From: Myxosarcina sp. GA_180221_E-2-1-MAG-40_15
Lineage (GTDB): Bacteria > Cyanobacteriota > Cyanobacteriia > Cyanobacteriales > Xenococcaceae
Assembly: GCA_020692205.1 (NCBI GenBank)
Contig: JAIMKV010000024.1
Span: forward strand, 1 to 58,374
Length of the DNA: 58,374 nucleotides
Reading direction: 5' to 3'
In this document: piece after piece, positions 1-58,374 of the stretch
Position numbering within the stretch: the stretch's first letter is position 1
Layout: every line of letters starts with the position of its first letter
Position numbers and translations under genes: made by a program
The notes under the pieces: generated by a model
Databases searched by the model: none
What the model was told of the DNA's origin: nothing
Seen by the model: only the letters and a program-made list of their open reading frames with translations

Positions 1-2
1 AT

Positions 3-23
3 CCCCTTCTTAAAAGAGAGGGG
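3..23. repeat. Small inverted repeat at window edge
   Basis: CCCC-T arms and AGGGG arms flank a TTAAA-type loop, with one bulged base. It is too close to the window edge to assign to a gene. I see no ORF in the first 280 bases other than the psbA 3' region. Confidence 0.3.
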
Positions 24-219
24 TCTTCTCGCTCACGCCAGATAAAAAAAAGCAAAATTAGCCCAAACCATTCCCAAAATCCTACTGTATCCATTATTAT
101 ATTACTCCTATCCACTTCGCTTTTATTTATTAGCTAGCTCTTCATTTATGCAATAGTTTTGTTCCTATAGTTCCCAATACATTAAGTTGTCGAACAATTC
201 CTGCATAAATTTTACCAAC

Positions 220-246
220 AAAAAAAATGCCCTTCCAAAGAAGAGC
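220..246 (-). terminator. Rho-independent terminator of psbA
   Basis: Read on the minus strand, a 7-bp stem (GCTCTTC / GAAGGGC, one G-T wobble) with a TTTG loop is followed at once by A and a run of eight T. It lies 36 bases past the psbA stop codon, where a terminator for a strongly expressed monocistronic psbA is expected. Confidence 0.75.
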
Positions 247-282
247 GTTATTGAATCTAACTAAATAAGGTTATAAAACTGA

Positions 283-1365
283 CTAACCGTTGATAGCAGG
301 AGCAGTCATGGCTACAGGAGCAGCTTCGCCACCAGCCAAATCTAGAGGAAAGTTGTGAGCATTGCGTTCGTGCATTACCTCAAAACCAAGGTTGGCACGA
401 TTAAGCACATCAGCCCAAGTATTGATTACATGACCCTGAGAATCGAGGACAGACTGATTAAAGTTAAAGCCGTTGAGGTTAAATGCCATGGTGGAAATTC
501 CCATAGCAGTAAACCAAATTCCGATTACTGGCCATGCACCTAAAAAGAAGTGCAGTGAGCGAGAGTTGTTAAAGGAAGCATATTGGAAGATCAAACGACC
601 AAAATAGCCGTGTGCAGCCACAATATTATAAGTTTCTTCCTCTTGACCGAACTTGTAGCCATAATTTAATGACTCAGTTTCAGTTGTTTCCCGTACTAGT
701 GAAGATGTCACCAAAGAACCATGCATTGCTGAGAACAAAGCACCACCAAAGACACCTGCTACTCCCAACATGTGGAAGGGGTGCATCAAAATGTTATGTT
801 CTGCTTGGAATACCAACATAAAGTTGAATGTTCCGCTAATTCCTAAAGGCATTCCATCGGAAAAAGAACCTTGTCCTAGGGGATAAATTAGGAAGACGGC
901 GGTTGCGGCGGATACTGGAGCAGAATATGCCACGCAGATCCAAGGACGCATACCTAAACGAAAACTTAGTTCCCATTGACGACCCATCCAACAGAAAATG
1001 CCGATCAGGAAGTGGAAAATAATTAGCTGATAGGGGCCTCCATTATAAAGCCATTCATCCAAAGATGCTGCTTCCCAAATAGGATAAAAGTGTAATCCAA
1101 TCGCATTACTAGAGGGAACAACCGCACCAGAAATAATGTTATTTCCATAGAGTAGTGAGCCAGCAACGGGTTCGCGAATGCCGTCAATATCAACAGCAGG
1201 TGCTGCGATGAAAGCAATTATGAAACAGATAGTAGCCGAGAGAAGACAAGGGATCATAATAACGCCAAACCAACCAACATAAATGCGGTTGTTAGTGTCA
1301 GTAATCCAACGACAAAATTTTTCCCACAGGCTATAATCATCACCTTGACGAATAGTAGTTGTCAT
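283..1365 (-). CDS. psbA: Photosystem II D1 protein
   Basis: D1 reaction-centre protein of photosystem II, an integral thylakoid protein that binds the redox cofactors and most of the Mn4CaO5 cluster. The 360-residue length is standard. Visible functional residues are Tyr161 (YZ), Asp170, Glu189, His190, His198, His215, Ser264, His272, His332, Glu333, His337 and Asp342. Ala344 is followed by a 16-residue C-terminal extension that CtpA would remove. Residue 130 is Gln, the D1:1 (low-light/standard) type rather than D1:2. Gly80, Phe158 and Thr286 argue against the microaerobic D1' variant. The gene stands alone with its own promoter and terminator. Trp126 and Phe135 differ from the more usual Tyr at these sites (from memory of the family), without affecting known ligands. 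Confidence 0.98.
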
Positions 1366-1428
1366 AGATTATATATAGCTAAATGTGTTTTACATCATTT
1401 GGAGACAATAAAACTGTCCCTATTTCTT

Positions 1429-1456
1429 AGTATATTTATAGCTCTTTAAATTGAAA
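1429..1456 (-). promoter_or_regulatory. Putative psbA promoter
   Basis: On the minus strand TTTCAA (1451-1456) and TATACT (1429-1434) are separated by 16 bases, giving a start near 1422 and a leader of about 57 nt, similar to known cyanobacterial psbA leaders. No clear Shine-Dalgarno precedes the ATG. The call rests on motif spacing only. Confidence 0.4.
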
Positions 1457-1573
1457 CGTATTTTTTAGTAAAATAATTTTGCTTTGTATTAAGTTCAAGT
1501 TTATATTTTGTTTGATTTATTTATTTTATTAACTAAAATTTATTACTATGAAACAATATTAAAACTATTAGAT

Positions 1574-2161
1574 TTATCTAAAGCTAAGTAACATATCTAT
1601 TTCTTGAATTGTTAAATTGCGCCACTGTCCAGGCTCTAAACCAGTTAGATTAATTTGCTGAGAATTACTACCCAGAGCAATTCTAATTAATCTCAAAGTA
1701 GGAAACCCCACCGCCGCAGTCATTCTTCTGACTTGACGGTTTTTTCCCTCGGTAAGAGTCATTTCTAACCAACAAGTAGGGATAGATTGGCGATCGCGTA
1801 TGGGCGGAATACGAGGTGGAAAATTAGGCTCAGCAGATAATAAACGTACTTTGGCTTTACGGGTGCAATAGTTTTTAATCCTTACACCGTTACGTAGTTT
1901 ATTTAATGCAGATTCGTCGGGAATACGCTCTATTTGAACACAATAAGTACGAGGATGGGCAAACTTGGGATTAGCTAATCGGTTTTGGAGTTGTCCGTTA
2001 TCAGTCAGTAGTAACAACCCTTCGCTATCTAAATCCAACCTGCCTACGGGATAAATTTCTGGGATGGGCAGATAATTTTTTAATGTCGGACGAGGGCGAT
2101 CGCTATTATCGGTAAACTGACACAGCACTCCATAAGGTTTATAAAACAAAATATATTTCAT
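1574..2161 (-). CDS. RluE/RsuA-family rRNA pseudouridine synthase
   Basis: Converts a uridine in ribosomal RNA to pseudouridine. The RsuA-type signature [14 protein letters not shown] lies at about residues 40-53, with the catalytic Asp predicted at 43. The later GKNRQVRRM block is also typical. The 195-residue protein starts directly with the catalytic domain and has no N-terminal S4 domain, matching the short RluE branch (23S rRNA). The exact target uridine cannot be read from the sequence. It lies between psbA and a response regulator with no obvious operon partner. Confidence 0.88.
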
Positions 2162-2225
2162 TTGTTTTTGATTCCTGCTAGAAGTCTATTTCATCACAAT
2201 TAATACTGCTATGATAAATTCAAAT

Positions 2226-2942
2226 TTAAACATTATCGTCTTCAAATTTGTAGCCAACACCAACCACAGTTTTAATGAACGTAGGGTTAGCCGAGTCTGG
2301 CTCTATTTTTTTACGTAGTCTTCTAATGTGGGTATCAACTACTCGTTCATCGCCAAAAAAGTCATTACCCCAAAGTTTATCGATCAGCTGGGTGCGACTC
2401 CAAACCCTTCCAGGGTAACTAAGAAAGGTAGAAAGAAGATTGAATTCCAGGGTGGTCAGATCTAATTCTTCAGGAGTTTGTGAGTTTAGCTGTCTGGTGG
2501 CTATATATTGATCTAAATCGACAGAGAAATGTTTAGTGCGGTAGGTTTGAGAGTTTTCTTCCTGTACACCATGACGCAGGCTGCGTCGCAACAGGGCGCG
2601 AACTCTGGCAACTAATTCTCTAGGGCTAAAAGGTTTTACCAAATAATCATCTGCCCCTGTAGAGAGTCCAATTACTCGATCTATTTCTTCACCTCTAGCG
2701 GTAAGCATCAAGATATAAGGATCTTTATCATAGGGTTGCTGACGAATACGAGTACAGACCTCAAGTCCATCTAAACCAGGAAGCATTAAATCGAGAATAA
2801 CTACATCTGGTTTTTGCTGTTTAAAAATATCTAATGCTGTTAATCCATCGTTGGCAACACGACAAGAAAAGCTCTCTTGGGTTAAAGTTTGTTCAATTAA
2901 TTGAGCGATTTCTTGTTCGTCTTCAACAATAAGAATTTCCAT
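2226..2942 (-). CDS. OmpR/PhoB-type response regulator
   Basis: Two-component response regulator of 238 residues. The receiver domain (about 1-115) has acidic residues EDE at 7-9, phospho-acceptor Asp51, the TAR switch region at 81-83 and conserved Lys103. A winged-helix DNA-binding domain (about 135-235) ends in the VVDTHIRRLRKKIE recognition helix and the VGVGYKF wing. No histidine kinase is adjacent, so the cognate sensor is encoded elsewhere. It resembles SphR-like cyanobacterial regulators, but I cannot separate paralogues by eye and give no symbol. Confidence 0.9.
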   Translation of the reverse strand: MEILIVEDEQEIAQLIEQTLTQESFSCRVANDGLTALDIFKQQKPDVVILDLMLPGLDGLEVCTRIRQQPYDKDPYILMLTARGEEIDRVIGLSTGADDYLVKPFSPRELVARVRALLRRSLRHGVQEENSQTYRTKHFSVDLDQYIATRQLNSQTPEELDLTTLEFNLLSTFLSYPGRVWSRTQLIDKLWGNDFFGDERVVDTHIRRLRKKIEPDSANPTFIKTVVGVGYKFEDDNV

Positions 2943-3062
2943 TTGAGATCACAATCAATGATTTGAGAAAAATTATTTCAGCATTTGCTTATATGATGTC
3001 ATGTTTAAAACAACTTAAAGTTGAAATAACCAGGTTTTAAAACCAACAAGTTATTTGGTTAA

Positions 3063-4334
3063 CTAGATTTTTTGAGATTTAGTGACTACACCACTAATTG
3101 CAGCCAAAAGTATCCAGGCAAATGTATTCACGCGCAAATCAAAAATAGTGACATCAGTAAAATTAAAGAGAATGTAGGAGTTAAAGGCAATCAAATAGCT
3201 AAAAAAGATTAGCTGACCATCTTTGCCAGACCAGTTCAATAAAAATCTGACTGCTTGAACCATAATTGAGCCAACAATTGCCATTAATAACAATGTAGTA
3301 ATGATTCCCGTTTCGGCACTTAACATCAAGAAAAAATTATGGGGATGTCCAAACCAATAATTCATTTTGGCTTCGTAAAGAGGCGTAAAGTTACGTAATC
3401 CCCAACCAAACAAAGGACGTTCTCTAATTAAATCCCAGCAAAACTGCCATTGAGTGATGCGGAGAGTTTCTACAGGACGCTGATACATTTGGTCTGATAG
3501 TCTCGTCCAAATAAAGGTAGGAACAACTTGGCGTAATTGTGTGCCACCAAAATCAGGAATAAAAGAAGCCCAAAGAATTGCCGTAGCAGCACCAAGAACT
3601 CCCCATACTAACCAACGCCAACCTAGATAAACAGCATAAGCCATAAAGCCAAATACAGCTAGTCCCCAAGCATTGCGAGAGCTAGTAAAAACTAATCCGC
3701 TGAGATCTACTATTAAAATCAGCGTTAGCAAAAGTAAGATTGGAATTTGAAGTTTAGTAGATTTTCGTTGCCAAGACTGCCAGTTTTCTAACCATAATCC
3801 AAATGTTAGACTAAGAGCGATCGCCAGATAAATTGCCAGAAAATTAGTGTAAATAAACACCGATGACATTCTTCCCGTTGGTATCCCTTGGGGAACTAAC
3901 TGCCAGCCCAAAATAGCTTCGATTAATGCAGGAGTATCCCAAGCTGCAAACATTTGTCCAAAACCGAGAATAACTATTGGCAAGGAGGGAAGTATGAGCA
4001 ACCATGATAATTGTCTGAGTTGAATCAACTCTGTAATTAAATACCTGAAGGCAACAAACAAAGCAAAAAAAGGCAAGAAATTAGCTAGCCCTAACCACGC
4101 TGCTTGAGAATACTCTGCTCGTACTGAACTGATAATGAGAAAACCAGCTATTACTCCCAATCCTTGATTAAGCGGACTATTGATCATCTTGTCATAGCTA
4201 TTGAGCCAAAGCGTAACTAAAACTAAGATTAATCCGAATGCTCCTAGCGCAGGAAACAAGGGGAAGAAAAGGAGGCTGAGGCTAAAATAGAACCATGTCC
4301 AATTTCCAGCAGTTTTTAACTTGCTAAACCACAT
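3063..4334 (-). CDS. O-antigen ligase (Wzy_C-type) family membrane protein
   Basis: Polytopic inner-membrane protein of 423 residues with about ten to eleven hydrophobic segments. A large periplasmic loop carries the family signature FGWGLRNF followed by HPHNFFLMLSAETG (residues 330-343); the His of this loop is important in WaaL-type ligases. Family members ligate or polymerise glycan chains carried on lipid. Cyanobacterial paralogues include IctB-like proteins once proposed in bicarbonate uptake, so the substrate is uncertain. It lies downstream of the TolC-like gene on the same strand, separated by a strong hairpin. Confidence 0.75.
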   Translation of the reverse strand: MWFSKLKTAGNWTWFYFSLSLLFFPLFPALGAFGLILVLVTLWLNSYDKMINSPLNQGLGVIAGFLIISSVRAEYSQAAWLGLANFLPFFALFVAFRYLITELIQLRQLSWLLILPSLPIVILGFGQMFAAWDTPALIEAILGWQLVPQGIPTGRMSSVFIYTNFLAIYLAIALSLTFGLWLENWQSWQRKSTKLQIPILLLLTLILIVDLSGLVFTSSRNAWGLAVFGFMAYAVYLGWRWLVWGVLGAATAILWASFIPDFGGTQLRQVVPTFIWTRLSDQMYQRPVETLRITQWQFCWDLIRERPLFGWGLRNFTPLYEAKMNYWFGHPHNFFLMLSAETGIITTLLLMAIVGSIMVQAVRFLLNWSGKDGQLIFFSYLIAFNSYILFNFTDVTIFDLRVNTFAWILLAAISGVVTKSQKI

Positions 4335-4402
4335 TAATTTTGAAATTTTGATCGCGATCGCTGCTTAAAGAATCAAGCATATTCCTATAATTTAAAGTTT
4401 GA

Positions 4403-4433
4403 GGTTTAAAGCCATTACTCGTGGCTTTAAACC
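4403..4433 (-). terminator. Perfect 11-bp stem-loop between tolC-like and ligase genes
   Basis: GGTTTAAAGCC and GGCTTTAAACC flank a 9-base loop, a perfect 11-bp hairpin 38 bases after the tolC-like stop on the minus strand. No T tract follows, so it could be a factor-independent terminator of low quality, an RNA-stabilising end or a processing site. Confidence 0.4.
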
Positions 4434-4470
4434 AATAAATTTGAACAAGAAAAACTGAATATAAAGACTA

Positions 4471-6216
4471 TTAAGGCAAATCCTGCAAGCTATTATCAGG
4501 AGTGTTAGAAACTTGTCTTTGTAAATCAACATATGATTGATTGTAATCAGTAATTGAAGAAAGCAAGTTACCCCGTGCCGTAGTTAGCTGAGTCTGAGCA
4601 TCAATTACGTCGGTTTGAGTGCCTACTCCCGCCTGGAAACGCAATCTAGCCAAGCGCAGACTTTCTTCTGCCAATTCTACCTCTTTGGTCGCCGTACCAA
4701 TATTATTTTGATTCGACTCTAGTTGAAAATAGGCTTGTTCTACAGCAAACCGAATCTGATTGCGTTGGTTGGCAAATTGAGTTGCCGCAATTTCAGCATC
4801 TGTTTCTGCTTGGTCGGCAGCAGCACGAGCAGAGCCTCCGTCATATAGTCTCCACTGTAAATTCAAACCAACGCTGTACTGGTCGCTAAGATCAAAATCA
4901 TCTTCAAAGTCATCGTCTAGGCTGTAATTAGCATTAGCACTTAGAGTTGGTCTAGTAGTGGATAAAGCAATTGTCCGTTGCTCTTGACCAATTTCTCTTT
5001 GCAGTAATAACTGTTCCAGTTCAGCACGATTCTTAAAAGCTTGGACAATAGTTTCTGCTAAAGCTAAATTCCATACACCAGCTTCTTCAATAGCATCGGC
5101 TGTAGAAAGATCGGTACTATGGTCGACGCTTAAGGTTTCTGCTAATTGTCGCCGAGCAATGCTCTGATTAGCTCTAGCAGTGGTCAATCTTTGCTGTGCT
5201 TGAGCTAATTCTACCTCAGCACGCAAAACGTCAAATCTGGTACCCAATCCTGCCTCTTCTAAAAGTTGAGCATCTTTCAAGGTTTGGGAGGCATCTTCCA
5301 CCGCAGCTATTTGAATTTCTACCTGAGCATCGCTATTTTGCAAACTATAGTAATCTCTGGCAGTCTCAAAACGAGCTACTTCAACGACTCTTTCCAAATC
5401 CAACTCATCGATCCGCAGTTGCTTTTCGGCAGCACGAATGCTTGCTCCTCTTCGACCACCATTGTAAAATTCGTAATTGATGCCCAAACCTCCAGTAAAA
5501 TTAAAACTGCTGGAGCTTGCATTGGTGAATTGATCTTCGGCTAACTGTCGGGCAAGATCTTCGGTAAGATTAGGGTTATTTTCCAGGGCTTGTTCTACTT
5601 CTTGGTCAATATTTTGGTCGATCACACTGTCGAGAAAAGCACTATTACCATAACTCAGTCCGCTAGTCAGATCCAAAGTAGGATAGAGTGCTGCCCTTTC
5701 TTGTCTTAAGGTAGCTTCGCCACGTTCTGCCCTTAGCCTGGCTTCGGCGATTTCTTGGTTGTTTTTAAGCGATAATTCGATCGCCTGTTCTAAAGTAATT
5801 GGTTTTTGATCATCAACTTCAACTTCATTAGGTTGAGTGGGAAACGACAGAGGATTTCCACTAGGATTTAGCCGCTCTGGATTAGAAATTGGCTGTTGGG
5901 CTGGTTGAATAATCTCTTGAGTGGTTTCTTGGGTAGAATCGTCTGCCTGAGCCAATTTTTCGGCAACTAATCGAGAAAAATTAGTTGGAGAACTTGTTGG
6001 TTGTTTATCTTGCTCGGCAAATAAAGATAATGAGAAAGCTGACGATGACGATGCAGTTCGCTGATTATCTCCCTGCAAATTACTTACTTTGACCAAATGA
6101 GCGTAATTGTTTAAACCCGAATCAGGTTTATTTTCAGCAGTAGCTGGGACTACATTGCTGATTGCTAGAGCCGTACTAATACCAACTACCTGGATGAATT
6201 GATTTTGCTTACCCAC
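4471..6216 (-). CDS. TolC-like outer-membrane efflux protein
   Basis: Trimeric outer-membrane channel-tunnel protein for type I secretion or multidrug efflux. It is 581 residues long, with an N-terminal export signal (about 1-28) and a low-complexity spacer to about residue 130. Two outer-membrane-efflux repeats rich in alpha-helical Ala/Gln/Glu heptads follow (about 140-350 and 365-570). Each repeat has a short beta segment in which aromatic and Gly residues alternate (for example SFNFTGGLGINYEF). The start is GTG: AAGGAG lies 7 bases upstream. No pump or adaptor subunit is adjacent, as is usual for the single cyanobacterial TolC. Confidence 0.88.
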   Translation of the reverse strand: MGKQNQFIQVVGISTALAISNVVPATAENKPDSGLNNYAHLVKVSNLQGDNQRTASSSSAFSLSLFAEQDKQPTSSPTNFSRLVAEKLAQADDSTQETTQEIIQPAQQPISNPERLNPSGNPLSFPTQPNEVEVDDQKPITLEQAIELSLKNNQEIAEARLRAERGEATLRQERAALYPTLDLTSGLSYGNSAFLDSVIDQNIDQEVEQALENNPNLTEDLARQLAEDQFTNASSSSFNFTGGLGINYEFYNGGRRGASIRAAEKQLRIDELDLERVVEVARFETARDYYSLQNSDAQVEIQIAAVEDASQTLKDAQLLEEAGLGTRFDVLRAEVELAQAQQRLTTARANQSIARRQLAETLSVDHSTDLSTADAIEEAGVWNLALAETIVQAFKNRAELEQLLLQREIGQEQRTIALSTTRPTLSANANYSLDDDFEDDFDLSDQYSVGLNLQWRLYDGGSARAAADQAETDAEIAATQFANQRNQIRFAVEQAYFQLESNQNNIGTATKEVELAEESLRLARLRFQAGVGTQTDVIDAQTQLTTARGNLLSSITDYNQSYVDLQRQVSNTPDNSLQDLP

Positions 6217-6422
6217 TCCTCACTCCTTTATTGATTAAAATATCTGTCCGTGAAACCTAGACAATTTTATACTCGCTATTATTTTTATGGCATTAATCTG
6301 GTTAATTACAACACTTAAATAAAGCAGTGTATTGCTTCACCATCAGATTACAATCAAACTGTTAAAATTTTTAGAATTAATCTGTCTGTTAATGTTTGAG
6401 GTAATTTACTACAGCAATAAAG

Positions 6423-6941
6423 TTAGTATTTGACTAAGCTGATTAGCGGTACATCGGGTAGTCGATCTTTGCCTTTTAGACCCAGCAGCTCAATTACAAA
6501 GGCAAAACCAATTACTTCGGCTTTCATCTGGGACAATAATTCGGCAGTGGCTTTAGCTGTTCCCCCTGTAGCTAATAAGTCATCGACAATCAACACTTTG
6601 GCTTGAGGAGCGATCGCATCTTGATGAATTTCTAGCCGATCTATGCCGTACTCTAGTTCATAAGCCACAGAATGTATGGGGGCAGGTAGTTTCCCTGGTT
6701 TCCGCACCGGAACAAAACCCGCCTTGAGCTGATAAGCCAGAGGTGGGGCAAAAATAAACCCCCTCGATTCCATGCCCACAATATAATCTGGTTCTAGATT
6801 TGCAGTTTGGCATTGCTCGGTTAATCGGTCGATAGTATATTGCAAACCTTGAGGATTATTTAATAAAGTCGTTATGTCTCGAAACAAAATTCCTGGTTGA
6901 GGAAAATCGGGAATATCGCGAATTAAAGATTTGAGTTCCAT
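6423..6941 (-). CDS. apt: Adenine phosphoribosyltransferase
   Basis: Purine-salvage enzyme making AMP from adenine and PRPP. The 172-residue length is typical. The PRPP-binding loop [14 protein letters not shown] is at 116-129, and the N-terminal block with [12 protein letters not shown] fits the Apt subgroup of type I phosphoribosyltransferases. It is divergently oriented to the DUF3038 gene with about 130 bases between them. Confidence 0.95.
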
Positions 6942-7071
6942 ATAAACAGCAATAAATTAGATTAGACTGGTTTTTGAGCAAGATAGCTATGGCATCATAG
7001 CACCAGAGATTTATTTGTTATCCTCGACAAAGAACAATCATCGATAACTATAATTTGGACTGAGTTTTACT

Positions 7072-7701
7072 ATGAGCCAATCTACAAGTTTAAAATCCGA
7101 TTTTTCTGACTCTGTAAATAGCCCCGCCTCGATTTTAAATACTTTACCAGACATATCTCTCCCTTCTAAGGGTTGCTCTCCTCGTACCCAACAACAAATT
7201 GATTTGCTGCTGCTGGCTTTAGAAGCTTTAGAACTAGGGGCATCAGAACAAATGCTAGCCACAGCAAGACAACTAGGCATAGAGCGAATTATTAAACATC
7301 GTGTTAATCTATGGCGCTTGCGCTGTAGCAATCCCTGGAGACGTTCTTATACGAGAGATTATTTAAGTTTAGATCAGGCTAAAGCACTGGTTGTTATTGC
7401 TGCCTACCGAGCTAAACACCTGATGGTAATTATCAGACAGCTATTAGTAGCAGAACAGCAAATGCGAGAGAAAAATCTTCCCTTAGACAATCACTTTCGG
7501 CTCTCAGAATATTTAGAACGATTTCGCGCTCATTTTCGTAGTCGAATGAACTCGCGTCGTGCTAAGGTATCAGCCTATATTGCCTCGGAGGAACAGCTTA
7601 ATGAATTAGCCTTGTCTTTGTTGAATAAGCTATTGTTCTGTACTGGAACTAGAGGAATGCAACGAGTTTGGTTTAGTTTGTTTGATGGAGAAGTGGCTTA
7701 A
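7072..7701 (+). CDS. DUF3038 family protein
   Basis: Conserved cyanobacterial protein of unknown function (209 residues). A helical core from about residue 40 has an Arg/Trp-rich block (WRLRCSNPWRR) at about 82-92. No signal peptide or membrane segment is visible. It is followed after 3 bases by the DUF4335 gene. The pairing recurs in cyanobacteria, so the two products probably work together. The family assignment is from recall of the sequence pattern. Confidence 0.75.
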   Translation: MSQSTSLKSDFSDSVNSPASILNTLPDISLPSKGCSPRTQQQIDLLLLALEALELGASEQMLATARQLGIERIIKHRVNLWRLRCSNPWRRSYTRDYLSLDQAKALVVIAAYRAKHLMVIIRQLLVAEQQMREKNLPLDNHFRLSEYLERFRAHFRSRMNSRRAKVSAYIASEEQLNELALSLLNKLLFCTGTRGMQRVWFSLFDGEVA

Positions 7702-7704
7702 ATA

Positions 7705-8379
7705 ATGAATACGAAACGACAGTATAGTTTGCCTAACTGCAATCTAATCTTAGAGGGTTTAGAAGATGCCGACACCGAAAATGTCAATATTTTAGATGGA
7801 AAGCCCTCGATGTCTATTTTGATTAATGCTGAATGTCATTTGCTTCACTCCAATCAAAAGTTGAGTGGTGGCAGAGTTTTTTTACAAAACCTTTCTTCCG
7901 CTGTAAGTAATTATGCTCAAGGGTTGCTGAGTGGTCTACCTCAAGCTGAGCGCAATACTACTGAATATCCTCAGGTATCGATGACTCATTTAGCCGAACA
8001 ACATCTTCATCGTTTAACTTTTGAGCCTGAACCTGAAAGTGAACAGAGTAAAACCGAGGTTGATTTAACTACCGTAGAGCTATTTGACTTAGTTGATGCG
8101 ATCGATCAGTTTTATGCGGATCGTTCTGCCTTACCCAATATGACTCTTGAATTGCAGTCCGTTAGTAAACGTTATCGTCAACCAGAACAGCCTCTATTAG
8201 AAAGATTAACTCCTGTGGCAATTGGTTTGACTAGTTTGGCAGTAGCAGCTGGAGCATTTTTTGTGATTCCTCCACCAGAAATTAATTCTCCAGAATCACC
8301 CCCAATCAACCAAACCAATGAAACGAATCCTTCGACAACCGAAACCACTCCTCTCAATGAAGAATCAAATTCTAATTAG
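7705..8379 (+). CDS. DUF4335 family protein
   Basis: Conserved cyanobacterial protein of unknown function (224 residues). An N-terminal globular domain (about 1-165) starts with RQYSLPNCNLILEGL. A single hydrophobic segment lies at about 172-190, and the tail is rich in Pro, Asn and Thr. This suggests one membrane anchor near the C terminus. It is translationally linked to the preceding DUF3038 gene (3-base gap). Confidence 0.75.
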   Translation: MNTKRQYSLPNCNLILEGLEDADTENVNILDGKPSMSILINAECHLLHSNQKLSGGRVFLQNLSSAVSNYAQGLLSGLPQAERNTTEYPQVSMTHLAEQHLHRLTFEPEPESEQSKTEVDLTTVELFDLVDAIDQFYADRSALPNMTLELQSVSKRYRQPEQPLLERLTPVAIGLTSLAVAAGAFFVIPPPEINSPESPPINQTNETNPSTTETTPLNEESNSN

Positions 8380-8538
8380 AACAATTAATCTTTGAAGCTC
8401 AACAAGCTAATTGCCTTAGCAAGGTAAGGATTAAAAAATCCACACAATACCTAAACTTTAGTAGTTTTTTGCTCTCTTGGCTAAAATCAATATACTTAAG
8501 ATAAATCTCAAAATTGCCATAACATAAATATATTTATA

Positions 8539-9243
8539 ATGCCTCAAACTGCTTTAAATTTGATTGCGGTAGGAATCTTTTTGATGACTATGACATCTTT
8601 ATTAGGACCGATTTTGCAGATTCCCCCTGTTGTTCCTGCTGCGGTTACCTTTGGCATCTTAGGTTTAGCTACGGCAGATACCTTAAGCTGGAATAGTCGA
8701 GGCGTTTCGCTTTTGCTAGACTTGTTTGCCTCAAAAGAACAACGTCAACGTATTATTAACCATGAAGCAGGACATTTTTTGACTGCTTATTTTTTAGGCA
8801 TCCCGATTACTGGCTATACTCTGACTGCTTGGGAAGTTTTGCAACAGGGGCGCTTAGGTAGGGGTGGTGTAAGCTTTGATACACAAGCTTTAACAGCAAA
8901 ACCATATGAATTTGAAGCCATGCGTCTAACTCTAGAGCGTTTTTGCACCGTTTGGATGGCAGGAGTGGCTGCGGAAAAAATCGTCTATGGCGATGCTCAA
9001 GGTGGTGCAGAAGATCGCAAGCAGTTAAAACAGGCCTTGGTAATGGCTGGTCTTCCAGAGGTAGGCTATCCTCAGAAAGAACGCTGGGCGCAATTACAGG
9101 CAACTAACTTGCTGACCAGACACCAGCAATCTTATTCAGCTTTGGTAGAGGCAATGAAACAGAGAGCTTCTGTGGCCGAATGCTATGAAGTAATCCAGCA
9201 ATATTGTGATGCTGACAGTGAAAGACTAGCTGCCAGCAATTAA
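8539..9243 (+). CDS. FtsH-like (M41-type) zinc peptidase domain protein without AAA module
   Basis: Membrane-anchored putative metalloprotease of 234 residues. Two hydrophobic segments (about 5-28 and 30-47) precede the zinc site HEAGH at 75-79. A later AEDRKQL block supplies Asp159 as probable third ligand, as in FtsH peptidases. The AAA ATPase module of FtsH is missing, so this is the cyanobacterial/plastid stand-alone M41-like group. Substrates are unknown. It could act alone or with another ATPase. The 160-base upstream gap shows no partner gene. Confidence 0.75.
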   Translation: MPQTALNLIAVGIFLMTMTSLLGPILQIPPVVPAAVTFGILGLATADTLSWNSRGVSLLLDLFASKEQRQRIINHEAGHFLTAYFLGIPITGYTLTAWEVLQQGRLGRGGVSFDTQALTAKPYEFEAMRLTLERFCTVWMAGVAAEKIVYGDAQGGAEDRKQLKQALVMAGLPEVGYPQKERWAQLQATNLLTRHQQSYSALVEAMKQRASVAECYEVIQQYCDADSERLAASN

Positions 9244-9281
9244 GCTGAAAATCAGATTTATAATCTACCGCATGTAATCCT

Positions 9282-10088
9282 TCAAGGATTGGGTTTAGGT
9301 TGTTGGAATTGATAGATGTCTTGAATTACCTGTACCCAACCAGCGGCAAGAGATTGTAAAATGCGATCGCCTTTTGCTTGATTAGCTACAGTTGCATCCC
9401 CCATCACGCCGCTCTTGCTTAATTCTCTTGTTAGCCAAGCAAAAGGTAGTTTGCCTTCCATATCTAACAGGCTGTCTTGTGGTAATCCTTGAGGATACTC
9501 TTTAACTGCGAGATCCATTTGAACTTGTTTGGGTAACAAAGACAGCATAATACTAGTTTCTGCGTCTCCTGCATGAATGCCATATTTTTGTTCTTGGGGT
9601 GTCAGTAAATCAGCAGCATTATGAGGCACACACCAGGTAAACAGAGGAAACACGGCAAAATCTGTATATTCTTGGTGGAGATCTCTGGCAGCTATCTCCA
9701 TAATTTGTGGCTGTCCTCCGTGAGAATTCATCAATACTAATTTGCGAAAACCGGAGCGATAGATGCTAAGAGCCATTTCTTTAATTACAGACAATAGAGT
9801 GTTGGCACTAAGGGTAATTGTGCCAGGAAAACCCCAGTGTTCATTTGATTTTCCATAATAGAGACAGGGCAAAGCATAAGCGGGAATATTGGGTAACTGC
9901 TCTAGCGCTTTACCCAACACTCCTAAACTAATGGCAGAATCCACCGCAAGCGGTAAATGAGGACCATGTTGTTCGATCGCGCCTATAGGTTGGATAATTA
10001 CTACATTTTCCTTGTCTGGCATCTGGTCAATTTCTTGCCAAGTTAGATAGGGAAAGTAGCATTGCGGGGGAATAAAACCGTGCATCAT
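9282..10088 (-). CDS. Creatininase-family amidohydrolase
   Basis: Member of the creatininase/MftE metal-dependent amidase superfamily (268 residues). Predicted metal ligands are Glu39, His41, Asp50, His123 (in NSHGG) and Glu177 (in GDAETS). The IEQHGPHLPL block is diagnostic. Relatives hydrolyse creatinine, formamidopyrimidine intermediates or peptide amides, so the substrate is not known here. Its 3' end is convergent with the M41-like gene. A small palindrome (9276-9290) overlaps the stop codon and may end transcription from either side. Confidence 0.85.
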   Translation of the reverse strand: MMHGFIPPQCYFPYLTWQEIDQMPDKENVVIIQPIGAIEQHGPHLPLAVDSAISLGVLGKALEQLPNIPAYALPCLYYGKSNEHWGFPGTITLSANTLLSVIKEMALSIYRSGFRKLVLMNSHGGQPQIMEIAARDLHQEYTDFAVFPLFTWCVPHNAADLLTPQEQKYGIHAGDAETSIMLSLLPKQVQMDLAVKEYPQGLPQDSLLDMEGKLPFAWLTRELSKSGVMGDATVANQAKGDRILQSLAAGWVQVIQDIYQFQQPKPNP

Positions 10089-10430
10089 AAGGATTGCCTT
10101 GATTCATTAAAATTAATTTTATTGGCTAGAAGCGATCGCCAATTTATCTTGCTTTTGATGCTAATGTTACTAGCTAGTCAAATATACTGAACTAATTTTG
10201 GCTAATCTTTTTCTCCAGCAGCGTTTTTACGATTAATTATCTGGAAATATTGAGCCAGAAAATCTTGTTCAGGTTTACTTTAGCTTGCTATATCTTAGCT
10301 ATATAATTTCTTGTCTAACTTATTAGATTCTTTAAAAAATAGATATAAATACCTAGATATAATTGCGACATAATCATAAATACTACAAACATCTTTTTTT
10401 GCCTAAGCGAAAAAAGATAGTTATTTAATC
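10089..10430. other. Intergenic region with a hairpin at the end
   Basis: No ORF of note or tRNA is seen. The stretch is AT-rich and contains one HIP1 site. The only clear structure is the 12-bp hairpin just before the next gene, listed separately. Confidence 0.6.
10391..10418 (+). promoter_or_regulatory. 12-bp hairpin just upstream of a small membrane gene
   Basis: ATCTTTTTTTGC pairs with GCGAAAAAAGAT across a CTAA loop, 12 bp with one T-G wobble. It ends 12 bases before the ATG at 10431, which has no visible Shine-Dalgarno. It could stabilise or gate the leader of that gene. Confidence 0.45.
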
Positions 10431-10775
10431 ATGAAAAATTCGCAAAATAATCAAAGTATATTATTTATACTGCTCAAAAACAGCATTATACAGTTTGTAG
10501 CAGGTTTATTATCTCTTTTAATTATCCTTAAAGTAGCTAATGTAATTGACGAAAAAATAATTCAAATTGGCTTAAAATCTCTGGGTTACGGATTCTTTTG
10601 CTATTTAACTACCCCTTTGATGATTTACTGGCTAGCCTATGCTAGTGAAGGAGTAGCTACGGTCAAAAAAATGGCGATTACTGTTGCTTTGACTGCCTTA
10701 TATAGCTACATAATTTGGGATGCTTACTTCTTTTTCCGAGGTGCGATCGCTTCTTTATTTTCAGCAACTAGTTAG
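10431..10775 (+). CDS. Small hypothetical membrane protein
   Basis: I do not recognise this 114-residue protein. Three hydrophobic segments (about 18-38, 46-70 and 78-110) and Lys/Asn-rich ends suggest a small integral membrane protein with a cytoplasmic N terminus. Codon use and a HIP1 site near its end match the neighbours, so it is probably a real native gene. It is not clearly linked to an operon. Confidence 0.6.
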   Translation: MKNSQNNQSILFILLKNSIIQFVAGLLSLLIILKVANVIDEKIIQIGLKSLGYGFFCYLTTPLMIYWLAYASEGVATVKKMAITVALTALYSYIIWDAYFFFRGAIASLFSATS

Positions 10776-10873
10776 ACAAATCATTAATTGGAGTTTAGCT
10801 CATTGATGATAAATAGCCATGATAGAATAACTCACATCTAATACCGTAGCTCAAGCTGTAAATTTGGTAGAAC

Positions 10874-11353
10874 ATGGCAGAGGAAACAAATAAGCAAGAT
10901 CAGGCAAGGCCATCAGCAGAAAAAAAGGCAGATGCGAAACCTGCTGCTAAAGCGGCAGCTAAAAAAGCTCAACCACCGAAGCTGGAGGACAAACCTTTTA
11001 GTGAATTTATTCAGGAGCATTATCTTCCAGCATTAAAAGAAGCTATGGCTGCCGAGGGCATTGAAGACGTTGATTTTACTTTTGTGCAGCAAGGAGTACC
11101 AATTAAAGGAGCAAACTCTAATGAACCCTGTTGGCAGGTAGTGGGTAAATGGCAAAATGGCGATCGCGCCTTTAATCTTTATTTTCCTGATGAAGATATT
11201 AAAGGTCAAAAAGCATTTTCTTATTCCACTTACGGTAATGCTCCCAGCACCATTGAATCTTTTATGATTGATGAGAGAAGAGTTAATCTTGAACTTCTGG
11301 TGATGTATACTCTGCAACGTCTTAATGCTCAAAAGTGGCTGACGAGGAATTAG
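10874..11353 (+). CDS. DUF2996 family protein
   Basis: Conserved cyanobacterial and plastid family of unknown function (159 residues). A Lys/Ala-rich, probably disordered N terminus (about 1-35) precedes a globular domain with FPDEDIKGQKAFS, ESFMIDERRVNLELL and a C-terminal QRLNAQKWL motif. No export signal is seen. The AUG lies 99 bases after the previous gene. Confidence 0.8.
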   Translation: MAEETNKQDQARPSAEKKADAKPAAKAAAKKAQPPKLEDKPFSEFIQEHYLPALKEAMAAEGIEDVDFTFVQQGVPIKGANSNEPCWQVVGKWQNGDRAFNLYFPDEDIKGQKAFSYSTYGNAPSTIESFMIDERRVNLELLVMYTLQRLNAQKWLTRN

Positions 11354-11386
11354 CTTGGTCAAGGTGAAGTTTGGTAGCGCAGATTG

Positions 11387-11410
11387 CGGGCTAGAACAAT
11401 TTTTAGCCCG
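11387..11410 (+). terminator. Possible terminator hairpin after DUF2996 gene
   Basis: CGGGCTA and TAGCCCG form a perfect 7-bp stem with a 10-base loop, 34 bases after the stop codon. Only a short ATTTG follows, so it is a weak intrinsic terminator at best. Confidence 0.4.
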
Positions 11411-11514
11411 ATTTGTGCCTAATGGTGACAATTTAGCAAACGGTTAATCTTGGTTTACTCATTACGGCGATTTATGTTGTAATTGGCATAAATACAGAAT
11501 TAGCCTTAGTCGAT

Positions 11515-11901
11515 ATGCTGGTATACATTTTGCTATTTAATGCAGGCACAGATAATGAAGGGATTCATACTGTTCAAATGGGCGATCGCAATACCATCTT
11601 GATGTTCCACAAAGAAGATGATGCTCTTCGCTATGCTGGACTACTAGAAGCCCAAGACTTTCCTGAGCCGAAAGTAGAAGCGATTGATTCGGATGAAGTA
11701 GAACAGTTTTGCCGTCAGGCAGATTATGACTGGAAAATTGTCGAGCCTGAACAATTAGAAATTCCCCCAGAGAAAAACGTAGACGATCTCAGTTGGAATG
11801 AAAGCCAACAGCAAGAAAATATAGATACGGATTCAGACACTGAATCAATTCCCAATGATGAGCTGGATCGAATTCGCCGTCAACTCGAAGGATTGCTTTA
11901 A
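11515..11901 (+). CDS. DUF3110 family protein
   Basis: Conserved cyanobacterial/plastid protein of unknown function (128 residues). The N-terminal domain (MLVYILLFNAGTDNEGIHT, then LMFHKEDDALRYAGLLEAQ) is the family hallmark. The C terminus from about residue 85 is very acidic (Asp/Glu/Gln-rich) and likely disordered. Soluble, no membrane segment. Confidence 0.8.
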   Translation: MLVYILLFNAGTDNEGIHTVQMGDRNTILMFHKEDDALRYAGLLEAQDFPEPKVEAIDSDEVEQFCRQADYDWKIVEPEQLEIPPEKNVDDLSWNESQQQENIDTDSDTESIPNDELDRIRRQLEGLL

Positions 11902-11943
11902 AGTGATCAAGAATGAGGTGTAAGGATTAAGCAAAACTCATAA

Positions 11944-12093
11944 GCTATGAGCTATGAGCATTACTAAGTAAAGCGGTGTTGGTGAATCAAGGTGTGAAAA
12001 TTAGATTTATTTGCTTAATTCAGATTTCTTAAAAGCTAAAAGCTAAAAGCTACGAACAGAAATACTGTATACGTCATATCCAAATTCACCAAC
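11944..12093. repeat. Heptad repeats and inverted repeat upstream of murQ (MITE-like)
   Basis: GCTATGA occurs twice in tandem (11944-11957) and AAAAGCT three times in tandem (12031-12051). Between and around them a 10-bp inverted repeat GTTGGTGAAT (11978-11987) / ATTCACCAAC (12084-12093) encloses the second heptad array. Short tandem heptads are common in cyanobacterial intergenic DNA. The inverted repeat could mark a small palindromic element. Confidence 0.5.
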
Positions 12094-12134
12094 GTCAGTA
12101 AAGCTTTTATACATCAAAACTAGCAAAGTCATAT

Positions 12135-13043
12135 ATGGATGATTCACAGTCGCGGGGGCATTTATTAACCGAACAAATTAATCCCCAAAGTCAGAACTTA
12201 GACAGCTTATCCACTTTAGAAATAGTCGATTTATTCAATCTAGAAGATCAACAGACGCTCAAGGCGATCGCCCTGGCTCGTGTCCCTTTGGCCAAAACTA
12301 TTGATGTGGTTGCTACTGCGTTTGGACAAGGTGGTAGATTATTTTATGTCGGTGCTGGTACTAGCGGCAGATTAGGGGTTTTAGATGCAGCAGAATGTCC
12401 TCCCACCTTTTGTACTCCTCCAGAATTGGTTCAGGGAATTTTAGCTGGTGGTGCAGCAGCTTTGCTCAAAAGTTCTGAAGCTTTAGAGGATCGCCCAGAA
12501 GATGGAGCTGAGGCAATTAGCGATCGCCAAGTAAGTAGCGCAGATGTAGTTGTCGGTATTACTGCAGGAGGAACTACGCCATTTGTTCATGGAGCATTAC
12601 GAGAGGCTAAATTGCGAGGGGCGACAACTGTTGCCATGAGTTGCGTTAGTGCCGAACAAGTTCCGCTTGATGCTGATCTTGATATTCGCCTGTTGGTAGG
12701 TGCGGAAATTCTCGCTGGTTCGACTAGACTTAAAGCAGGTACAGTAACTAAAATGGCGTTAAACATTATTTCGACGGGAGCAATGGTACGCTACGGTAAA
12801 GTATATGGCAATCGGATGATTGATGTGGCGGTCACAAATAATAAGCTTCGCGATCGCGCTTTACGGATCATTAGCGATTTAACCAAACTAGATCGCCAAG
12901 CAGCCGAGGAATTATTAGCCCAAAGCCAAAACAAGGTAAAGCTAGCTCTTTTAATGCATTGGACTGGTTTGGATGCAACGGCAGCAGAGGCTTTATTACA
13001 TGAGCATCAGGGAAACCTGCGATCGCTAATCGATCAACACTAA
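12135..13043 (+). CDS. murQ: N-acetylmuramic acid 6-phosphate etherase
   Basis: Cytoplasmic peptidoglycan-recycling enzyme that cleaves the lactyl ether of MurNAc-6-phosphate to give GlcNAc-6-phosphate and D-lactate. It is 302 residues long with the N-terminal RGHLLTEQINPQSQNLD signature, an SIS sugar-phosphate isomerase domain (about 50-215) with GAGTSGRLGVLDAAECPPTF, and the helical C-terminal part. The site-2 protease gene follows after 26 bases on the same strand. No MurNAc kinase (anmK) is visible nearby. Confidence 0.95.
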   Translation: MDDSQSRGHLLTEQINPQSQNLDSLSTLEIVDLFNLEDQQTLKAIALARVPLAKTIDVVATAFGQGGRLFYVGAGTSGRLGVLDAAECPPTFCTPPELVQGILAGGAAALLKSSEALEDRPEDGAEAISDRQVSSADVVVGITAGGTTPFVHGALREAKLRGATTVAMSCVSAEQVPLDADLDIRLLVGAEILAGSTRLKAGTVTKMALNIISTGAMVRYGKVYGNRMIDVAVTNNKLRDRALRIISDLTKLDRQAAEELLAQSQNKVKLALLMHWTGLDATAAEALLHEHQGNLRSLIDQH

Positions 13044-13069
13044 CATTACCTAAGATACTTAAATAACGA

Positions 13070-14575
13070 ATGATAGACGGATCAGAATCTTTTGCCACTT
13101 TTATTCTTTTGGCTGCTGTTGTCGCCATTCTAGTCTGGGGATACAACAGAGCTAAGATCTATGGCAGACTGGGAATTCTAGCTTGGCTGCAATCAATTGT
13201 TCTGATGAGTCCTTGGCTATTGTTTTTTGGCTTGTTTGCTCTAGGCATATATCTTAATTTAGTCGGCATACTGTTTTTATTATTAGCTTCAATTGCCGTT
13301 TACATCTGGCTAGGCAAAAAACTTAGAGCAGCAGGACAAGAAGCCTTGTTAAAGCAAAAAGCAGCGGAAAAAATCAAACAACAGGCTGAAATAGAACAGC
13401 AATCACCTTCATCAAGTTCTAATGAATTTGAGCAAAAAGCCATAGTAGAAGTATCACCCATTCCTGACGAGGATTTGACCGCATTAAAGGGAATTTTTGG
13501 CATTGATACCTTTTTTGCGACGGAAACTATTCCCTATCAAGATGGTGCAATCTTTAAAGGTAATCTTCGGGGTGAACCAGATATCGCCCATTCTAAGATG
13601 AGTCAAAAGTTAGAACAGGCTTTTGATGATAAATATCGCTTATTTTTGGTAGAAAGTCCTGAAGAAAGACCTGTAGTCGTTATTTTACCCAAAACTAATG
13701 ACCCTCAAACCACCACCCTGGTACAGAAAAATCTAGCGTTAGTATTGTTGGTTGGCACAATTTTGACTAGCCTAGAGTCCGCCAGCTTATTGCAAGGGTT
13801 TGATTTATTTAATGATTTTAGTCGCTATGGCGAAGCTATTCCCCTTAGTTTAGGATTATGGTCTGTATTAATTGCCCATGAAATTGGTCATCGAATCGTA
13901 GCCAACCGTTACCAGATTCGTCTCAGTATTCCCTTCTTTTTACCTACCTGGCAAATCGGCTCTTTTGGAGCAATTACTCGTTTTGAGTCTTTGTTACCCA
14001 ATCGTACAGCATTATTTGATATCTCTTTTGCTGGTCCCGCCGTAGCAGGAGTTGTTTCGTTATTGCTGTTGGTTTTTGGTCTAACTCTGTCGCATCCTGG
14101 CAGTATGTTTCAGTTACCCACAGAATTCTTTCGCGCTTCGATCTTAGTCGGAACTTTGGCTAAAGTAATTCTCGGCTCAGCTTTAGAGACGGCTGTGGTC
14201 GATATTCATCCTTTGGTAGTGATTGGCTGGCTAGGCTTGGTAATCACCGCTTTAAATCTCTTGCCCGCAGGGAAGTTAGACGGTGGCAGAATCGTTCACG
14301 CTATTTATGGACGTAAAACTGCTAGACGTACTACCTTAGCAACTCTGATTATTTTGGGAATCGTTTCGTTGTTTAATCCTGCTAACCCAATACCTCTATA
14401 TTGGTCAGTATTGATTTTGTTTTTACAGCGAGATTTAGAACGTCCAGTACAAAATGAATTAACTGAACCAGACGATAGTAGGGCTGCCTGGGCTTTGTTG
14501 GCACTGTTTTTAATGTTGGCAACCTTAATTCCTCTTAGTGCTAGTTTGGCCGGTCGGATTGGCTTAGGTGCTTAG
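13070..14575 (+). CDS. Site-2 protease family (EGY-type) intramembrane metalloprotease
   Basis: M50 intramembrane zinc protease of 501 residues. Two N-terminal membrane segments (about 8-25 and 45-75) and a charged soluble region (about 80-215) precede a polytopic core. The core has HEIGH at 270-274 (His270, Glu271, His274) and NLLPAGKLDGGR with Asp404 as third zinc ligand. This layout and the NLLPxGxLDGGR motif match the EGY/cyanobacterial S2P group. The substrate, probably a membrane-bound anti-sigma factor or transporter, is unknown. Confidence 0.88.
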   Translation: MIDGSESFATFILLAAVVAILVWGYNRAKIYGRLGILAWLQSIVLMSPWLLFFGLFALGIYLNLVGILFLLLASIAVYIWLGKKLRAAGQEALLKQKAAEKIKQQAEIEQQSPSSSSNEFEQKAIVEVSPIPDEDLTALKGIFGIDTFFATETIPYQDGAIFKGNLRGEPDIAHSKMSQKLEQAFDDKYRLFLVESPEERPVVVILPKTNDPQTTTLVQKNLALVLLVGTILTSLESASLLQGFDLFNDFSRYGEAIPLSLGLWSVLIAHEIGHRIVANRYQIRLSIPFFLPTWQIGSFGAITRFESLLPNRTALFDISFAGPAVAGVVSLLLLVFGLTLSHPGSMFQLPTEFFRASILVGTLAKVILGSALETAVVDIHPLVVIGWLGLVITALNLLPAGKLDGGRIVHAIYGRKTARRTTLATLIILGIVSLFNPANPIPLYWSVLILFLQRDLERPVQNELTEPDDSRAAWALLALFLMLATLIPLSASLAGRIGLGA

Positions 14576-14743
14576 TTGTGCTGAGGTTACTAATCATAGA
14601 TAACTTAAGCTACTTAGAGGTTGTTGCCTCATAGAGTTAATTGTCTAAATACTAAAAAACGACCATGACTTTGAAAAGATCATGAATCGCATCTTGAGTA
14701 ATTATTTTTTACTTTGCTCTTACTGTAGAGAAGTTTATTGGGC

Positions 14744-14846
14744 GGAGAGGATAGGGCTAGGTTTTAACCAACCAAACAAACCTCCTTGGATTTTTAGCTT
14801 TTAAAGACATAATATAAGATTAACTAGCCTTTAAATTGTCCTCTCC
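14744..14846. repeat. Rod-like inverted repeat, candidate small RNA or palindromic element
   Basis: GGAGAGGA (14744-14751) pairs with TCCTCTCC (14839-14846). After an internal loop GGGCTAG (14754-14760) pairs with CTAGCCT (14824-14830). The apical loop on the plus strand contains CCTCCTT (from 14791), identical to the anti-Shine-Dalgarno core. The two nested perfect or near-perfect helices are seen directly; transcription is not shown. Confidence 0.45.
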
Positions 14847-15127
14847 TAGGTCTTTTCGCAAACTTAATCAGACTTCCCAATGAAATAGTTTGTAGAGTTG
14901 AATTTGATGGTAAAGCGGTCAAAAAAGTTACAACTAATTTATTATGTATCACCGCACAATAACTAAACCTAGTCTTGATACTTCAGCAAATAGCCTATCT
15001 GGCTAAGATTACGAATTTTCTTAATAGTATTAGGTCGTTACATAGACCGTAATTATTAATAATAATTCGCCTATTTTTTGCTCAATCTATAAATAAGCTA
15101 TTGTGTAGATTCATAGCGGGAGGTACT

Positions 15128-15136
15128 TGCTATAAT
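15128..15136 (+). promoter_or_regulatory. Extended -10 promoter upstream of polA
   Basis: TGC followed by TATAAT is a perfect extended -10 element. Start would be near 15143, giving a polA leader of about 150 nt. A hairpin, AAGAAGC (15147-15153) / GCTTCTT (15161-15167), sits at the very 5' end of the predicted transcript and could stabilise it. No good -35 is seen. Confidence 0.5.
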
Positions 15137-15293
15137 CTGCCTTGGGAAGAAGCTTGGTGTGCTTCTTTGTACCTATGACTAAATTAGCACTATTGAAAGT
15201 GTAAAACCAGTCTTATTTATCAATGTTTACAGTGTTTAACAAACTGAAACATTACCTTTATTTTAATCTTATTTTCTGCTCAAAATCAATCTT

Positions 15294-18236
15294 ATGCCCT
15301 CTGCTGTTGTACTTAACTCTACTACTCCAAACAATACTAAACCGCTGCTAATTTTAGTGGATGGTCATTCTTTAGCTTTTCGTGCTTATTATGCTTTTAA
15401 TAATTCGCGACGGGAGCCATTAGTTACCTCTGCGGGCATCCCTACTAGTATTTGCTTTGGATTTATCAATTCTTTATTGCAGGTATTGGAGGTAGAATCC
15501 CCACAATTTATGGCGATCGCTTTCGATTTAAGTGAACCAACTTTTCGCCATGAAGCCGATGACAACTACAAGAGCGATCGCGTCGATACTCCCGATGATT
15601 TTATTCCTGATATCCACAACCTAAAAAAGTTACTCCAGGCATTTAATCTGACTATTGTCACTCAGCCAGGATATGAAGCCGATGATATTTTAGGAACAAT
15701 TGCCACTAAAGCTAGTGCAGCAGGCTATCGAGTCAAAATTGTCACTGGCGATCGCGATTTATTTCAACTAGTAGACGATGAGAGAGGAATTAGCGTTTTA
15801 TATTTGCACAATCAAGTTTTTAGAAAAGCAGCTCAAAGCTATACTGAGTTTGATCGAGCAGGAGTAATCGAGAAGATGGGAGTTACTCCTGAACAGATCG
15901 TAGATTTCAAAGCTCTTTGTGGCGATAAATCCGACTGTATTCCTGGAGTGAAAGGAATTGGCGAAAAAACGGCAATTAAGCTTTTAGGAGAGTATCCAAC
16001 TTTAGCAGAAGTTTATCACAACCTAGACCAAATTAAAGGAGCAACTAAAAACAAATTAGCCACAGGTACAGAAGACGCATGGCACTCACAGTTTTTGGCA
16101 AAGATTGAAATCAATTCTCCCCTGGAAGTCAATTTAACCGACTGTAAGTTAGTTGGGTTTGAGCCAGATAATGTCTTGCCACTGCTCAAAGAATTAGAGT
16201 TAAACAAAGCAATCAGCAATCTAAATAAACTCCAGGTAAAACTTGGCGGCGAAGCTGAAATCAAAGTAATTGATGTTATCCCTACAGGAACAAAAGATCA
16301 AAATGGTCAACTTAGTTTATTTGAGGATAGTGTCCCTGCTGATCTAGAACCAGAAGAACTTGTGGAGCTATTTAAACCTCAATTAAGCACGCAAATTATT
16401 GATACCGAAGCTCAGTTAAAGCAGCTAGTTAAGACATTAAAAAAACATACCGATCCTGAAAAACCTGTGGCTTGGGATACCGAAACTACTTCTTTAGAAA
16501 CTCATCTAGCCGAGTTAGTTGGTATTGGCTGTTGTTGGGGCGATCGCGATACCGATATTGCCTATATTCCCATGGCTCACACAGAAGGAACACAATTAAA
16601 CCAAGAATTAGTTTTGGCTACCCTTAAGCCAATTTTAAATAGCGATCGCTATCCCAAGGCGCTACAAAATGCTAAATTTGATCGCTTAGTGTTACTTCAC
16701 CAGGGGATTAATCTGGCAGGAGTAGTATTTGATACCATGTTGGCAAGCTATGTACTCAATCCCGAAATGACTCATAACCTAGGGGATTTATCTAAACGCT
16801 ATGGGTTAGAAATTACTGCCAAAAGCTACAAAGATCTGGGTATACCAAAAGGTAAGACGATTGCCGATTTGGACATTGCGGTGGTGGCAGATTATTGTGG
16901 ACTAGATGCCTATGCAACCTATTATTTAGTGGGTAAGTTAAAAGCTGAGCTAATTAAGTTTCCTCAGCTAGCAAAACTACTGTTGGAAGTAGAGCAACCT
17001 TTAGAGCCCGTATTAGCGACGATGGAAAATACGGGCATCAGATTAGATACCGCATACCTGCATCAATTTTCTCAGCAGCTAAATCAAGATCTGCACCAGC
17101 TGGAACAATCAACTTATGCAGCAGCGGGAGAAGAATTTAATTTAAGTTCCCCCAAGCAACTGAGCGTAATCTTGTTTGACAAACTAGGATTAGATCGTCA
17201 AAAGTCTCGTAAAACTAAGACAGGCTATTCCACCAATCAACAGACACTAGAAAAGCTGCGCGGCGAGCATCCTGTGATTGACAATATGCTAGAATATCGT
17301 ACTTTAGCTAAACTGAAGTCAACTTATGTTGATGCTTTACCCTTGCTGGTACGCCAAGAAACAAGAAGACTACATACGGACTTTAATCAATCAGTGGTTG
17401 CCACAGGAAGATTGTCTTCTTCTAATCCTAACCTGCAAAACATTCCGATTCGGACTGAGTTTTCTCGTCAGATACGCAAAGCATTTATTCCTCAAGAAGG
17501 TTGGCTGCTAGTAGCCGCTGACTATTCCCAAATTGAATTGAGAATTCTGGCGCACCTAAGTCAAGAGCCAGTTTTAGTCGATGCCTACCGTAATAGCAGA
17601 GATGTCCATCGCGTGACGGCTCAATTATTGTTTGACAAAGAAAACATTACTTCAGAAGAAAGACGCTTGGGTAAAATTATTAACTTCGGCGTGATCTATG
17701 GCATGGGAGCGCAAAGATTTTCCCGAGAATCTGGTTTAAAAGCCGATGTTGGCAAACAGTTTATCGAGAAATACCGTCAAACATACGCCAAAGTATTTGA
17801 GTATTTAGAAGGAGTCAAAAAACAGGCGATCGCCCTAGGTTATGTTAATACTATTCTCGGCAGAAGACGATACATCAATCTAATTAGCGACAGTCTCAAA
17901 CAGCTACGCGGTAGTAACCCTGAATCCATAGATTTAGCCAGCTTGAAGTATAGCCATACCGATGCCCAGATCTTAAGAGCAGCAGCGAATTCGCCCATCC
18001 AGGGTTCGAGTGCTGATATCATTAAAATTGCCATGATTAAACTACAGGGTATTTTGCCAGACTATCAGGCTAAATTATTACTGCAAGTACATGATGAATT
18101 AGTGCTGGAAGTACCTCCAGAAGAGTGGTTAGAATTACAACCCATCATTAAGTCAACTATGGAAAATGCCGTAAAGTTAAATATTCCCCTAGCTGTAGAT
18201 ATTAATGCCGGTAAAAACTGGATGGAAGCAAAGTAA
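15294..18236 (+). CDS. polA: DNA polymerase I
   Basis: Replication and repair polymerase of 980 residues. Three domains are present: the N-terminal 5'-nuclease (about 15-310, starting LVDGHSLAFRAYYAF, with GIPGVKGIGEKTA-like helix-hairpin-helix), the 3'-5' exonuclease, and the family A polymerase (about 600-980). The exonuclease has intact metal ligands Asp395 and Glu397 in VAWDTET, so proofreading is predicted. Polymerase motif A has Asp743 in ADYSQIELR, motif B is RRLGKIINFGVIYG, and motif C has Asp934 in QVHDELV. It stands alone, behind the promoter at 15128. Confidence 0.97.
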   Translation: MPSAVVLNSTTPNNTKPLLILVDGHSLAFRAYYAFNNSRREPLVTSAGIPTSICFGFINSLLQVLEVESPQFMAIAFDLSEPTFRHEADDNYKSDRVDTPDDFIPDIHNLKKLLQAFNLTIVTQPGYEADDILGTIATKASAAGYRVKIVTGDRDLFQLVDDERGISVLYLHNQVFRKAAQSYTEFDRAGVIEKMGVTPEQIVDFKALCGDKSDCIPGVKGIGEKTAIKLLGEYPTLAEVYHNLDQIKGATKNKLATGTEDAWHSQFLAKIEINSPLEVNLTDCKLVGFEPDNVLPLLKELELNKAISNLNKLQVKLGGEAEIKVIDVIPTGTKDQNGQLSLFEDSVPADLEPEELVELFKPQLSTQIIDTEAQLKQLVKTLKKHTDPEKPVAWDTETTSLETHLAELVGIGCCWGDRDTDIAYIPMAHTEGTQLNQELVLATLKPILNSDRYPKALQNAKFDRLVLLHQGINLAGVVFDTMLASYVLNPEMTHNLGDLSKRYGLEITAKSYKDLGIPKGKTIADLDIAVVADYCGLDAYATYYLVGKLKAELIKFPQLAKLLLEVEQPLEPVLATMENTGIRLDTAYLHQFSQQLNQDLHQLEQSTYAAAGEEFNLSSPKQLSVILFDKLGLDRQKSRKTKTGYSTNQQTLEKLRGEHPVIDNMLEYRTLAKLKSTYVDALPLLVRQETRRLHTDFNQSVVATGRLSSSNPNLQNIPIRTEFSRQIRKAFIPQEGWLLVAADYSQIELRILAHLSQEPVLVDAYRNSRDVHRVTAQLLFDKENITSEERRLGKIINFGVIYGMGAQRFSRESGLKADVGKQFIEKYRQTYAKVFEYLEGVKKQAIALGYVNTILGRRRYINLISDSLKQLRGSNPESIDLASLKYSHTDAQILRAAANSPIQGSSADIIKIAMIKLQGILPDYQAKLLLQVHDELVLEVPPEEWLELQPIIKSTMENAVKLNIPLAVDINAGKNWMEAK

Positions 18237-18555
18237 TCTATTGAAGTTAAAGCTGTAAATAGTAAAGTCAGTCCTAAAAAGCCTGAAGGAGCTTATGAGT
18301 GAAATCATCTGTAGGACTGACAGTAATTAGAATATAGAATGGTTGTGGCTTTCGTATGACAAAGAAATGAATTTTTGATGACAGTTTTTTGATGAGTACT
18401 GTAGAAAATCAAAAGTTATCTAAGAACTTAAATTAGACTGTTATTTACCTGTGATAATGATATAGATTGAGAAGTTTGCGGGAAGTATAAAAATAGATGC
18501 TGATCGAACTCTACTGCATTTGATTTCTAATCATTTACTCATATAAATCACCACA
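18237..18555. other. Intergenic region between polA and sppA
   Basis: Contains the stem structure at 18267-18321 and otherwise AT-rich sequence. I see no small ORF or tRNA. Confidence 0.6.
18267..18321. repeat. 10-bp closed, three-way-junction-like structure after polA
   Basis: GTCAGTCCTA (18267-18276) and TAGGACTGAC (18312-18321) form a perfect 10-bp stem. Inside, AAGC/GCTT (18279-18294) and ATGA/TCAT (18295-18308) can form two short hairpins, a cloverleaf-like fold of 55 nt. It starts 31 bases after the polA stop. No T tract follows on either strand, so it is not a classical terminator. Confidence 0.5.
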
Positions 18556-20361
18556 ATGCGTCAATTTTTAAACCAAATTTTTGCTAGCACTATTGGTAGC
18601 ATGATTGGCTTGCTTCTTTTTATTAGCCTGGGTGCTGGCGGATTATTCTTGATCTTATTAGCTGCAATTTCTGATAAAAATACTCAAGGAATTAAAGATA
18701 AGTCAGTTTTAGTATTTGATTTATCAACCCAGATCAAAGATGCTCAATCCCCAGCTAATTTAGCTCAGGCTTTCTCTGGCAAAGAGCAAGAAATTATCAC
18801 CCTACGTCGAGTTTTGCAGTCTATTAACCAAGCAACCAAAGACGATCGCATTGTAGCCTTATTTTTAGACGGTAGAAAAGGTGATAGCCCCAACGGTTAT
18901 GCCACTACAGAAGAAGTTAGAACTGCGTTAAAAAAATTTCAAGCTGCGGGCAAGAAAATTATTACCTATGACGTAACTTTGAGTGAGGGTGACTACTATC
19001 TATCTTCTTTGGCCGATGAGGTAATTATTAATCCTATGGGCATGATGGAGTTAAATGGCTTAAGTTCCAAGCAGATGTTTTTCAAAGGCGCGCTAGAAAA
19101 ATATGGCGTAGGGGTGCAGGTAATTCGAGTTGGCGATTATAAAGCCGCCGTAGAACCATATATTCGTAACGATCTTAGTCCAGCTAATCGAGAACAAACT
19201 CAAGCCTTGTTAATCGATCTTTGGAGTAAGTTTCTCGATACCGTAGCCGACAGTAGAGGGTTAAATACCCAAAGGCTACAACAGCTAGCCAATGCTGAGG
19301 GATATCTCGAACCACAGGCAGCTAAAAAAGCAGGTTTGATCGATCAGGTTGGTTATTATGACAACGTAGCTAGCAGACTAAGACAATTAACTGGAGAAAG
19401 AAAAGCTGAAAGCACAGAAAGCTTTAGACAGATTGATTTAGGAACTTATGCCGATCGCACTATTCCCACCACCCCAGCTTCTGTCACCGCAGCCCAAAAA
19501 ATTGCCGTGATCTATGCTGAAGGCACAATTGTTGAGGGAAAAGGCAGTTTGGAAACTATAGGTGGCGATCGCTTTGCGGAAGAATTTCGTCAATTAAGAG
19601 AAGATGATAGCATTAAGGCGATCGTTTTGCGAGTCAATAGTCCTGGCGGTAGCGCCACCGCTTCCGAAGTCATTTTACGAGAAATATTGCTCACTAAAAA
19701 AGCTAAGCCCGTAATTATCTCTATGGGTAATATGGCTGCTTCTGGTGGCTATTGGATTGCTGCTGGTGCAAATCATATTTTTGCCCAAGAGAACACCATT
19801 ACAGGTTCGATTGGGGTTTTTGGCTTACTGTCTAACATTCAAGAGATTGCCAAAGAACATGGCGTTACCTGGGATGTAGTTAAAACAGGAGAATTTGCGG
19901 ATATTGATTCGAGTATACGTCCTAAAACTAAAGCAGAGTTGGCAATTTATCAAAAGTCAGTTAACAACACCTATGACTTATTTCTGAAAAAAGTAGCTCG
20001 CTATCGCCATCTCCCTGAAGCGAAAGTTAAAGAGATTGCCCAAGGCAGAGTTTGGTCGGGCAAAGCAGCACTTAAAATTGGTTTAGTCGATCGCATTGGC
20101 GGTTTAGATGATGCGATCGCCTACGCAGCCGAAAAAGCCGAATTAGGCACTAGTTGGCAATTAGAAGAATACCCCCAGAATCGCTTTGACAATAAGCTGA
20201 TTCAACATTTGTTTGACGTTAAAGCTTTAGAATCCCAAGCAGCGATCGATCCAGTGATCGCTGAATTATTAAAAATAAGACAGGAATTATCCTTACTAAA
20301 TACATTTAATGACCCCAGCGGAGTTTATGCTCGTTTACCGTTCAATTTTGAAATTGAGTGA
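18556..20361 (+). CDS. sppA: Signal peptide peptidase SppA, 67K type
   Basis: Membrane-bound serine protease that degrades cleaved signal peptides; in cyanobacteria SppA1 is also linked to light acclimation. It is 601 residues long with an N-terminal membrane anchor (about 15-40) and two tandem S49 domains. The Lys general base is Lys196 (GDYKAAVEPY) in the first domain. The Ser nucleophile is Ser396 (NMAASGGYW) in the second. This is the long, self-contained double-domain form. Confidence 0.93.
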   Translation: MRQFLNQIFASTIGSMIGLLLFISLGAGGLFLILLAAISDKNTQGIKDKSVLVFDLSTQIKDAQSPANLAQAFSGKEQEIITLRRVLQSINQATKDDRIVALFLDGRKGDSPNGYATTEEVRTALKKFQAAGKKIITYDVTLSEGDYYLSSLADEVIINPMGMMELNGLSSKQMFFKGALEKYGVGVQVIRVGDYKAAVEPYIRNDLSPANREQTQALLIDLWSKFLDTVADSRGLNTQRLQQLANAEGYLEPQAAKKAGLIDQVGYYDNVASRLRQLTGERKAESTESFRQIDLGTYADRTIPTTPASVTAAQKIAVIYAEGTIVEGKGSLETIGGDRFAEEFRQLREDDSIKAIVLRVNSPGGSATASEVILREILLTKKAKPVIISMGNMAASGGYWIAAGANHIFAQENTITGSIGVFGLLSNIQEIAKEHGVTWDVVKTGEFADIDSSIRPKTKAELAIYQKSVNNTYDLFLKKVARYRHLPEAKVKEIAQGRVWSGKAALKIGLVDRIGGLDDAIAYAAEKAELGTSWQLEEYPQNRFDNKLIQHLFDVKALESQAAIDPVIAELLKIRQELSLLNTFNDPSGVYARLPFNFEIE

Positions 20362-20554
20362 TTATCTCCCCTGGCACAAATCAAACTAACTTAATCGAAT
20401 CTTCCACAAGCTGTTTAACTAAGATAATTACAGACTTGGGTTATCCTCGAAAAATTTAGACTAGGGCAAATTAGCTGACATTTACCTACAAATTGGCTGT
20501 AATTTCTCGACAAAATAGGTTATCAAGATATATGTTCGGCTCAAAAATAAAAGG

Positions 20555-21901
20555 ATGCAACTATTAGAACGAGTTCGTTTGGGTTTGGCTGTAGGGATAG
20601 CAAAAACAGTTACAGGAGTAGTGCGATCGCTTCGTTTAGGTGCTGCTTCGGTTTTACCAGGAGAAATATCTCGTCGTCTCCATCCTCAGCTTTTACCGCT
20701 GTTGTTTGAACAGGTAAGCCAGGGGGTAATTTTAGTAGTCGGGACAAATGGCAAAACCACTACCGCTTTATTGTTAAAGCAGATTTTGAGCGACTGCGGT
20801 TTTGAGGTAGTTCACAATTCTAGCGGTGCTAACTTAATCAACGGTTTGATTAGTGCTTTGCTTGGTAGCGCCGACATTACAGGCAAAATTTCTGCCGATT
20901 ATGCCATCCTCGAAGTTGATGAAAACATTTTGCCTCTGGTATTAAAAGATTGTCAGCCAAAATATATTCTGGCGTTAAATTTATTTCGCGATCAGCTAGA
21001 TCGATATGGTGAAGTCGACACGATCGCCCAACGCTGGTTTAAAGCAATAACTTCTTTGTCAGCAGACACGACTATTGTTTTGAATGCAGACGATCCTACC
21101 TTGGCTAATTTGGGACAGCAACTGAGTCAACCAGTACTTTATTTTGGACTAAATGAACCTGAACTATATCTTGATGAGATTCCTCATGCAGTTGATTCCA
21201 TCTATTGTCCTCGCTGTGGACATCTTTTAGATTATCAAGGAGTTTATTTATCCCATTTAGGTGATTACCACTGTCCCAGCTGTGGTTTTGCCAAGAGTCA
21301 AATTGCCTTAGATAGCCAAGAACATCCCCAAATTTTAATTGGCGTATATAACAAGTATAATACCCTAGCAGCAAGTGTATTAACCCAAAAAATTGGTATT
21401 AAAACCGAAGCTATCTTTGAGACGATTAAAAACTTTAAAGCTGCCTTTGGTCGTGCCGAAGAACTAGAAATTGACCAAAAGCAAGTCCGCATTATGTTAG
21501 CCAAAAATCCTGTAGGAATGAATGAAACTATTCGAGCCGTTAATCAGATTAAGAAGACAGGTAAATCCCCTGTAACTCTCTTAGTCTTAAACGATCGCAT
21601 TCCTGATGGTACTGATGTTTCTTGGATTTGGGATGTAGATACAGAGGAGTTGGTGGAGTTGGGGGAAACTTTAATTGTTAGTGGCGATCGCGTTTATGAT
21701 CTAGCATTAAGACTTACCTATAGCTCTGAATCAATCGATGTCGCCCAAACCAATTTTGAACTAATCGTCAAAGAACATCTCCCAGACGCGATCAATACTG
21801 CATTGAAATCCACAAAACCAACGGAAACGTTACATATTATCCCTACCTATTCCGCCATGCTAGAGGTTAGGGAAATTCTCGTTGGACGTAAAATTCTTTG
21901 A
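20555..21901 (+). CDS. MurT-type Mur ligase (lipid II isoglutaminyl synthase catalytic subunit family)
   Basis: ATP-dependent Mur ligase-like enzyme of 448 residues. The P-loop GTNGKTT is at 63-69. A central zinc ribbon has Cys218/Cys221 (CPRCG) and Cys240/Cys243 (CPSCG). The C-terminal DUF1727 domain is present. In Gram-positive bacteria MurT pairs with the glutaminase GatD to amidate D-Glu of lipid II. The usual gatD partner is not adjacent: the next gene is on the opposite strand and unrelated. AAGG lies 5-8 bases before the ATG. The role in cyanobacterial wall synthesis is inference. Confidence 0.88.
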   Translation: MQLLERVRLGLAVGIAKTVTGVVRSLRLGAASVLPGEISRRLHPQLLPLLFEQVSQGVILVVGTNGKTTTALLLKQILSDCGFEVVHNSSGANLINGLISALLGSADITGKISADYAILEVDENILPLVLKDCQPKYILALNLFRDQLDRYGEVDTIAQRWFKAITSLSADTTIVLNADDPTLANLGQQLSQPVLYFGLNEPELYLDEIPHAVDSIYCPRCGHLLDYQGVYLSHLGDYHCPSCGFAKSQIALDSQEHPQILIGVYNKYNTLAASVLTQKIGIKTEAIFETIKNFKAAFGRAEELEIDQKQVRIMLAKNPVGMNETIRAVNQIKKTGKSPVTLLVLNDRIPDGTDVSWIWDVDTEELVELGETLIVSGDRVYDLALRLTYSSESIDVAQTNFELIVKEHLPDAINTALKSTKPTETLHIIPTYSAMLEVREILVGRKIL

Positions 21902-21953
21902 TGTTTAAATGATCATAATCTATATTTCTACGCGAGAGCCAAATATTTACAGT

Positions 21954-21981
21954 CTTCCCTCGACTGTCTTAGTTGAGGAAG
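21954..21981. terminator. Hairpin between convergent murT-like and CAP/PPC genes
   Basis: CTTCC-CTCGACT pairs with AGTTGAG-GAAG across a 5-base loop, 11 bp with one bulge and one wobble. On the plus strand AATAATTTT follows. It is a plausible end of murT-like transcription and may serve both convergent genes. Confidence 0.5.
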
Positions 21982-22001
21982 AATAATTTTCCAGCTGTCA
22001 A

Positions 22002-23417
22002 TTATTCTCTTAGCGGATTCACCTTCAGCATATAATTTCCTCTGCCAGCTTCATCATAAGTGTTAACAATAATGTTATAAACGCCGTCTTCTGGAAGAGT
22101 TACTTGAATCTGAGAATTGCTATTGTCTGGACTAATATCGTCATTTTCTTTGATCGTGTTGCCATTAGTGTCAACTAAAGCTAAAAAAGTATCAAATTCA
22201 TCGCTTTCTAAATAGATAGTAAAAGAATCACCTGCTTTACCTTCCAAAGGATAAAAATCATACAAACTACCATCATCAGCGATGACGCGATCGCCCTCTT
22301 CTAATGCACCTCGCTCGACTTTTGCTTCGAGGAATGAATCAGAGTTAGTTGCAACTTGCTCGGAATTTTCATCGATTGACTCACTGACTTCCGTTTCTGG
22401 CTTCGCTGCTTCTGGCGATGCTTCTAGTTGTTCCTCACTCGACTCTGGCTCAGATTCTGACTGGGGTGATTCTGCTTCACTCTCACTATCGGACAATTCT
22501 GCGTCTATCTCAGACTCAGCCTGAGCAATTTCCGATTCTGATTCCTGACTAGGGGTTGCTTCACTGCTAACAGAAGGTGTTGGAGGGGCTTGTGGTTGGG
22601 GTGGCTGAGGTAATTGTACCACAGCAGTATCGGTAGCTTCTGAGGAAGGGGTGACGGGTGTTGCTTGAGGTTCAGGAGTTGGTTCAGCATTGGGTTGCGG
22701 CTCGTTTGTAGTTGCTGTATTGGATACCGCAGCCTCGCTGTCGGTTGTTACTGTAGCTTCTGGTTTGACCTCTGCCACATCAGCGATCGCCGAATCCGAA
22801 TAGGCGATCGCACATACTTTGGCGTATCTCGGATCGGGCTTGCAAACAACTCCTGTATTTTCGGCCTCTGGACTCAAAAGACTCTGACGACGACGACGAT
22901 CTGGAAATAAGTCATCTACCACCAATCCCATCACTATCCCCGCCGCAGTTTTTCGACCGTAGCTAAAGTATTGAATATTGTTAGCAGTGGCGAAATTTTC
23001 TAGTTCAGATGTAGCATTAGCAGCAGTTTGCGCGGAAATTTCTAGGGGAGGTAAAGGGGGTTGCTCTTTAAGTACAGCGATCGCTTCATTAAGTGCTGTT
23101 CGTCCTTTATTGGTTCTAATCGGCTTTTCTCCAGGAAATCTCAGCCAAATGCCATCATAGTATTGTTTTTGGTCTTCAAGCCACCGAGCATAACCTTGAG
23201 GATTGGTTCTAACCCGATTAATTTCTGATAAGATTTCAGGCTCTAAAGCAGTTGAAGCGATATTGGTATTAGCAGCCTGTTTACTATCTAACTGATTGGT
23301 AACGACTTGGGCAATTGAGCTAGATGGTTGAATTGTCAAAGCCAAATGAACTGTGAGACTAAAGATCCAAAGTTGCCAACCAGGAAAATAATCTTGAATC
23401 ATCTTAGTTTTACGCAT
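22002..23417 (-). CDS. Exported CAP-like protein with C-terminal PPC domain
   Basis: Exported protein of 471 residues. A hydrophobic signal or anchor (about 12-37) is followed by a CAP/SCP-PR1-like domain (about 55-210). A long Pro/Ser/Glu-rich, repetitive linker (about 215-345) then leads to a bacterial pre-peptidase C-terminal (PPC) beta-sandwich at about 360-470. The CAP domain keeps the EILSEINRVR opening and ends KVCAIAYS but lacks the His residues of the classical HFSH core, so it looks degenerate. Likely periplasmic or surface-located; function unknown. Confidence 0.75.
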   Translation of the reverse strand: MRKTKMIQDYFPGWQLWIFSLTVHLALTIQPSSSIAQVVTNQLDSKQAANTNIASTALEPEILSEINRVRTNPQGYARWLEDQKQYYDGIWLRFPGEKPIRTNKGRTALNEAIAVLKEQPPLPPLEISAQTAANATSELENFATANNIQYFSYGRKTAAGIVMGLVVDDLFPDRRRRQSLLSPEAENTGVVCKPDPRYAKVCAIAYSDSAIADVAEVKPEATVTTDSEAAVSNTATTNEPQPNAEPTPEPQATPVTPSSEATDTAVVQLPQPPQPQAPPTPSVSSEATPSQESESEIAQAESEIDAELSDSESEAESPQSESEPESSEEQLEASPEAAKPETEVSESIDENSEQVATNSDSFLEAKVERGALEEGDRVIADDGSLYDFYPLEGKAGDSFTIYLESDEFDTFLALVDTNGNTIKENDDISPDNSNSQIQVTLPEDGVYNIIVNTYDEAGRGNYMLKVNPLRE

Positions 23418-23556
23418 TGTCTAACCTCTTTCACGATGAAGCAAAAGCCCTCTTCGTACAACAAGCCTATGTTAGCTCAAGTTTACTCAGCAGATAAGTA
23501 TTAAACTATTCGTGACAAGTTAAGTAAGGTACTGCGATGTTTGTCAACTAATTTTA

Positions 23557-23577
23557 AGCTATTAGCTATTAGCTTTT
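23557..23577. repeat. AGCTATT heptad tandem repeat
   Basis: Two perfect AGCTATT units and a third imperfect one (AGCTTTT) lie between the CAP/PPC and metal-sensor genes. This is a short tandem heptad of the type scattered through cyanobacterial intergenic DNA. Confidence 0.55.
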
Positions 23578-23600
23578 AATTGCTTTAATCAATCTCGAGT

Positions 23601-23933
23601 TTAGGGTAAAAATCGATTCAAAGCGTCTTTTAATTCTTTTATTTCTGCTTCTAGATTTCCTTGATCGGCTGCACGAACTAAACACTCTTCCAGATGATCT
23701 TCCAAAATAATTTTAGCCACGCTAGAAATTGCTCCTTTTACTGCTGCAATTTGATTGAGAACCTCTGGACAAGGACGATGTTCACTAACCATGGTCTTGA
23801 TGCCACGAACATGACCTTCAATACGAGATAAACGATTAATAATTTGTCTTAAAGATTCTTCATCATGAACGTGAGGCGAAATATTCAAAGTGTTAAGCGA
23901 AGAACTTTTAGAAGAGTCTACTTTTTTAGTCAT
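23601..23933 (-). CDS. CsoR/RcnR-family metal-sensing repressor, InrS-like
   Basis: All-helical DNA-binding metal sensor of 110 residues, formerly DUF156. The sensing Cys-His-Cys set is Cys55, His80 and Cys84. An N-terminal pair His21/His23 is also present. A His in the N-terminal tail plus Cys-His-Cys matches InrS, the nickel sensor of Synechocystis, better than copper CsoR, which lacks the N-terminal His. InrS represses a nickel exporter; no exporter gene is adjacent here. The metal assignment is inference from the ligand pattern. Confidence 0.85.
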   Translation of the reverse strand: MTKKVDSSKSSSLNTLNISPHVHDEESLRQIINRLSRIEGHVRGIKTMVSEHRPCPEVLNQIAAVKGAISSVAKIILEDHLEECLVRAADQGNLEAEIKELKDALNRFLP

Positions 23934-24103
23934 GCAATTATCTACAATCTCTAAACAGCAAAAAGAGGTGAATTTCGGTTAACGTAAGGGTCAATCAAGA
24001 TAAAAATGAATGGTTTAGAGAGCAAGCGATCGCCATAGTCTGAATTTGGTGTTTAGCCCCAAAGGTTCAGCAATTATTCTTATATTGTAGATAAATCTAC
24101 AGT

Positions 24104-24162
24104 AAAAAAGAGCGATACAATGATGTCTTAAAGATTACTCCTTATTCATCGTCACATCGCTC
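24104..24162 (-). terminator. Putative terminator of the rpoBC1C2 operon
   Basis: On the minus strand GAGCGAT and ATCGCTC form a 7-bp stem, with ATGA/TCAT pairing inside, followed by TTTTTT. The loop is long (39 nt). It lies about 195 bases past the rpoC2 stop. Position and T run favour a terminator. Confidence 0.5.
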
Positions 24163-24270
24163 ATAATAAATTTCTTTACCAAGGGCGGTAGTCGTAGCTA
24201 TCCCCTCGCAACATGGACGACCTGCTGCCTTTAATAGTGAACAGTACGCCCCGCAGTCGTATGATTTCAA
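24142..24270 (-). CDS. Possible 42-codon Cys-rich mini-ORF after rpoC2
   Basis: A minus-strand frame opens with TTG (24268-24270), preceded by AGGCGG, and runs 42 codons with five Cys (including CGAYC and PCC) to a TAA at 24142-24144, inside the terminator stem region. The segment is clearly richer in G+C than the flanks. It may be a real small protein, part of a structured RNA, or chance. I do not recognise the sequence. Confidence 0.2.
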   Translation of the reverse strand: MKSYDCGAYCSLLKAAGRPCCEGIATTTALGKEIYYERCDDE

Positions 24271-24355
24271 TGCCCGCCTACTTTTTAGGACAATATATCA
24301 TTGACTAGCTCGGGGTTAAAGATGGCACTAGATGCTATTTCTGAGAATCTTTCGC

Positions 24356-27300
24356 CTAGTCTGGCGAGCCGTCTAAGCCCGTTGCCAAATCTCTTGCTGT
24401 TTGATCATCCAAAATCATGTTTTCATCATCACTCAAATTTTTATAAGAGCGACGAAGATCGGTTTCTGAATTGTTATTTAGCTCTTCTGCTAGGCGATAA
24501 GATTCAAAATCATCACCATAACCATATACCGCATTACTCCGCATTCCAGAATCTAGGTCACTACGACTATTCATCGGTTCTTCTGTAGTATTAAAGCCAG
24601 TTCCCGCCGGGATTAGACGACCGATAATGACGTTTTCCTTGAGTCCTCTCAACCAGTCCGATTTGCCTTCAATTGCTGCCTCGGTCAAGACTCTGGTTGT
24701 TTCTTGGAAAGAAGCTGCTGAAATAAAGCTATCAGTATTAAGTGAAGCTTTAGTAATACCTAATAATACTGGGGTGTACTGAGCTGGCGCTCCACCAGTA
24801 ATTGACATCGCTTCGTTTACCTGCTCAATCTGGCGTAGTTCCAGCAGTTCGCCTGGAAGAATAATCGTATCTCCTCCATCATCAATTCTAACTTTAGCAG
24901 TCATTTGTTTAACAATCACTTCAATATGTTTGTCTGAAATATCAATACCCTGACTCTGATATACGGACTGTACTTGGCGCACTAAGAATAACTGTGCTTT
25001 CTGTAAACCAATCATCGAAGCTTCATAGCATCCTTTTTCTGGCAGATGATAGTTGAAATAAGTCTCCAAAATTTCATGAGGATTTGCAGGTCCATCGGTC
25101 AATGGTTCTCCCGCCTCGACAATTTGACCATCACTAACTATGGCATTTTGTCCTGGTTTAATCGGATAGTCGCTGATCACGCCATCCTCTTCAATAATTT
25201 TGATATCTACGGTTTCATTTTCTTCATAGACTACCTGACAAACTCCCGAGCTACGGCTGAGGATACACCCTTCTTTTGGTTTACGAGCTTCAAGCAATTC
25301 TTCAATCCGAGGTAGACCTTGAATAATATCCCCAGTTTTTGAACGTTCAAAAACCAGTAATACCAGATTATCGCCACGTTGGACTAAATCACCATGGTCA
25401 ATATGAAGTACTGCACCCTGAGATACGCGGTATGGGCGAGTATGACGCAAGACTACAGTAGTTTTACCAGCTTGCTCGCTTATTGCGACCACTTGACCCG
25501 AATTTTCTAACCTTACTCCATCAGCAATCTGAGTATTGGAAACCAGCAAGTCTCCTTGTTTATAGTTACATTCACTTTGAGGAATATCCAATTCATAAGT
25601 AACTACATCGCTATCTCGAACAATCAGGATGCGGCGAATTGCCTCAGCTCCCTCTTTGATACCTTGAACCTCTCCCGCAGATTTACAGAGAATTTCGGTG
25701 CGAGCAATAGTTGCGCCTTTGGCAATCTCTTCCCCGTCATGTACTAACACTCTAGTTTGAATTTCGCCACTATGAGGATCAACATCAGTATCTCTTCTCA
25801 GAACCAAAGATTCCAAAATTACCATTTGGAGTCTTTGAGTATCCGAGTTGTCTTCATCAGGCTGTAGCTCAATATCAGCACTAAGGTTAGCGATCACATC
25901 ATGTTCTTCTGTCGTCTCAATCTCTAGAACCAATTGAGTACTTAATAGTGACAGGCTACTAACAGATTTAACCCGTTCTCCGTCTTTGTAAAAGATTCTT
26001 TGAACTGAACGCAGTTCGATCTGACGACCATCATCTTGATTGATCGAAGCCTGAGAAGGAATTGAAGGTTGATCTGCCACCTCAAATTCTTGAACAGGAC
26101 GCAAAATCAAGGCTGTTCCTTCAGTCGTCTCAATGACTTCGCCATACCTTAGCTCTTGAGCGACAACTCCTGGCAATACTTCTGTACCTGGCTGAATTAG
26201 TTGTTCATGCCATTCATTTTTCGGATCGTCGATCTGGTGAATTTCTCCAGGTTTAATAATAATTTCTCGTAAAATATCATTCTTTTGAACCACCTCGGCA
26301 ATCCCTGAAGATTGACAGAAAATATCTTTGACTACTTCTGTCCCAGCCTCAACATATTCACCATCTTCGACAATCAACAAGGAAATATCTTTATTGACTT
26401 CATGACTTTCTTCTGGGATCCAGAGTAAAGTACCGCCTTGTTCTACTTCATAACCTTGTTTACGGTTACCTTTGCCAACGGTAATACCACCATATTTAAT
26501 GATTCCGCCCGTTTCAGTACGATAAAAGTCGTCAATTAGCTCGGCAACAACCTGTTTGTTTTGCACCTTAGTTCCAGGAGCCGCCTTAAGCAAGAATTTG
26601 CGATCGTCGGCAGTGTAAATAATATACTGCTCGCGACCACCATCACTTTCAATTTTGACCTTTGCCTGATCTAAAGATACCGAGGCGGTGACAATTTCAA
26701 TTTCACGGCTATCAGAAACCATTCTGACCACACCACCATTGGCAGCGGTAAGTCTGGTTTGAGCCAAAATGTCGCCTGGCTTGACTTTATCGCCATTTTT
26801 CACACTTGCTTCTGCTCCAGGAAGTAGATTATACACTTCCCCTGATAAAACCCAAAGTAGCCCAGGTCTTTGAGCTATACGAGTAGTATTACCCTGACGA
26901 TCTTTTTTGTCTTCAGGAACAAGATCGGCAAAGACAATTTCTCCCGCCAAGTCCGAAGTTACGTCTTTGGCTGCTTTCTCGGTCGATTTTTGTACCTTGG
27001 CTTTAGCAACTTCCACTAAGAGCTGACCTTTTTTGACCTCTTCCCCATCTTCGACATAAATTAAAGAACCAGCAGTTAGGGCCGTATTCACTGCTTTACC
27101 TTTTTTAGGAACTAACCTAATGTCACCAATGGTTTCTACCTGATTTCTTTCATCACCATGACGGGTACGGATTTGACGAGTGGATAAACCCTTGCCAAAT
27201 TCAACTTTTCCATCGGCTTTGGCGCGAATTTGACGGGCGACCTCTCCTGTAAATACACCGCCAGTATGGAAGGTACGCATGGTCAACTGAGTACCAGGTT

Positions 27301-28270
27301 CTCCAATGGATTGAGCCGCAATAATCCCTACGGCTTCTCCCATATCCACCATGTGTCCGTGAGCTAGACTCCAACCATAACAGTGTTGGCATACAGAACG
27401 AGCTGCTTCGCAGGTTAGAGGCGATCGCACCATCACTTCTTCAACGCGATCGCCGATCTCTTGAGCCAACTCCTGATCCATATGCTGGTTACGAGTCGCA
27501 ATTACCTCCCCTGTTTTATCGTCTACTGCATCTCTAGCAAGCACTCTACCAAGAAGACGATCTGAAAGCTGAATTAAGGTGCGATCGCCATCTTTCATCG
27601 CTCGGAGATTAATCCCTCGTTCTGTACCGCAATCTACCTCTCGTACAATCACGTCTTGAGCAACATCAACTAAACGGCGAGTTAAATAACCTGAGTCCGC
27701 CGTGCGTAGTGCTGTATCAACCAAACCTTTTCGCGCACCATAAGAAGAAATAATATATTCAGTTACAGTTAGTCCTTCGCGGAAATTGGTTTTGATTGGT
27801 AAGTCAATAATTTCTCCCTGAGGATCGGCCATCAAGCCACGCATTCCGACCAGTTGACGTACTTGAGAGAGATTCCCCCTTGCACCACTAAACGCCATCA
27901 TATAAACAGAGTTAAGCGGATCAGTAGCACGGAAATTAGTTACCACCTCATCTTTAAGATTCTCTGAAGTACTATTCCAGGTATCAATCACCTTTTGGAA
28001 ACGCTCTACCTCAGTAATTTCCCCACGGGCATAACGCTCCTCGGTCTCTCTAATTTCTACTTCTGCTGCTTCGAGCAGTTCAGCTTTGATTGGTGGTACT
28101 TTCAAATCGTCTACGCTAATTGAAACTCCCGCTATTGTGGCGTAACGGAAGCCCAATTCTTTTAGAGAATCGGCTACGGTAGCGCTATGCGCCGAACCAT
28201 ACTCCGTAAATGCCAACGCCATCAGCTTTTTAAGACGACCTTTATCAACGATGTGATTATAAAATTTCAT
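24356..28270 (-). CDS. rpoC2: RNA polymerase subunit beta''
   Basis: C-terminal part of the split cyanobacterial/plastid beta' subunit, 1304 residues. It contains the start of the split at the bridge-helix region ([21 protein letters not shown], then [19 protein letters not shown] and the trigger-loop context). A second zinc cluster follows (CGTERG, then [13 protein letters not shown]), then the very long cyanobacterial insertion SI3 (about 340-1000) built from repeated beta-barrel sandwich modules, and the C-terminal [11 protein letters not shown] block. It follows rpoC1 after 57 bases. Confidence 0.98.
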
Positions 28271-28327
28271 TCTTGGTTTTCCAGTTTCTAGCTACTAAAA
28301 CTTGTTGATTCGAGACTGGCATTTTGC

Positions 28328-30211
28328 CTATACTGCGGTAGTTAGGGCCTCTTGCACAGTTTTGTTGTAAATAATTCGACCAATAGTGGTATTTATATAC
28401 TGAGAAATTTGCTCCCCTTCAGCAGATTTTCTGACGAATCTGTGGCGATAATACTCAATTTTGCTACCATCTGCTAAGTTTTCTGATTCCACAACTTCAA
28501 TATCGGGATCTTCGGTCACCACTTCACCCTCATAACGTAACCAGACATGAGCATGAAGATCTATTTGTCCCTGTTCGTAGGCTTTAATGGCATCATCTAA
28601 ATTACCGAAGCGCCGACCTTTTCCTTTGACTGCCTTGGGGTCTTCAGCAGTTAGGTAATAACAGCCCAAAACCATATCTTGAGATGGAGCAACAATTGGT
28701 CTTCCTGTTGCAGGAGACAGAATATTATGGCAGGCTAGCATTAACAATCTGGCTTCAGCCTGGGCTTCCAAAGATAAGGGGACATGAACCGCCATTTGAT
28801 CTCCATCAAAATCGGCGTTAAATGCAGGACAAACTAAGGGATGGAGTTGAATTGCTCTTCCTTCTACCAAAATTGGCTCAAACGCCTGAATACCTAAACG
28901 GTGTAAGGTAGGAGCGCGGTTAAGCATTACAGGATGACCGGCAATTACTTCTTTTAAGACTTCATAAACGCTAGGATCGTTACGCTGAATTAGTTTTTTG
29001 GCTGCTTTGATATTATTGACCATCCCGCTATTAATCAGACGATGGATGACAAAAGGCTGGAAGAGTTCAATTGCCATTTCTCTAGGCAAGCCACACTGAT
29101 AAATCTTTAATTTAGGGCCGACCACGATTACCGAACGCCCAGAGTAATCAACTCTTTTGCCTAATAAGTTTTGACGGAAGCGCCCTTGTTTACCTTCAAT
29201 AATGTCTGATAGAGATTTAAGAGGACGATTATTTGCGCCTACCACCGTACGACCTCGACGGCCATTATCAATCAGAGCATCTACCGCTTCTTGCAGCATC
29301 CGTTTTTCGTTGCGGACAATAATTTCGGGGGCCAGAATTTCTTGTAGTCTAGCCAGACGATTATTGCGGTTAATTACTCGGCGATAAAGATCATTGAGGT
29401 CAGAAGTAGCAAATCGCCCACCATCTAACTGCACCATCGGGCGCAAATCTGGAGGAATTACAGGAATAGCATTTAGTACCATCCATTCTGGACGAGAACC
29501 CGTAGCTACAAAGTTATCAATTACCCGCAAACGCTTAATTAGCTTGGCTCTTTTTTGTCCTTTAGAATCGTTGATTTGTTCTCGCAATTTTTCTGCTTCT
29601 TCTTCTAAAGCAACTTCTTCTAAAAGTCTTTGAACTGCTTCAGCACCGATACCAACCTCAACCCCGACTAATTCAGATTCTTCACTGTAGAGCTGGTCTT
29701 CAATCTCAATCCACTGATCTTCTGTCAACAGCTGTTTAGCTGATAAATTTCCTGCATTACCAGGGTCAAGCACCACATAAGCATTAAAGTAAACTACCTG
29801 CTCTACATCTCGCAGCGGCATATCCAAGAGAATACTTAGGTAACTGGGAATACCTTTGAGATACCAGACATGAGTTACAGGAGCGGCAAGCTTAATATAG
29901 CCCATACGATGCCGACGCACTCGCGATTCGGTTACTTCAACACCACAACGTTCACAAACAATACCGCGATGTCGCACTCGCTTATACTTACCACAGTGAC
30001 ATTCCCAGTCCTTAGCTGGACCAAAAATGCGTTCACAAAACAACCCATCCATTTCTGGTTTGAGAGTACGATAGTTAATTGTTTCTGGTTTGGTAACCTC
30101 GCCAACTAATTGCCCATTGGGTAAAGTTCTTTCTCCCCACTGACGAATTCTTTCAGGAGAGGCTATACCGATTTTGACGTAATCGAATCTTTGTTCTATT
30201 TGATTTCTCAT
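28328..30211 (-). CDS. rpoC1: RNA polymerase subunit gamma
   Basis: N-terminal part of the split beta' subunit, 627 residues. The zinc site [20 protein letters not shown] is near residue 70-90. The catalytic magnesium loop NADFDGD is at 465-471. The split between gamma and beta'' is specific to cyanobacteria and plastids. A 180-base spacer holding a hairpin repeat separates it from rpoB. Confidence 0.98.
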
Positions 30212-30253
30212 TGATAATTGAAGATTAGGTATTAGGTAGGGAATGCGTTGCGA

Positions 30254-30302
30254 CTCCGCCTCCTTGCCCAGAACTTGTCAGCAGGCTCAAGAGAAGGTGG
30301 AG
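30254..30302. repeat. GC-rich hairpin element in the rpoB-rpoC1 spacer
   Basis: CTCC-G-CCT...CTTG pairs with CAAG...AGG-T-GGAG, about 12 bp with one wobble and a small internal loop, around a 21-base loop. The flanks TGCGTTGCGACT and GCGTCGGAG are also G+C-rich, unlike the AT-rich surroundings. It looks like an inserted palindromic repeat. It lies inside the transcribed rpoB-rpoC1 spacer and could affect processing or relative expression. Confidence 0.45.
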
Positions 30303-30391
30303 CGTCGGAGATCAAAAGAAAGATAAAGACCAAATTAGCCGATCTTACCTGGATCCCCGAATTGCTAAATTGGAAAAAGAATTAAACAGCT

Positions 30392-33300
30392 CTAAACTTC
30401 TTCGATTGTTTCCTCTCTTTGTAAAGATTCGTAGGTCGGTCGGTTAGGAGTGCGGCGAGGAGTATCCGCCATTAAATCTACTTCCACATCACGACTACTA
30501 CCATCTTCTAATGATTCTAGTTTGTGTACTGCTATATCCAAACCTAGAGACTGTAGCTCGCGCATCAGCACTTTAAATGATTCTGGCGTACCAGGACGAG
30601 GAATTGGCTTACCTTTAACAATTGAATTAAGAGCTTCATTACGTCCCTGCATATCATCAGATTTGACCGTCAACAGTTCTTGTAAAGTATAAGCTGCCCC
30701 ATAGGCTTCTAATGCCCATACCTCCATTTCGCCAAAGCGTTGGCCACCCTGTTGTGCTTTACCACCCAAGGGCTGCTGAGTCACTAAGGAATAAGGTCCC
30801 GTAGAACGAGCATGGATCTTATCATCTACGAGGTGAACCAGCTTGAGCATATAAGCTTTCCCTACTGTCACGGGACGGTCAAACGCTTCGCCGGTACGTC
30901 CGTCAAATACCTGAATTTTTCCTGGGTTGTTTTCATCGTATACCCAAGACTTGCCTGGTTTACGAGCAGCATCCTGAATTTTGCCATGAACAGTTTCTCT
31001 AGACGCTTCTTTGCCGTACATTTCATCGAAGGGCATTATTTTAAAGCGTGTAGCTAGATTTTCTCCAGCCCAGCCTAGAAGACACTCAAACACCTGTCCC
31101 ACGTTCATCCGTGAAGGAACCCCTAACGGGTTCAAGGCAATATCAATGGGAGTACCATCGGGTAAATAGGGCATATCTTCAATGGGTAAGATCCGAGAGA
31201 TAATTCCTTTGTTACCGTGACGACCAGCCATTTTATCTCCTACTTGAATCTTACGTTTTTGAGCCACATAGATTCGTACCACCATATTGGCTCCTGGTGG
31301 TAATTCATCACCTTGTTCTCTAGTGAAGACACGGACATCAACAACCCGACCTTTCTCTCCGTTAGGAACTCGTAAGGAGTTATCCCTTACGTCTCTAGCT
31401 TTCTCACCAAAGATTGCTCTTAGCAACTTTTCTTCAGGAGGCTGATCAGATTCACCTTTAGGAGTTACTTTACCTACCAGAATTTCTCCTGCTTCTACCC
31501 AAGCACCAATATGAATAATGCCTCGTTCATCTAAATTACGTAAGGCATCTTCACCAACGTTAGGAATTTCGCGAGTAATTTCTTCTGGACCTAGTTTGGT
31601 TTGTCGAGCTTCAATTTCAAATTTCTCAACATGAATACTAGTATAAACGTCGTCATAGACTAAACGTTCGCTGATTAAGATTGCGTCCTCGTAGTTATAG
31701 CCTTCCCAAGGCATATAGGCGATCAAAACGTTTTGCCCCAGGGCTAATTCTCCACCTTCTGTAGATGAACCGTCTGCAAGTACCTGACCTGGAACAACGT
31801 CTTCTCCTGCATAGACTAAAGGACGTTGGTTTAGACAAGTATCTTGATTAGAACGTTGATACTTTTGTAGTTTGTAGATAATTTCTTGCCCAGGTTCTGG
31901 TGCATACATCCCATTGTTACCGTCTTCTACTCTGACTCGGACAACTTCGGCATCAACGTAGGTTACAATCCCGTGTGTGCGAGAGACAACCACCATTCCT
32001 GAGTCACGAGCTGTTTGGGCTTCTAGCCCAGTTCCTACCAAGGGTCGCTCAGGGCGCAACAAAGGTACAGCCTGACGCTGCATATTAGAACCCATTAAAG
32101 CGCGGTTAGCATCATCATGTTCGAGGAAGGGAATTAGACTAGTTGCTACAGAAACAATCTGCACAGGAGAAATAGCTACATAATCGACCTCATCTGGATC
32201 GCAGGTAGAAAATTCCTGACGATATCTAATCGCAATGGTTTCGCCCAGAATATAACCATCATCATCGGTTGCGACATCCCCTGGCGCAACTCTCATGTCA
32301 TCTTCTTCATCAGCGGTAAGATAAACAACATCTTCATGGCGCAATACGCGACCAGCTTCTACGCGGTAGTAAGGAGTGGCAATAAAGCCATAAGGGTTTA
32401 CTCGTGCATAGGTCGCCAGAGAACCAATTAATCCTGCGTTGGGTCCTTCAGGAGTTTCTACAGGACAAATACGACCGTATTGAGTAGGGTGAATATCCCG
32501 AACCGCAAAACCTGCTCTTTCTCTAGTTAGACCCCCAGGTCCCAAAGCTGAGAGACGGCGTTTGTGGGTCAACTCTGCCAACGGGTTTGTTTGATCCATA
32601 AACTGAGATAGCTGGGATGAACCAAAAAATTCTTTGATCGCTGCCACTAAGGGCTTGGGATTAACCAGTGCCGCTGGAGTTAAGCTGTTGGCTTCGCTTA
32701 CCGTCATCCGTTCGCGAATTATTCTTTCTAAACGATTTAGACCTACTCGAACTTGGTTCTGTAATAGCTCTCCTACAGAGCGAACCCGACGGTTACCTAA
32801 ATGGTCGATATCATCAGTATTACCGCCATCAAACTCTAGGTTAATTAAATAAGCAACCGCTGCCAAAATATCAGTAGTGGTCAGTACTCTAGTGGTATCA
32901 GGAACAGTAAGACGTAACTTTTTATTAATCTTGTAACGACCAACTCGACCTAAGTCATAACGTTTGGAATCGAAGAAGCGAGACTCCAGCAACTGCTGCC
33001 CACCACTTACCGTGGGAGGTTCACCAGGACGCAATTTGCGATATAGCTCTAGTAAAGCTTCTTCTTCGCTAGGATTACCTTCTTTGTCTAAGGTTTTTTG
33101 GTAGAATTCGGGATGGCGAATCCCATCCATAATTTCGTTATCACTCAAGCCGATCGCTTTGAGTAATACCTGCGCTGAAAGTTTACGGGTTTTATCAATT
33201 CTGACCCAAACTAAACCGTTTTTGTCGGTTTCAAACTTAAGCCATGCGCCGCGGTTGGGAATTAAGGAGGCAGAATAAGTACGACGACCATTTTTATCTG

Positions 33301-33703
33301 TTTCTGCTTTGTAATATACGCCAGGCGATCGCACAATTTGGTTGACAATTACCCGTTCTGCACCATTAATAATAAAGGTGCCGCGATCGGTCATCAAAGG
33401 AAGATCTCCGACAAAGACCTCCATTTCTTTAATTTCCCCACTTTCTTTATCGATTAGACGGGTAGGTACGTATACCTGAACGTTATAAGTGCTATCTCGG
33501 CGTTTTGCCTCCTCCATTGAGTATTTAGGTTCTTTGAGGCGATAGTTCTCGCCCATAAAATGCAGCTCAAACTTACCTGTATAATCGGTAATGGGAGAAA
33601 AACTGTTGAGTTCTTCAATTAACCCTTCTTCCAGAAACCAACGGAAGCTGGAGCGTTGGATTTCAATTAAGTCTGGTAGCAGATTGTAAGTAAGATTAGT
33701 CAT
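30392..33703 (-). CDS. rpoB: RNA polymerase subunit beta
   Basis: Catalytic core subunit beta, 1103 residues, the usual cyanobacterial length. The rifampicin region [20 protein letters not shown] then [10 protein letters not shown] is wild-type in pattern. The [12 protein letters not shown] and LLGWAGENL-like blocks and the C-terminal [19 protein letters not shown] are intact. It is in the order rpsT-tatD-rpoB-rpoC1-rpoC2, typical of cyanobacteria. Confidence 0.98.
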
Positions 33704-33794
33704 GAAGATGATAGCTTTTGTACTTATGTTTTAGTTTTGTGGCTCGGAAATAACTAAAGAAACTGAGATTGAGAAAAACTTGGTTTATTATTTA

Positions 33795-34580
33795 CTATTT
33801 AGTTAATTGAATACCAAATAAACGACAGGCATTAGCCGTAGTCTGCTCGGCAATTGTTTCGACGGATGTCAGACGCAGTTGAGCAAGCTGTTTTGCTACT
33901 TGCAGCACATAAGATGGCTCGTTGGTTTTGCCCCTATAAGGCACTGGCGCCAGAAAAGGACAGTCTGTTTCGATTAATAAGCGATCGCTAGGAACTATTT
34001 TGGCTGCTGCTTGAACCTGCTGGGCATTTTTAAAGGTGACAATTCCACTGTAGCTAATATAAAACCCGAGATCCAAAAACCACCTGGTTTCCACTTCATT
34101 GCCTCCCCAGCAGTGCATCACTCCCTTAACTGAACCTTCATGCTGGCAAAAATCAGTTAATACTTCTTTCAATTTTTTCGCTGCATCACGACAGTGAATA
34201 ATGACTGGTTTGTCAAGTTCTTGAGCTATTTTTAACTGTTCTTGTAAGGCTAAAATTTGTTCTGCTTGATTATTGGCTTTATAAAAGTCTAATCCTGTTT
34301 CTCCAATAGCTACCACCCGAATATCTGAATCAGCTAAAGACTTAATTTCTTTAGCCGTATCATCTTGCCATTTGTCAACGTCCAAAGGATGCAAACCAAC
34401 TGCAAATGAGAATTCAGGGAAACGATCCGCTATGGATTGTATTCCCTGAAATTCTTTTGGTTCTACACAAGAATGTATTAAATGAACTACACCTGCTTCT
34501 TGCCAACGTTGCCTTAACGAGCTTAAATTCCCTTGAAAAACATCAAAATTGATGTGAACATGGGTATCTATTAACTGCAT
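33795..34580 (-). CDS. tatD: TatD-family metal-dependent deoxyribonuclease
   Basis: TIM-barrel hydrolase of 261 residues related to TatD/YcfH nucleases. Metal-site motifs are DTHVHINF (His7, His9), [21 protein letters not shown] and the final ETDCPFLAP. Known relatives are 3'-5' exonucleases or D-aminoacyl-tRNA-type hydrolases. It lies 91 bases upstream of rpoB on the same strand and 120 bases after rpsT, a conserved cyanobacterial arrangement. The symbol denotes the family; orthology to E. coli TatD is not certain. Confidence 0.88.
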
Positions 34581-34700
34581 CTATACTTGGTATATTGCTG
34601 ATTATTGTAATTGATTATCTCTTTTGGCCGTTAATCTAACACCAAAATGAAATCTATTTCGTTGGAGTATTTTAACCAACAGGTTGCCTATTCAAACAAC

Positions 34701-34991
34701 TTAAGCAGCCGTTGCCTTTTGTAAAATTCTAGCTATGCGGGATTTTTTCCTCGCCCCATTGTTTTTGTGGAGAACTTTACGCTTAACTGCTTTATCAATT
34801 TTGCTGTATGCTGCCGACATACTTTGCTTTACAGCTTCCATATTTTCAGGGGTGGGTTCGGCTGTATAAGTTTCTACTGCACCAAAATACTTTTTGGTCA
34901 AAGTTCTAAGTGCAGACTTATATGCTTTATTTCGCAGTCGATTGCGTTCTGCTGTTCTGATACGTTTGATTGCCGATTTTGAGTTAGCCAC
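34701..34991 (-). CDS. rpsT: 30S ribosomal protein S20
   Basis: Primary 16S rRNA-binding protein of the small subunit, 96 residues. The sequence is strongly basic and helical, with the hallmark N terminus [20 protein letters not shown] and a C-terminal [11 protein letters not shown] block. It is the first gene of the cluster that continues into tatD and rpoB. Confidence 0.97.
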
Positions 34992-35213
34992 AGTTTTTTA
35001 AACAAGAAGTATTTGCTTTGTAAGTAATTTTGGAAATATATATAGAATTGGATTTTACAGTCTAGCAACTGTTGCTAATCTGTGTCAAGGAAATTAAAAT
35101 ATGTAGTTTGGCAAAGCTGAACAAACAGGTTGACCTAGCCAAGATAGGCGTACCAAGACAAATAGATTCACGTTAAGCTAGAAATGTAGTGATTTTCTTA
35201 CTGTAAAGATTTA

Positions 35214-35219
35214 TATAAT
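35214..35219 (+). promoter_or_regulatory. Consensus -10 box in front of the candidate RNA
   Basis: A perfect TATAAT. A start 7-9 bases downstream would fall at 35226-35228, exactly at the first base of the 13-bp closing helix. No convincing -35 is present. Confidence 0.45.
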
Positions 35220-35227
35220 AAATTGAG

Positions 35228-35479
35228 AGTCAGAGATTAACCCTTGGTATCGGTGTGACCCCGACAAATAGTACTAAGTTTGAGGAATGTCTATCAATAG
35301 TAAATAGACTCAGTCTCGTAGGCGAAATATCAAGGTAGATATAAATTCATAAGATGTTTACCGAAAACCGCATGAGATAGTTACCAACCATGCAAGCACA
35401 AAATCGTATTGCTGTGGTTACCGACCTCGATCCAACTTAGTAAGCAAGCTTTAGCTGTATCTAGTTTTGATCTCTGACT
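35228..35479 (+). ncRNA. Candidate structured RNA (about 250 nt) upstream of hisD
   Basis: AGTCAGAGATTAA (35228-35240) pairs with TTGATCTCTGACT (35467-35479): 13 bp with one G-T wobble. Inside, TACTAAGTT (35272-35280) pairs perfectly with AACTTAGTA (35434-35442). TGAGG (35281-35285) then pairs with CCTCG (35425-35429) beyond a 4-base bulge. Local hairpins include GTCTAT/ATAGAC (35289-35309), TCGG/CCGA (35250-35264) and GCATG/CATGC. The nested long-range helices indicate selection for an RNA fold or, alternatively, a palindromic mobile element. It does not match tmRNA, RNase P RNA, SRP RNA or a group I intron by core motifs. It could be a free RNA or a long hisD leader. Confidence 0.5.
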
Positions 35480-35531
35480 GATAGTAAAATCTCGCTTTTG
35501 TGTAATTGCTCAAATGGATATGGGGATCTCG

Positions 35532-36824
35532 ATGCTGCGAATAATTGATCGGCAAACTGAGGCACAAACAGAACTAAAGCGTATCGGCGATCGCAACAGT
35601 GGTGACGACATTCAGCCTAAAGAAAATGTCGTTAGAGAAATTGTTGCCAACGTCAAAAAAAATGGCGATCGCGCTTTACTAGAATACACTGAAAAGTTTG
35701 ATCGACAGCTTTACACTGCTGATCAATTACGAGTCAGAGGTTCAGAATTAGATGCTGCTTATCAGCAGGTATCTAAAGATTTACTCCGTGCTATCCAGGT
35801 AGCCTGTCAAAAAATAGAGGCTTTTCATCGCCAGCGAGTCCCCAAATCTTGGGTGCAGTTTGAAGAAGATGATGTGGTACTAGGAAAACGCTACACTCCT
35901 GTAGATCGAGCAGGGCTTTATGTTCCTGGGGGACGAGCCTCTTATCCCAGCACGGTACTAATGAATGCCATTCCCGCCAAAGTAGCCAAAGTGCCTCGAA
36001 TTGCCATGGTTACGCCACCTGGCCAAGATGGCAAAATCAATCCTGCGGTACTAGTCGCAGCCCAAGAAGCTGGAGTTGAGGAAATTTATCGAGTCGGGGG
36101 AGCGCAAGCGATCAGTGCTTTGGCTTACGGAACCGAAACCATACCCAAGGTAGATGTAATTACTGGACCTGGCAATATCTACGTTACTTTGGCTAAAAAA
36201 CTGGTATATGGCACGGTTGGAATTGACTCTTTAGCCGGCCCGTCGGAAGTATTAATTATTGCTGACGAACAGGCTAATCCAGTTTATGTTGCTGCTGATT
36301 TATTAGCTCAGGCAGAACACGATCCAATGGCGGCTGCCATCTTATTGACTACTAGTAACAGTCTAGCTCAACAGGTGCAGCAAGAGGTTAACCGACAGCT
36401 AGCCAATCATCCACGCAAAATGCTTACTGAAAAGGCGATCGCTCATTACGGTCTAATTGTAATAGTCGATTCTTTAGCAGAAGCAGCCGAACTATCTAAT
36501 TTGTTTGCACCAGAACATTTGGAATTGGAGATAGCAGAACCCTGGAACTTAATCGAGCAAATTCGTCATGCAGGAGCAATTTTTCTGGGTAATTCTACCC
36601 CAGAAGCAACTGGAGATTATTTAGCAGGGCCAAATCATACCTTACCTACTTCAGGAGCGGCTCGTTATGCTTCGGCACTAGGAGTAGAGACATTTATGAA
36701 GCATTCGAGTTTAATCCAGTATTCTTCAACAGCCCTAAAAAAAATGTCTAGTACCATTCAAATTTTGGCTCAGGCAGAAGGATTACCATCTCATGGTGAT
36801 TCGGTAAAATTTAGAACTGAATAA
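35532..36824 (+). CDS. hisD: Histidinol dehydrogenase
   Basis: Catalyses the last two steps of histidine synthesis (L-histidinol to L-histidine, NAD+-dependent, zinc enzyme). About 430 residues. Recognisable blocks are [34 protein letters not shown] and FAPEHLELE. An in-frame ATG exists at 35514, but the family N terminus MLRI and a GGGGAT just upstream favour 35532. Upstream lies the candidate structured RNA, ending 52 bases before this start. Confidence 0.96.
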
Positions 36825-36961
36825 GCGCAACCCATAAAGAAATTATCTTCTTGTTTAGCAGCTCAAGATTGGCAATCAATAGCCTTAAAATACAAAGTTT
36901 AAACAAAAGTTAAGTTAACCCACAATTTGGCTTTAATTGCCGTCAGCCGAAATAAATCTGT

Positions 36962-36967
36962 TATAAT
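36962..36967 (+). promoter_or_regulatory. -10 box of the tRNA-Ser gene
   Basis: A perfect TATAAT 20 bases before the mature 5' end, a normal distance for a tRNA promoter with a short 5' leader. The -35 region is weak. Confidence 0.5.
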
Positions 36968-36986
36968 TCAAAGTCGATAAGCTCAT

Positions 36987-37075
36987 GGAGAGGTGGCTGA
37001 GCGGTTGAAAGCGGCTCCCTGCTAAGGAGTTATGGGGTGTAAACTTCATCGGGGGTTCGAATCCCCCCCTCTCCG
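36987..37075 (+). tRNA. tRNA-Ser(GCU)
   Basis: 89-nt class II tRNA. The acceptor stem GGAGAGG pairs with CCTCTCC followed by discriminator G. The D-arm GGCTGAGCGGTTGAAAGC has the serine layout. The anticodon loop CTGCTAA gives anticodon GCU (37021-37023), which reads AGC/AGU. A long variable arm and the T-loop GGTTCGAATCC are present. CCA is not encoded. Confidence 0.97.
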
Positions 37076-37084
37076 TACAGAGAA

Positions 37085-37127
37085 AGTACTAATAAAAAAC
37101 GTTTTTTTTAGCTTTTTTCTTAGTACT
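37085..37127 (+). terminator. Putative terminator after tRNA-Ser
   Basis: AGTACTAA and TTAGTACT enclose a second AT-only palindrome (A6-CG-T8) with a second T6 run, starting 10 bases after the tRNA. The stem is AT-rich, so intrinsic termination is possible but not strong. Confidence 0.4.
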
Positions 37128-37205
37128 GTGCGGAATATCTTAAATTTTTCGAGTACAATTCCAATCTATTGAACTAGATTGGCATACAGCCGAAACTTTA
37201 GAATT

Positions 37206-38522
37206 ATGAAGCGTTTTAATTTGTTGTTTTCCCAAGGCGATCGCCAAAAGAGCGAAAATCATCGTTCTAACTCAGCAATGATGCTAGCTTTAATGTCTTT
37301 GAGTGCAGGCGTGTTACTTACTTCCTGTCAAGGAGGAGATTCGGCTGCTGGTGATGGTCTGAAGCTAGGTGTTTTATCCCCGACTACGGGAGATCTTTCT
37401 TCTATTGGACAAAACTGGCCCGCAGCTGTTCAGCTTGCCGTAGACACAATTAATGAATGTGGGGGCGTTAATGAAGCTCAAGTTAGCTTAATCGCAGAAG
37501 ATGATCAGACAGATCCTAGCGCGGGTAGTAGTGCTATGACTAAGCTTGCTGAAGTAGACCGGGTAGCTGGAGTTGTGGGATCTTTTGCCAGTAGTGTTTC
37601 GGGTGCAGCAGTTGATATAGCGGTTCGCAATAAAGTCATGATGGTGTCTCCTGGTAGTACTAGCCCTGTGTTTACTGAGCGAGCGCAAAATGGCGAATTT
37701 GATGGTTATTGGGCGCGTACTGCCCCACCTGATACATATCAATCTCAAGCTTTAGCAGCACTGGCACAAAAACAAGGCTTTAAAAATATTTCTACCGTCG
37801 CCATCAACAATGATTATGGTGTGGGATTTGAGCAACAGTTTATTGATGCCTTCACCAAAACAGGAGGCAACATTGTTGGCAAACCAGTGCGTTACGATCC
37901 TAAAGCAGCGACTTTAGATAGCGAAGCGAAATCAGCTTTTGATAGCAAACCCGATGCTGTAGCAGCCGTTTTGTACGCTGAGACTGGCAGCGTACTGTTA
38001 AAATCGGCTTTTGAACAGGGATTGAGCGATGGAGTAACTATTTTACTGACGGATGGGGTTTACTCCGATGATTTTATCGAACAGGTAGGCAAGACTGCCG
38101 ATGGTAAATCCATTATCGCTGGAGCATTAGGAACTGTACCAGGTGCAGATGGCAAGGCTCTTAAACAATTTACATCGTTGTGGAACGAGAAAACTGGCAA
38201 AGAGCTGACTGCTTATGTTCCTCATAACTGGGATGCAGCGATTTTAATGATGTTGGCAGCCGAAGCGAGTGATGCGAATACAGGGGATGGCATAAAAAGC
38301 CAAATACTACAGGTAGCAAATGCTCCAGGAACAGAAGTTACTGATGCTTGCCAGGCTATGGAGTTAGTTCGTAATGGAGAAGAGATTAACTTTCAGGGAG
38401 CAAGCGGCAATGTCGATATTGACGAGAATGGCGATGTGGTAGGCAGTTATGATGTTTGGCAGGTAGCAGAAGATGGAACTTTGAGCGTGATTGATAAGGT
38501 TAATCCTGTTAGTGGTAATTAA
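37206..38522 (+). CDS. ABC transporter substrate-binding lipoprotein, amino-acid (Leu/Ile/Val-type) family
   Basis: Periplasmic binding protein of type I fold (Peripla_BP_6), about 438 residues. A signal segment is followed by the lipobox LLTSC, so it is a lipoprotein. The mature part starts with the family pattern KLGVLSPTTGDLSSIG and contains VVGSFASSVSG and VAINNDYGVG. Ligand type (branched amino acids, other amino acids or amides) cannot be read. No permease or ATPase gene is adjacent. ATG 37206 is preferred to the TTG at 37179 because the signal peptide then has the usual length. Confidence 0.85.
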   Translation: MKRFNLLFSQGDRQKSENHRSNSAMMLALMSLSAGVLLTSCQGGDSAAGDGLKLGVLSPTTGDLSSIGQNWPAAVQLAVDTINECGGVNEAQVSLIAEDDQTDPSAGSSAMTKLAEVDRVAGVVGSFASSVSGAAVDIAVRNKVMMVSPGSTSPVFTERAQNGEFDGYWARTAPPDTYQSQALAALAQKQGFKNISTVAINNDYGVGFEQQFIDAFTKTGGNIVGKPVRYDPKAATLDSEAKSAFDSKPDAVAAVLYAETGSVLLKSAFEQGLSDGVTILLTDGVYSDDFIEQVGKTADGKSIIAGALGTVPGADGKALKQFTSLWNEKTGKELTAYVPHNWDAAILMMLAAEASDANTGDGIKSQILQVANAPGTEVTDACQAMELVRNGEEINFQGASGNVDIDENGDVVGSYDVWQVAEDGTLSVIDKVNPVSGN

Positions 38523-38648
38523 TCTCTTTGAGTTATAGAGGTCTTTGAATGTACTCCAAAAGGGTTAAACTTAATAGTCAACATTAAAGATTCTCAAGCT
38601 TGCAAACTAACCCTAAATCGAACTAAGCTAAATGAAGATAGAGAAAAG

Positions 38649-38665
38649 GATATATCAGATATATC
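38649..38665. promoter_or_regulatory. Double GATATATC palindrome upstream of sodN
   Basis: Two copies of the self-complementary octamer GATATATC are separated by one A, 114-130 bases before the sodN start. Tandem palindromes this close suggest an operator, but no known consensus is matched. Confidence 0.35.
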
Positions 38666-38778
38666 ATTACACTCTATATCTTTTGTGCATCTAAATTAAT
38701 AGCCCTAATCGAAAATTGTCGCTGTTCTAAGTAAATTCGTTCACAGAAGTACATTCTATAAAACGAACACCATAAACT

Positions 38779-39255
38779 ATGATCTTAAAACAAGTTATTT
38801 CTCAAATCAAAAGAATCTTTCCAGCACCTGAAGTTCATGCTCATTGCGATGGTCCTTGCGGTGTTTATGATCCTGCTTCAGCGCGTATTACCGCCGAAGC
38901 TGTGCTTTCTATGACCAAAAAAATCGTGGATTTAGAAGTTCCTCCTGCTAATGATAAAGCGGCAAATATTGCTTATCAGAATACAATTTCTCGCTATGTT
39001 GCGATTAAGGAAGAACAAGCTCAAAAAACTAAAGAGGATTTGCTGATTCTTTGGACAGATTACTTTAAGCCTGTGCATTTAGAAAAATATCCCGATCTTC
39101 ATGATACTTTTTGGAAAGCTGCTAAACTCTGTTCTGCTTGTAAGGTAGAAGTTAGTGTTGAACATGCTAATGAATTGATGGAAGCAGTGCAAAAGATTCA
39201 TGAGATGTTTTGGGCAACCAAAGAACGTGATGTTAGCTTCGTAAAAGCTAGCTAG
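38779..39255 (+). CDS. sodN: Nickel superoxide dismutase
   Basis: Converts superoxide to oxygen and hydrogen peroxide using a nickel-hook active site. The 158-residue precursor has a 21-residue propeptide. Cleavage exposes His22, giving the Ni-hook HCDGPCGVYD with His22, Cys23 and Cys27 as ligands. The rest is the four-helix bundle of hexameric NiSOD. A dedicated peptidase (SodX) normally lies next to sodN in cyanobacteria but is not seen in this window. The gene is monocistronic, with its own terminator. Confidence 0.96.
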   Translation: MILKQVISQIKRIFPAPEVHAHCDGPCGVYDPASARITAEAVLSMTKKIVDLEVPPANDKAANIAYQNTISRYVAIKEEQAQKTKEDLLILWTDYFKPVHLEKYPDLHDTFWKAAKLCSACKVEVSVEHANELMEAVQKIHEMFWATKERDVSFVKAS

Positions 39256-39291
39256 GTATGATATCTAACACTAAAAACTAGTATTTTCGAG

Positions 39292-39322
39292 GGTGAGTTA
39301 ACTATATCAGGCTCACCTTTTT
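39292..39322 (+). terminator. Rho-independent terminator of sodN
   Basis: GGTGAG and CTCACC form a perfect 6-bp G+C-rich stem with a 14-base loop, directly followed by TTTTT, 37 bases after the sodN stop. Confidence 0.75.
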
Positions 39323-39484
39323 CGCTCCTAGTTTTGAATCAATTGTCGATCAATCAATTTCAGATAAACACCAACTAATTTGACGATTGAATTGACCAAA
39401 TTTTCTGATCGATAATTCTTCAAAATAATGTATGATTATATATTTGGAGATATTTTTAAGTGCAATTTAGAGAGGAAATAGTAT

Positions 39485-40093
39485 ATGTCTCGTTATAGAG
39501 GTCCGCGCTTGCGGATCGTTCGCCGTCTAGGAGATTTACCAGGTTTAACTAGAAAGAGTGCGCGTAAGGCTTACCCCCCTGGGCAGCACGGTCAAAACCG
39601 TCGCAAACGCTCTGAATATGCAATTCGTCTGGAAGAAAAGCAAAAGCTACGTTTTAACTACGGAGTTACTGAAAAACAGCTAGTACGTTATGTTCGTAAA
39701 GCTCGTCGAGTAGCTGGTTCTACAGGTCAAACTCTACTAGAATTGCTGGAGATGCGTTTGGACAATACTATCTTCCGCTTGGGAATGGCTGGTACTATTC
39801 CCGCAGCGCGCCAATTAGTAAACCACGGACACATTACGGTAAATGATCGCGTCGTCGATGTTGCTAGTTATCAATGTCGTCCAGGAGATGTAATTAAAGT
39901 AAGAGATCGCGATCGCTCTCGTAAATTAGTTGAGACCAACATGGAATATCCAGGTTTGGCTAATTTACCCAGTCATCTCGAATTTGATAAAAATGCTTTA
40001 ACAGGGAAAGTCAATGGCGTGATCGAGCGTGAATGGATCGCCTTACAGGTAAATGAACTACTCGTTGTTGAGTATTATTCACGGATGGCATAA
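39485..40093 (+). CDS. rpsD: 30S ribosomal protein S4
   Basis: Small-subunit assembly protein that binds 16S rRNA, 202 residues, the typical cyanobacterial length. N terminus [16 protein letters not shown] is diagnostic. An S4 RNA-binding fold (about 90-150) includes [21 protein letters not shown] lies 9 bases before the ATG. In cyanobacteria rpsD is commonly separate from the main ribosomal operons, as here. Confidence 0.97.
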
Positions 40094-40209
40094 CTGGAGT
40101 TTTGGGTTGGTTTCGTCCATTGACTATGGCAAAACAACTATAAACTGCTAGCTTGTAGATTAAAACGAAACTAGCGCCAAATCTTCCTTAATGCTTCATC
40201 CTGGAAAAG

Positions 40210-41196
40210 TTATCCGCCAATTTGGGACATGGTACGAGTATAAGTTCCATTAGTACCAGAGTCCCTGTCTTTGAAGTTAATTTCAGATTTAAGCAGTAAT
40301 AGCCGCTCAACCTGTGCTTGTAATTGAATGAGATCTGCACCGTTACGCAGAGCAGTTTTGAGATCAATCTGACCAGTTTCGTTCAAGAGACAAGGACGTA
40401 ACCAGCCATCTGCTGATAATCTGACTCGGTTACAGCGATCGCAAAAACATTCTGACATTTGTGAAATAAAGCCCAGTGTTCCTTTAGCGTGAGGAATTTG
40501 AAACACATCCGCAGGGCCATTACCTTGTATATTAGATTCAACCAAACCCCATTTTTGGCGAATTTGGCGGCGTAACTCTTCAGAATCAATCCATGCCTTA
40601 TCGCCGAATAACTCAGGATTGCCAATCGGCATAAATTCAATAAACCGAATATGCCATTGACGCTTAATGCTTAACTGAGCCAAGTCTAACACCTCGGTAT
40701 CGTTAATCCCAGGAATGATCACCACATTGAGCTTGAGCGGATTAAATCCAACTTGATGAGCCGTTAGTATTCCCTCCCAGGTTTGCTGCCAGCGAGTCCG
40801 CCCTTTATTGCCAATGATTTGATCAAAAGTTTCTGGGTTTAGGGAATCCAGGCTGATATTAATCCGTCTCAACCCAGCTTCATAAAGGGGCTGAGCTAAA
40901 TCAGCTAGTAAAAAAGCATTGGTAGTTAAAGCAAGATCTTCAGTTTCTGGCAGCCGAGCAATATCTCCAACTAACTCCACCAAATCTTGGCGCAGTAAAG
41001 GTTCTCCTCCAGTAAGACGAAACTTAGTAAAGCCTAAAGGAATAAAGACATCTCGGACTAAGGTCAAAATTTCTTGATTAGTTAATAATTCTTGGTTCAA
41101 AACATAATTTAGCTTCGTCCCATCTGGCATACAGTACTGGCAACGAAAATTACATTTATCAATTAAACTGATGCGTAGATAGTCTATTTTAGGCAT
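40210..41196 (-). CDS. moaA: GTP 3',8-cyclase (molybdenum cofactor synthesis)
   Basis: Radical-SAM enzyme that starts molybdopterin synthesis from GTP, with MoaC. 328 residues. The N-terminal [4Fe-4S] motif CNFRCQYC gives Cys14, Cys18 and Cys21. The C-terminal cluster motif CFCDRC plus a later Cys (RPCL) is intact. The protein ends in Gly-Gly, as required in active MoaA. No other moa gene is near. Confidence 0.95.
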
Positions 41197-41346
41197 TAAG
41201 CAGATCGATATAAATCAAGTTAAACACTTAAACAAGCTCAATAGCTGAGCGCTAAAATCAGTAAATCTGAACGCAGCTAATTTACATCAAGCGTATATTA
41301 AGAATAAGATGATTTTTTCAAAACAAGCAATAATATCATTTTAACA

Positions 41347-42882
41347 ATGAACTTTAATGAAGAGTTTTCTCTCCTGTTGCGTGCCTGTTATCCCCTAATT
41401 TATTTGCCTACTAACGAAGAAGAAAGAGCCGAAAAAGCGATTGCGAAGCTAGTCGAAGACATCGCCACCGCTACAGAAAAGCTAGGTAAGCGTAATATTT
41501 ACATTTGGGACTTTGTTAACGGCTATCAAGAAAATCCTAATTATGTTGGTTTTGGTAAGCGTAATCCTTTACAGGCATTAGAATTTATTACTAAAATGCC
41601 TAAGAATGCGGGAGGGATATTTATCCTCCGAGATTTTCAGCGTTTTTTAGAAGATATTGCCGTTTCTCGTGAATTGCGTAATCTGGCGCGAATTTTAAAG
41701 TCTCAGCCCAAAAATATTATTATTATTGCTCCTAAAGTTCAGATTCCAGAAGAGTTAACGGAAGTTATTACTGTACTTGAATTTGCCTTACCTACCGTTG
41801 CCGAAATAAAAACCGAGATCGAACGTTTAATTTCGGCAACGGGTCAAAGTTTATCCGAACAACTATTAGATGAATTAGTTAGAGCAGCCCAGGGACTATC
41901 TTTAGAAAGAATTAGAAGAGTTTTAACCAGAGCGATCGCCACTAATGGTAAGCTTGAACCAGACGACGTAGAGTTGATCCTGGAAGAAAAACGCTCTTCA
42001 ATTCGTCAGACCCAGATTTTAGACTATTATCCCGCAACTGAGCAAATTTCTGATATTGGCGGTTTGGACAACCTCAAAAGCTGGTTACTAAGGCGTGGTG
42101 GAGCATTTAGCGCACAGGCGAGAGCCTATGGTTTACCTAATCCCAGAGGATTATTGTTAGTCGGGATACAGGGGACAGGTAAATCTTTAACGGCAAAAGC
42201 GATCGCTCATCATTGGCATCTACCTTTATTACGATTAGATGTCGGACGTTTATTCGCGGGTTTAGTTGGAGAATCAGAATCTCGTACCCGTCAAACTATC
42301 GAATTAGCCGAAGCTCTCGCTCCCTGCATTCTGTGGATCGATGAAATTGATAAAGGGTTCGCGGGAATAGATGGGAAGGGGGATTCAGGGACTACTAGCC
42401 GTGTTTTTGGGACGTTTATGACTTGGTTAGCAGAAAAGAAAACCCCTGTATTTGTTGTAGCTACAGCCAATAACATTCGTGCTTTACCGCCAGAAATGCT
42501 GCGCAAAGGCAGGTTTGACGAAATATTTTTCGTTGGGTTACCTAATCAAAGCGAACGAGAAGCTATTTTTAAAGTTCATTTAGCCAAATTACGCCCCCAC
42601 AATCTAGGCAATTATGATGCTAAACGGTTAGCATATGAAACACCAGAATTTTCGGGAGCGGAAATTGAACAAACTATCATTGAGGCAATGCACATTGGCT
42701 TTAGCCAACATCGTGACTTTACCACAGATGATATTCTAGAAGCTGCTAGTCAAATAGTTCCTTTAGCCAAGACTGCCCAAGAGCAAATTGAATTTCTCCA
42801 AAACTGGGTAGCAGCGGGAAAAGCTCGTCTGGCTTCCAAAAATAATAATTTAAGCGATCGCATTCAAAGTCAACTGAATTAG
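41347..42882 (+). CDS. ycf46: Ycf46-type AAA ATPase
   Basis: Cyanobacterial/plastid AAA ATPase of 511 residues. The N-terminal domain (about 1-220) has no enzymatic motif. The AAA module has Walker A GIQGTGKS at about 273-280, Walker B CILWIDEIDK at about 325-335, and sensor and Arg-finger-like residues (RKGRFDE). Deletion work in other cyanobacteria has linked Ycf46 to carbon uptake regulation, but the mechanism is unknown. The next gene starts 4 bases after the stop, so translational coupling is likely. Confidence 0.9.
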   Translation: MNFNEEFSLLLRACYPLIYLPTNEEERAEKAIAKLVEDIATATEKLGKRNIYIWDFVNGYQENPNYVGFGKRNPLQALEFITKMPKNAGGIFILRDFQRFLEDIAVSRELRNLARILKSQPKNIIIIAPKVQIPEELTEVITVLEFALPTVAEIKTEIERLISATGQSLSEQLLDELVRAAQGLSLERIRRVLTRAIATNGKLEPDDVELILEEKRSSIRQTQILDYYPATEQISDIGGLDNLKSWLLRRGGAFSAQARAYGLPNPRGLLLVGIQGTGKSLTAKAIAHHWHLPLLRLDVGRLFAGLVGESESRTRQTIELAEALAPCILWIDEIDKGFAGIDGKGDSGTTSRVFGTFMTWLAEKKTPVFVVATANNIRALPPEMLRKGRFDEIFFVGLPNQSEREAIFKVHLAKLRPHNLGNYDAKRLAYETPEFSGAEIEQTIIEAMHIGFSQHRDFTTDDILEAASQIVPLAKTAQEQIEFLQNWVAAGKARLASKNNNLSDRIQSQLN

Positions 42883-42885
42883 GAG

Positions 42886-43413
42886 ATGACTAAATCTATT
42901 TTTCTCAAACGTCTATCGGCTACTGTTCAGTTTATTTTAGGTTTTGTTTTGGGCGTTAGTCTCATTGCAGGAATATCAGGCGCGGCATTGTTTGCCTATT
43001 ATAAAAAGATGTCTGTTTTGCCCAACAAACCAGTTTTTTCTAGAACAACAGTACCGCAAGAGTCTGCATCAAGCTCAATAGAACCAGCAACTAGTATTGA
43101 ACCTCTAGAGTCAACTACTACTCTAGAAGACGAAGTAGAAGAACCTCAAGCTGCTTTAGAAAAACCAGAAGAGGTTGCAGCTGAACCAGAACTTCCTCCT
43201 AATGCTTATCGTGCCGTTGTCACTTGGCCACAAGGTTTAAGTCTGAGATCCCAGCCCAGTACAAATGCTGGTAAAGTTGGCGGTATTGATGCTAATAAGA
43301 GTATTATTATCCTCGAAGATTCTGCTGATGGACAATGGCAAAGGGTGAGACTTCCCTGGAGTAATCAGGAAGGCTGGGTTAAAGGCGGCAATACCCAACG
43401 GACTTCTTATTAA
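42886..43413 (+). CDS. Membrane-anchored SH3-domain protein
   Basis: 175 residues: a short cytoplasmic start, one membrane segment (about 14-37), a Glu/Pro/Ser-rich spacer (about 50-105) and a bacterial SH3 (SH3b) domain (about 108-172). The SH3b domain has GLSLRSQPSTNAGKVGGI and the closing EGWVKGGN. Such domains often bind peptidoglycan or partner proteins in the periplasm. The start overlaps the ycf46 stop region; the GGAG there touches the ATG, so initiation probably depends on coupling with ycf46. Confidence 0.75.
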   Translation: MTKSIFLKRLSATVQFILGFVLGVSLIAGISGAALFAYYKKMSVLPNKPVFSRTTVPQESASSSIEPATSIEPLESTTTLEDEVEEPQAALEKPEEVAAEPELPPNAYRAVVTWPQGLSLRSQPSTNAGKVGGIDANKSIIILEDSADGQWQRVRLPWSNQEGWVKGGNTQRTSY

Positions 43414-43688
43414 CAACGATTCAAGCAAGTTAGCTGCGTTTAGGTAAACTTTTGTTTAGCTCTTAGCTTTTAACTACAATTCTTATTACTTCAAAATATA
43501 GTTAGTCGTACTTTGATGTTCAAATATGTACTATTGACTAAAAGCTTTAAAAGTTGTTATCCCTGTCAATGTTGTCACAAAACTACGTACTTTTGACGAG
43601 AATATTTGTAACTAGACCCAAGGCAGATGTATGCTAAATAAATATATCTATTATCTATAAATTTAATAATCAACTGGAGATTGGCATT

Positions 43689-44648
43689 TTGGAAACACAC
43701 GAATTTGATGTTGTTATTATTGGAGGAGGGCCAGCGGGCTGTACCTGCGCGCTTTATACATCAAGGGCCAATCTCAGAACCGTTATTCTCGACAAAAATC
43801 CTGCGGTGGGAGCATTGGCTATTACCCACAAGATTGCTAATTATCCTGGTGTGTCAGGGGAAATTAGTGGCGAAGAATTGCTCAACAGCATGAGAGACCA
43901 AGCAGTGGAATATGGTACTTCTTATCAACGCGCTCAGGTTTTTGGCATTGATGTTAGTGGTGAGATGAAAAAAGTTTATACTCCAGAAGGTACTTTTACC
44001 GCTAGAGCTTTGGTACTTGCTACAGGGGCAATGGGACGTAGTGGAGCGTCTTTTGAAGGGGAATCAGAATTTCTAGGTCGTGGCGTGAGTTACTGTGCTA
44101 CCTGTGATGGAGCATTTTATCGCGATCGCGAAGTGGCGGTAGTCGGTTTAAATCAAGAAGCAGTAGAGGAAGCTCAGTTTCTGACTAAATTTGCTTCTAA
44201 GGTTCACTGGATCACTTTTAAAGATCCCAATAAAGAAGATTACCATGCTCAAGACCTGCTGAGTATGTCCAATGTTAAGCACTGGCGACGCTCTCGTTTA
44301 GCGGCTATCGAAGGTAATGACGCGGGAGTAACAGGAGTTAAGGTAAAAAGCAAAGATGCCAGCGAACCTCTAACTTTAGAGGTTGAGGGAGTTTTTGTCT
44401 ACCAAAATGGTTCTAAACCAATTACAGATTTTGCTGGCGATCAGGTGGAATACAATCGGGATGGTGGCGTTAAGGTAGATGATTCAATGTCTACAAGTGT
44501 CCCTGGGGTATGGGCAATTGGCGATATTCGTAATACTCCCTACAAGCAAGCTGTAGTAGCTGCAGGAGACGGATGTATTGCGGCGATGTCTATCGACCGT
44601 TATCTCAATCATCGCAAAGCAATTAAACCTGACTGGGATCATTCTTAA
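43689..44648 (+). CDS. Thioredoxin-reductase-like flavoprotein with altered NADPH site (DDOR-like)
   Basis: FAD disulfide oxidoreductase of 319 residues. The FAD-binding GGGPAG is near residue 12. The redox pair Cys136-Cys139 lies in CATC, and the second FAD motif WAIGDIR is near 275. The NADPH domain lacks the expected GGGxSAxEEA and HRRxxxR motifs: the first reads VVGLNQEAVEEA (from 151) and no HRR follows. This pattern fits the cyanobacterial diflavin-linked disulfide oxidoreductase group rather than a true NADPH-thioredoxin reductase. The start is TTG (43689), supported by GGAGA 8 bases upstream. Confidence 0.8.
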   Translation: METHEFDVVIIGGGPAGCTCALYTSRANLRTVILDKNPAVGALAITHKIANYPGVSGEISGEELLNSMRDQAVEYGTSYQRAQVFGIDVSGEMKKVYTPEGTFTARALVLATGAMGRSGASFEGESEFLGRGVSYCATCDGAFYRDREVAVVGLNQEAVEEAQFLTKFASKVHWITFKDPNKEDYHAQDLLSMSNVKHWRRSRLAAIEGNDAGVTGVKVKSKDASEPLTLEVEGVFVYQNGSKPITDFAGDQVEYNRDGGVKVDDSMSTSVPGVWAIGDIRNTPYKQAVVAAGDGCIAAMSIDRYLNHRKAIKPDWDHS

Positions 44649-45400
44649 GTATTGACTAAATTCAGCGCTTTTTTTAAGCAAAATTGTCAGCATCATTGAA
44701 TATATTTGTAGGTTTTTAATTACCCAGAATTGTTGAAAAACTATTTAGCATTGGACAACTGATCAGTTTGTTTAGTGCTATTTTTGCTTAGGATCTATTT
44801 TGGCTTGCTTGACCATCACAACAACCTAAAATAGACATAGTAAAGCGATCGCAATCTGGCAATTACAGCTTTAACTATTTAAATTGTAGTCGCGTTCAAA
44901 CTCATCAACGATCAATGAACGCCATACTTCACAGACAACAACGGTTTGTTCTTGATCTAGTTAAAATAAGCCAGATTTTTTATGTTTGCTACCGCTGCTT
45001 TTTCTTCAGTTTGTTGGTAGTATTATTTTTCTTAACTGAAGATAGAGAGATAGATTAGTAATTTGAAGATAATAGTTTTTTATACTAATCAAGCTGCAAT
45101 GATTCTTGTTATCGGTTTTCACAACTTAATATTTTGTCCAACTATTAATTAACCAAGGTAAGAAAGTAAAAAAGATGGCGATCGCTTGTCTAGATCCAAA
45201 ATTTTCTAGTAAAAATAAGCTTGTTGTAAGAATTAAATACTATTAGTGATTAACTACCAAAAAAATTTTAGTTAGCTTAATGATTATTTTTAGCTATTTT
45301 AATAATGCCAGTGGTTAAAATCAAAGTAAGTTTTTATATATTTATGCAGTTAAACTAAATCCAAGGCTGCAAATCCTTTAGTGACAAAAATAACTTGCTT
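44649..45400. other. 750-base intergenic region before nfeD
   Basis: AT-rich, one HIP1 site near 44847 and another near 45179. An 8-bp inverted repeat TCTATTTT/AAAATAGA (44794-44835) and a short candidate ORF (44915-45058) are the only structures seen. Confidence 0.55.
44915..45058 (+). CDS. Possible small membrane protein, 47 residues
   Basis: ATG to TAG, 47 codons. A basic N-terminal third (HRQQR) is followed by a 25-residue hydrophobic stretch, then an acidic tail (TEDREID). The charge pattern fits a single-span protein with the N terminus inside. No Shine-Dalgarno is obvious and I recognise no family, so it may be chance. Confidence 0.25.
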   Translation: MNAILHRQQRFVLDLVKISQIFYVCYRCFFFSLLVVLFFLTEDREID

Positions 45401-45835
45401 ATGATTAATCCTACTCTTTTTTGGATAATTGTGGCGGGAATTCTCTGCTCGATGGAGTTCGTTTTTCCCACTGCGTTTGTCAGCTTTATGATGGGTATTG
45501 CTGCTTTTTTAGTGGCGATAGTGTCCTTATTTTTGCCGCAATATACTTTATTGATAGGCTTGTGGCTAATTTTCTCGACTGGATTAACTATTCTTTCACG
45601 TCGTTTATTTACACCCAAGCGTAAAATATCAATTACAGGAGATGATTTAGAAGCTACTGCAATTGGTGGTATACCTGCTGGAAGCGCAGGGCGAGTTTTA
45701 TATGAAGGTAACTCTTGGCGAGCCAAATGTGCTGATGAAACTAGAGATATTGCTCCTAATGAACCAGTTTTTGTAGTTCGCAAGCAAGGAAATACTTTAA
45801 TTGTTTTACCCAGCAAAATGTTGGAGCGAGACTGA
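45401..45835 (+). CDS. NfeD-family membrane protein
   Basis: 144 residues: three hydrophobic segments (about 6-28, 30-48, 52-68) then a C-terminal OB-fold domain (about 80-140). This is the short NfeD1b-type layout. NfeD proteins work with SPFH/stomatin partners in membrane microdomains, and the SPFH gene follows directly. ATG 45401 is preferred over TTG 45395. Confidence 0.82.
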   Translation: MINPTLFWIIVAGILCSMEFVFPTAFVSFMMGIAAFLVAIVSLFLPQYTLLIGLWLIFSTGLTILSRRLFTPKRKISITGDDLEATAIGGIPAGSAGRVLYEGNSWRAKCADETRDIAPNEPVFVVRKQGNTLIVLPSKMLERD

Positions 45836-45919
45836 ATTAAGTAAGATGGATAGAAGCTTAACCTTCAAATAAGAGTTATAACTAAAGCATATTAAATTAA
45901 TATTTAGGAGAAGTTAATT

Positions 45920-46939
45920 ATGGGTCAGTTTTTAACCCTAATCTTACTATTACTAGGTTCTACAACATTAGCAGGATCGGTCAAAATCGTTAAAGAAAAA
46001 GAAGAATATTTAATCGAAAGTTTAGGTAGTTATAAAAAGAAGTTAGAGCCGGGCTTGAATTTTGTTACACCTTTTATCGATAAAGTAGTCTATAAAGACA
46101 CTGTTAAAGAAAAAGTGCTAGATATCCCGGCTCAGTCTTGTATTACTCGTGACAATGTAAGCATTGTCGTTGATGCCGTAGTCTACTGGCGCATCATGGA
46201 TATGTATAAAGCTTTTTATAAAGTAGAAAACCTGCGAGATGCGATGGTAAACATGGTATTAACTCAAATTCGCTCAGAAATGGGTCAATTAGAGCTAGAT
46301 CAAACCTTTACTGCTCGTAGCGAAATTAATGAAATTCTCTTGCGGGAACTAGATATTGCCACTGATCCTTGGGGAGTAAAAGTAACCAGGGTAGAATTAC
46401 GAGATATTATGCCTTCTAAAGCTGTACAAGATTCAATGGAATTGCAAATGGCGGCAGAAAGACAAAAACGAGCTAATATTTTGACTTCTGAGGGACATCG
46501 AGATTCAGCGATTAATTCGGCTCAAGGGGATGCTCAAGCTAGATTATTGCAGGCGGAAGCAGCAAAAAAAGCAGCTATTTTGAATGCAGAAGCAGAACAG
46601 CAGGCAATTATTCTGAAAGCCGAAGGTGAACGTCAAGAACAAATCCTGAGAGCAGAAGCAACTGCCGAAGCTATGAGGATTGTGATCGAAAAGCTTAAAA
46701 CCGATCCTAATGCTCATGAAGCTTTGCAATTTTTATTAGCGCAAAACTATTTAGAAATGGGCAAAGAAATTGGCAATAGCCAAAGCAGCAAAGTCATGTT
46801 TATGGATCCTCGCAGTATGATTTCTACTATTGAAGGGGTACAATCGGTAATTTCTCAAAATAATAACAACGGTAGTCAGAAACCACAAAATCCAGTGGAC
46901 TTAGACATCAAAAAAATCGAGCGTGATTTTAATCGCTAA
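45920..46939 (+). CDS. SPFH/stomatin-paraslipin family protein
   Basis: 339 residues: an N-terminal hydrophobic anchor (about 1-20), an SPFH domain (about 20-180), and a long Ala/Glu/Gln coiled coil (about 180-265). A C-terminal region with an Asn/Gln-rich stretch ends [13 protein letters not shown]. It resembles Synechocystis Slr1128-type stomatin homologues. It forms large membrane oligomers in relatives. GGAG precedes the ATG, and it forms a pair with nfeD 84 bases upstream. Confidence 0.88.
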
Positions 46940-47181
46940 AGAAAAGCAAGAAGCAGTCAAAAACCTCAAAGCGATCGCGCTATATTGCTGCTACAACTCG
47001 CGTTGATGTATTCAGACGAGACAACCATCGTTGCTTATTTTGCGGGGTGTTTGCTCACAAAGCAGAGTTAGAAGTAGACCATATTGTTCCTTTTTCTCAA
47101 GGTGGAGGCAACGCTATGAGTAATCTGCAAACACTCTGCAAAGCTTGTAATCAAGGCAAAAGTAACAGGTTTTCTGGTTAA
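46940..47181 (+). pseudogene. HNH endonuclease domain fragment without a start codon
   Basis: An open frame directly after the SPFH stop codes for a complete HNH/McrA-type domain. It starts after a Lys/Ser-rich stretch with SRYIAATTRVDVFRRD, has a first zinc pair CLFC, the catalytic DHIVPFSQGGG, and a second pair CKAC, and ends SNRFSG. There is no ATG, GTG or TTG before the domain in this frame, and an in-frame stop lies at 46930-46932. It is most likely the 3' remnant of a larger nuclease gene, or a fragment joined here by deletion. Expression by a rare ATT start or by frameshift from the SPFH gene is less likely. Confidence 0.7.
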
Positions 47182-47187
47182 TTTTTG

Positions 47188-47733
47188 CTAGTACAATAGT
47201 AAATCCTTCACTTCTACAGAAACATTAGAAAAGGATTGAGGAGAAATGCTTCCCTGGATAAATTCTTGAGTTTGGCTGTAGCCTTGTTTTTCTGGTTGAG
47301 TGAATACCCAAAGTTTTCTATTAGGTAGATCGATTACCCAATATTCGGCAATACCATTACGGGCATAAGTAATGGTTTTTTCATTTAAATCTTGATCTAA
47401 AGTTCGATTAGCAATTTCCACTAACCAATAAATGTCTTCAGGATAAGGATGATGTTGTTTATATATTTCTTTGGGCAGACGAACGATCGCAATATCGGGT
47501 TCAGGCTCAGAGTTATCTAAAGTAATTGGATGAGCCTCGCTAATAAATGCCAAACCAGCTAAAAGAGTCCTTAAGTAATCGGCAACGCTACGATTCGTAT
47601 AGCTGTGGGGTATTCCCTCTGGACTCATTTCAATCAGTTCTCCTTCCAAAAGTTCCACAGGTTTTCCCTCTAGCAAGCCTGTTTCAACTAGCTGATGATA
47701 ATCCGCTACCGTCCACTTATATCGAGTTTTCAT
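47188..47733 (-). CDS. Uma2-family (DUF820) putative endonuclease
   Basis: 181 residues of the PD-(D/E)XK-like Uma2/DUF820 family, strongly expanded in cyanobacteria. Typical blocks are ELLEGELIEMSPEG, EPDIAIV, YWLVEIANRTLDQDLNEK and NGIAEYWVIDL, with Asp and Glu of the putative nuclease core. Real function is unproven; often near mobile or toxin-rich regions. Its 3' end is 6 bases from the HNH fragment end (convergent). Confidence 0.85.
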   Translation of the reverse strand: MKTRYKWTVADYHQLVETGLLEGKPVELLEGELIEMSPEGIPHSYTNRSVADYLRTLLAGLAFISEAHPITLDNSEPEPDIAIVRLPKEIYKQHHPYPEDIYWLVEIANRTLDQDLNEKTITYARNGIAEYWVIDLPNRKLWVFTQPEKQGYSQTQEFIQGSISPQSFSNVSVEVKDLLLY

Positions 47734-47750
47734 AACCTATTACCGATAAT

Positions 47751-48128
47751 TTAATGGCACTGCTGGCATAAACCAAAAAACTCTAAGGTGTGATAATAAA
47801 CCTTAAACGTATGAGACTTTTCTAACTGTTGTTCTAAATCATGTACGGGACATTCATCAATTGGAATCGACGTACCGCAGTTAACGCAGGTAAGGTGGTG
47901 ACGATCGCTTTTAACAGAACTATAAACAGATTCGCCATTACCTAAGGTACGTACCTGAACTTCTCCCTGAAGTTTTAAGGCTTCTAGGGAACGATAAACC
48001 GTAGCTAAACCCATATCCTGTTCACGGTTGCGTAGTTCGATATAAAGATCCTGAGCCGAAATAGAACGCTTAAGACTTTGAAGTACTGTCATAATTCGCT
48101 CTTGAGAGCGGGTACGTTGCGTTTTCAT
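47751..48128 (-). CDS. zur: Fur-family regulator, Zur type
   Basis: Winged-helix metalloregulator of 125 residues. The DNA-binding part (about 1-75) has GLATVYRSLEALK. The dimerisation part carries HHLTCVNCG, ECPVHDLE and a terminal LCQQC, giving two CxxC structural zinc pairs plus His/Cys sensor residues. The overall pattern (SIPIDECPVHDLE, YYHTLEFFGLC) matches cyanobacterial Zur/FurB rather than FurA or PerR. No zinc uptake genes are adjacent. Confidence 0.78.
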   Translation of the reverse strand: MKTQRTRSQERIMTVLQSLKRSISAQDLYIELRNREQDMGLATVYRSLEALKLQGEVQVRTLGNGESVYSSVKSDRHHLTCVNCGTSIPIDECPVHDLEQQLEKSHTFKVYYHTLEFFGLCQQCH

Positions 48129-48307
48129 AGTTTGCTTTTAGATATCGAACCTAAATATATCTTATGTTGGGATGAACTTATTTGATCTTAACTTCTGCTA
48201 GCAGACAAATTGATCCTCACTAAATCTTGAATTTAATTTATTACTGTCAAGTAAAACTATAAAATCATAGAGACGATTAGCTTTTAGTAATCATTAACCA
48301 CAATTCC

Positions 48308-48574
48308 ATGGCTACCAAATATCACGCTCGTATTTATGTTACACTTCGCTCTTCAGTACTAGATCCAGCAGGTACGGCAGTAGAATCGGGACTGAGGCAA
48401 ATGGGATATACCGAGGTAGAGTCGGTCAGAATTGGTAAGTATATTGAAATGCAGTTAACCGCAGCCAACGAAGAGCAGGCAAAACAGCATTTAGATGAAA
48501 TGTGCGATCGCCTATTGGCAAATACGGTAATTGAAAATTACTGCTTTGAATTAACTGAATTGGCTACAGCGTAA
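48308..48574 (+). CDS. purS: Phosphoribosylformylglycinamidine synthase subunit PurS
   Basis: Small subunit of the FGAM synthase complex (PurS-PurQ-PurL) in purine synthesis. 88 residues; pattern YVTLRSSVLDPAGTAVESGL is diagnostic. PurS bridges PurQ and PurL in the complex. purQ follows after 21 bases; purL is not in the window. Confidence 0.95.
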   Translation: MATKYHARIYVTLRSSVLDPAGTAVESGLRQMGYTEVESVRIGKYIEMQLTAANEEQAKQHLDEMCDRLLANTVIENYCFELTELATA

Positions 48575-48595
48575 GATTAACCATAGGAGTAGGGT

Positions 48596-49291
48596 ATGAA
48601 GTTTGGGATTATAGTGTTTCCTGGCTCAAATTGCGATCGCGATGTTTTAACGGTAACTCAAGGATTATTATCTGTACCTACCCGCATGGTATGGCATCAG
48701 TCAACAGATATCCACGATCTTGACGTAGTAATTGTTCCAGGGGGTTTTAGCTACGGCGATTATCTGCGCTGTGGTGCGATCGCACAATTCTCTCCTGTGA
48801 TGAACAGCGTCATCGAACACGCTAAACAGGGTAAGTATGTCTTGGGCATCTGTAATGGCTTCCAGGTACTGACAGAAGTTGGTTTGTTACCAGGGGCATT
48901 AATTCGCAATCGTAAGCTGCATTTTATTTGCGATCGCGTTCCTGTTAAAGTTGAACGTAATGATACGATTTGGACAAAAGATTACCAAAGTCAACAGGTA
49001 ATTACTTTGCCTGTAGCTCATGGAGAAGGCTGTTACTATGCCGACGATGATACTTTAAAAGCTTTAGAAGATCATGAGCAGGTATTGTTTCGCTACTGTA
49101 GTTCAGCGGGAGAAATTAACGCCGAGCATAATCTTAATGGTTCGATGAATAATATAGCGGGAATTGTCAATCAGCAGGGAAATGTCTTGGGCATGATGCC
49201 TCATCCAGAGCGAGCTTCAGATCGGGCAATCGGCAGTACGGATGGTTTAGCCGTGTTTCAAGGATTACTGAACTCGATGGCTGTAGTTTAG
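48596..49291 (+). CDS. purQ: Phosphoribosylformylglycinamidine synthase subunit PurQ
   Basis: Glutaminase subunit of FGAM synthase, supplying ammonia from glutamine. 231 residues, class I amidotransferase fold. The nucleophile Cys is in GICNGFQVL, and the His-Glu pair is in MMPHPERA. It forms an operon with purS. Confidence 0.96.
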   Translation: MKFGIIVFPGSNCDRDVLTVTQGLLSVPTRMVWHQSTDIHDLDVVIVPGGFSYGDYLRCGAIAQFSPVMNSVIEHAKQGKYVLGICNGFQVLTEVGLLPGALIRNRKLHFICDRVPVKVERNDTIWTKDYQSQQVITLPVAHGEGCYYADDDTLKALEDHEQVLFRYCSSAGEINAEHNLNGSMNNIAGIVNQQGNVLGMMPHPERASDRAIGSTDGLAVFQGLLNSMAVV

Positions 49292-49427
49292 TAAGGTACA
49301 GAATGTTAGTGGGCTTTATTCTCTTTGGCTAGTTTTTTAGCTAATAGCTCTTGATACATAACAGATCATTTCCTGTCTCCAATTACAAAAATCTACTTTT
49401 AAAACTAAACGAGGTCTGAAAATAAAA

Positions 49428-50330
49428 ATGAATATCGAGCAGTTGAACGCGGATTACGGCATTGCCAACAAAGTTAAGTTTATTGAAGGTAAAGGTGGTT
49501 TTCCAACCATCGAGATCAGTAACGAACACGCCCAGGCTACAATCTCGGTTTATGCAGCTCAGGTATTGTCTTTTAAGCCCGTCAACCAGTCAGAAGTCAT
49601 GTTTTTGAGTAGTCAAGCCTATTACCAGTCGGGTAAAGCAATCAAAGGCGGTACGCCGATTTGTTGGCCCTGGTTTGGCCCCGATCCTGAAGAGAAAGGA
49701 CGCTCTAGTCATGGTTTTGTGCGTAATCGACTGTGGCAAATGCGCGATGTAGTCAGTACTCAAGACGGGGCAACTCAAGTAATTATGGGGTTAGTAGATA
49801 CGGCAGAAACGAGAGAAATTTGGGACTACAGCTTTGATATCGCGATCGCAATTACTGTCGGTAGTTCCTTAACCATAGAATTAATTACCCAAAACACAGG
49901 GCAAGAGCCTTTTTCAATTACTCAGGCTTTACATACTTATTTCCAAATCGCAGACATCAATCAGCTAGCGGTATTAGGTTTGGCAGGTAAGGCTTATCTA
50001 GATAAAGTTGATGATGGTAAACAAAAAACTCAGGCTGGTGCAGTTACTTTTTCTGGGGAATGCGATCGCATTTATTTAGATGTTCCGTCAGAGTTAGTTA
50101 TTGAAGATCGGGCAGGGAACAGAAACATCAAAATTACCGCCACTAATAGCAAGACAGCGATTGTTTGGAATCCTGAGGCAGATATTTCGGCGAACATGGC
50201 GGATTTAGGCGATCAAGATTACATTAACTTTGTCTGTGTCGAAACTGCTAATGCTGCTAATGAAATTATTGAAGTCGCTGCTGGCGATCATTATAAAATA
50301 GCTGCTAACTACTCTGTCGAAAAGCCTTAA
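49428..50330 (+). CDS. D-hexose-6-phosphate mutarotase
   Basis: Aldose-1-epimerase-like (YeaD-type) enzyme interconverting alpha and beta hexose-6-phosphates. 300 residues. The key blocks are KGGTPICWPWFGP, SSHGFVRNRLW with the active-site His, ALHTYFQIADI, and VVWNPEA-type end (IVWNPEADISANMADLG). Role in sugar phosphate metabolism is from the family. Confidence 0.88.
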   Translation: MNIEQLNADYGIANKVKFIEGKGGFPTIEISNEHAQATISVYAAQVLSFKPVNQSEVMFLSSQAYYQSGKAIKGGTPICWPWFGPDPEEKGRSSHGFVRNRLWQMRDVVSTQDGATQVIMGLVDTAETREIWDYSFDIAIAITVGSSLTIELITQNTGQEPFSITQALHTYFQIADINQLAVLGLAGKAYLDKVDDGKQKTQAGAVTFSGECDRIYLDVPSELVIEDRAGNRNIKITATNSKTAIVWNPEADISANMADLGDQDYINFVCVETANAANEIIEVAAGDHYKIAANYSVEKP

Positions 50331-50359
50331 ATAATATATGCAAGATAACCAATACAGAG

Positions 50360-51979
50360 TCAGAAAAAATTAGAATCGAGCGAAAAATAAATTCCATCTT
50401 CTTGTAAAGAACTATTTTCTGCCTCTACCGTTGACAAAGGAATCCCCCAATCCAGACGGGCGTTAAAACTATCCCCCAGGGAAAAGTTCAAGCCAACTCC
50501 TAAAGAAGGTAAGGTGGAGTTAGTAATTTCGACATCGTCACTATTCCAAACTGTTCCTACATCAAAGAAAGGGGCAATTTGCACTAAACCATCGATTTGT
50601 TTGAATCTCAATATAGGTATCCGCAGTTCGGCAGAAGCAAACACGCCATTGTCTGCTAAACTAAGATCCTGGCGATAACCTCTAGCACTATTAGCACCAC
50701 CTAATCTAAATTGCTCTAGGGGTACTAGACTACCTCCCGATACTTGAGCATCTCCCCGCAGCAACAGTAAAAAATCTTCATTTAAGCGTCTTATCCATTG
50801 CCCTTGTCCACGCCAAGCCAAAAAAGTATTGTCAGGTTCGCCATCATCATTGATTGTTGGATCAAAAGCATCTACCCCAAGACTAAATTGAGAACGAAAA
50901 GCCAACACCTCTTTTTCGTTGCGGTTAACAAATTCTTGAAATAATCTGATCGCGCTAATTCTAGTTTCGCCATCCTCATTAGCACCACGGGAAAGCTGAA
51001 AACTATCTTCTAATAGAAAAGTCTCACTTTCAGTACGGGTTAGGCTCATGCCGACAGAAAATTCTTGGGTTGGCTGTTGTATGATGGGTTGACGTAGACT
51101 TAGCTCATAATAACGAGATTTAGATTCAATATCGAGCGCAGTAAAGGGTTGTTCAATTACGTTGTTAGAATTGCTGCCGTAAGCTGCTTTGATCGTACCG
51201 TTTTTGGAGTTGATCGGTAAACTATAGGCAAAATCTAAAGCGTTACTGCCATTAGTGTTGGCATACTCTAAGTTAAATTGATCGCCAAATCCCAACAAAT
51301 TACCGTGATTAATTCCAATCGATCTTTCGTTAGCGCCGACACTGGGAGATCTATTATTATTCAAACTAGTAGCCACATTAAATACATCCGCCTCTTGAAT
51401 TTTAATATCCAGCAAGCTGGTTCCTGGGCTGATTCCTGCCGAGAGTTCGGCAGATACATTTTCAATTAAGGGATTGAGACGTAATAATTGTAAAGCAGAC
51501 AGTAAAGTATCAATATTAATCGGTTTTCCTGCTGCTGCTTCGATTCGAGACGAAATGTAATTAGCAGAAAGATGTTCGGTTCCTGAAACGTTAATCTTTT
51601 CGAGTTGTCCTTCTAAGACGGCAATTCTAATCGTGCCATTAGTTAATTTTTGGGGAGGAATATAAGCCCCCGAACTAACATATCCTTGTTCGGTATAGAG
51701 TTTAGTAATAACACTTCTGGCTTGAAATAACTCTGGTAAGGTTAAAGGACGATTACGATAAGATTGAATGGCTTGATCTAGTTCTTGTTTACTAAAGACG
51801 CTGCTGCCAACTACATTAAAGTTTTTGACGATAATATGCTCAGAATCATTAATAACAATTAGATCGTTGTTTTCTTCGGCACTCAAAGGCTGTAAACCTA
51901 CAAGTGTAATCGCGATCGCTAATAAAGAATAGAAATAATTTGAGTTTAACTTGCGCCAAAAATCGTCGGAAATTGACAT
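50360..51979 (-). CDS. TpsB-type (ShlB/FhaC/HecB) outer-membrane transporter
   Basis: 539-residue outer-membrane protein of two-partner secretion. A signal sequence (about 1-34) is followed by POTRA domains (about 48-195) with FNVVGSSVFSKQELD and VLEGQLEKINVSG, then a beta barrel ending in Phe. LGGANSARGY is the conserved VRGY/F-type lid motif. The barrel strands show alternating hydrophobic residues. No TpsA exoprotein gene is next to it, so the partner is elsewhere or the protein exports another cargo. Confidence 0.85.
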   Translation of the reverse strand: MSISDDFWRKLNSNYFYSLLAIAITLVGLQPLSAEENNDLIVINDSEHIIVKNFNVVGSSVFSKQELDQAIQSYRNRPLTLPELFQARSVITKLYTEQGYVSSGAYIPPQKLTNGTIRIAVLEGQLEKINVSGTEHLSANYISSRIEAAAGKPINIDTLLSALQLLRLNPLIENVSAELSAGISPGTSLLDIKIQEADVFNVATSLNNNRSPSVGANERSIGINHGNLLGFGDQFNLEYANTNGSNALDFAYSLPINSKNGTIKAAYGSNSNNVIEQPFTALDIESKSRYYELSLRQPIIQQPTQEFSVGMSLTRTESETFLLEDSFQLSRGANEDGETRISAIRLFQEFVNRNEKEVLAFRSQFSLGVDAFDPTINDDGEPDNTFLAWRGQGQWIRRLNEDFLLLLRGDAQVSGGSLVPLEQFRLGGANSARGYRQDLSLADNGVFASAELRIPILRFKQIDGLVQIAPFFDVGTVWNSDDVEITNSTLPSLGVGLNFSLGDSFNARLDWGIPLSTVEAENSSLQEDGIYFSLDSNFF

Positions 51980-52072
51980 ATTGATCGCTATGCTTTGAGA
52001 CAGTCTCTTTTATAAAGTTCCCAAAAACAGACTACAAATAACGCGATCGCTGACATTAGTTACTTTTGTGCT

Positions 52073-53182
52073 TTAATTTCTAATTTGATAGCGCATTCCT
52101 GGTAGCTGCAATACTAAATCCATTAACTCTAGCTGGGATAAAGCCGATAAAACTTCGCTGATGTCTAATCCTGTTTGTTCGACAATTAAATCTAAAGAAA
52201 CAGACTCGCGATCAATCAGACGATAAATTCGTTCTAATTTTGGATCTAAATCTACTATGGGCATAGTGGGAGTAAACGGAATACGATCTAAACAGGGCAT
52301 TGTACCTAACATTTCTAATAAATGTTCAATGCCTAAAACTACGTGCGCCCCAGAATTGAGCAGTGCCAAACATCCCAAAGCTTGAGTATTATCTAAAGAG
52401 CCAGGCAGAACATAAACATCGCGACAAAAATCATTGGCAAAACGAGCCGTAATCAAAGCTCCAGAACGCTGAGGGGCTTCCATAATTAAGACAGCGCGAC
52501 ACAAACCCGCAATGATGCGATTACGTGCGGGAAAATGATTACGATCTGGTGGAGTTTGGGCAGGATATTCACTAACGATCAAGCCCTGCTCGATTAATCG
52601 CTGATAAAGACTACGATTACTGTACGGATAAACTGTATCTACCCCCGTGCCTAAAACCGCGATCGTTCTACCGTTGGCTTCCAAGCAGGCTTGATGCGCC
52701 ACGGTATCAATTCCTGCTGCCATACCAGAAACAATTCCAAAGCCATGACTAACAAGTGCTTGGGTAATTTTTCTCGTCCAGCGTTTGCCGTATTCTGTAG
52801 GGTTGCGAGTTCCGACAATGCCAATCATCGGCTTAATGCCCTGATTTTCGGTTAGCTCAACCTGCCCTAGATAGTAAAGTAACGGTGGCGGACTAGGAAT
52901 TTCTAACAGTAGTCGTGGATAAGCCGTTTCTGCTGGAATCCAAAACTGAGGATTTTGGGTTAAATGCTGAGTGATTAATTCTGCGGGATAGTGTTTGACT
53001 CTTTTTTGCTGGATGGCAGTAACAAATTTATTACTTAATCCCTCGATTTCAGCAAAGGCGATCGCTGGAGCATTCCAAGCCTCCTCTAGCGAACCAAAAT
53101 GCTGATAGATTTTTTTGAGCGTAACCGCGCCAATGCCTTGAAGTTGTGACCAGGCTAACCAATAAGCTCGTTCTTGTTCCAT
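52073..53182 (-). CDS. dprA: DNA-processing protein DprA
   Basis: Loads RecA on incoming single-stranded DNA during natural transformation. About 369 residues. An N-terminal SAM/HhH-like part (WLAWSQLQGIGAVTLKKIY) precedes the Rossmann DprA domain with IVGTRNPTEYG, GMAAGIDTVAHQ and LGTGVDTVYP. A C-terminal winged-helix part (about 300-369) closes it. The ATG at 53182 is preferred over the TTG at 53221, because it matches the family N terminus. Confidence 0.92.
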   Translation of the reverse strand: MEQERAYWLAWSQLQGIGAVTLKKIYQHFGSLEEAWNAPAIAFAEIEGLSNKFVTAIQQKRVKHYPAELITQHLTQNPQFWIPAETAYPRLLLEIPSPPPLLYYLGQVELTENQGIKPMIGIVGTRNPTEYGKRWTRKITQALVSHGFGIVSGMAAGIDTVAHQACLEANGRTIAVLGTGVDTVYPYSNRSLYQRLIEQGLIVSEYPAQTPPDRNHFPARNRIIAGLCRAVLIMEAPQRSGALITARFANDFCRDVYVLPGSLDNTQALGCLALLNSGAHVVLGIEHLLEMLGTMPCLDRIPFTPTMPIVDLDPKLERIYRLIDRESVSLDLIVEQTGLDISEVLSALSQLELMDLVLQLPGMRYQIRN

Positions 53183-53402
53183 GAAAGTTATCAGCGCGAT
53201 CGCAGTTTTAGTCACAGGCAATTATTGATTCTTACTAATCGATTGTCAATTAGTAAAACCAGTCAACAAATTGAAAACTTAGATTAATTTGTCAGGGTAA
53301 CTACGGAAAATATTGACGATTAAATTACGATTGTTATCTAGATTCGTTCGCTTCAGCCTAATGTAGTTAGGATAATCAGTGACGCTTATTTAGGCTATTG
53401 CT

Positions 53403-54053
53403 GTGGAATCTAAAAATACCTCTATTGAACATCAAAACGTTCCGATTGAACATCAAGGGTTACATAGCTTTTTGTATAGTTCTGATGATGAACACAACGC
53501 CGATTCTGATTCAACTATAAATTCTGATGGAACCACGGTAGTTGCGGTGGCAAAATGGTTACAACAAACTGAAAATATTAAGGTTGCAGGAGTTTATGCC
53601 GTTCTCGATGGCGATCGCATTTATCAGTATATTGGCTATTCTAGAGATGTTCTGCGTTCTCTTAAAGGACACATTGCTCAAAACGGCACGCAAGTTTGCT
53701 CTTTGATCCGCGTTAAAACTTTTAAATTTCCCCAGCGACAAGCGATGGAAGCACTAAAAGATAACTGGATCGCTGAGTTAGATTATCTCCCTTCAGGAAA
53801 TTCTGGTAAGAGTGAAACCTGGGCGCGTACGATTGGTGAAGCTGCTAAGGCAACCATGACAGAAAGTGAGAGAAATGCTTATGAGTCAAAGAAGCTAAAG
53901 CTGCGTAAAGCAATGGCAGATGCCGCTTTAATCGATGAGTTAACCGCGCAGGATACCCAAAGCGAAGCAGAAATTCAGCGTCGACAACAGCTTGAAGCAG
54001 CGGTTAAAAATGATGATTGGAGTTCGGTGATTGAATCCCAAGGATCTTTATAA
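53403..54053 (+). CDS. GIY-YIG nuclease-domain protein
   Basis: 216 residues. An acidic, probably disordered N terminus (about 1-45) precedes a GIY-YIG-like domain (about 60-125) with VAGVYAVLD, YQYIGYSRDVLRSL and a following Glu/Asp pattern. The C terminus is helical and charged. The first motif is GVYAV in place of GIY. Starts with GTG. Function unknown; a nuclease activity is inferred from the fold only. Confidence 0.65.
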   Translation: MESKNTSIEHQNVPIEHQGLHSFLYSSDDEHNADSDSTINSDGTTVVAVAKWLQQTENIKVAGVYAVLDGDRIYQYIGYSRDVLRSLKGHIAQNGTQVCSLIRVKTFKFPQRQAMEALKDNWIAELDYLPSGNSGKSETWARTIGEAAKATMTESERNAYESKKLKLRKAMADAALIDELTAQDTQSEAEIQRRQQLEAAVKNDDWSSVIESQGSL

Positions 54054-54087
54054 GTCAAAAGTCAAAAGTCAAAAGTCAAAAGTTAAA
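54053..54087. repeat. AGTCAAA heptad tandem array
   Basis: Four perfect AGTCAAA units (54053-54080) and a fifth with one change (AGTTAAA). The first base of the array is the last base of the GIY-YIG stop codon. Short tandem heptad of the cyanobacterial STRR type. Confidence 0.7.
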
Positions 54088-54239
54088 GTCTTGCGATTAA
54101 AAATCTTAGGATGACTAAATATTGATCTGTATTAGGGGTAACGTGCAGGCACTCCTTTGTATAAAAGCATACCGTGTGACGAGCGTTTTACTCTTTAACT
54201 AATTTCAACCAGTTAACTTTTGGCTAACTATTATTATGA

Positions 54240-54524
54240 TTAATTATCAAATAGTTCTTTTAAACCGATAAAGCCGACAAAAAAAGTATAAATACCATAA
54301 GTAAACGGATTTTGATCGCCAGAACTAGCTTTGATAGCAGCAATGAACCCTTCAATACCATGAGCAGTTAAAGCAATACTGGCTAACCAAAAAATAGATT
54401 GTAAGTTGGGAGGTAATGACTGATTATTTAGATGCAGAGATAGATTCCATCCTACTAAAGCTAAAGCACTAGTCATTGCCAGAGTAGAAATTATTTTAAT
54501 TGTGTTGGCTATTTGTGGCTTCAT
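54240..54524 (-). CDS. Small hypothetical membrane protein
   Basis: 94 residues with three hydrophobic segments (about 10-28, 42-60, 72-90). I do not recognise the family. It begins MKPQIANT and ends with an acidic tail. Codon usage and the ATG start with no rivals make it a plausible real gene; confidence is limited by size. Confidence 0.55.
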   Translation of the reverse strand: MKPQIANTIKIISTLAMTSALALVGWNLSLHLNNQSLPPNLQSIFWLASIALTAHGIEGFIAAIKASSGDQNPFTYGIYTFFVGFIGLKELFDN

Positions 54525-54935
54525 TTAATTTTGCGATTAAGTAGTTTTAATTTAATCCAGACATGGCTACTGCTAAGGCTAATTTTAGCTGAGTAGAAGC
54601 TTTTTTCGTTGAAGTAAAATATTATTTTTGATGCTAATTCTCGAACTCTAGCTTAAATTTATTAAATTTATGAATTAATCATTACTTGACTCGATATTGG
54701 AAAATAATTTTAGATTAGCTATTTCAATAAATCTCCCAATTAAAAGATCAAGTAAGTTTTTCACAAGCTTTAAGTAAAAATAATGAATCTTCACATTAAA
54801 TTCACCTGATTAATCACTAAGTAGGTAAACATTGTAATCAAGAAAATACAATTATTATACAACCAAGGTTTATTACCGATAAGTGTAATAGTTGTGCTTA
54901 ATTATTCTTATTTTTAGTTAAATACTGTTACTTAC
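54525..54935. other. 411-base AT-rich divergent region
   Basis: Divergent spacer between the small membrane gene and the next unknown gene. I see no clear structure, tRNA or recognisable promoter. Confidence 0.6.
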
Positions 54936-55364
54936 ATGATTGAACTTTTATACTTAGCATCTCAATTACAGTGTGGTTCAAACAGCGCTTTATTAAATAT
55001 CAAAGTTGATATTTATCAAAATCAACAGCTAATTAAAACTATGCTGAAAAACGATCGCGTACTATTACCTGTTGATTCTGTAGGTGAACTTACTTTTAGA
55101 TACAGCATAGTCAACAATACTACTCAATGCAACTTAGCCACTCCTACCCAGCAAGTGTTATCTCCTAAAGATAATCTGCCCAGCATGGCTGGAATTTACC
55201 AGCAAGATTCAGTTCAAACGCTGCTCAATGGTTTGGATGACTACGAGGAGTTGTTTTTAGTTGAGCTAGGCACAACTAATCAACAAAGTGCTGCATTTGA
55301 TCTGCAAGATGTAGTAATTAAAGTAGATAATAACCCTACCGTTAGTAGTCTTTATGCTGACTAA
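54936..55364 (+). CDS. Hypothetical soluble protein
   Basis: 142 residues, no membrane segment or export signal. Beta-rich pattern (ALLNIKVDIYQNQQLIKTM, then ELTFRYSI). I do not recognise the family. Its stop codon overlaps by 4 bases the stop of the convergent DHH/CBS gene. Confidence 0.55.
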   Translation: MIELLYLASQLQCGSNSALLNIKVDIYQNQQLIKTMLKNDRVLLPVDSVGELTFRYSIVNNTTQCNLATPTQQVLSPKDNLPSMAGIYQQDSVQTLLNGLDDYEELFLVELGTTNQQSAAFDLQDVVIKVDNNPTVSSLYAD

Positions 55365-58084
55365 ATAAACGAAATATATTCAGCATATTTAGATTTTACA
55401 TACTCTTCTGCTCTAGAGCGATCGCCTATCTTACTATCTAGAGTCGCAACTAAAACATCATCTAAAATCTGTTTATATAATGGCCCTGGTTTAAAACCCA
55501 GGGTTTTTAGATCGTTGCCGTTTAATAAAGGTTTTACTTGAGATAAGCTGGTAATATATCGCCAAACCAAACGACGAATTTGTTTATTGCTTCTGGCGGC
55601 AAACAAAATTAATCCCAAAGGTTGATATGAATGCAATAACTGATAAATTTGGCTAGGAGAATTACTTTGAGCTAGCTGAGTTGCAACCTCAGTCTCTAAC
55701 ATTTCTAGCTGTTGAAGTCGTTGCAGGCTATCCTTGGGCAACTGCAAATTATTTGCCACCATCATTCTCGACGCAGGGGCTAAATGAGCAATTAAAGCTT
55801 CTAGTCTAATTAACCAAAGATCGGTAGTTTCAGGTTCAAAATAAACTAACCATTTAGCCACACAGTGTATCTGCCACTTTAGGGCAGGAGTCAAGGTTAA
55901 GTCTTGATGTAAACAGCTTAGAGCGTTGAGATCATCAAGCAGCCGTAGTGCAGGTTGACTATATTGAGCCTGGAGAATATATTTTAATTCGGCTCTTAAT
56001 CTGGTGGTTAACGCAGGAGTTTGGCGATCGCTAATTCTTAACTGTTCATATACCCCGCTTTTAATTGCATAGCGAATATATTCCTCTGTTTGAGGTTCAA
56101 TCGTAAAGCCTAAACGCACCGCAAACCTAACCGCACGATAGATACGAGTTGGATCTTCAATAAAGCTATTCGCATGAAGCACACGAATCAGGCGCGATCG
56201 CAAATCTAATAAACCACCAAAAAAGTCCAATAAATCTCCTTTACGGGAATTTTCTCCTCGTTTAGGTGGAGTCAGGCGCACTGCCAGAGCATTAATCGTG
56301 AAATCTCGGCGATACAAATCCTGACGGATTGAACTGGCTTCTACTTGAGGATTAGCTGCGGGATAGGGATAAAATTCGGTACGTGCAGTGGCAATATCTA
56401 CCAGAAGGTTACCCAATAGGGGATCTTGATGCCAAGTTAAAGCTGCGGTTTGAAATTCCCCGTGTATGGCCACGCTGGCTTGAGGGTACATCTGCTGAAT
56501 CACGGCGGCTAATTCTACCCCCGCGTGATCTTCAGTCGAACGATGATAGCCATCAACCACTAAATCAATATCCTGCAACAGTAAAGGCTCATCATCGCTG
56601 GTGAGCAAAACATCTCTGACTCCACCCCCGACTAAATAAAGATTCCAACCCCTAGCTAATGCTGCTTGCGTTACTTGCTGAAGGAGTTGCCAAATTGCTG
56701 GTTCTAAGCGGTTGTGGAGAGTGGGTAACAGATGAGAAGTTAGATTCTTTTGATTAGCTGGATCGCTTTGTTCATCATGATGCTGATCGTGAAGCTGACG
56801 TAAAACATCAGTACGAGTCACAATGCCAATTAACTCTCCTGATTCAATTACGGGTAATCTACCTACGTCGTAAGTTACCATGATTGACTGTATTTCAGGC
56901 AAAGGCGTATCGGGAATAATGGTTTTGAGATTTCGACTCATATAGCCTTTAACTGGGGCATGATTAAAGCCATGATGGATAGCTAAATCTAAATCGCGAC
57001 GCGAGATAATGCCGACAAGGCGATCGCTTTCATTGACCACTGATAGCCCAGAATGACCATAGCGAAACAAAATTCTTTGTGCCTGTTCGATAGTTATATC
57101 AGGACGAATAGTTCTGACGGGAGAAGACATCAAATCTCTAGCAGTAGGAGACTGGGGAATTTGTGACTGTAATTGAGCTAATAAATCAGCAAAGATTTGT
57201 TCTGGTTGCTCGGTGGAGATAGACATCGAAGCTGCTTGAGCATGACCACCACCACCGAAAGGCTCGAAAAGCTGATTGAGATTGGTTTCAGCTAAACGCG
57301 ATCGCCCGATTACCACTAGTTTATGCTGATTACCTAACCGAAACCGATGACCTAATAGCAGGACATCACTTTCGGTTAGGTTAATTAATCTTGCTGTTAG
57401 AGTAGCCAAACCACTGACAAATTTATCTGTCTGCAACAACACCGAAGCAATTGTATAACCGTAAACGGTAGTGCGCTCAAGACTATCTAAACTATATTTC
57501 AATAGTTCCTGTAGCTGGTGAGATAGACCTGGATCATTGTATTCAGCAATGATGGAAACATTTGCCGACTGTTCCATCAACCAGGCGATCGCTCTAGCAT
57601 CACGAGGTGTTGATTGATCAAAGGTCAAAGAACCTGTATCGACATGGATGCCTAAAGCCATTGCCGTAGCTTCAAAAGGCGTTAGCGTAATATTCTGCTG
57701 CTGTAATAACTCGACGATGTAAGTTGTAATTGCCCCAACTGCTTCGGTATAAATCTGGGTTACAGCAATGTCTGATTCAAGATCGACATGATGATCGAAC
57801 ACCTCAATGCGCTGCACATTAGGTAAAGCTAACCAGTCGGCTGCTGTTCCCAGGCGATCGCTTTTTTGAGCATCGACAATATAAATATTGGCGATCGCTT
57901 CGGGAGTAACACTACGCATTTCGACAAAGTTAAACTCATCTCGATACAATGCCAAAAAATTTTTAACTGAGGGATGTGCGCCTCCTGTTAACACAATTTT
58001 TGACCCCGATTTAAGTCGAGATAGACCAATTGCCGAACCCAAAGCGTCAAAGTCTACAGTTTGATGGCAGAGAATTATGTCCAT
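55361..58084 (-). CDS. DHH / CBS / tRNA nucleotidyltransferase multidomain protein
   Basis: About 907 residues with four modules: DHH phosphoesterase (DFDALGSA, DHHVD), DHHA1 RNA-binding part (GGGGHAQAASM), two CBS domains (about 310-430), and a class II nucleotidyltransferase of the poly(A) polymerase/CCA-adding family (GGGVRDVLL, then DIDLVVDG) with its helical C terminus. In cyanobacteria this architecture is the A-adding or CCA-adding enzyme for tRNA 3' ends. The ATG at 58084 is preferred to the GTG at 58096. Confidence 0.88.
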   Translation of the reverse strand: MDIILCHQTVDFDALGSAIGLSRLKSGSKIVLTGGAHPSVKNFLALYRDEFNFVEMRSVTPEAIANIYIVDAQKSDRLGTAADWLALPNVQRIEVFDHHVDLESDIAVTQIYTEAVGAITTYIVELLQQQNITLTPFEATAMALGIHVDTGSLTFDQSTPRDARAIAWLMEQSANVSIIAEYNDPGLSHQLQELLKYSLDSLERTTVYGYTIASVLLQTDKFVSGLATLTARLINLTESDVLLLGHRFRLGNQHKLVVIGRSRLAETNLNQLFEPFGGGGHAQAASMSISTEQPEQIFADLLAQLQSQIPQSPTARDLMSSPVRTIRPDITIEQAQRILFRYGHSGLSVVNESDRLVGIISRRDLDLAIHHGFNHAPVKGYMSRNLKTIIPDTPLPEIQSIMVTYDVGRLPVIESGELIGIVTRTDVLRQLHDQHHDEQSDPANQKNLTSHLLPTLHNRLEPAIWQLLQQVTQAALARGWNLYLVGGGVRDVLLTSDDEPLLLQDIDLVVDGYHRSTEDHAGVELAAVIQQMYPQASVAIHGEFQTAALTWHQDPLLGNLLVDIATARTEFYPYPAANPQVEASSIRQDLYRRDFTINALAVRLTPPKRGENSRKGDLLDFFGGLLDLRSRLIRVLHANSFIEDPTRIYRAVRFAVRLGFTIEPQTEEYIRYAIKSGVYEQLRISDRQTPALTTRLRAELKYILQAQYSQPALRLLDDLNALSCLHQDLTLTPALKWQIHCVAKWLVYFEPETTDLWLIRLEALIAHLAPASRMMVANNLQLPKDSLQRLQQLEMLETEVATQLAQSNSPSQIYQLLHSYQPLGLILFAARSNKQIRRLVWRYITSLSQVKPLLNGNDLKTLGFKPGPLYKQILDDVLVATLDSKIGDRSRAEEYVKSKYAEYISFI

Positions 58085-58374
58085 GGTTTTAATCACGTTG
58101 CTAATTTGACGTAACAGCGATTTTTAATTGAATGAATTACGCTTGCAATTAGCTTATTTTTAGCTTTTAGACAATTATCAGGTTTAATCTATTTAGTCTA
58201 CCCAACCCAAAAGCTGAGTAAAGCACTGCCTGAACCTTACCAAAGCCTTTGGGCTAAAGTCACTCATTCAATCATTACATAAAGCCCGAAGTTGATCAGC
58301 GCTCTCAAGCCTTCTCATTCACAAGGAAACAGAAGAAAAATTTCTCATCACTTGAATCCTCGCCGTGAGGCAAG

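Follow-up and report, generated by a model that had tools for sequence, protein, structure and literature searches.

The window, meaning the whole stretch of 58,374 nucleotides analysed here from a Myxosarcina genome, carries hisD (histidinol dehydrogenase) on the plus strand at 35532-36824, with an ATG start codon at 35532 which is common to the 26 loci compared (MLRII...). The name hisD was taken from a preliminary description of this DNA and from general knowledge, not from a profile search. To the left of hisD lie, from left to right and on the minus strand, genes which we take to be rpoC1, rpoB, a TatD-like gene and rpsT, and a tRNA gene follows hisD within the same window. A putative hisD promoter block, TACTGTAAAGATTTATATAAT, was located on the plus strand at 35199-35219, ending in a TATAAT box at 35214-35219. 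Both ACTGTAAA and TATAAT are kept at the promoter position in 12 of 13 same-genus genomes (a set which includes the window genome), locus L023 being the exception. In the promoter scan this site was not among the sigma-70 matches having a -35 hexamer, and the transcription start referred to below was deduced from TATAAT.

Upstream of the promoter block, the motif TTCACGTTAAGCTA at 35167-35180 was found to be exact in 8 of the 13 same-genus genomes, and variants of it recur, as judged by eye, upstream of hisD in other Xenococcaceae genera, making it a candidate operator or second hisD promoter. The TACTGTAAA...TATAAT block (35199-35219) downstream of this motif could not be recognized by eye in the other genera compared and is perhaps a promoter gained at the level of the genus.

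Between the promoter block and the short hisD leader (35480-35531, plus strand) lies an insert of 255 nt (35225-35479, plus strand). The leader is also present in relatives which have no insert, and 50 of its 52 bases are identical in G012, the closest relative of the window genome (G000) and the other carrier of the insert, where the insert measures 245 nt. In the window five bases separate TATAAT from the start of the insert, which has AAATT on its left and GATAGTAA, belonging to the old leader, on its right, and its boundaries fit the ancestral site AAATTGATAGT as reconstructed from relatives. A terminal inverted repeat, with a 5' arm at 35228-35240 (AGTCAGAGATTAA) and a 3' arm at 35467-35479 (TTGATCTCTGACT), both given for the plus strand, lies at most three bases from these boundaries. 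The insert is flanked by a direct repeat, TGA at 35224-35226 and 35479-35481 in the window and TGA/TAA in G012, which at only 3 bp can be due to chance. A different, G+C-rich stretch was seen by eye in locus L032 (genome G014) between a CACGTTAAGCTA-like motif and hisD, at most 400 bases upstream of the gene, and on this ground the hisD leader may be prone to repeated insertion.

The distribution of the insert is narrow. When 60 genomes were searched at the DNA level with 35180-35500, eight gave matches, which were full-length only in the window genome and G012 and extended over the promoter only in the other six. Genes for hisD were found in 26 of the 27 family genomes, at 28 places, and 26 upstream regions were compared after leaving out two second hisD-like genes (L039 and L040). 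In this comparison 11 of the 13 same-genus genomes were found to lack the insert, and inspection by eye showed none at the 13 loci from other genera. Ten of the same-genus genomes without the insert have TATAAT 50-63 nt from the ATG, compared with 312 nt in the window genome and 302 nt in G012, while the eleventh (L023) is without TATAAT and has its upstream motif approximately 115 nt from the ATG, as against approximately 351 nt in the window. Among named genomes, which supplied 80 loci (L041-L120) outside this comparison, the best hisD match reached 85% identity, with none in the same-genus range of 88-96%. The two carriers are mutual closest relatives, differing at 44 of 201 fourfold sites of hisD, compared with 47-61% to 13 other genomes, and a single insertion in their common ancestor therefore explains the pattern. 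As the inverted ends lie within three bases of the boundaries, TGA flanks the insert and relatives lack it, transposition is indicated as its likely origin. The explanation which we consider probable, with some reserve, is thus a lineage-specific, MITE-like insertion transcribed as the 5' leader of hisD and mostly drifting, which resembles the decayed relic of a single-copy MITE or insertion sequence.

The preliminary description had proposed a structured RNA of about 250 nt at this location, held together by three nested helices, and all three were found in the window. The outer helix is formed by the two arms of the terminal inverted repeat (13 pairs, one of them G-T), a 9-bp helix by 35272-35280 (TACTAAGTT) with 35434-35442 (AACTTAGTA), and a 5-bp helix by 35281-35285 (TGAGG) with 35425-35429 (CCTCG), one of the five pairs being a wobble. 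The minimum-energy fold of 35228-35479 (252 nt; -69.2 kcal/mol) contains them all, the sole departure being at 35280, whose partner is 35430 and not 35434, and the window fold has in addition a hairpin at 35386-35419 (plus strand) which was absent from the preliminary description. The fold scored z -4.44 with none of 200 dinucleotide shuffles as good, a score favoured by the fact that the ends of the segment were picked by the helix itself; the reverse strand scored z -2.77 (1/200). For comparison, plus-strand windows of 252 nt were scored with 40 shuffles each (168 of the 581 planned, none of them less than 200 bases from the insert), the lowest z obtained being -3.45. This makes the fold unusual, subject to the same caveat regarding its helix-picked ends.

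The outer helix on its own is not rare, as arithmetic assuming uniform base composition predicts, in every 58 kb, approximately eight perfect inverted repeats of 10 bp whose arms are 150-300 nt apart. The 22-nt end arms of the insert are 77% complementary in the window genome. The insert of G012, folded by itself, is modestly better than its shuffles (z -1.91, 10/200 as good).

The inserts of the two carriers differ at 59 of 234 aligned bases (175 matching, with 26 gap columns) in one alignment and at 71 of 237 sites in a second. At fourfold sites the same genomes differ at 44/201 positions in hisD, 26/97 in tatD and 11/43 in rpsT, so that a divergence of 25-30% in the insert stands against 22-27% at silent codon sites; the insert as a whole evolves at or slightly above the silent-site rate. 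Identity is considerably higher outside it, at 91% in the spacer, 96% in the leader and 98% in the first 60 bases of hisD. The differences are distributed unevenly along the insert, the worst 80 columns holding 40 of them (permutation P 0.035), and the best-conserved block, TAAGCAAGCTTTAGCTGTATCTAG at 35441-35464 (plus strand), has 23 of 24 bases identical in G012.

When the window fold was mapped on G012, 35 of its 77 pairs were unchanged, 12 were changed but still pairing (one on both sides), 20 were broken and 10 gapped. The reverse mapping, of the G012 fold on the window, left 42 of 78 pairs unchanged and 14 changed but pairing (five on both sides), with 20 broken and two gapped. Of the 14 pairs of the window fold which belong to the 9-bp and 5-bp helices, whose 5' arms span 35272-35285 and whose partners at 35425-35442 are mostly deleted in G012, nine are gapped, one is broken and four are kept. 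The first nine of the 13 outer pairs are kept, one through a compensatory change from G-C to A-T, and the last four comprise one kept, two broken and one gapped. The hairpin at 35386-35419 retains 10 of 10 pairs with three one-sided compatible changes. The preliminary description had regarded its candidate as untenable if relatives showed no compensatory changes in the three helices; on this point the result is mixed, since the outer helix provides one such pair and the two inner helices, which are mostly lost, provide none.

It is in these surviving pairs that the case for a domesticated insert resides, that is, a cis-acting leader whose outer helix and 35386-35419 hairpin tune hisD at the level of translation or mRNA stability while the remainder drifts. 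An RNAalifold consensus of the two whole inserts scored z -3.58 (1/500 column shuffles as good; these shuffles are not dinucleotide-preserving and two sequences only are compared), and 5 of its 47 predicted pairs have changes in both partners. When the G012 fold is placed on the window, 56 of 78 pairs are kept, and the insert is near full length in both species. However, the consensus fold without the ends is ordinary (z -0.72, 112/500 as good; reverse strand 0.21, 159/300). In a neutral simulation at the observed rate, only that hairpin among the 12 helices of the window fold fell below P 0.05 (P 0.015, uncorrected), and the full outer helix, with 10 of 12 ungapped pairs kept, gave P 0.15. 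The first nine outer pairs gave P 0.021, uncorrected and for a subset chosen after seeing where pairing ends in G012. The domesticated leader is further weakened by having two sequences only and no terminator-like site, and by the 16-codon frame (ATG to TAG) at 35390-35440 inside the insert being stopped at its second codon in G012. We regard domestication as rather unlikely.

Copies of the insert elsewhere would have pointed to a typical multi-copy MITE, the outcome by which the preliminary description expected its RNA candidate to fall. A DNA search with the insert returned one real place in the window genome, with 13 others at E 1.99 or worse, and one place in G012 at E up to 1; the objection from multiple copies is thus not borne out by DNA search in either carrier. 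A sequence profile built from both inserts gave strong scores across the 27 family genomes for the two carriers only, followed by G004 (E 1.2e-4 per genome), G017 (3.7e-4), G009 (0.0035) and G012 contig C96 (0.004). The last of these is one of three further weak matches in G012 (E 0.004, 0.065 and 0.36), and the window genome gave one (E 0.70). Four matches in other genomes were aligned, with frames listed for three of them: those in G004 and G017 overlap reading frames over most of their length, while that in G009, mostly outside listed frames, and the fourth, in G008 (L141), were taken as chance. No further convincing relative was found by pattern search or DNA search in 388 genomes of the order, where pattern matches in G049 and G157 appeared coding-like by eye and a match in G332 (E 6.3e-4, one of 388 genomes from each of which two candidates were scored) falls within a frame of 556 aa. 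The plasmids and phages searched gave no match to the insert, and its best-conserved block had no exact match in viral contigs. The end sequence was counted 133 times in the window genome (97 for the reversed control), 154 times in G012 (121), 133 times in G004 (108) and 120 times in G006 (126); in all but G006 it is modestly commoner than the control, although G004 does not carry the insert. Paired ends at the spacing of the insert are present in the two carriers and G011, or 3 of 27 genomes, and those of the reversed control in 4 of 27.

The single copy by DNA search, the 3-bp repeat and paired ends no commoner than reversed controls count against mobility. The insert might be non-mobile DNA, produced perhaps by replication error or recombination, in which the inverted ends and the fold are coincidental. 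Such an origin would sit well with the frequency of 10-bp inverted repeats expected by chance at such spacing, with the lack of convincing relatives or copies in the searched sequences and with the mild excess of stability in G012. When aligned locally with its own flanks, the insert scored no better than shuffles did; this led to a duplication of the promoter or leader being rejected and is in keeping with non-mobile DNA. Against it, the window fold clearly beats its shuffles, and no more than three bases separate the inverted repeat from the boundaries. A non-mobile origin appears unlikely to us.

No known RNA family was recognized. In agreement with the preliminary description, which had seen no core motifs of several known RNAs, comparison with 4227 Rfam families at the gathering score gave only tRNA in the whole window and no family beyond chance in the insert, and a permissive search of 34950-35620 gave a single match at chance level (E 4.4). 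The preliminary description had left 6S RNA open, a family which likewise has a rod-like closing helix; the insert has no match to RF00013, the 6S RNA of this genome being at 23189-23372 of contig C92, and the same search found 6S RNA in 58 of 60 genomes, 57 of them above the cut-off. A retron ncRNA was rejected, as RVT_1 matches in the window genome are on contigs C5, C10 and C131 with none on C14, the contig of the window. A coding origin was also rejected, as the stop-to-stop frames which overlap this region, hisD excepted, measure 20-51 aa in the window genome and 23-59 aa in its relative G012, and no frame inside the insert was evidently common to both by eye. Literature searches, judged from titles and abstract openings, gave nothing evidently concerned with this hisD leader.

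No terminator-like site was detected on either strand of 34980-35640, and the insert is therefore most simply regarded as hisD 5' leader, with a transcript predicted to run into hisD. A discrete small RNA of approximately 250 nt which starts at the hisD promoter, is terminated or cut at the 3' arm and acts in trans would suit a closing helix which begins near the probable transcript start and stops before the old leader, but it is highly improbable given that lack of a terminator-like site, the absence of the insert from 11 of 13 same-genus genomes, the lack of an Rfam match beyond chance and the neutral-like divergence. What remains of the original proposal is an undescribed folded stretch upstream of hisD, which is real and is not 6S RNA; its designation as a structured RNA gene is unsupported because the stretch is missing from those 11 genomes, diverges at about the silent-site rate and has mostly lost its inner helices.

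On the reading preferred here, that of a MITE-like insertion, approximately 250 bp with inverted ends of approximately 10 bp would have entered the common ancestor of the two carriers at, or a few bases from, the transcription start of the hisD promoter. The insert would since have been transcribed within the hisD 5' leader, with its inverted ends pairing so as to close it off as a branched rod, and with the original short leader and the start codon still following. The predicted openness of the start-codon region is similar to that in relatives, with mean unpaired values of 0.45 and 0.46 in the carriers and 0.38-0.57 in ten relatives, which fits a self-closing insert that leaves hisD translation alone. 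The interior would meanwhile have drifted at an approximately neutral rate. The near-complete length of the insert in the two species, the nine surviving outer pairs and the surviving hairpin hint at some constraint and count against this reading. It is doubtful, though conceivable, that the insertion is in the process of becoming a regulatory RNA, with selection already acting on the outer helix and on the 35386-35419 hairpin and the rest drifting, which would make it a clade-specific structured leader of hisD.

The locus offers a before-and-after case, in which related species share a promoter and leader but differ in whether these enclose a folded 250-nt insert, and thereby a natural test of tolerance versus recruitment of structured insertions in 5' leaders. 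It also illustrates that a lineage-specific insertion can give a striking fold in a single sequence. With regard to known systems, the insert resembles 6S RNA in its rod-like closing helix and differs in having no RF00013 match. His attenuators and T-box riboswitches are likewise folded leaders upstream of histidine-biosynthesis genes, as described in part in PMC9413887; unlike them, the insert has no Rfam match beyond chance and no terminator-like site, and occurs in two species only. It was kept as MITE-like and not filed as a MITE because it is without a second copy by DNA search, in either genome, or a partner element, and its direct repeat is just 3 bp. Prokaryotic MITEs are characterized, in the relevant part of PMC10969869, as intergenic elements of less than 500 bp with terminal inverted repeats of 4-30 bp and a transcript predicted to fold stably, whose direct repeats wane over time. 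At 255 bp, intergenic and predicted to fold, with inverted ends of which the first nine pairs are perfect in both species, the insert is comparable with the elements outlined there (PMC10969869).
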